A DNA stretch of 28,604 nucleotides from a virus, in the IMG/VR virus record IMGVR_UViG_3300043449_000605, positions 1 through 28,604 of that record; one strand, written 5' to 3'. A program made the translations under genes and the position numbers. Shown here piece by piece: positions 1 through 28,604 of the stretch (positions within the stretch are counted from its first letter, which is position 1; every line of letters starts with the position of its first letter). The notes under the pieces are model-generated. The model was not told where the DNA came from. It searched no databases and worked only from the letters and a program-made list of their open reading frames with translations.

Positions 1-2241
1 ATTACCAGCAATACTGAACACTTCTGACAGGCTGACAGACGATCCCACACCAACATTGCTGTTGCTTGCAATGCTCCACCGAAGCACAGGACTGCTGCCA
101 GACACGCCCAACACCAGAGCCGAGCGGTTTTGCGATCCCGCAAGGCTGCTCAAGTAGCCTGCGGCAGCAGGGTTCGGACGAACTCCCGTGCCGATCACCA
201 AGTTTGCCGTGGAATACTCCGTACCAATCACGGCTTTGCTCACAGCAGTCACGCCCTGTGCTGCATCGCCAGTGTTTCTCACTACAATAAGGTCTTGACC
301 TTGTGGTGTCGCGGCAAGAGTCTTGCCCAAACGCATCGAACCGTTCACATCCAGCGGCAGCAGTATGCGGCTCTGACTACTCGTTCCCGCGTTCCACGCA
401 GACCACTGTCCACCGATTCCCACATAACCTCCGCACGATCCAACCGTGGCGGTGTCGTACTGATATCCCGTGGAAATGGTAATGGTTTCCTTGCCACCAA
501 CAGTGGTGTCGTACACGCCAATCGTCAGGTCGCCAGTGATTCCGCTGCGAATGTCGCTCACCAAGAATTCGGTCAAGTCCGCAGCAGTTACACCCACAGC
601 CGCGCCACGAACATCTCCGCGATACGAGAACAGGTATCCGCTGCCTGCACCCGTAGCCATGAACAGGGGCTTACGAACCTGTCCGTCTGCTGATGGAGCA
701 GATGTTGTATACGATGCCGTTGCGCTCTCGAACGCGCCGCTTGTACCAGCGCAGTTCGTGTTGAGGAAATGCACGCTTCCGATGTCGCCCGAGAGTGAAG
801 GAGACAGACCCGCAACATCAAAGAATCCGTCCATGAGAATATCAAACGACTCGTATGCCTGTGTGCCTGATCCTGTTGCGCCGATCAGGTCGATCACCAT
901 GCCCGCGACTTCTGCCTCCTCCGAGGAGTTTGCCTGAGCCTTTACATAGATGCCGCCTGAATAATTTGCTTCAAGGGTTTCTCCTGCGCCAACGCTATAG
1001 GAAAGCGTGACACCAGTGGGGTAAGCCTTGAACCGCACCACATCGCCCTTGTTGAAGCGGTTGATCTGAAAAATGCGAGTGGCAACCGAAGAAGCATTCG
1101 CAAGGTTCAGCGGCGAGGCAAGCACACCACCCGTGAACGGCAGCACAACCGCCGAGGTGGAACTTGTTGCAATGAGTACAGCCTTGTGAACCGATCCAGA
1201 TGCAGTAGGCTGAACTGAGGTGAGTTTTCCTGAGTTGTAGGGTGACAGGTAGTAGGTTCTGCCTGCCTGTAAAGCACCACCACTGTCGGTTTCGCCAGAA
1301 AAATCACCAATTATTTCACCGATGAAGGTGAGTTCGAATGTGGTGGAGTCTATGGATTTAGAAACGATTCCGAGTACTTCTGCGTTTTCAGAAGAGTTAG
1401 CCAATGCACGCACATAATCAGTGCCATCAAATCGCACAACGGCTCCAATATTGAACCCATGTGCAGTCGATGTTTTAACCACTTTTCTGTTTGCACCATC
1501 CGAAATATTCACAAACGGACGGGTTCCATAAGCACTACCGCTGTACACCTCAATGAAGGCAGTAGAACCAGTAGGAGCATATCGCTCAAACTTTAGTGTT
1601 CGGTCGTATGTGGTTCCTGTTCCATCCAAACGGATCTGTAGTCCGTGTTCGGCTGTTCCGCCTCCGTCTATGCGAATACCGCTGCCGTGAACAGGCAAGA
1701 CTCCGCTAGAGTGAGGAACGATTCCGAATGTTGATCCGTTTATTCCAATGTGCGAGTTAGACCTCCACACACCAGTCAGACCATGAACCTGATCGTATTG
1801 CCACAGCCACTCTGCGGTGTTTCCGCTGCCACGCTTGAGCAAAAGACCACCACCGCCAGCGGTGTTGATGTTTGCATCACTCGCTGCTGCCGTGTCTCCT
1901 AGAACTATAGCGTAGTCATCAATCGTGACAACATTCGCATTCACCGTGAATGTGCTGGCATTGAATGTAACATCCCCGTTGAATGTCACTCCGCTGCTGA
2001 ACACCACGGGATTCAGGAATGTGACTCCCTTGCCCACATTGTCTGCAATTTCGGCTTGGAGTGTTCCGCCAGCAGCAGTGGAAACAGAAATAGACGAAGA
2101 ACTCACGCCTTCGTACACCCGCATCTTGTTCAGTTTATATGTCTGCGTGTTCGTGGTGTCACGCCAAACATTAAAGTTGTCACCCAACTCCACGCTGGGA
2201 ATCTGATAGGTGTTTACATCTGGTCCTGTGCTTGCTGCCAT
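1..2241 (-). CDS. Large tail-fibre-like structural protein (3' end beyond window)
   Basis: An ATG at 2241 opens a minus-strand frame that stays open for all 747 codons to the left edge, so the C-terminus is missing. The protein begins MAASTGPDVNTYQIP. Near residues 105-145 it has a motif (VTIDDYAIVLGDT, then a Gly-rich LLLKRG and a Trp) that recurs in cyanophage T4-like tail fibres. It is rich in Gly, Ser, Thr and Val, with no transmembrane segment seen. Two copies of a module carrying V(R/K)A-ANSSE-AEV-G(I/M)V lie at about residues 274-295 and 430-451. A GGAAGAG sequence about 10 nt upstream can serve as the ribosome site, and the gene starts 3 nt after the 61-aa gene. It is probably a host-contact fibre or baseplate appendage; which T4 fibre it replaces cannot be said. 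Plus-strand frames here are shadows. Confidence 0.82.
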   Translation of the reverse strand, partial: MAASTGPDVNTYQIPSVELGDNFNVWRDTTNTQTYKLNKMRVYEGVSSSSISVSTAAGGTLQAEIADNVGKGVTFLNPVVFSSGVTFNGDVTFNASTFTVNANVVTIDDYAIVLGDTAAASDANINTAGGGGLLLKRGSGNTAEWLWQYDQVHGLTGVWRSNSHIGINGSTFGIVPHSSGVLPVHGSGIRIDGGGTAEHGLQIRLDGTGTTYDRTLKFERYAPTGSTAFIEVYSGSAYGTRPFVNISDGANRKVVKTSTAHGFNIGAVVRFDGTDYVRALANSSENAEVLGIVSKSIDSTTFELTFIGEIIGDFSGETDSGGALQAGRTYYLSPYNSGKLTSVQPTASGSVHKAVLIATSSTSAVVLPFTGGVLASPLNLANASSVATRIFQINRFNKGDVVRFKAYPTGVTLSYSVGAGETLEANYSGGIYVKAQANSSEEAEVAGMVIDLIGATGSGTQAYESFDILMDGFFDVAGLSPSLSGDIGSVHFLNTNCAGTSGAFESATASYTTSAPSADGQVRKPLFMATGAGSGYLFSYRGDVRGAAVGVTAADLTEFLVSDIRSGITGDLTIGVYDTTVGGKETITISTGYQYDTATVGSCGGYVGIGGQWSAWNAGTSSQSRILLPLDVNGSMRLGKTLAATPQGQDLIVVRNTGDAAQGVTAVSKAVIGTEYSTANLVIGTGVRPNPAAAGYLSSLAGSQNRSALVLGVSGSSPVLRWSIASNSNVGVGSSVSLSEVFSIAGN

Positions 2242-2244
2242 AGG

Positions 2245-2430
2245 TTAGTTGCTCTTCCGTGTGTTCAGTAGCGACCGTATTTCCTGAAGTTCCGCTTTCA
2301 GGGTATTTATCTCGGATTTCAGTGACTCCACCTCTTGCTCCGCGTTCTTTTTTGCTCTGAAGTCTTCCGCAGTCTTCGGATCAACCAAAAGCACATGAGT
2401 GTTCAGCGGATGCCTAGTGTATCTGCTCAT
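2245..2430 (-). CDS. Small coiled-coil protein, unknown function
   Basis: This gene encodes 61 residues. After a basic N-terminus (MSRYTRHPLNTH), the stretch from about residue 23 to 56 is rich in Glu, Lys, Leu and Ala with heptad-like Leu/Ile spacing, so it is probably a single amphipathic helix forming a coiled coil. Its ATG overlaps the stop of the 1656-aa gene (ATGA, 2427-2430), and its own stop is 3 nt before the start of the fibre-like gene. That indicates translational coupling in the structural operon. I do not recognise a family. Position suggests a small trimerising or attachment factor for the neighbouring fibre, but this is inference from context only. Confidence 0.7.
   Translation of the reverse strand: MSRYTRHPLNTHVLLVDPKTAEDFRAKKNAEQEVESLKSEINTLKAELQEIRSLLNTRKSN
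2304..2311 (-). promoter_or_regulatory. Possible T4-like late promoter element (GATAAATA)
   Basis: On the minus strand 2311 to 2304 reads GATAAATA followed by CCC. It differs by one base from the T4 late core TATAAATA and resembles the other elements in this window. It lies inside the 61-aa gene, 62 nt before the ATG of the fibre-like gene, so it could give that gene extra late transcription. The spacing is longer than the 30-31 nt seen at the better candidates, so this is tentative. Confidence 0.35.
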
Positions 2431-5400
2431 TGGATGAAACTCACCGTTCGAATGTTTCTCGCAGCAGGAGTCTTGTAGTAGGTTTGTGACGAGGAGTTCG
2501 TCAGCAAGTCTACGCGAATCTGATAGGACTTGAATGAACTGCTTGTGGGTGCCACTCGGAAATACACTTCACGGAAATCAATCTCGCTGGTGCTGTTGAA
2601 TGCACCCGTGACCCGTGTCGCGGTCTGCCAAGTCTTGCTGAAAATGTCATCCTCACCCTCCACGCTGAATCGGTAATACACCGCAATCGAACTTCCTGTT
2701 GGAATATTTGAATCAACAAACACCGCCAGTCCGTTTGAAGACAGTTCCTGTGGCAACTCCACAACACGGGACACATAGGTGGATCGGGTCAGTGCAGACG
2801 GTGAGAACAGGGTCATGCTCGCGGCATACAGGGTTTGAGTGTCCACCACTGGCGAAATAGTGGTGTCTGAACCCCGAGTCATGGTGTATCTAAGAGTTGG
2901 GTTGCTGGTGAACAGAGAAGTCAAGTACAACGATTCTCTGTTCAAGAATGTCACAGAATTGTTTTCCGTTCCAATCGTTCTGCTGATGGTGCTTCCTTCA
3001 GGAATTATTTCAGAAGAAGACAGGTTCAGAACCTGTGCGTTCGTGGCAGAGGACACGGTGTAGTTCACCGTTCCATTCGATTGGAACTCACATCGCTTCA
3101 CCTTGAACATGAGATCGGTAACATTGTCTGCCACCGCTGAACCGATTCCTTGTGGTGCAAACAGAGTACCAACAAGTTGATTGTTTCCTGCTCGTCCCGT
3201 AGTGGCATCCTGATTCTGCAAACCATTGATTGCCGAATCAGCCGCATACAGTTCATAGTCATCACTATTTGCCAGCACACAGATTGCGTACTCGCCTGGT
3301 TCAAGGTAAACAGGACTGCTGAACGCAAATTGTGTTTCAGTGGGAGACACGGAGTTTGCGTTCACTGCGCTAGGCAGCAGCGTGACTGTGCTGAATGGCA
3401 GCACAACAGACGGTGACGGATATCCAGATATTGTTGGGCGGATCTGTACCGTGACAGGAAGAGCCGAGTCCTTTTTGCTGAAATACAGGGACACACTGCT
3501 CAAGAATATTCCGTTCGGGTTCGTCTTCTTGTCCACGAAGAATGTCTGCGAAAGCGGATCACTCCAGTGAGTGCTTTCCACCGAATCAATGTCTCGGTTG
3601 AACGGATCTTTGGAGACAGTTTCGCTGCTTGTGAGTTGCCGCCGAAGTTCAGGTGGACGAGTGGAATACGAACCCGATTCTCTTTGTGAAAGCACTCCTG
3701 TGCAGTGATACACTGCTTCTGCTGCTATGGTAGAATTGGCAACAACAGCAGAATCAGAAATACGCACAACTCTGCTACCACTCAAGAAAGTACCAGCACT
3801 GATCCCGAACGATACCGAGCAAGATCCACTAGCGTCTGTGGATATGCCTGTCTTGACCACTTCTCCATCAAAATAGAGAGACAGTCCTGTTACATTTGGC
3901 TTTAATCCTCTGACTGTTGCAGTAATGTTTGTCTGCACAGGAATATACGGAACCACGCTCTGATCCACAACACGAGAGCCAATAGTCTTCTTGATGCGAT
4001 TCTTCAGTCTGCGTGTGCGGATAAAGTTGCTGGTCTTCTGATTCGTAGATTCAATCTTTCTTGACACACCAAACCGAACGCTTCCAGAGTTTACCGATGG
4101 AATGGCAGAATCAGAATTTGCGTGGGGCAGTTCCACGATACGCTTCTGAACATCGTCCTGTTCTTCTTCAATCTGCTCAATACCTGTCCATAGGCTTTCC
4201 CAATCGTTCCACTGCGTACCGAATCCACGGTCGTTGTTGGCGTTGGACGACAGCCAGTTGTCGTTTTCCATCAAGGCATTTGTCTTTACAACAGGACGAT
4301 ATCCCGTGTCGTAGTACGGCTCAACCGAGCGGCTGAGTTTCATAAATCCAAGCCAGTTTACCGTGTTAGACGGATTGATCTTTACGGTCTTGGTGTACTG
4401 ATTGTTGGAGATATAGGTTGCTCCGCTGTAACTCAGCGTAAGCAATCCATCCGAAGACAGTGTTGTACCGTTGTGGGACGGCGCACCGAAACTAATGTTT
4501 TCTGTGCGGAAGAACGGACGCAATTCACCTCGTTCAAAATCAATTGAACATAAGTGCTGATTGCCTGAAACATCTGCAACAGAGTGTCCATAAAATTCAT
4601 CGGACAGTATAGAAGTCTTCAGTGGTTCGGTTGCTGCAACAGCAGTACGCAAAGAACGAGCCTCTATTTCTGATTCAGACAGAGACAGTTTTGCAAATAC
4701 TTCTACTTCGTCCACCCGCTTTTCAATCTTTCCGATGTCTGCCATCGTATACCGTCTACTGTCCACAGGAGTGATGACCACATCACTTGCGTCATGTGTG
4801 TACGCAGGAACAGTCAGAACAGCAATCACAAGTCCTTCTGCTGGATCGGGTGGAGCAACTGGCGACAGATCAGGAGTTCCGCTTACCAAGAAAAACAGCG
4901 GAGATCCGTCTTCGGGATCTGCCTTCACGCACAGTTTGTCGATGCGTGGCAGATAGTGGCTGTAAGACACAGCGGTATTTTCAGCAGAACCAAACTCATA
5001 CAAGCCGTAAGGCTTGATCATCTGCGTGGTACTGTTCGCAAATGTTCGGCGGAAATCCAAGCAATTTGCCAGAGATACTGTCTTTCCTGTTCTTGGGTTC
5101 GTGTAGAGCGGTATCTTGTCGTAAGAGAAATTGGGGTTGTTGCTGTGTACATACGAGTGCTTGCCGATGAAAGGTGCAGAAGCCAGCCCCTGATGATCAA
5201 AATACGAGAAAGAAACAGTTATGGTGCGAACACCAGAAACGGTAAACAGAGCATTGTCTGTTTCAGAGTCTTTTACAAATATTCTGCCGTTTGTATAGTT
5301 TGTTTCTCGCTGACCATCATCTAGTTCAAAATACTGTGTTACATCCGTGGTAACGGCAGGAGATCCGCTGGTGTAAGTAACCGAAGACACCGCATACACA

Positions 5401-7397
5401 TCGGCTTGGTTTAATGTAAAGAACTTTCTACCAAGTGCATCCGTGCTGAAGTTTGTAGTGGTGAATTGTTGTGTGCTGTTCGTGGAAACTTTGTAGCGAT
5501 AGGTTGACAGCGTTGCGATGTTTGGGGTGTACACAACGGGCATAACCGCACGAAGACTACCAGCCGTGCCAGCAGTAAATCCTGTAGGAGCGCCAGTAAC
5601 CGTAAGAGTAACTTCATTTAGAGAAGAGTTTGTTGATAGTGTTCCGTTTCGCGGAGAGAACGCTATAGAATCTCCACGCACAAAACTAATTTCGCTAATG
5701 TCATCAGAACTTACATTGTTTGTTCCGTAGTTTTGGAATGCAAACACGCTAGAATCATCTGTTCCGATTGTGCTACTAAAGTGACTCTTGTTTACGGTAT
5801 AGGTTGTCGAGTTTCCTGTGGTAGAAACAGACACAGGAGTTGATACATCACCCACCAGTTTTGTGTATACCTTTACAGAACTGATTGCATCCAATGCGTA
5901 GCCTGGTTGCAGTTCGTACAGCAAAGACAAATCGTTTGCGCCTTGGAAAGCACCAAATACCGTTCCTGTCTGTGGGACAAACTGACCAAGAGTATGACCA
6001 GAGGAATTGTAAAGATTTGCTGTTATCGCTGTTGCTGCACTACCACTCATACCGTAGAAGAATAGCCTATAGTAATAACCAGTTGCGCCACCAGGTCCAC
6101 TAGTTACTGCTCTCTCGGGAGTCGGCAAGGCTCCATGAACACGACCTCTGCCAACAATTGCACCAGAAGCGTTGCGGAAAATTGCCTCAGCAGAACCCAT
6201 GCTTATGGTTGCTAGGTTCGTAGAGAATGTGGTTCCGAATCCTGAAGCCGTATTTCCCATGCAAACGCCAAGGTAGTTTCCGATCCCAAAAGGATAGGAC
6301 TGACCAGTTTCCGTCTGCGTTGTTCTTGCTTTTCCTAACTGTAGTGTCTGTGGGTGTACATTTTCCACTTCATGTCCAAGCACATAAGCCTTTCCGCTTC
6401 CGATTGAAAGAGAAAGAGCCGAATCAGATGTACCGTTTTTCACAGTGAGATCAAAAGGATTCACCATGTACGATCCCGACTCATCGTATGTGCGGCGAGC
6501 CAAAGCCTTTTCAATTTCACCGTATGTGATGCGGTCAACCTTCTTTGTGATCTTACCGCTCTCGAAACGCAGCAATTCCACAAAATCATCGGTGGTGGCA
6601 TCCAAATCCGTCTGATCAAGGGTCAGGACTACTTTGTAACGATCTGCTCCTGGCGCGTTGTAGTTGTACGATCCAATTGCAGGATCGCGCAAAGTGGAGT
6701 CTTCCTGTTCCGTGATAGAGTCACGGGTAACAGTGAAACCAATCTTCTTGGACAGAGTTTCAAATGCGGAGAAAGACAAGTCGCGGTAAGAAAGACCAGT
6801 AGTGGTGTACGGCGAAAAATGCTGTGTGTCGGTTCGTGCAAAAAAACCATCAACATAGAAAATTCCGCTAGAAACGGTGACTAGTTTGCAGTTGCCTGCT
6901 GTGGGATACGATTGTGTTGGAATCGCAAGTCCGTTCAGTGTAACAGAATCTTTAGAAAAATTGCATACACCTGTCGAAAAAGCAGTTCCCGACACAAAGT
7001 CCACAACAAGAATTAGATGGTTGTCGTAATCTGCATCAGGCTCAATGTAGTGTACAATTTTTGCCTCAGTGGTGTCACCCGTGACAGGAGACAGCAATAC
7101 GCCACCAACCAGAGAAGAGTAATCGGTCACCCCCTCAAGAGCGGTGCCATCGCCCACTCGCACACGAATGTATGACGAGTTTCTTACACTAATGCCACCG
7201 CCAACAATACGCGACCCGTCCTTGAATAGGTGGTCACCGATTTTTGAAATTTGATCTTGTAGGATGGTCTGTAACTGCGTGAGTTCACGCGCCTGCAAAG
7301 CGTAACCAGGCTTGAAGAGGACACGCAGGAACCCCTTGTCTGCATCAAAGTCGTCATAATACGGATTGATGTTGAAAATTCGTGGGTCGTAAGCCAT
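2427..7397 (-). CDS. Giant DUF4815-type virion structural protein
   Basis: This is a 1656-residue protein. The N-terminus has NPYYDDFD, then VLFKPGYALQARELTQLQTI and a DHLFKDGS motif, which I recognise as the DUF4815 signature of large structural proteins in T4-like cyanophages and marine myophages. A C-terminal region at about residues 1279-1435 (SQTFFVDKK, GIFLSSVSLYFSKKD, PVYLEPGEYAICVL) matches a beta-rich module common in these proteins. Acidic helical segments near residues 1090-1110 (EQIEEEQDDVQKRIVELP) may form a coiled coil. A good ribosome site (AAGAGGAA) precedes the ATG. The gene follows gp8 by 9 nt, in the position where T4 has gp9-gp12, so it is probably a peripheral baseplate or fibre-attachment component. 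It is not T4 gp10 by sequence. Confidence 0.85.
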   Translation of the reverse strand: MAYDPRIFNINPYYDDFDADKGFLRVLFKPGYALQARELTQLQTILQDQISKIGDHLFKDGSRIVGGGISVRNSSYIRVRVGDGTALEGVTDYSSLVGGVLLSPVTGDTTEAKIVHYIEPDADYDNHLILVVDFVSGTAFSTGVCNFSKDSVTLNGLAIPTQSYPTAGNCKLVTVSSGIFYVDGFFARTDTQHFSPYTTTGLSYRDLSFSAFETLSKKIGFTVTRDSITEQEDSTLRDPAIGSYNYNAPGADRYKVVLTLDQTDLDATTDDFVELLRFESGKITKKVDRITYGEIEKALARRTYDESGSYMVNPFDLTVKNGTSDSALSLSIGSGKAYVLGHEVENVHPQTLQLGKARTTQTETGQSYPFGIGNYLGVCMGNTASGFGTTFSTNLATISMGSAEAIFRNASGAIVGRGRVHGALPTPERAVTSGPGGATGYYYRLFFYGMSGSAATAITANLYNSSGHTLGQFVPQTGTVFGAFQGANDLSLLYELQPGYALDAISSVKVYTKLVGDVSTPVSVSTTGNSTTYTVNKSHFSSTIGTDDSSVFAFQNYGTNNVSSDDISEISFVRGDSIAFSPRNGTLSTNSSLNEVTLTVTGAPTGFTAGTAGSLRAVMPVVYTPNIATLSTYRYKVSTNSTQQFTTTNFSTDALGRKFFTLNQADVYAVSSVTYTSGSPAVTTDVTQYFELDDGQRETNYTNGRIFVKDSETDNALFTVSGVRTITVSFSYFDHQGLASAPFIGKHSYVHSNNPNFSYDKIPLYTNPRTGKTVSLANCLDFRRTFANSTTQMIKPYGLYEFGSAENTAVSYSHYLPRIDKLCVKADPEDGSPLFFLVSGTPDLSPVAPPDPAEGLVIAVLTVPAYTHDASDVVITPVDSRRYTMADIGKIEKRVDEVEVFAKLSLSESEIEARSLRTAVAATEPLKTSILSDEFYGHSVADVSGNQHLCSIDFERGELRPFFRTENISFGAPSHNGTTLSSDGLLTLSYSGATYISNNQYTKTVKINPSNTVNWLGFMKLSRSVEPYYDTGYRPVVKTNALMENDNWLSSNANNDRGFGTQWNDWESLWTGIEQIEEEQDDVQKRIVELPHANSDSAIPSVNSGSVRFGVSRKIESTNQKTSNFIRTRRLKNRIKKTIGSRVVDQSVVPYIPVQTNITATVRGLKPNVTGLSLYFDGEVVKTGISTDASGSCSVSFGISAGTFLSGSRVVRISDSAVVANSTIAAEAVYHCTGVLSQRESGSYSTRPPELRRQLTSSETVSKDPFNRDIDSVESTHWSDPLSQTFFVDKKTNPNGIFLSSVSLYFSKKDSALPVTVQIRPTISGYPSPSVVLPFSTVTLLPSAVNANSVSPTETQFAFSSPVYLEPGEYAICVLANSDDYELYAADSAINGLQNQDATTGRAGNNQLVGTLFAPQGIGSAVADNVTDLMFKVKRCEFQSNGTVNYTVSSATNAQVLNLSSSEIIPEGSTISRTIGTENNSVTFLNRESLYLTSLFTSNPTLRYTMTRGSDTTISPVVDTQTLYAASMTLFSPSALTRSTYVSRVVELPQELSSNGLAVFVDSNIPTGSSIAVYYRFSVEGEDDIFSKTWQTATRVTGAFNSTSEIDFREVYFRVAPTSSSFKSYQIRVDLLTNSSSQTYYKTPAARNIRTVSFIQ

Positions 7398-7406
7398 ATG
7401 TTCCTC

Positions 7407-9749
7407 TTAGAAGCCTAGTCTGAGCCTGAATTCTTCTTCTTGGGCGCGTGTTCTCTGAATGGGTCGCACATTGTCTATGTATAACACCTCGCCCGAGGTT
7501 CGATCTATATCAGGCAGGTCAACCGAAGCCACAATATGACCACCCAATTGAGTGCCAGTCAGCCCATCGGTCTGCACGCTCTTGAACTCTCCAAGCACAT
7601 CAGACAGATACAGTTTTCCATACGAACTGTTCACAAATTCCCAGTCGTAGACCACTCCGCGAGCATAGTGTCCGAACTGCGCAGTAACTCCTTGCTCAAT
7701 CACATCTCCATTGCTGTAGGAGTTTTGGGTGAGAGTAGAGTATGTGGTGTCGATTGCTCCTGTGGCAGCACTGACGCTAGTGGAAATGTGCAGCACATGA
7801 AGTCCTCGGTATGAGGGAGTCTGATCCAGATCAAAATAGGCTTGGCTTGTCTCAACAACCTTGTACAGAGTTTGGTTGTTTGCAGAGTCCGCAACGAATT
7901 GAGCCGCACCAAGTCCATCAGTGTTGGTTACCCAAACACTCTCTCCGTATCGCGGAGTCACGCTTGAAACAGTTCCTGTAGCAGCAGAATCTGATCCAAC
8001 CACAGAATAACCACTCACAAAACTGTTGTCTGTGGTGAGCCGCACATCTAGCGTTCTTCCGCTGACAGTCAAAACCTTGGCACTAGAAATCAGATCATAT
8101 CCATAAGAAATTCCCGATCCCAAAACTGTTCCTGCGGGAATGGTCTGACTGACAATTTCGTTTTGCAAAAAGTTCGGACTCAAGTCTGCATTCATCGTAA
8201 GCACATAATCGTTGTTTCGATCTTGCTTTGTGATGAAGCGTCCAGAGGTGTTCAGAGTTTTCAGAGTGATCGTGTTGTTTGTCGTGGAAGTAGCCTTGAC
8301 TCCAGATACCTTTGCAGCCGAGTATGACTCTTTTCCGATTATGAGGTTTGCGGCACTCAAATCGAAGATGCTTTGATCCACAGCCGTGCCTACAGGTATG
8401 AGAGTTATGTCTCTGTAGTACAGATTTTCTTTTCCTGCAACAACTCCTGTGCCATCTCCTAACAACGGATTCTTGATGATTCCAAACTGTCTGTAGGAAC
8501 CACCGCCCACAATATTCTCTGCATCGGTTTCGGAAACCTCTACGATGATCAGAATATCCTTTACATTCAGTTCTTTGAGAATGTTGCTGCCATGACCGCC
8601 CTTGGGAGACAACACCACACGCAAAGACGGATGCACGGTAACGGCAGTTTTAGGACTAGTTACTTCTGCAAGAATCTTGGAGTAATTAGATCCGCCATTC
8701 ACCACCTCAACAGATGAGATGGTTCTGTCCGTGGTCATCACGGGATAAGCATATGCGCCGCTGCCATTGCCTGTGATCCTGATGTAAGGAACGATTTCAA
8801 TTGAAGCAAAGTCGCCGTTTCCGCTAGGATCAATTGTAAAATCAATCTCATCGTCTTCGACAGTGAACACATACTCATTTGTTCCAGCAAGCACATTCGT
8901 GATGACTGCATAGTTGTTGATCTGTGCAGAATTGACGGTAGAACTATCGACACGAACCATGTAACCAATGTAATCATTGATGCTTGACACATTTGCGATT
9001 CGTGAACGAGAAGCCTCATCCGCAATCGTGATCTTCTTTACTCCATCTGTTTCGCTATATCCAGTCACATTCAGCGTATAAACGGTAGAAAACGGTTCAA
9101 CGCTTTTACTGATTGCATTAGGATACACGCCAGCAGAAGCACCAGAAGAATTGGAGACTACCATTCGCGTGACCGAACTGTTTACTGCCTCTGCCTGTGT
9201 GTTGTATTGATTTTGTGTTTCCGTGTCACTGCTGACGGTCGCAAAGTCTACGGGAATGTAATCCGTGAGTTCATAAGGAAGATCGCTTTCCTTTACGGTA
9301 GCGAGATACTGCCACCGATATCCGTCTGCCGTTCCGAACGGAGTGGTCAAAACCTGACTAGGCTTTTCGGTGGACTCTGCTCCGTTTCCGTTGCTCAAGC
9401 ACTTGTAGATGTTGTTCTCGTCCGTGACAACATAAAACAGTGCGGGATCAGTTTCATCAAATAGATCAATATTGTCATCATATTGATCGTAGACCGTTCC
9501 ACTCTCCCATTCGTACCGAGGCAGAGCAAAAATGATGTTCTCGGGATTCAGTTTCTTGTATCCGATGATGTCGCTCATCACCTGATATTCCGCAGCCACA
9601 CTATCAGTATACGCACTGGGGCTGTTTTCGTTTGCCCATGTGGTACCTTTACCGATGAAGAAGAAATACTGATTCTCGTTCCTCTCCAATTCGGCAAGGA
9701 AACTCTCTGCGTATGAGCGTTCGATGGATGCCTTCAGGTAACTAGCCAT
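7407..9749 (-). CDS. gp8: Baseplate wedge subunit gp8-like
   Basis: This 780-residue protein resembles T4 gp8, a wedge subunit of the contractile-tail baseplate. Shared landmarks are FIGKGTTWANENSPSAYTDS followed by a conserved (I/L)PR-W pair (LPRYEWESGTVYDQ), the segment YKCLSNGN to TADGYRWQYLATV at about residues 115-150, SYRQFGIIKNPL near residue 425, and a C-terminal SGEVLYIDNVRPIQRT that lines up with T4 SGEMIYMENRPPI. T4 gp8 has 334 residues; the extra length here sits mainly in Ser/Thr/Val-rich beta regions between the conserved core blocks. The ATG is preceded by AAGGGG. It follows gp7 by 11 nt and precedes the DUF4815 gene by 9 nt, keeping the T4 order 6-7-8. Confidence 0.87.
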   Translation of the reverse strand: MASYLKASIERSYAESFLAELERNENQYFFFIGKGTTWANENSPSAYTDSVAAEYQVMSDIIGYKKLNPENIIFALPRYEWESGTVYDQYDDNIDLFDETDPALFYVVTDENNIYKCLSNGNGAESTEKPSQVLTTPFGTADGYRWQYLATVKESDLPYELTDYIPVDFATVSSDTETQNQYNTQAEAVNSSVTRMVVSNSSGASAGVYPNAISKSVEPFSTVYTLNVTGYSETDGVKKITIADEASRSRIANVSSINDYIGYMVRVDSSTVNSAQINNYAVITNVLAGTNEYVFTVEDDEIDFTIDPSGNGDFASIEIVPYIRITGNGSGAYAYPVMTTDRTISSVEVVNGGSNYSKILAEVTSPKTAVTVHPSLRVVLSPKGGHGSNILKELNVKDILIIVEVSETDAENIVGGGSYRQFGIIKNPLLGDGTGVVAGKENLYYRDITLIPVGTAVDQSIFDLSAANLIIGKESYSAAKVSGVKATSTTNNTITLKTLNTSGRFITKQDRNNDYVLTMNADLSPNFLQNEIVSQTIPAGTVLGSGISYGYDLISSAKVLTVSGRTLDVRLTTDNSFVSGYSVVGSDSAATGTVSSVTPRYGESVWVTNTDGLGAAQFVADSANNQTLYKVVETSQAYFDLDQTPSYRGLHVLHISTSVSAATGAIDTTYSTLTQNSYSNGDVIEQGVTAQFGHYARGVVYDWEFVNSSYGKLYLSDVLGEFKSVQTDGLTGTQLGGHIVASVDLPDIDRTSGEVLYIDNVRPIQRTRAQEEEFRLRLGF

Positions 9750-9760
9750 TCGTTTTCCCC

Positions 9761-12697
9761 TTATAGTCCGACATTACTGTATGTATCGCCGCTCAAGATG
9801 GTTCCGTCTTCAAGTCGCGTTCCGCTGGACTTGTATATCGCGTCTGGCAACTTGAAGAACTTTGACAGCGTGACTCCACCAAAACAGATTCCCGCAGGAA
9901 TGGTAGTGGTGTTTTTGGTGTTTGGGTGATGCTCAATGTTCCAGTATGTCAGCCCCAAATCAAGCGAATAGGAACTTGGATGCGACCGAGTGTATGAGTC
10001 TGGCAGTTTGCTTTCCAAGTCCCTGTACTTGCGAGAGAGATATCCGTAAACCTCTTGCCGCTCGGACTCGCTCAAAGCACGGTCAAACACTATGACTTCG
10101 TTTATGACTCCTCTAAACGCATTGCCAGTAGAAGCACTGATCCAAGCAGTCACCCAAGCATTGCTGCCAAAGTCAGGACTCTGCACATTTATTTGGCTCG
10201 GACCGTAAATATAACCACCAAATCTTCCCAAAACAAATGAGCCAACGCATTCAGGATTTTCTGGCAACAGAGAGTTGCTTCCGCTTCTCCGAACACCCAG
10301 ACCAGTGGATCGGGAACGATTCGTGGCTCTGTCTCCGTTCAGGTATCCAAAAAGCACATTGGTGGAAGGATATCGACCAACCTCTCCCACAATTCTACCG
10401 ATATCATAAATGCTGACATGAGGATCATATGCAATTGTGCCACGATTGCTCACTGGTACACCATTGGCGGTTGATTGCGTGCCTTGCCATATCGCATCAA
10501 GGCTGATTCCTCCACGCCAAGGATTAAATGAAAATGAAGAAGTGGTGTCGAAATACGCTTTTTGCGTTCCCACAAACGAATAAGAGGATGTGCTGTTTTG
10601 ATTTGCGAGAAGCCTATCCACAGCATTGTATGATCTACACTGTATGATTGCGTCTTCCAGTGTATTTGATGTCTTTCGTTTTGGAGAAACCCACGATCCA
10701 ACGAATGCGTAGTTTCTACTAATTGATGTTGTATCTGTGCGGAAAACAACGAATATGTCACAGTCCGCTGTTAGAGTGAGTCCTCTCTGCAACCACAAGT
10801 GTCTGGCTGTTAGTAGTTTCTCTCCTGTTGTGCCTGGAGCAAATGTGACACCAAGACCGCCAAGCGTGGTTCCCGATGGATAACCGTAATTGGTGGCACC
10901 ACGCCATATAGTCCAAGAGTTCGTGAGAGATCCCTCATTGAAATAGACTCCCGTTGCGCCTGCAACACTGTTGTCGTTGATTACAAGAGTGGGACGCAAT
11001 TTGTCAATCGTGACACCCGCAATTGCAACATCGTCCGACCACTTGCTCCATGTGGGAGGAATAGCGTGATTCTGTGACGGCGAAGCATCCCTCCAAACAT
11101 CCACAGATGCTCCGCTCACAACAGAACCACACACACCAATATTCTCTGGCTTCAGCCACAGCACAAGTCCAGGCATACCTTCAGGTGTGAACTTGCTCTC
11201 TCTACCCAAATACCAAGCAGCACTGCTGCCAAGAGGCGCACCAATCGGATTGTGTGATGTGCGTCCGCTTTCAGGAACATAGCACCAAGTATATCCAAGA
11301 CTGCTACCCACAAACACGGTTCCGTTTTGGGTAGTGCTGCCGTTTGGTCCGACTTCAGTGGTGCTACCGATATAAGGATTGTAACCCAGTGGGTACAGGT
11401 CACCCGTGGCACCGAGCCAATATCCAGAAGCCGTAACTCCATTGTCTCGCAAGTCAATCGTGGTTCCTACAGTGTACGGAGTGTATCTGCCAATGATTGG
11501 CGACTCACGATAGGTGGCTTGAGTGGCGTTCTGTATGGAGTTGTCAAGTGATTTCTTCACCAGAATAGAGCCGAACATTCTCATACCTGATGGGTGAATC
11601 ACGGATTTCAGAACGCTGAAATATACATCAAAAGACACTTCCGACTTCAGTTCATAGGAGAAGTCTTGGTAGTAGTGACCGTCCTGAATCTTCTTGTTTG
11701 AAGACACCTTGCCACGGTTTCCCGAAAAGTAACCAGGATAATTCGTGACAGCACTACGCAACGCAACAACCTTTGCGGTCTGCGATCCGCTTTCGCTGAA
11801 GATGTTTACTACGATATCGCCAGAATAGTTAAGACCCGAATTGGAAATGCCGATTCTCTTGATTCCGCCTGCCAATCCAGTCTGATCAATTTTTGCAGCA
11901 AATCCAACGCCGTTGGAATCCGTGGCAGTTATGGTATCTCCCACGCGATATCCACGACCAGCAACCTCAATGAAAAACTGTCCAAGCACTGAATATGGCG
12001 TTTCCGTCCATTCACTGCTGTCCTTGACGATCTTGACCGTTTTGCCTGGTACAAACGACCCGTTGATGTCGGTAATGAAAAACTCGGTGATGGGCAGACC
12101 GTTGAACGAGTACTGCACAACACTGTTCACGAACGCGCTTGCAACGAGTTGCGTTCCATCATACTGATAGATGTACCCGTTCTTTCCGCTGAACAGATCG
12201 GTTCCGTTTGTGCTTGTTGTCTTGATGGAGCGTGGCTCAATCCACTGTCCATCGGACGCTTTGAGTATATCTGTTTTGGGATAATAGATTTCCAAATCGC
12301 TGTCGTACAGAACGCGGAACAGGAACTCGTATGCACTCTTCGTGCCTTTGTTCCCGTAGAAGTCTCTGATTTTTTTCAGAAGCGTCTTCTTGTTTGGCTT
12401 GTTGCCGCTCGTGTTTGTAGCGAACAGTTCAGGAAATCCGCTCAAATAGGTTTTCTTGAAGTGATCGTAGAACTCTTCCTCGTTTTGATCAACATCGTAA
12501 ATGCTGTCTAGTTTTGAAACAACATATCCAGCGTTTCCCTCCTGCTCAAGCCACTCGTAATAAGCCTTGATGAACAGCACCAGTTTGGGATAGTCTGAAC
12601 GGATAAACTGAGGAAACTGTTCCCGTATGAATGGGGAGAGAAGGTTTTCCAATTCCTCCGTGGTGCTTTGTAGTATGATGTTTCGTATTGCGCTCAT
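9761..12697 (-). CDS. gp7: Baseplate wedge subunit gp7-like with inserted LamG-like lectin domain
   Basis: This protein has 978 residues. The block at about 108-150 (KIRDFYGNKGTKSAYEFLFR, then VLYDSDLEIYYPKT) matches the T4 gp7 C-terminal region (DFYSTKGIEASYKFLFKVLY). Residues about 337-378 (DGHYYQDFSYEL to VIHPSGMRMFGSI) match the T4 segment ending RFVHPVGFGFIA. These blocks lie near the N-terminus here, so the large N-terminal part of T4 gp7 is absent. Residues about 505-895 look like a LamG/concanavalin-A-type jelly roll: it opens with PGLVLWLKPENIG and VDVWRDASPSQNHA and closes with FRGVINEVIVFDRALSESER then VYGYLSRKY. Such domains bind sugars, so this wedge protein may contact the cell surface. 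Gene order 25-6-7-8 supports the identity. The start follows the gp6 stop by one base. Confidence 0.8.
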   Translation of the reverse strand: MSAIRNIILQSTTEELENLLSPFIREQFPQFIRSDYPKLVLFIKAYYEWLEQEGNAGYVVSKLDSIYDVDQNEEEFYDHFKKTYLSGFPELFATNTSGNKPNKKTLLKKIRDFYGNKGTKSAYEFLFRVLYDSDLEIYYPKTDILKASDGQWIEPRSIKTTSTNGTDLFSGKNGYIYQYDGTQLVASAFVNSVVQYSFNGLPITEFFITDINGSFVPGKTVKIVKDSSEWTETPYSVLGQFFIEVAGRGYRVGDTITATDSNGVGFAAKIDQTGLAGGIKRIGISNSGLNYSGDIVVNIFSESGSQTAKVVALRSAVTNYPGYFSGNRGKVSSNKKIQDGHYYQDFSYELKSEVSFDVYFSVLKSVIHPSGMRMFGSILVKKSLDNSIQNATQATYRESPIIGRYTPYTVGTTIDLRDNGVTASGYWLGATGDLYPLGYNPYIGSTTEVGPNGSTTQNGTVFVGSSLGYTWCYVPESGRTSHNPIGAPLGSSAAWYLGRESKFTPEGMPGLVLWLKPENIGVCGSVVSGASVDVWRDASPSQNHAIPPTWSKWSDDVAIAGVTIDKLRPTLVINDNSVAGATGVYFNEGSLTNSWTIWRGATNYGYPSGTTLGGLGVTFAPGTTGEKLLTARHLWLQRGLTLTADCDIFVVFRTDTTSISRNYAFVGSWVSPKRKTSNTLEDAIIQCRSYNAVDRLLANQNSTSSYSFVGTQKAYFDTTSSFSFNPWRGGISLDAIWQGTQSTANGVPVSNRGTIAYDPHVSIYDIGRIVGEVGRYPSTNVLFGYLNGDRATNRSRSTGLGVRRSGSNSLLPENPECVGSFVLGRFGGYIYGPSQINVQSPDFGSNAWVTAWISASTGNAFRGVINEVIVFDRALSESERQEVYGYLSRKYRDLESKLPDSYTRSHPSSYSLDLGLTYWNIEHHPNTKNTTTIPAGICFGGVTLSKFFKLPDAIYKSSGTRLEDGTILSGDTYSNVGL

Positions 12698-12698
12698 T

Positions 12699-14516
12699 TC
12701 ACGCCTTCAGTGTCTGCTTGCGGTTTACTTGAGACTGCAATGATACGGAAACCGAATCAGGATATCCTCTGCTGACGCGAAGAATCTTGTTCTCGAAAAC
12801 AAAGATGTCGTTGTTCTTTGGCTCCACCGTCACCGTGAAGAATGGATTGGTAGAGATCGGAGCGAATGCCGTGTTCATGTTCACTACACCGTTTTCGTAA
12901 TCAATCGTTCCGATACCAGGATACACCAAAATTTGCTTTCCGTCCGAATCGGTGCTGATGAGATTAAGTTTTCCATATCCATCATCAACAACAGTCACAC
13001 CAGTCACGGTTACGCCACTGGTGTTTTTGTGCGATATCGCTGTTGATGTTATGATTGGAGAGTGTCCATCATGTGGATGGTACAGAGGATTCTTGAAGTC
13101 TAGCGAGAATCCCTTGGAAGCAACCAACTTGCCGAGGTTCACGGTTTTACGCATCTTCACGCGAGTCTCGTTGCCGAGAATGCTGCCGTTCAAAGAGTTG
13201 ATTCCCTGAACCATCTTGGAGAGATATAGATTGGAGCCAAAAGACTCAAGAATCGTTGCTGAATAGGTGTAGATGTACGATACAACAAGTGCTTTGAGTG
13301 TTCCTATTCCCAAAGAAGTAGTATTGGGATCGTATGTCACCAAAGAATCTACCACTATATCAATGTAGTCGGGATCTATGATTTCTGGAATCACCGTGAC
13401 CACCGAACGATTTTCGCGCAGCACTCGGGAAAGACTGCTCTTTTCGTCCGTAGTGAGTGCGCTGCCAGACTTTGGCTTCACGGCAACAAAAACCTTGCCG
13501 TATTGCGGGGGAGTTACCGTTTCACCACCATACACATATACGGAATCGGCGTTGGGATACTCCTTGATAACCGCTGCTGTGTAATCATCTTCCGTGACTG
13601 CACGAGACTGTGACTGATAGAAACGCGGAGCCAAAAACTTGATTCGATTTACACTTTCTCCTTGCGCTCCACCCGAGGATGCACTGACAACCGTGATGTC
13701 TCCAAGACCGCTCACTGATGTCGTGAATCTCTCAATTCCATTACCGTCATCAGCGTTTGTCTCAAGATACTCCACGATCACAACACTGCCTGCGGCAGGC
13801 TGCTTTCCGAGGAAGTCATCCCCAAAGAACAATTCATACATTCCTGCTTCTTTCTCTTGCAGAAAGTACACTTTAGATGTTGGAGTAAGATCAATGTACG
13901 ATGTTGCTTCTGTCCAAGTGTCTTCGATTCCAGTGTTGTCGGTCGCAGAAGCCTTTACGCGGACTTTGATGGTGGTGGTGTCGATCTTGTCGTTTGGTAT
14001 TAGCAGATACGAACTCGACCGCTTTGATCCGTCATACACATAACTCATTCTCCGAAGAGTGCCTTCATAGACTTCAATCTCTTGAAACTGATCGTCTTGA
14101 TCGTTTGCGTAAACGGTGTCAAGCAGCACGAAACGGTATTGGGTTCCTGCGGGATCTGCTCCTGTAAACTCGGTTCCACGGCTCAAATATGTGGTGCTGG
14201 ATGCTCCGTCTGCATCAACCGTCAAAACCGCTTTGGCGGCGCGGCGTGAAGACGGCACATATCCCAACGCCTTTGCATGAGATGCAACAGACGGACGCAG
14301 AACTGCACTGTCAAGGAACATCTCGTTAGCCACCATGTTTGCCTGAAACGCCTGATAGTGCGTGTTATAGGCAAGCACATCAAGCACAGTTGACAGGACT
14401 GAACCATCAAAATTGTAATCCTTCAGCGTGTCCTGTGACTGCAAGAACGCCTTCAGTGACGCTTTGGCTTCGTCAAAGTCCAACCCAATGATGTTGAAAC
14501 TGTTCTTGTTAGCCAT
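12699..14516 (-). CDS. gp6: Baseplate wedge subunit gp6-like (baseplate J family)
   Basis: This 605-residue protein is close to T4 gp6 (660 residues), whose dimers form the inner ring joining the six wedges. The N-terminus has FDGSVLSTVLDVLAYNTHYQ followed by ANMVANEMFLDSA and RPSVASHAKALGYVPSS, a classic gp6/baseplate-J signature. The middle has the usual AVTEDDYTAAVIKEYPNADS motif at about residues 308-328, followed by VYVYGGETVTPPQYGKVFVA. The start codon overlaps the gp25 stop (TAATG at 14514-14518), so translation is probably coupled. It lies between gp25 and gp7, as expected for a wedge assembly operon. Confidence 0.93.
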   Translation of the reverse strand: MANKNSFNIIGLDFDEAKASLKAFLQSQDTLKDYNFDGSVLSTVLDVLAYNTHYQAFQANMVANEMFLDSAVLRPSVASHAKALGYVPSSRRAAKAVLTVDADGASSTTYLSRGTEFTGADPAGTQYRFVLLDTVYANDQDDQFQEIEVYEGTLRRMSYVYDGSKRSSSYLLIPNDKIDTTTIKVRVKASATDNTGIEDTWTEATSYIDLTPTSKVYFLQEKEAGMYELFFGDDFLGKQPAAGSVVIVEYLETNADDGNGIERFTTSVSGLGDITVVSASSGGAQGESVNRIKFLAPRFYQSQSRAVTEDDYTAAVIKEYPNADSVYVYGGETVTPPQYGKVFVAVKPKSGSALTTDEKSSLSRVLRENRSVVTVIPEIIDPDYIDIVVDSLVTYDPNTTSLGIGTLKALVVSYIYTYSATILESFGSNLYLSKMVQGINSLNGSILGNETRVKMRKTVNLGKLVASKGFSLDFKNPLYHPHDGHSPIITSTAISHKNTSGVTVTGVTVVDDGYGKLNLISTDSDGKQILVYPGIGTIDYENGVVNMNTAFAPISTNPFFTVTVEPKNNDIFVFENKILRVSRGYPDSVSVSLQSQVNRKQTLKA

Positions 14517-14923
14517 TAACGCACCCTTTCTAGCACGGTTGTTAGCCGATCTGTTCTTCCGATTGATCGAATGGAATACTCCACCGTGACCGTGTAGGCG
14601 TTGTCATCGGGGACAGCGACCACATCCACGATCACATTTTGAACTCTTGGTTCGTGGTTTGCAATAGTCAACAGAATCCTGTCTCGCAGTTCCATCGCGC
14701 TGATTGCATCAATGGGTTCAAACAGGAGTTGCCGAAGTGAACCACCAATCTGTGGCTGAAACAGACGCTCACCATAAGCAGTAGCCATGAGATTCTTCAG
14801 GGATGTTCTGATGGCTGCTTCATCACGAACAAGCAACAGATCACCCGTTTTGGGGCTTTTATTGAAAAACGGATCTATGTCCGTATGGATTGGTTTTCCG
14901 CTTCCTGTTACCCTTACAGACAT
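14516..14923 (-). CDS. gp25: Baseplate wedge subunit gp25-like (GPW/gp25 family)
   Basis: At 135 residues it is nearly the same length as T4 gp25 (132). gp25 links the wedge core to the tail sheath and is homologous to the T6SS TssE protein. Visible landmarks are DIDPFFNKSPKTGDL, ERLFQPQIGGSLRQLLFEP near residues 54-72, and the conserved Glu-Pro-Arg (NHEPRVQNVIVDVV) near residue 92 that is diagnostic of this family. The stop overlaps the gp6 start. The gene begins 5 nt after the GAF-like membrane protein gene. Confidence 0.93.
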   Translation of the reverse strand: MSVRVTGSGKPIHTDIDPFFNKSPKTGDLLLVRDEAAIRTSLKNLMATAYGERLFQPQIGGSLRQLLFEPIDAISAMELRDRILLTIANHEPRVQNVIVDVVAVPDDNAYTVTVEYSIRSIGRTDRLTTVLERVR

Positions 14924-14928
14924 TGGCT

Positions 14929-15588
14929 TTACCTGCTTTTGCTCGCTAAATGGGAGTTTATGTGCGAAACACTTTCCGAAATAATCTGCTCAAGGGCGTT
15001 CTCGCTGACTCCTTCTGTCTCTATTTGATCTAGTTGGTCAGCGGAACACCACTGACAGCACAGAAATCCAAGGGGGGTCAGTCCATCCACGCACTTGAGA
15101 GGACTTATGCTGAAATACTGCACATTATTTATCTCAAGACACGAACGAAACGCAGAGGGCGGCAATGACGAAACAGCCAAAATCTTGCCGTGGCTTTCTT
15201 CAAGCACACGCACCAAATCCATGTATCTGGTCAAAAGGTTGTCCTGCGACTCTAGCAGTATGCTTGATACCGTTGAATCACTTGATTCGTGGGTAACAGA
15301 AAACCGCTTGATGGATGTACCATCAGCAAATGCGCCACCGTTATGGAATTGAAATATGAGACAGCGGGAGGCGCGAACCACCAATCGCAATTCGGTGAGC
15401 ATTTCGTGAATTCGGCTATGTTGATCCGCAAACACCTTATTCTGCTTGTTTTTGGTCTGTATAGACAGTTTGCGCTTTCGTATGGCTCCAATGACACCAA
15501 TCACCACACCTATAAGCAGGGTTCCAATGAGTTCCCCGAATGTGGTGGCAAAGTCTTTCAGATGGGTCAAAAAATCGGTTTCGTTCAT
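14929..15588 (-). CDS. Membrane-anchored protein with GAF-like domain, unknown function
   Basis: This gene encodes 219 residues. A hydrophobic helix at about 19-36 (ELIGTLLIGVVIGVIGAI) is followed by a strongly basic stretch (RKRKLSIQTKNKQNK), so it should be a single-pass inner-membrane protein with the rest in the cytoplasm. Residues about 60-200 look like a small-molecule or GAF-type sensor fold: a helix (HEMLTELRLVVRASRCLIFQ), the motif FHNGGAFADG, and FLCCQWC near the end of the domain. I know FHNGG-type sequences from phage proteins of unknown role but cannot name the family. Its start overlaps the previous gene by 4 nt and gp25 follows after 5 nt, so it is embedded in the baseplate operon. 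T4 has no equivalent here. It could act in lysis control, signalling or membrane attachment; none is shown. Confidence 0.72.
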   Translation of the reverse strand: MNETDFLTHLKDFATTFGELIGTLLIGVVIGVIGAIRKRKLSIQTKNKQNKVFADQHSRIHEMLTELRLVVRASRCLIFQFHNGGAFADGTSIKRFSVTHESSDSTVSSILLESQDNLLTRYMDLVRVLEESHGKILAVSSLPPSAFRSCLEINNVQYFSISPLKCVDGLTPLGFLCCQWCSADQLDQIETEGVSENALEQIISESVSHINSHLASKSR

Positions 15589-16382
15589 CTTGCGCTTGTC
15601 CCGAATCCTGTGGGCGAACCTCCACGCACTGCATTAAGGAAGTCTGGACTCACCAAACTGCCGTTCATCGTGCTGCCCAACTTGAAGCACGGATCGGTGT
15701 TTGCCTCGTTGATGAGGTTAGCGAGCGAGTTGATGCTTGTGTATTTTTGAATGAAGTCTGCGGCTTCGTTCTGCATGGCGGTAGTCAAATCCACCACACT
15801 CTGTATGGCTGAGTTTGCCGCATCTAATTTCTGAAATGCCGAATCCAATCCTGATCGAAGGCTTTCGACCGCGCCAGCAGTTGCGGTTCCAAGACCAGGA
15901 TCAATCTGATTCAACACTTTCTCAAGATCCACATTTGCAGCCACAGCGTATTGAATGCTCAACTGACCGTTTTCGTTCACAACCTGTAGTCCGCCACCAA
16001 TATCAAGACCTTCAATACCGAGAGCGCAGGACAGTTCTCCGTACAGGCTCAAAGAACTAATGATGTTGACTAGTTGCCGTGGATCGGTAAGCCGATTGCA
16101 TTCTGCTTCAAAACCATTGATAACACCCTGAAGTTGACCCACCTTGTTTTTGACATTCTCCAAAGATGGAAGTGCTGAACTCAACAGGTTACTAGTTCCA
16201 CCCACCTGAGCCGCACTGATCAATCCTTCGATTCGATTCACATTTGACCCACCCAACTGCCTTGCTATACCGATAGCGGCAGCGTTTGGGTTTTTCAACA
16301 TCTCACTAGACAGACCAAAGTTGAGAATGCCCTTCTCGCCTTCCGTCAGTTTCTGCTTGCATGGACACTGTTGTTCTGCCAT
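15585..16382 (-). CDS. Conserved-looking phage protein of baseplate operon, unknown function
   Basis: This gene encodes 265 residues. The N-terminus has a Cys pair (MAEQQCPCKQKL). The rest is rich in Ala, Asn, Gln, Leu and Ser and looks largely helical (for example LENVKNKVGQLQGVINGFEA and SGLDSAFQKLDAANSAIQSV), with no transmembrane segment. The C-terminal 30 residues (SLVSPDFLNAVRGGSPTGFG) look extended. Two further Cys lie near residues 94 and 118. It sits between the PAAR tip gene (3-nt gap) and the GAF-like gene (4-nt overlap), inside the hub/wedge operon, so a structural or assembly role is likely. I do not recognise a T4 counterpart. Confidence 0.75.
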   Translation of the reverse strand: MAEQQCPCKQKLTEGEKGILNFGLSSEMLKNPNAAAIGIARQLGGSNVNRIEGLISAAQVGGTSNLLSSALPSLENVKNKVGQLQGVINGFEAECNRLTDPRQLVNIISSLSLYGELSCALGIEGLDIGGGLQVVNENGQLSIQYAVAANVDLEKVLNQIDPGLGTATAGAVESLRSGLDSAFQKLDAANSAIQSVVDLTTAMQNEAADFIQKYTSINSLANLINEANTDPCFKLGSTMNGSLVSPDFLNAVRGGSPTGFGTSAR

Positions 16383-16385
16383 AGA

Positions 16386-16652
16386 TTACCCCACAAAGAA
16401 AGTGCTTGATCCTGTCGGCTGATGACCGCAACTAGCCTGACTTGCAATCGTGCAGACTGGAATTCCTCCAAGCACGAAATTTGGGTTGCCCTGAACCATG
16501 ATTGCGTTGTCGTGTTCGTTGTTGCCGTGATCTTGCACAGGATTACCTTGAACAGCCACGGGAAATCCGTCAACGAAAAAGAAGGGGTTTCCAACCAGTA
16601 TGGTTCCCCCTGCGGTATCTGCGTTGGCTCTGCATATTCCGAATCCTGGCAT
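16386..16652 (-). CDS. gp5.4: PAAR-type spike tip protein (gp5.4-like)
   Basis: At 88 residues it has the length of a stand-alone PAAR protein. These proteins form the sharp, metal-binding point on the end of the gp5/VgrG spike. It is made of short beta repeats with GNP turns (LVGNPFFFVDGFPVAVQGNP, QGNPNFVLGGIPVC) and contains His42, His47, Cys67, Cys75 and His77, candidates for the single bound metal. The start ATG at 16652 was chosen because it gives a normal PAAR N-terminus (MPGFGICRA). An overlapping frame from 16711 is a shadow. Its place just after gp5 and the small sugar-binding-like gene matches T4, where 5.4 also follows gene 5. Confidence 0.85.
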   Translation of the reverse strand: MPGFGICRANADTAGGTILVGNPFFFVDGFPVAVQGNPVQDHGNNEHDNAIMVQGNPNFVLGGIPVCTIASQASCGHQPTGSSTFFVG

Positions 16653-16664
16653 ACAACCTCCCGT

Positions 16665-16877
16665 TTAGGTATACGATCCACCATCAACAGAATCATCGCC
16701 CAACCCATCACCTATAACAGTAAAGCCCGAACCGCTTTCTTCTGGCAAAAAACCCTTTGTGGTTTCGGCTGTACACACATAGGTGATGCCGTTTCGTTCT
16801 ACAACATCACCGTAGACATAAACAGTGTACTCTGAAGTGCCTTCGATGTATTTTCTGTGCCTGCCTCTGTACTTCAA
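16665..16877 (-). CDS. Small protein with carbohydrate-binding-module-like motif
   Basis: This gene encodes 70 residues. The core at about 18-52 has the pattern Y-x-x-GDVV-x-x-x-G-x-x-YVC, then T-x-x-x-P and an aromatic (VYVYGDVVERNGITYVCTAE). It resembles short three-stranded modules of the CBM5/12 (chitin-binding) type and similar modules in phage tail proteins. The C-terminus is acidic and Gly-rich. Its ATG overlaps the gp5 stop by 4 nt, and the PAAR gene follows after 12 nt, so it lies between the spike and its tip. It could decorate the spike or be a separate glycan-binding piece. The motif is short, so the fold is uncertain. Confidence 0.6.
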   Translation of the reverse strand: MKYRGRHRKYIEGTSEYTVYVYGDVVERNGITYVCTAETTKGFLPEESGSGFTVIGDGLGDDSVDGGSYT

Positions 16878-17983
16878 GATCCACCGCCCTTCACATCCAC
16901 ACGCTTGGGCTTCAAGACTGCCTCACCCGAGTTCACTTCGATTCGCTTGCCCTGCTGCATCACCATGATGTTACTGTCGGTGATGAACGAAATGGTGCGT
17001 CCCGAGAAGCCGATGTCGCCGTCTGCATAAAACTCAATGGTCTTACCTGAAGCCTTCAGCGAGCCTTCGATCTGTAAGTCAACATTGTTCTTCGCTAGTA
17101 TCTTTGTGTCACCGTTGATCTGAATATTTCCGCCGCCGTTGATTGTCAGATTGATTGCGCCGTCAATCACAAGGTTCAGTCCCTGCTGCCCCTTGATATA
17201 CACCTTCTTGTCGCCGTGAATAATTTCATAGTCATCACCCACGATTCGCTGCACACGGGTTCCGTCTGGATTATTCTGCCAACCACTGCCGATTTCGGTG
17301 AATGTTCCCGACTCATGGAATTGGTGTATTCGCTCTGCGCCAGGCGTGTCATCCCATTCTTCAATATGTCCGCTCTCGGTGTATTTCACATGATTCTTGG
17401 GATACTCTGCTGCGTATGGAGTCTGTGGCTCGCTCCATTTGCCGCCGCCTGCAATGTCTGGTGTGCTTGGAATATCCGCCTGAACCGTGGAAGCCCTGTA
17501 CGCAGCAACCGTACCCTTCATCTTTTCCTCATCATCGTTTCGGGCAAGTCGATTGGTGTCCTGCTCACCAACAACCGAAACTCCAATTGGAAACTTTTTT
17601 GCTTCCACATCAGATTGTTTTGCAGGATACCGACCGCTTGGATCAGCGAATCCTTTGCTTGTGTCTGCCTTCTCAAGAGGAACACCACCGAATGATCCGA
17701 TCATTACGGGATCTTGCGCTTCGTCCCCGTCCCTGAAGAATCCGAACACATGGGAACCAACAAGCAGTCCCGTAGGAGACTGACCGATTCCTGAAACAGC
17801 AGCACTGGTGATGGGCTGCATGGGATACGCCCACGGAAGAGCGGATGTTGGTAGTTCGGTTTTGTCTTCGGAATGAAATCCGAAGACACGAACCCTGCAT
17901 CGCCCAAGGTACAGAGGATCAGCGGTGTCTTCTACTACACCGTGCCACCACACAAACCCTTCTCGTCCTAGAAATCCCTTCAT
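16874..17983 (-). CDS. gp5: Baseplate hub spike gp5-like, without lysozyme domain
   Basis: This gene encodes 369 residues. The N-terminal OB-fold domain (about 1-104) is close to T4 gp5: WWHGVVEDTADPLYLGRCRV and PMQPITSAAVSGIGQSPTG line up with T4 WFVGVVEDRMDPLKLGRVRV and VIQPITSAAMSGIGGSVTG. A linker follows, then a conserved region around residues 207-230 (HIEEWDDTPGAERIHQFHES). From about 250 to 369 short repeats (VYIKGQQGLNLVIDG, NLTINGGGNIQINGDTK) form the triple-stranded beta-helix needle. The central T4 lysozyme domain (T4 residues about 174-342) is missing, so this spike punctures without that enzyme. The start overlaps the gp27-like stop (TAATG). Confidence 0.93.
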   Translation of the reverse strand: MKGFLGREGFVWWHGVVEDTADPLYLGRCRVRVFGFHSEDKTELPTSALPWAYPMQPITSAAVSGIGQSPTGLLVGSHVFGFFRDGDEAQDPVMIGSFGGVPLEKADTSKGFADPSGRYPAKQSDVEAKKFPIGVSVVGEQDTNRLARNDDEEKMKGTVAAYRASTVQADIPSTPDIAGGGKWSEPQTPYAAEYPKNHVKYTESGHIEEWDDTPGAERIHQFHESGTFTEIGSGWQNNPDGTRVQRIVGDDYEIIHGDKKVYIKGQQGLNLVIDGAINLTINGGGNIQINGDTKILAKNNVDLQIEGSLKASGKTIEFYADGDIGFSGRTISFITDSNIMVMQQGKRIEVNSGEAVLKPKRVDVKGGGS

Positions 17984-19326
17984 TACACCCCCATACAGTT
18001 TCTGGACAGTTCCATTTTTGCCGAATAAGAATTAGTTAGAGTGTGTCTTATACCAGTCACCATGAACTGACCGCTCATGTTTGGATCATTTTCTCCCTGT
18101 AGATATGGAGAATCAGACTGCATCTTTGGCACTGATAGATTCACGATGTCTCCCACCCTGCGGCGACTGTCTCCAAAGATGGTTGCAGCAAGTTTCTGCG
18201 TGAGAAACGCGCCAAGATGATACTTGCGCGGCAAGAACAAAGACTCTACATTGAAATTGTCAATCAATTTATTTGCGTTGCTGTGAACCGTATACGGAGT
18301 AGTGGGCATATAGTAGTATGCCGCACCACGCTTCAGCAGTCGGTCGGATTCAGGATCTTCAGGCTTGAAGCGTGGCTTGTCTCCTAGTTTTCGCATGGAA
18401 TCAAACACGCCATTTTCAAAAAACTCTATACTACGAACCTGTTTTCTCATAAGATCGTGAACACGAACATTTGATGATATGATTCCATTCATTATGTTAG
18501 ACGCAACATCGAATCGCTCCAACTCCTCAAGATCCTGAATCTTGTGATATCTCACAGGCATATTGCTGTTAGCCAGATCAGGAAGATCGCTCCGCTCTTG
18601 TTCGTATGGTAGGGCGCGATTGTTGCCCATAGTGTAGATGTAGCCCATAGAATTGACCGATCCATCTTCAATGATCTTTGACAGGCTCTTGAAACGGTGA
18701 CCGTCTATTGTTTCGTAGAACAGATATGGACTATAGTCCTTTCCTATGCTTGCGTGTGCTTTCGAAGACAACCAGTTGATGCTTTTGAATGGCGTGTTGC
18801 TTCTTGGTAGCACGAAAGAGTAGTTGTCCTTCGTGGGCTGAATCTCAAGACGGTCTTTCCACACAGATTCGGGAAAGTGTTTAGAGAAAATAGTACCAAC
18901 CATCTCTGCTACGGAACCCGACATGGCGTATCCGCAGTATTCCGAGTAGTTGAAGTATCCGCCTTCACTGACAAGATGCAACACATACTGCTGTGTCTTT
19001 CCTGTCTCTCCGATGATATGCGAATCAAACTTGTATACTCTAAACACCAGTTCAACAGGCTCAAAATCATCCAAGTCGGTCTTGAACGATATCTCTACCT
19101 TCTCCTGTCCCGATATGGGTAACCGTTCAGGAAAATTGTAAGCATCATCTATTATGACCTTTGCGGTCAAGTAGTTCGAAAAGATGTCCTCATAAATCTC
19201 AATCTTCGTGTACAGGTCGCTCAAATCCACGAAAGCACCTGTCACCAAAGAAGTGATGACGAATCGCTCTAGCGAGTAGTCGCCTGGTTTATGAAGATTA
19301 TTTCCTGATACAGCCTGATTAGCCAT
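17983..19326 (-). CDS. gp27: Baseplate hub subunit gp27-like
   Basis: This 447-residue protein is encoded directly before gp5, as the tube-like hub protein is in VgrG-type spike systems. The N-terminal part (FVITSLVTGAFVDLSDLYTK to IYEDIFSNYLTAKVIIDDA) and VEISFKTDLDDFEPVELVF fit the first tube-like domain of the gp27/gpD family. The C-terminal part (GDIVNLSVPKMQ, NMSGQFMVTGIRHTLTNSYS) fits the last hub domain, where the VTGIRHxL pattern is typical. Sequence similarity to T4 gp27 (391 residues) is low, so the call relies on family pattern plus position. It starts 3 nt after gp53. No strong ribosome site is visible, so coupling to gp53 is likely. Confidence 0.8.
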   Translation of the reverse strand: MANQAVSGNNLHKPGDYSLERFVITSLVTGAFVDLSDLYTKIEIYEDIFSNYLTAKVIIDDAYNFPERLPISGQEKVEISFKTDLDDFEPVELVFRVYKFDSHIIGETGKTQQYVLHLVSEGGYFNYSEYCGYAMSGSVAEMVGTIFSKHFPESVWKDRLEIQPTKDNYSFVLPRSNTPFKSINWLSSKAHASIGKDYSPYLFYETIDGHRFKSLSKIIEDGSVNSMGYIYTMGNNRALPYEQERSDLPDLANSNMPVRYHKIQDLEELERFDVASNIMNGIISSNVRVHDLMRKQVRSIEFFENGVFDSMRKLGDKPRFKPEDPESDRLLKRGAAYYYMPTTPYTVHSNANKLIDNFNVESLFLPRKYHLGAFLTQKLAATIFGDSRRRVGDIVNLSVPKMQSDSPYLQGENDPNMSGQFMVTGIRHTLTNSYSAKMELSRNCMGV

Positions 19327-19329
19327 GTG

Positions 19330-20238
19330 TTACACTCGCAGCAGGGACTCTAGTTCTTTCACCGCTAGTTTCTTATAACGCGGATGCAGAACTTTTATGG
19401 TTCGCTTGCTCTCATTGATCGTGTTCTCATAAGAGTAGTTGCTGATCGCGTAATTTCCAACCTTATCACCTGATATTCCCATGTATCGACCGATGTAGGT
19501 TTCCCAAAGATCAATCGTGCCAGAACCATTGTAGTTCAGTCCTTGGCTTTCGGTGGTGGGATATTCATCTTCTTCGCTACCAACAACTCCACCAACAACA
19601 GAGTAACTAGTGTTCTGTTGAGAAAGAGAGTCAACATAAGCAGTTTCATTTGCGCCGCAATCACCCGATGGACGAGAGACTTCAAAATGATGAACCGCAG
19701 TATAACTTGGATCTACTCGATACAGGGTAACAGTTACAGAATCGCCGCCACTCAAACCAAGAACGGCGTCACCTTCCGAAAACTCTGCGCCCCGTACAGT
19801 GAGTTTGCAAAACTCTGGCTGATAGTCATACACTGCTGCCGAAACGCTGCCTTGCTGAAGACTGCTTCCAGTCACAATGTTTTTGCTATAGTAAAACCCA
19901 CCAGCGGTTGTTCCGAAATACACAGAAGAGCCTCCATACTTTTTCTGAATGTACTCTTCCATCGCAAAGGATGATTTGTACCACCCGTGATACGGATCAA
20001 TAATGTCGTTCGTCAATAGGATGATCCAATGAAAAGCAGCATCACCATAAACTCGCTGTGCAATATGTTCTGGACGCTCTCCGTCCTTTACATCATACTG
20101 AAGAAACACACCTTCACCACTCTTCAGGTCTTCATTCAGCGCAACCCTGCGAAGAATGTTGCGAGTTAGAGCATAGCGGAACACCTCTCCGTCACGAACA
20201 GGATACTGCAATACAGGAAACTTTGAGAAGTATGCCAT
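19330..20238 (-). CDS. gp53: Baseplate wedge subunit gp53-like
   Basis: This gene encodes 302 residues. The N-terminal 110 residues match T4 gp53: DGERPEHIAQRVYGDAAFHW, then ILLTNDIIDPYHGW, corresponds to T4 RPEELANAIYGNPQLYW and NDNYDPYYGW. This LysM-like region sits in the inner baseplate and fastens wedges together. T4 gp53 has 196 residues; here a Ser/Gly/Val-rich beta insertion (about 110-240) extends it, and a conserved-looking C-terminal segment (NYAISNYSYENTINESKRTI, then LHPRYKKLAVKEL) closes it. The start overlaps the gp48 stop (TGATG at 20236-20240). Confidence 0.88.
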   Translation of the reverse strand: MAYFSKFPVLQYPVRDGEVFRYALTRNILRRVALNEDLKSGEGVFLQYDVKDGERPEHIAQRVYGDAAFHWIILLTNDIIDPYHGWYKSSFAMEEYIQKKYGGSSVYFGTTAGGFYYSKNIVTGSSLQQGSVSAAVYDYQPEFCKLTVRGAEFSEGDAVLGLSGGDSVTVTLYRVDPSYTAVHHFEVSRPSGDCGANETAYVDSLSQQNTSYSVVGGVVGSEEDEYPTTESQGLNYNGSGTIDLWETYIGRYMGISGDKVGNYAISNYSYENTINESKRTIKVLHPRYKKLAVKELESLLRV

Positions 20239-21749
20239 CAGAAGCCCTTCTTGATGTCTTCGCGGGTGAGCAGACCGATTTCGCTGAACTGTAGCGTCAT
20301 GGTAACTGCTGTTGGAGCATTGTTATTGAAAGAACTCCAGACGGAGTTGGGGGTATAATCCACAGAAACCGAGTTCAACGCACAGCGAGCAATCTTGGGA
20401 ATGTACTCGTTCTCAACGAATCCACCCTGATTCGGATTTGAATTGGTAGACAAAAAACGAATCTCAAACTCCGCAGGAACGCGAAGAATGACTTCAACCT
20501 TTTGCTCTTCCTTGCTTTCGGTGTCGGAATCCCGTGCAGGATGTGAGTGGTAGCGGAATGTTTCAATGATGTCCCGAACCGTGTCTGATTCAGCCTGATT
20601 ACGCGGATAGAACTCCCAACTGAAACTGAAGTTTCGGAAATCCTTCTGCTTGAACAGTTTTTCCAATACGGGATTCACAACTTTTCCTGTGCCAGCACCC
20701 ACGGCTCCACCAAGACCAGGAACAGCATTCAACGCTTTGTTTGCTCCAACATAAGCACCCTGCTGAATCGTTTGAAGTGGAGATCCTGCAAAACTTCCAG
20801 CACCTTGCATCAATGCTTGACTGGTGTCTTCATACTGAAAGGTGTCTTCATTGTTGATCTTTGTGCAGAACGGAAGATATACAGAAACCATCTGATCGTA
20901 CACCGCATCGTTCTTGAACCCCTTTGCCAATCCAACTCCAGCGGCTCCCACTACCGCACTGCCTGCGCCGCCTGCCGCTGCCCCAATCGCTGCGCCCTTC
21001 AAACCACCCATCAGCAGACCAGCCACTCCACCAAGAATGGCACCAGCACCACCAAAAGAAATGGCTGCATCTCCTGCACTAGTAGACTCAATCTTTTCAT
21101 TCAGTCTGCTCTGCACTAGCAGGCGTTCTTGCTCATCCAAACCAACTTTTCCGATGCCGTTGCTGATGTCTGCGGAAATATCGGTAAGACGACTCTGATA
21201 TGATGATACGGTTTTTTCAAGTAGGTCTTTTGCTCTGGCAGGATCGCTTCTCAGCAAAGACGCTGCGCTACTATTGCCCGAAGGATCAACAGTATCGACT
21301 AGTGGCGTTTCCAACAGAGCAGCGATTTTTTCATCTTGAAGTCCTCCTCTAGCAATCATTTCAGGAGTCAACTCGCCACTCTCAATCATTTCCTGAAGAG
21401 TTTGGAGATTTCCAATAGTATTCTTTGTCTCTTGCTCTATCTTGGTTGCCGCTTCTTTCAAGTCTCGCGGCTCGAACCTCCAGAACACCTTGAACTGCAT
21501 GACATGGGGCAACTGTCCGCTAGCAATATCAAGCGGATACCGAAGTATGCGTGGAAGGGTACGGTCACCCCTCGGTCCCTTTGGCACACCCTCCAAAGCC
21601 GCAGTCACGGGATCTTGTATTTGTGAATTGAATACTTCTCTTGCGTAGTTGCTGGTACGGTTTGTAGCCGTAACAGGACCGCTTGATTCTCCGTTTCCGT
21701 CAACGGGAACATATTGCGTTTGGTTGTAATAGTTCGGTATGGAGGACAT
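20238..21749 (-). CDS. gp48: Baseplate tail-tube cap gp48-like
   Basis: This gene encodes 503 residues. The C-terminal half matches T4 gp48: FSFSWEFYPRNQAESDTVRD (T4 FTWDLTPRSTEDLMAI), IPKIARCALNSVSVDYTPNS (T4 CQIQSIRFDKTPNG) and TMTLQFSEIGLLTRE (T4 FTLEITMREIITLNR). gp48 sits on the hub and, with gp54, starts tail-tube growth. Between them lie a helical region (about 95-225) and a Gly/Ala-rich hydrophobic stretch at about 228-276 (GGAGAILGGVAGLLMGG) that resembles membrane-active segments of tape measures. It is longer than T4 gp48 (364). A CATAAATA late element lies 31 nt before the ATG, making this probably the first gene of the 21.7-kb minus-strand structural operon. Confidence 0.85.
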   Translation of the reverse strand: MSSIPNYYNQTQYVPVDGNGESSGPVTATNRTSNYAREVFNSQIQDPVTAALEGVPKGPRGDRTLPRILRYPLDIASGQLPHVMQFKVFWRFEPRDLKEAATKIEQETKNTIGNLQTLQEMIESGELTPEMIARGGLQDEKIAALLETPLVDTVDPSGNSSAASLLRSDPARAKDLLEKTVSSYQSRLTDISADISNGIGKVGLDEQERLLVQSRLNEKIESTSAGDAAISFGGAGAILGGVAGLLMGGLKGAAIGAAAGGAGSAVVGAAGVGLAKGFKNDAVYDQMVSVYLPFCTKINNEDTFQYEDTSQALMQGAGSFAGSPLQTIQQGAYVGANKALNAVPGLGGAVGAGTGKVVNPVLEKLFKQKDFRNFSFSWEFYPRNQAESDTVRDIIETFRYHSHPARDSDTESKEEQKVEVILRVPAEFEIRFLSTNSNPNQGGFVENEYIPKIARCALNSVSVDYTPNSVWSSFNNNAPTAVTMTLQFSEIGLLTREDIKKGF

Positions 21750-21780
21750 TTACAGCGGTTCCTTTTGAAGAATGGCTACA

Positions 21781-21788
21781 TATTTATG
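21781..21788 (-). promoter_or_regulatory. T4-like late promoter (CATAAATA) for the minus-strand structural operon
   Basis: The minus strand from 21788 to 21781 reads CATAAATA, one base from the T4 late promoter core TATAAATA, which is read by host polymerase with gp55/gp33-type factors. The gap to the gp48 ATG is 31 nt. The same octamer stands 30 nt before gp26 on the plus strand. It lies in the short divergent gap between gp48 and gp4 and touches the gp4 start. The surrounding 14 bases (21777-21790) are nearly palindromic. Confidence 0.65.
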
Positions 21789-21789
21789 T

Positions 21790-22233
21790 ATGGCATACAA
21801 AGGCTATTTCAGACCCGAAAACCCGTCCAAGTACATCGGCAATCCCACACAGATAATGTATCGAAGTATGTGGGAGCGCAAGTTTATGAAGTACTGCGAC
21901 CAAAGCACGAATGTCCTTCGATGGGCATCGGAAGAAGTAGTCATTCCATATTTCAGCCCCGTGGACAAGAAATCCCACCGCTACTTCGTGGACTTCTTGG
22001 TGGAAATACGCACACCCGAAGGCATAAAGACCTGGTTGGTGGAGATCAAACCGAAAAAGCAGTGCCGTGAGCCTGAAAAGAAGAAGCGAGTCACCCGCTC
22101 GTACATCACCGAAGTGAAAACATGGATCACAAACAAAGCAAAGTGGGAAGCGGCAAAGAAGGTGTCGGACGCTCGGGGATGGGAATTCAAAATATTGACC
22201 GAAGATGATCTGTTCCGCAGGAGTTCAAAATGA
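21790..22233 (+). CDS. gp4: Head completion nuclease gp4-like (T4 gp4/gp50/gp65)
   Basis: This gene encodes 147 residues from the ATG at 21790, chosen because MAYKGYFRPENPSKYIGNP aligns with the T4 gp4 start MAYSGKWVPKNISKYRGDP. An upstream in-frame ATG at 21772 would add six residues and has no better ribosome site. Further matches are MYRSMWERKFMKYCD, EEVVIPYF, RRYF/HRYFVD, EIKPKK and the C-terminal GWEFKILTEDDL. The pattern Glu29, Asp68, Glu85-x-Lys87 fits the PD-(D/E)xK nuclease fold of the TnsA/gp4 kind. gp4 finishes packaged heads before tail joining. It opens the plus-strand block. Its stop overlaps the next ATG (ATGA at 22230). In T4 gene 4 also neighbours gene 53. Confidence 0.92.
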   Translation: MAYKGYFRPENPSKYIGNPTQIMYRSMWERKFMKYCDQSTNVLRWASEEVVIPYFSPVDKKSHRYFVDFLVEIRTPEGIKTWLVEIKPKKQCREPEKKKRVTRSYITEVKTWITNKAKWEAAKKVSDARGWEFKILTEDDLFRRSSK

Positions 22234-22814
22234 CAGAACCATCCGAGGAGATGCAGGCTCTCATAGAGGAAACCACGACAGCCCTTGGAGCAACCGATCA
22301 GACCTACATCCGCCTGATCAAACTGTTTCAGAAAGAGGGAAAACTGTCCTTGCCGTCACGGGTATTCTCTGGGCAAATGGTGTTTTTCAAGTACAAGCCT
22401 GTCAGCGAATCTTTCATTTCACGAAATACATACTATGATCTGTATCCGCTGGTACTGATTTGCGATGTCACAAGAGAAGGATTCGAAGGCGTAAACCTAC
22501 ACTATTTGAATCCACAGTACCGAATGTTTCTGTTCGAACAAATAACCAAACGCCTGCCAGTACTGAAATCGGGGGACGAATGGAGAAACAGGCTGATGAT
22601 TGACTACAGCCGCCTGAAGTCGCATAGATCCATGAAGTTCTTTAGAGCGTGCTACAGACGATACTCATGGGACGGAATGAAGCGAAGACCTGTTGTGATG
22701 CCGTATGAACTTTGGGATCAGATGGTTGCTGCCGAAACAAGCAGATTTGTCGGAGCAAGACCCGTAACAGTTTACCGAGACTCGTATCACAAAGTAGTCA
22801 AAAGAGGAAGATGA
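22230..22814 (+). CDS. Conserved-looking phage protein with NLHYL motif, unknown function
   Basis: This gene encodes 194 residues with a good ribosome site (AGGAG, 6 nt before the ATG) and a 4-nt overlap with gp4. Residues about 45-100 have a distinctive order: FSGQMVFFKYKPVSES, YYDLYPLVLICDV, then GFEGVNLHYLNPQYRMFLFE. I associate this G-x-M-x-FF-Y ... D-x-x-PLVL ... G-x-NLHYL layout with a protein widespread in T4-like cyanophages and marine myophages whose function I cannot name. The C-terminal half is basic and Arg/Tyr-rich (FFRACYRRYSWDGMKRRPVV), compatible with nucleic-acid contact. Its neighbours, gp4 and a tail-tube-like protein, suggest a role in virion assembly. Its stop overlaps the next gene's ATGATG. 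Confidence 0.72.
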   Translation: MTEPSEEMQALIEETTTALGATDQTYIRLIKLFQKEGKLSLPSRVFSGQMVFFKYKPVSESFISRNTYYDLYPLVLICDVTREGFEGVNLHYLNPQYRMFLFEQITKRLPVLKSGDEWRNRLMIDYSRLKSHRSMKFFRACYRRYSWDGMKRRPVVMPYELWDQMVAAETSRFVGARPVTVYRDSYHKVVKRGR

Positions 22815-23485
22815 TGGCTAATCTACCGTCCAACATCAACGAAATAGTAACAAACATAACGAACTCTGGACTTGCGTACAGCAACAGGTACGAAGTAGAT
22901 TTTGGATTTCCGATCAGTCACCCATCACGGGACGAAAACGCGAAGCGATCCATGCTTGTTCGCTGCGACTCCATCATAATTCCTGGACGGTCACTGTCAA
23001 CCACTCCGTACAGGTACTATGGTCCTGCTCGGAATATGCCCTATGAACCCATATACAGCGGAGAGATGAACCTATCAATCATACTGTCTGCTGATTTGCG
23101 AGAGCGAATTTTCTTTGAACGCTGGCTAGACTCTATTGTGAATCCAGTGAACTACAAATTTGGGTTCTACGATACCTACATCACAAATGTAGCCATTACA
23201 GTATTGGACAAGACAGACACTCCCGCAGCGCGGTATATTGTAGAGGAAGTATATCCAAAGGCGGTGAGCGATATTCAACTAGGATACGACCGCGACAACG
23301 ACTTTCTGAAAACAGAAGTCACTCTATGCTTCAGAAAGTACTACGCCGAATATTTGGGTTCCGTGCAGCCTCCTCCAATGATTGCTGCTCCCATGCCTGT
23401 TGTTCCCTCAAGTCAACCGCCCCCGCTTCTAGCAAACGACAGTCTTCCAGACCCCGCCCCGCAGTTCTCTCTATTACAAGACTGA
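22814..23485 (+). CDS. gp54: Tail-tube-fold protein, probably gp54-like tail-tube initiator
   Basis: This gene encodes 223 residues from the ATG at 22814. An AGAGGA site 5 nt upstream favours this over the adjacent ATG at 22811. The body (20-185) has the tube fold pattern: YEVDFGFPI, RCDSIIIPGRSLSTTPYRYY, then EMNLSIILSADLRERIFFE, WLDSIVNPVNYKFGFYD, VEEVYPKAVSDIQLGYDRDN and LKTEVTLCFRKYY. T4 gp54 shows the same order (MPENRLSYETDW, WVNSVQDPVTG, CIPISVSAPELSYDGDNQ, FDVTFAYRV). gp19 tail tube has a similar ending, so a tube paralogue is the alternative. The lack of a neighbouring sheath gene and the closeness to gp48, gp26 and gp29 favour gp54. The C-terminal 40 residues are Pro-rich (QPPPMIAAPMPVVPSSQPPP), unlike T4. 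Confidence 0.65.
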   Translation: MANLPSNINEIVTNITNSGLAYSNRYEVDFGFPISHPSRDENAKRSMLVRCDSIIIPGRSLSTTPYRYYGPARNMPYEPIYSGEMNLSIILSADLRERIFFERWLDSIVNPVNYKFGFYDTYITNVAITVLDKTDTPAARYIVEEVYPKAVSDIQLGYDRDNDFLKTEVTLCFRKYYAEYLGSVQPPPMIAAPMPVVPSSQPPPLLANDSLPDPAPQFSLLQD

Positions 23486-23503
23486 ACCATCTCGCATTCG
23501 TGA

Positions 23504-23511
23504 CATAAATA
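23504..23511 (+). promoter_or_regulatory. T4-like late promoter (CATAAATA) before gp26
   Basis: CATAAATA lies in the 56-nt gap between the tail-tube-like gene and gp26. It is one base from the T4 late core and identical to the element before gp48. The gap to the gp26 ATG at 23542 is 30 nt. It would drive gp26, the gp51-like frame and the tape measure. Confidence 0.65.
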
Positions 23512-23530
23512 CGAGACAACCCTATATTGA

Positions 23531-23536
23531 AAAGGA
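23531..23536 (+). promoter_or_regulatory. Ribosome binding site deciding the gp26 start
   Basis: AAAGGA stands 5-6 nt before the ATG at 23542. It rules out an in-frame TTG at 23527, which would lack a ribosome site and lie on the site itself. Confidence 0.6.
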
Positions 23537-23541
23537 TCGCC

Positions 23542-24252
23542 ATGACCTTATTGAACCTGACTTCTGCTTCGTTGCCACAGTACACAATGACACTGCCAGT
23601 ATCTGGTACGGTATGCAAGTTTAGACCGTTTCTCGTCAAAGAAGAAAAGATCCTGTTGCTGGCACTACAGTCAAAGGATCTGAATCAGATCAATGACTCC
23701 ATGAGAAATGTGATAATGATCTGCACAAACGGAACAATCGACACGAAGAAGTTGTGTTCTGCTGACGCGGAATACGCCTTCTTGCAGATCAGATCAAAGT
23801 CAATCGGTGAAGAAGCAAAACCAGAGATCACTTGCTCCAAGTGTGGCAAGCAGGTTTCTGTGAAGGTCAAATTGGATGAGATCACCGTAAAGAAAGAGAA
23901 GAAAGAGAAGATTGATCCCACGATAAAGATCAACGACAATCTTTCGATTGTGCTGCGTTACCCATCCATTCACGATGTAGACCACTCCAAGAACGAAGTA
24001 GAGATTGCATTCGATCTAGCGAAGCGGTGTATAGAGTCTGTGATCCTTAACGACCAAGTGCATGAAGCCAAAGACATCAACCAAACCGAACTGTCCGAGT
24101 TTGTGGACAACATGATGCCTGATCAGTTTGCAAAAATTATGGACTTCATCAGTAGCGTTCCAGAATTGATCTATCAATTCAAGTATCCATGTCCAGAATG
24201 CAAGGAAACGGTGAATGTGGAACTCAAGAGCGTATCGGATTTTTTTCACTAG
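23542..24252 (+). CDS. gp26: Baseplate hub assembly protein gp26-like (probable tail-assembly chaperone)
   Basis: The zero-frame product has 236 residues. PVSGTVCKFRPFLVKEEKIL, then LLALQSKDL near residues 19-47 is the signature of the T4 gp26 baseplate family (T4 baseplate protein, PF12322 type) as seen in cyanophages. Two CxxC pairs (Cys98/Cys101 in CSKCGK; Cys217/Cys220 in CPECKE) could bind one zinc ion. A basic helix (KKEKKEKID) follows the first pair. The start at 23542 is set by AAAGGA. A CATAAATA element lies 30 nt upstream. The last codons run over seven T residues (24240-24246) just before the TAG, where a -1 frameshift into the gp51-like frame is proposed. The position before the tape-measure gene and this arrangement match lambda G/GT-type chaperones. 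Confidence 0.85.
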   Translation: MTLLNLTSASLPQYTMTLPVSGTVCKFRPFLVKEEKILLLALQSKDLNQINDSMRNVIMICTNGTIDTKKLCSADAEYAFLQIRSKSIGEEAKPEITCSKCGKQVSVKVKLDEITVKKEKKEKIDPTIKINDNLSIVLRYPSIHDVDHSKNEVEIAFDLAKRCIESVILNDQVHEAKDINQTELSEFVDNMMPDQFAKIMDFISSVPELIYQFKYPCPECKETVNVELKSVSDFFH

Positions 24253-24277
24253 CCCTCTGTCATAACGACTTGGGGGC
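24240..24277 (+). other. Candidate programmed -1 ribosomal frameshift site (gp26 to gp51-like)
   Basis: In the gp26 frame the bases 24240-24246 read T TTT TTT, a perfect X-XXY-YYZ slippery heptamer. After a 5-nt spacer (CACTA, containing part of the zero-frame TAG), GCCCTC at 24252-24257 can pair with GGGGGC at 24272-24277: six base pairs including one G-U, with a 14-nt loop. A -1 slip continues as FF-SLALCHNDLGAYYQVNF into the gp51-like frame. The predicted fusion has 297 residues. Heptamer, spacer and stem were read by eye; folding energy was not computed. Confidence 0.65.
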
Positions 24278-24434
24278 ATACTACCAAGTAAATTTCATGC
24301 TCATGCAGCACCACAAGTACTCGCTAGAGGAATTAGAAAACCTAATTCCTTGGGAGCGAGAGGTATACATACAAATGCTGACTGCTCACCTGAAAAAAGA
24401 ACGGGAACGGGTGGGTAAAAACAAGCGGCTGTGA
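24240..24434 (+). CDS. gp51: gp51-like baseplate hub assembly factor, probably made by -1 frameshift from gp26
   Basis: The frame carries LMQHHKYSLEELENLIPWER then EVYIQMLTAHLKKERERVG, which I recognise as the short gp51 hub-assembly protein of T4-like marine phages (PWER-x-x-Y motif). The family-like sequence seems to begin before any good start: HNDLGAYYQVNF precedes the first local ATG (24297), which has no ribosome site. An ATG at 24189 lies inside gp26 and would give an unlikely N-terminus. Entry by frameshift at 24240-24246 would add 62 residues to the first 235 of gp26. An independent short product from 24297 (45 residues) is the alternative. The stop is 31 nt before the tape-measure gene. 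Confidence 0.7.
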   Translation, partial: FFSLALCHNDLGAYYQVNFMLMQHHKYSLEELENLIPWEREVYIQMLTAHLKKERERVGKNKRL

Positions 24435-24465
24435 CCCTTATACATGATGCGTTAAAGGGAGTCTC

Positions 24466-26289
24466 ATGGCTAAAAGGTATTCAGAATCTGACATCAGACG
24501 ACAAATGTCGGCACGGCAAGGAAGAGATGCCCGTGGTCGATATCTTCCGTTAGAGTCTGGACAGAGACTTTCAGATATACGAGCAGCAGCACAAGCAGCG
24601 TCTGCTGCCACGGGTGAGCCACCGCCTATTGGAATTGCTGATGCAGCGGGGCAGTCATCACAGCCAAGTCAACTCACGGTGGCTGCTGCTGTTCTTCTAC
24701 GCGAGGCAAAGGGACTGTCTATTGATGCCGAATTTGCCGAAAGCCAAGAAGCAAAGCGGATCTACGCAAAAATAAAGGTAATCAGAAAACTGGCTGAACG
24801 CTCGGCGGACTCTGCGGCGGTAACAGCAAAACTAGATGAGATCATCAAGCCCGTAGAAGATCAACTTCGCAAGAAGGCGTCTTTCTCTGAATATTTGAAA
24901 GAACAGGTTCAAGACTTCCGAAAGACACTGCCAGAGCGACTGCTGTCAAAGATACCCGTAGTTGGAGGTTTGCTTGGTGGCTTTATGCGTCAACGAAGGG
25001 AAGCCCAAGAGGAAATGGGTGGATACGAGCGTCAGATACTAAGACGCGGAGCAGGAGGCGGTGGATCTCCAATTTCAGGTGTTTTGGGTGGCGGTGGAGA
25101 TGCCTTGCGAAGGCGCGAGCAGGAATTCGAATCATCCAAGTTCCCAACAAAGACCATCGAAAGCATCTACGAAGAAGTTGTGTCTATTCGAAAGATGCTT
25201 GAAAAAACATCAAAGGTCGCTGGCAAGGGCGCAGGCGGAATGCTTGGTTCTCTTATGGATATGTTTGGAGGACGGCGAAGCAGAATTGGACGCCTTTTCA
25301 GAAGAGGCAGAATTTTCGCAAGACGACTCGGAAGAAGAATTGGCAGAGCAGCCCGAGGTTTTGGACGAGGTATTGGTAGGGCTGCATCTGCTGTTGGGCG
25401 CGGAGTGAGAAGAGCAGCATCCGCTGTGGGCAGAGGTGCTTCTGCTGTTGGACGCGGAATAGGAAGAGCAGCATCTGCCGTTGGAAGAGGAGTCGGATCA
25501 GCAGCATCTGCCGTTGGAAGTGCAGCATCTTCTGCCGCAAGCGGAGCAGGAGGATGGATGTCTAGCGCATGGAATTGGACAAAAAATGCAGCCAGTTCCA
25601 TGAATCCCATGAACACAATAAAGGGAGCAGTAAAATCTGGAGCAGGGAAAATTATGAAGGGCGTAGTGTCTCTGCCTGGACTAGGTGCGCTTATCAGTGG
25701 AGCAATCGGTGCGCTTGACATAATGAACATCAAGAACGATGCCACCATGAGTCCAGAAGAAAAGAAAGAGCAAATAGGAAGAACGCTCGTAGGCACTCTC
25801 GGCTCTGCAATCGGATCAGTGATTGGCGGATCAGCAGGAACAGCACTAATTCCTATTCCTGGAATAGGAACAATTGTTGGAGCAATGGGTGGAGCATGGG
25901 TCGGAGAAACACTTGCAGAAATGCTTGCGGATACTGTTGGAGGAAAAGGTATTTACGACTTGGTGTCCTCTATTCCTGGTATCGGTTCATTGATATCAGT
26001 TGACGAACAGACTCTTGGACAGGGAGAAGGAGCAGAAGGGTCAATTGGCTCGCCAGCCACGCCAAACACTTCTGTTGGAGCAATGGCAAATCAGGTGGCA
26101 GCGGAGCAAGATGCGTTCCAAGACGCTACGATGTCTGCCATGAGCGGACCTCCATCCAATCCAACCGTGAACAACTCTAACATTCGGTCGAATGTGACAA
26201 ACAACATCAATAATTTCAATGATGACCTTCGAATCAGAAACAACGAACCCACGATCAAAACGATGCAAGCAGCATCTCATGTGTACTAA
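24466..26289 (+). CDS. gp29: gp29-like tail tape measure / hub protein
   Basis: At 607 residues it is close to T4 gp29 (590), the tail-length determinator. Residues 70-160 and 220-250 are helical and charged (EFAESQEAKRIYAKIKVIRK; IYEEVVSIRKMLEKTSK). Residues about 270-300 are very Arg-rich. Residues about 300-360 repeat GR-G-(I/V)-GRAASAVG. Hydrophobic Gly-rich stretches at about 403-418 and 442-485 (GTLGSAIGSVIGGSAGTALI) could enter the host membrane on injection, as tape measures often do. The C-terminus (NNFNDDLRIRNNEPTIKTMQ) resembles the tails of such proteins in cyanophages. The ATG follows AAAGGGAG. Position after gp26/gp51 supports the call. An internal injected protein is the alternative. 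Confidence 0.7.
   Translation: MAKRYSESDIRRQMSARQGRDARGRYLPLESGQRLSDIRAAAQAASAATGEPPPIGIADAAGQSSQPSQLTVAAAVLLREAKGLSIDAEFAESQEAKRIYAKIKVIRKLAERSADSAAVTAKLDEIIKPVEDQLRKKASFSEYLKEQVQDFRKTLPERLLSKIPVVGGLLGGFMRQRREAQEEMGGYERQILRRGAGGGGSPISGVLGGGGDALRRREQEFESSKFPTKTIESIYEEVVSIRKMLEKTSKVAGKGAGGMLGSLMDMFGGRRSRIGRLFRRGRIFARRLGRRIGRAARGFGRGIGRAASAVGRGVRRAASAVGRGASAVGRGIGRAASAVGRGVGSAASAVGSAASSAASGAGGWMSSAWNWTKNAASSMNPMNTIKGAVKSGAGKIMKGVVSLPGLGALISGAIGALDIMNIKNDATMSPEEKKEQIGRTLVGTLGSAIGSVIGGSAGTALIPIPGIGTIVGAMGGAWVGETLAEMLADTVGGKGIYDLVSSIPGIGSLISVDEQTLGQGEGAEGSIGSPATPNTSVGAMANQVAAEQDAFQDATMSAMSGPPSNPTVNNSNIRSNVTNNINNFNDDLRIRNNEPTIKTMQAASHVY
25330..25545 (+). repeat. Imperfect Gly-Arg-Ala-Ser repeats in the tape measure
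   Basis: The DNA repeats a 30- to 36-base unit around GCAGCATCTGC(T/C)GTTGG, encoding GRAASAVGRG-type units at about residues 295-355: GRAASAVGRG, RRAASAVGRG, ASAVGRG, GRAASAVGRG, GSAASAVG and SAASSAASG. At least four near copies are visible. They are in frame and could change tail length by slippage or recombination. Confidence 0.75.
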
Positions 26290-26316
26290 AAAGAAAGAGG
26301 CGCACCGAAGTGCGCC
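26287..26316 (-). terminator. Rho-independent terminator of gp32 with UUCG tetraloop
   Basis: On the minus strand GGCGCAC-TTCG-GTGCGCC (26316 to 26299) forms a perfect 7-bp stem with a C(UUCG)G loop, followed by a T-rich run (TCTTTCTTTTTA). It lies about 30 nt after the gp32 stop. The tail overlaps the tape-measure stop codon on the other strand. On the plus strand the stem is followed by CCTTGC, so it should end transcription mainly on the minus strand. Confidence 0.88.
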
Positions 26317-26346
26317 CCTTGCTGCGAAACCGAAGGCTGCTAGTAT

Positions 26347-27288
26347 TTAGTCGTCACTAGCCAACTTCTCAAAGTAAGAGAGTGCATCCTCTGTTTCATC
26401 GTCATTGCTGACGGATTCCTTCACAGGACTCTTCTTCGGGGGCTGCGGAGCAGCCTTCTTCGCAACTGGAGCAGGAGTATCGTCTTCGTCATCAAACGAA
26501 GCCTTCTCAGCACCACCCTTTGCTTCAGCCGAATCAGCCGTTGCGCGGATGTTGCCACCAAGAACCATCTCAAGACGAGCCTTGAGTTCATCGTAAGACT
26601 TGAATGACTTCGGATCAGTGAACTCCTTCAGGGAGTGTTCCGTCTTCCACAACTTCTCAAGCGCAGTGTCATCGCCACCAAGCAGAGCAGAGGGGGCAGC
26701 GAACTCGCTCTTGTCATAGTTCGTGTATCCGTCCACCTGACGAATCTTCAACTTGAAGTTTGCACCCGACCAGAAATCAAACGGGTTCAGGGGCTTCTCG
26801 TCTTGGAACTGCGGATTCATCGCCTCCTGAATCTTCTCGAAAATCTTCTTGCCGTACTTGAACAGAAACACCTTGCCCTCGTTCTCGGGGTGCTTGGGGT
26901 CGCTGACCACAAGAATGTTGCTGACATACGACAACTTGCGCTTACGGTCACGCGCAATAGCCTTGTCCTTGTCTGATCCGCTGTTCCACAGCATGGAATT
27001 CATCTCACTGACTGGATCCTTTAGACCAATCGTGGTGAGCGAGTTCTCAATGTACCAACCGCCTGGACCACGGAAACCGTGATGCCAGATCCGCGCCCAC
27101 GGCAGATCCTCACCATCGGGAGCAGGGAGGAATCGAATCTCCGCGTAGCCATTGCCAGTCTTGTCAGTTTCAGCCCTCCAAAGGCGGTCGTCCTTGTAAG
27201 ACTCCGACTTCTTCGCCATCTTGTCCATTTCGGATGCAAGAGTCTGATAGGCGTTCTTCGATGCACTCTTCATGTCCTTGAAACCCAT
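26347..27288 (-). CDS. gp32: Single-stranded DNA-binding protein gp32-like
   Basis: This gene encodes 313 residues, similar to T4 gp32 (301). It coats ssDNA during replication, recombination and repair. Matches to T4 include NGYAEIRFLPAPDGEDLPWA, WHHGFRGPGGWYIENSLTT, NILVVSDPKHPENEGKVFLF, YGKKIFEKI, then NFKLKIRQVDGYTNYDKSEF and FKSYDELKARLEMVLGG. The T4 zinc cysteines (77, 87, 90) have no counterpart: the segment between WYIEN and NILVV reads DPVSEMNSMLWNSGSDKD with no Cys. The last 50 residues are an acidic and Pro/Lys-rich tail ending EDALSYFEKLASDD, the usual partner-binding end. A strong ribosome site (AAGGAG) precedes the ATG. A sigma70-like promoter lies upstream and a hairpin terminator downstream. 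Confidence 0.95.
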   Translation of the reverse strand: MGFKDMKSASKNAYQTLASEMDKMAKKSESYKDDRLWRAETDKTGNGYAEIRFLPAPDGEDLPWARIWHHGFRGPGGWYIENSLTTIGLKDPVSEMNSMLWNSGSDKDKAIARDRKRKLSYVSNILVVSDPKHPENEGKVFLFKYGKKIFEKIQEAMNPQFQDEKPLNPFDFWSGANFKLKIRQVDGYTNYDKSEFAAPSALLGGDDTALEKLWKTEHSLKEFTDPKSFKSYDELKARLEMVLGGNIRATADSAEAKGGAEKASFDDEDDTPAPVAKKAAPQPPKKSPVKESVSNDDETEDALSYFEKLASDD

Positions 27289-27361
27289 AGTTGTCTCCTT
27301 GTACGAGGTGTACGCTGTGTGTTGAATGTGTGACGAACAATTCAGTCACAGGTATGTAGGT

Positions 27362-27389
27362 AAGATACCACACACCTGTGTGTAGTCAA
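27362..27389 (-). promoter_or_regulatory. Sigma70-like promoter for gp32 with palindrome in the spacer
   Basis: On the minus strand TTGACT (27389-27384) and TATCTT (27367-27362) are 16 bp apart, a good fit to the bacterial housekeeping consensus. Inside the spacer ACACAC-CT-GTGTGT (27370-27383, plus-strand reading) is a perfect 6-bp inverted repeat and could be an operator. The start of gp32 is about 74 nt downstream of the -10 box. It would let host polymerase transcribe gp32 before late factors appear. Confidence 0.55.
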
Positions 27390-27392
27390 TGG

Positions 27393-27608
27393 TCAAACAG
27401 GCAGTTTTGACTTTTTGGGAAGCAGGTTCAGTTCCTGCCCTTCAGCCTTGATTTTTTCAATGATCGGCTTGCTCAAGAACTTGGCAGCGACTTGTGGCTC
27501 AATACCGAACCGCTCACAAACGGCTATTACCGCATCAATATACGAAACTTCGTACTTTTTGACATGGTTCTCTACTTCGCGTGGGAATCGTATGTTGTTG
27601 ATGTCCAT
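27393..27608 (-). CDS. gp33: Late-transcription co-activator gp33-like
   Basis: This gene encodes 71 residues from the ATG at 27608. The pattern VSYIDAVIAVCERFGIEPQV, then AAKFLSKPIIEKI and EGQELNLLPKKSKLPV is that of the short gp33 of T4-like cyanophages, which joins host RNA polymerase to the sliding clamp at late promoters. An in-frame ATG at 27635 would add nine residues. The inner start is preferred because AAGG lies 6 nt before it and the CTAAATA element at 27648-27655 would start the transcript close to 27640. The C-terminus ends in basic residues rather than an evident hydrophobic/acidic clamp-binding tail like that of T4 gp33. It is encoded just upstream of gp32, on the same strand. 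Confidence 0.85.
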   Translation of the reverse strand: MDINNIRFPREVENHVKKYEVSYIDAVIAVCERFGIEPQVAAKFLSKPIIEKIKAEGQELNLLPKKSKLPV

Positions 27609-27647
27609 AGTAGCCTTGCTTTCGGAAATATACATAGGTAGTAACCC

Positions 27648-27655
27648 TATTTAGG
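27648..27655 (-). promoter_or_regulatory. T4-like late promoter element (CCTAAATA) for gp33
   Basis: The minus strand from 27655 to 27648 reads CCTAAATA, sharing the TAAATA core of the other elements and followed by GGG. The gap to the preferred gp33 ATG is 39 nt. With the alternative ATG at 27635 the leader would be almost absent. Confidence 0.5.
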
Positions 27656-27663
27656 AAGAAATA
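27656..27663 (+). promoter_or_regulatory. Possible late promoter variant (AAGAAATA) for the right-hand structural gene
   Basis: AAGAAATA differs from the late core at two positions but stands 29 nt before the ATG at 27693, the same spacing as at gp26 and gp48. It directly abuts the minus-strand CCTAAATA, making a back-to-back pair. Confidence 0.35.
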
Positions 27664-27692
27664 CCCACAGACCACGCACAGCGGAGAAGCCA

Positions 27693-28604
27693 ATGGGAGC
27701 AACCAGCGACAACTACACGATTGTTACTAGTGGTATTACTTATACCATAGCCAGCGATTATGTCAAGCCCTCGGGCGGCGAAACCGCTCACTTTCAACTC
27801 GTCAAGGTTGCCTACGGAGCAGACAACACCGCGAATTATGTCAGCGCGTCCACTCCTCTACCTGTTGGCATCTGTGGTTCCATTCCACGATACGAATATT
27901 TGTCAACTCCGTATTACAGTATTGCCACGACCATCGTGGGATTCACTGGTTCGTCCATCAAGATATCGGGCGATTCTGGTGGAACAGCAGTTGGCGTGAC
28001 GGGAGAAGTCACCGTAACCGCAACCGATTTGGATGTCAGAACCCTGTATGGTGGTGAAGTGGGGTATACCCTAGGAATAACCACTGGAACCGATTATATG
28101 GCGGTTCAGGGTATCTACGGCGGATATCCTGTCGGAATAACTGTTGACGGTTCGCTGCCTGTTTCTCTGTCTGTGTCTTCAAACATTGGAATATTTGGAG
28201 TAAGCGGAGCGACTGCGGTAGGAGTCACATTCGGAACAGTAAACATCCGTGGCATAACTGCCGCATCGGACACAATCACTGTTTACGGTGGCGGAACAGC
28301 ATCCACTGTGTCTGTCGGACTGTTTGGATTCACGGGAGCAACCGCTGCTCCCCTGTACGCAGAAAACAACGCTCTCAATGTTAATGTAAAGACATTCGGT
28401 GTAGGTATCAACGGCGTAACAGTTTCTGCTGCAAACCTAGACATACGAGACATCGACTATACCGTAGACACGATTACTGTGGTTGGTCAAGGAGCGTCAG
28501 ACAACGCATCAACTCCACGAGCCACCGTACCCACATACATCAATGCGCTATCGGTAGGTGGAAGTCTACTACAAGTGGGAGGTGTCACGGGAGCAGGATG
28601 GAGT
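27693..28604 (+). CDS. Fibre-like virion structural protein (3' end beyond window)
   Basis: An ATG at 27693, 7 nt after GGAGAAG, opens a frame of 304 codons that runs off the right edge without a stop. The N-terminus has ETAHFQLVKVAYGADNTANY followed by STPLPVGI, a pattern I know from phage structural proteins (H-x-QLVK-x-x-x-G ... PLPV). The remainder is Gly/Thr/Val-rich and repetitive, with units such as GATAVGVTFGTVNIRGI, DTITVYGGG and ANLDIRDIDYTVDTITVVGQ, typical of long beta-structured fibre or baseplate appendage proteins. No Cys-rich, catalytic or membrane segment is seen. It is divergent from gp33. An internal plus frame from 27760 is a shadow. Confidence 0.75.
   Translation, partial: MGATSDNYTIVTSGITYTIASDYVKPSGGETAHFQLVKVAYGADNTANYVSASTPLPVGICGSIPRYEYLSTPYYSIATTIVGFTGSSIKISGDSGGTAVGVTGEVTVTATDLDVRTLYGGEVGYTLGITTGTDYMAVQGIYGGYPVGITVDGSLPVSLSVSSNIGIFGVSGATAVGVTFGTVNIRGITAASDTITVYGGGTASTVSVGLFGFTGATAAPLYAENNALNVNVKTFGVGINGVTVSAANLDIRDIDYTVDTITVVGQGASDNASTPRATVPTYINALSVGGSLLQVGGVTGAGWS

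Follow-up and report, generated by a model that had tools for sequence, protein, structure and literature searches.

A slippery run at the end of a gp26-type gene

How does a phage whose gp26-type gene runs into a string of T's come to encode a protein that corresponds to T4 gp51? The locus lies in the window, a 28,604-nt stretch of viral DNA (IMG/VR record IMGVR_UViG_3300043449_000605). The features that bear on the question are:

22748..23485, plus strand: tail tube-type gene upstream (gp19/gp54 type), matching the phrog_45 tail tube profile (E=4.4e-35).
23542..24252, plus strand: gp26-type gene, putative short form of the tail assembly chaperone (TAC-N), 236 aa; PF12322 and phrog_150.
24240..24246, plus strand: slippery heptamer T TTT TTT in the zero-frame phase X XXY YYZ, recognised from the sequence and its in-phase conservation.
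24240..24434, plus strand: -1 frame tail (TAC-C, gp51-type C-terminal domain), 64 codons to TGA; phrog_634 and alignment to the T4 gp51 C-terminus.
24250..24252, plus strand: zero-frame stop TAG, one codon past the heptamer, with the same spacing in 91 of 111 loci.
24252..24277, plus strand: predicted downstream hairpin, arms 24252-24257/24272-24277 and inner stem 24259-24261/24267-24269, from folding and a synonymous-codon control.
24466..26289, plus strand: probable tape measure protein gene, 607 aa, from its position after the tail, a similar long ORF in relatives and weak family matches.

The gp26 protein matches the profiles of PF12322 (E=1.3e-56) and phrog_150 (E=5.5e-58), and its gene ends in TCG GAT TTT TTT CAC TAG. 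The -1 frame ORF matches phrog_634 (“baseplate hub assembly catalyst”, E=1.6e-26), with an onset within 3 residues of the FF encoded by the site. Fusion of gp26 codons 1-235 to 62 codons of the -1 frame would give a product of 297 aa with the junction SVSDFFSLAL. Columns 230-281 of the 282 in the phrog_150 profile also match the -1 frame of the window, implying that phrog_150 already contains fused members. A first-pass annotation of this DNA had placed a zero-frame T TTT TTT at the end of gp26 and predicted products of 236 and 297 aa, and the sequence confirms both. The gp51-like domain that it saw in the -1 frame is borne out by the phrog_634 match but equals only the C-terminal tail of gp51.

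The ORF at 24466..26289 is probably the tape measure protein gene. It matches glycine-zipper, tail-fibre and tape-measure profiles weakly and takes no tape measure name from Pfam, and its identity is therefore a matter of position plus weak matches; a long ORF follows within 600 nt in 55 of 66 representatives (loci below 70% identity, which we also used for the codon-usage and RNA tests). The earlier proposal of a gp29-like tape measure as the next gene thus agrees with position, length and weak similarity but not with any Pfam name. Among relatives, the ORF after the gp51 tail ranges from 441 to 1111 aa with patchy similarity, as would be expected if these tape measures belong to tails of unequal length, or if distinct genes occupy this position.

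The heptamer and the frame relation are conserved

A search with gp26 alone recovered 80 related viral contigs, and all 80 carry the gp51 tail in the -1 frame, preceded by a T-rich slippery site. In the 111 one-gene loci with an intact frame, which have independent metagenomic and isolate origins, the tail is again always in the -1 frame, and an in-phase T TTT TTN is found in every locus at the same position. The last base of the heptamer is C in 83 loci, T in 23, A in 4 and G in 1; the run has six T's in most loci and eight in 5. These one-gene loci belong to cyanobacterial, pelagic, rhizobial, Vibrio, Aeromonas, Stenotrophomonas and Desulfovibrio phages. Isolates with the same arrangement include phages of cyanobacteria, Pelagibacter, Methylophilales, Ochrobactrum, Sinorhizobium, Rhizobium, Agrobacterium, Vibrio, Aeromonas, Acidovorax, Stenotrophomonas, Cronobacter and Desulfovibrio, together with Pseudoalteromonas phage XG4.

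A few sites end in a base other than C or T. That of RHph_I34 reads TTTTTTG, also the T-rich heptamer of P2 E/E', and Rhizobium phage RHph_I1_18 and phage XG4 carry T TTT TTA, a heptamer of the HIV-1 type. The heptamer of lambda G/GT, GGGAAAG, is unlike that of the window. The sole exception to the frame relation is a Stenotrophomonas phage assembly (L103, 3180-3330) that has five T's, with the frames not joined. Since its near-identical twin L102 and the isolate Ps15 have six T's at this place, the missing T is probably a homopolymer sequencing error, a mutant being the alternative.

Signs of selection on the codons of the site

In the 66 representatives (i) the third base preceding the run is always T, and (ii) the first Phe codon is always TTT; under codon usage the chances are 10^-15.5 and 10^-12.2, values that treat the loci as independent and overstate this independence because the loci are related. 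T4-type gp26 mostly keeps the residues EFF but encodes them as GAG TTC TTT, which is not slippery and contains no heptamer; thus the amino acids alone do not force a slippery site. In-phase TTTTTT occurs only 8 times elsewhere in about 44,000 nt of gp26 bodies from the representatives, which, against a fixed position in 111/111 loci, excludes chance.

Conservation switches reading frame exactly at the heptamer. Column by column, BLOSUM scores in the -1 frame are mostly negative upstream, where stops also occur, and mostly positive and stop-free from the heptamer onward; the zero frame shows the reverse. The second Phe codon of the site is TTC in 65% of representatives versus 35% in the background, though TTT would also slip. 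Perhaps this preference keeps the run at six T's, avoiding polymerase slippage or setting the frameshift rate.

RNA signals flank the heptamer

Across the set, a Shine-Dalgarno (SD)-like stretch, GAG GGN, lies about 10-15 nt upstream of the heptamer, with a spacing that resembles that of E. coli dnaX. Pairing of the upstream region to the anti-SD sequence reaches -5.72 kcal/mol versus -4.43 kcal/mol and beats 200 of 200 synonymous randomisations, and Glu at the element is encoded by GAG in 20 of 31 cases versus 28% in the background.

The RNA downstream of the heptamer is more structured than its -1-frame synonymous versions (z=-1.2, versus -0.05 to -0.30 in control windows of gp26). The fold z is below -1.5 in 27 of the 66 representatives and above +1.5 in none; the excess fades by 36 nt, and the hairpin sequences vary between lineages. 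When the same structure was scored against zero-frame gp26 windows the signal was weak, the synonymous-codon control being the informative test.

In the window, the 6-bp GC-rich stem with a 5-nt spacer described by the first-pass annotation is present: GCCCTC (24252-24257) pairs with GGGGGC (24272-24277), including one G-U pair, 5 nt after the heptamer. The stem belongs to the predicted minimum-energy fold and is thermodynamically plausible. The 60-nt fold has an energy of -14.8 kcal/mol (z=-1.7 against dinucleotide shuffles), and the 45-nt fold has z=-2.5 against -1-frame synonymous codons. This hairpin is strong and the SD-like element is weak (-3.4 kcal/mol); thus, the window would depend on its heptamer and hairpin. 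Across loci, we found no trade-off among the SD-like element, the hairpin and a run of seven T's (Spearman -0.03, p=0.8).

T4 encodes the two forms as two genes

Where does T4 stand? Its genes 26 (minus strand) and 51 (plus strand) are adjacent and divergent, so no frameshift can join them. Both T4 proteins belong to PF12322, and gp51 alone adds the phrog_634 tail. The window fusion aligns with T4 gp51 nearly end to end (residues 13-244, E=2.7e-10), and the -1 tail aligns with the C-terminus of gp51. Judged from these alignments, T4 gp26 is the short form and T4 gp51 is the whole long form, in line with the earlier equation of the pair with lambda G and GT. The T4 proteins are thus homologous over their full length to the predicted short and long products of the window, but their genes are separate and divergent, without slippery site or frameshift. 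The idea of a T4-type frameshift pair is supported for one-gene T4-like relatives and fails for T4 itself.

Counts of PF12322 copies in 37 genomes follow the same division: 27 have one copy, and the other 10, T4-type without exception, encode gp26 and gp51 separately. Extra matches in two T4-type genomes stem from genes split at a contig end or interrupted by a break in the frame. Each genome examined has either two genes without the heptamer or one gene with it. The window does not fit the T4 two-gene arrangement, as the heptamer is present in its gp26; although the record is a 28.6-kb fragment, only one PF12322 copy occurs in each of its one-gene relatives. In one T4-type genome (L123, IMGVR_UViG_2974754850_000001), the gp51 gene near 2501-3246 appears split, matching PF12322 over 1-126 and 134-219 in different frames, possibly through sequencing error or decay.

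In a tree of 39 proteins, the proteins of the frameshift type, gp26 and gp51 each form one supported group, although the tree has long branches and no fixed root. The three groups fit a single duplication. We lean towards the view that two selected RNA signals drive frameshifting in T4-like phages: an SD element resembling that of dnaX, some 10 nt upstream of the heptamer and weak or lacking in the lineage of the window, and a downstream hairpin whose sequence varies between lineages. On the same view, T4 genes 26 and 51 stem from a single duplication, with two fixed genes taking the place of recoding. The set amounts to a natural experiment, the same pair of products being obtained by recoding in some phages and by gene duplication in others.

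Is the gp51 tail reached by frameshifting ribosomes?

Alternatively, the tail could be a separate small gene, with its own start or translated by coupling after gp26 termination, as GenBank records annotate it in many isolates. The window does offer ATGs in the -1 frame, at 24189 and 24198 upstream of the site and at 57 and 63 nt past the heptamer start, but the two upstream ATGs are neither conserved nor preceded by a ribosome-binding site, and the anti-SD pairing of the starts available to the tail is +0.6 or worse versus -3.8 for gp26. The first-pass claim that the tail has no usable upstream start must be softened for these ATGs, yet in 104 of the 111 loci there is no ATG, GTG or TTG between the last upstream -1-frame stop and the heptamer. 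In 29 loci this stop is no more than 3 nt from the heptamer, and in the closest relatives of the window (L002-L005) it directly precedes it. No conserved start with a ribosome site was found for the tail in any relative examined. Annotated gp51 genes in isolates are only 30-62 aa long and mostly start within the conserved domain, conservation begins at FF and not at a Met, and T4 gp51 is the full fusion. We consider a separate gene very improbable.

RNA polymerase slippage on the T run, which would add a base and leave a minority of transcripts encoding the fusion, suits a homopolymer site with seven T's such as that of the window. However, the run has only six T's in 48 of the 66 representatives, and six bases are fewer than a bacterial polymerase usually slips on. 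The preference for TTC shortens the run, its codon phase is strict, and the SD-like element (10 nt) and the hairpins are signals that act on ribosomes; we give this explanation slightly less credence still. Lastly, a miscounted T in the assembly would turn the locus into one plain fused gene. A single-base indel does affect the same run in L103, but the same frame relation recurs through 111 loci of independent metagenomic and isolate origin, most of them reading TTTTTTC, and a miscount is scarcely credible.

We conclude, with a probability of roughly 0.9 on the sequence evidence, that one gene yields two tail assembly chaperone forms through a -1 frameshift at T TTT TTT. In loci such as L083, L084, L086, L089, L091 and L099, annotated gp51 genes are 30-47 aa long and start within the conserved domain, or are missing (ACP17, S13 and VH7D). 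These short or missing annotations arise because the frameshift is not annotated. None of the isolate regions examined has the long product annotated, and many cyanophage and related records have a truncated or missing gp51.

A model for the two forms, and its precedents

What is the mechanism of expression? The anatomy, its conservation, the RNA signals and the one-gene/two-gene split are observed here, whereas the slippage itself, its rate and the chaperone role are inferred. Most ribosomes would terminate at the TAG of gp26, and their product would be the short form of 236 aa. On T TTT TTT, with tRNA-Phe occupying both the P and the A site, a minority would shift back by one base ahead of the hairpin (24252-24277) and extend the chain by 62 residues to the 297-aa long form, the counterpart of T4 gp51. 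As in lambda G/GT, many copies of the short form may coat the neighbouring tape measure protein and the tail of the long form may recruit tail tube subunits, with neither form kept in the virion. T4 and its close relatives would obtain the same pair from genes 26 and 51, and the simplest origin of this two-gene state would be a duplication after which one copy held the fusion permanently in frame.

The abstract of a 2022 study taken up below reportedly describes frameshifting as conserved in several T4-like groups, with T4's group using genes 26 and 51. A 2016 review (Atkins, PMC5009743) describes G-T frameshifting as widely conserved in long-tailed phages “except T4”, an exception that the gp26/gp51 story explains. 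Lambda gpG/gpGT resembles the pair proposed for the window in its short form, its -1 extended form and a slippery site close to where the short gene ends (PMC5009743). P2 has a contractile tail, and its E/E' pair, which corresponds to these genes, also uses a -1 frameshift (PMC5009743); the P2 proteins are probably unrelated to those of the window, or related too distantly to be recognised. Lambda differs in tail type, and its proteins share no demonstrated sequence similarity with those of the window.

The first-pass statement that no report exists for T4-type gp26/gp51 does not hold: Vladimirov, Gautam & Davidson (2022, Virology 566:9-15, pmid 34826709) identified the tail assembly chaperone genes of T4-like phages, as related in PMC10885494 and PMC12846349. 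The latter cites their work for poly-T frameshift signals in T4-like TAC-N genes, and the former for T4-like phages with one short and one long fused gene, separate from each other. As far as these citing passages go, our main claim, a chaperone frameshift in T4-like phages, is already published; the SD-like and hairpin stimulators and the environmental breadth may be new. The phage of the window was probably not included in that study, and it shares with the T4-like gp26/gp51 chaperones the PF12322 family and the phrog_634 tail. The old “hub assembly catalyst” gp51 would thereby gain a concrete role, as the 2022 paper appears to have argued.

Predicted structures

Sequence searches for solved structures returned nothing real. 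An AlphaFold2 model of gp26 (pLDDT 92.9) gave no significant Foldseek match in the PDB, to a solved tail assembly chaperone or to any other entry; the most probable among the 50 matches listed were 3fgx and the HK97 tail assembly chaperone 2ob9, whose likeness (E>3, not significant) is a hint only. Among predicted viral proteins, the model matches the gp26 types of many myoviruses. The model of a T4-type gp51 follows the helix and strand order of gp26 and adds C-terminal helices.
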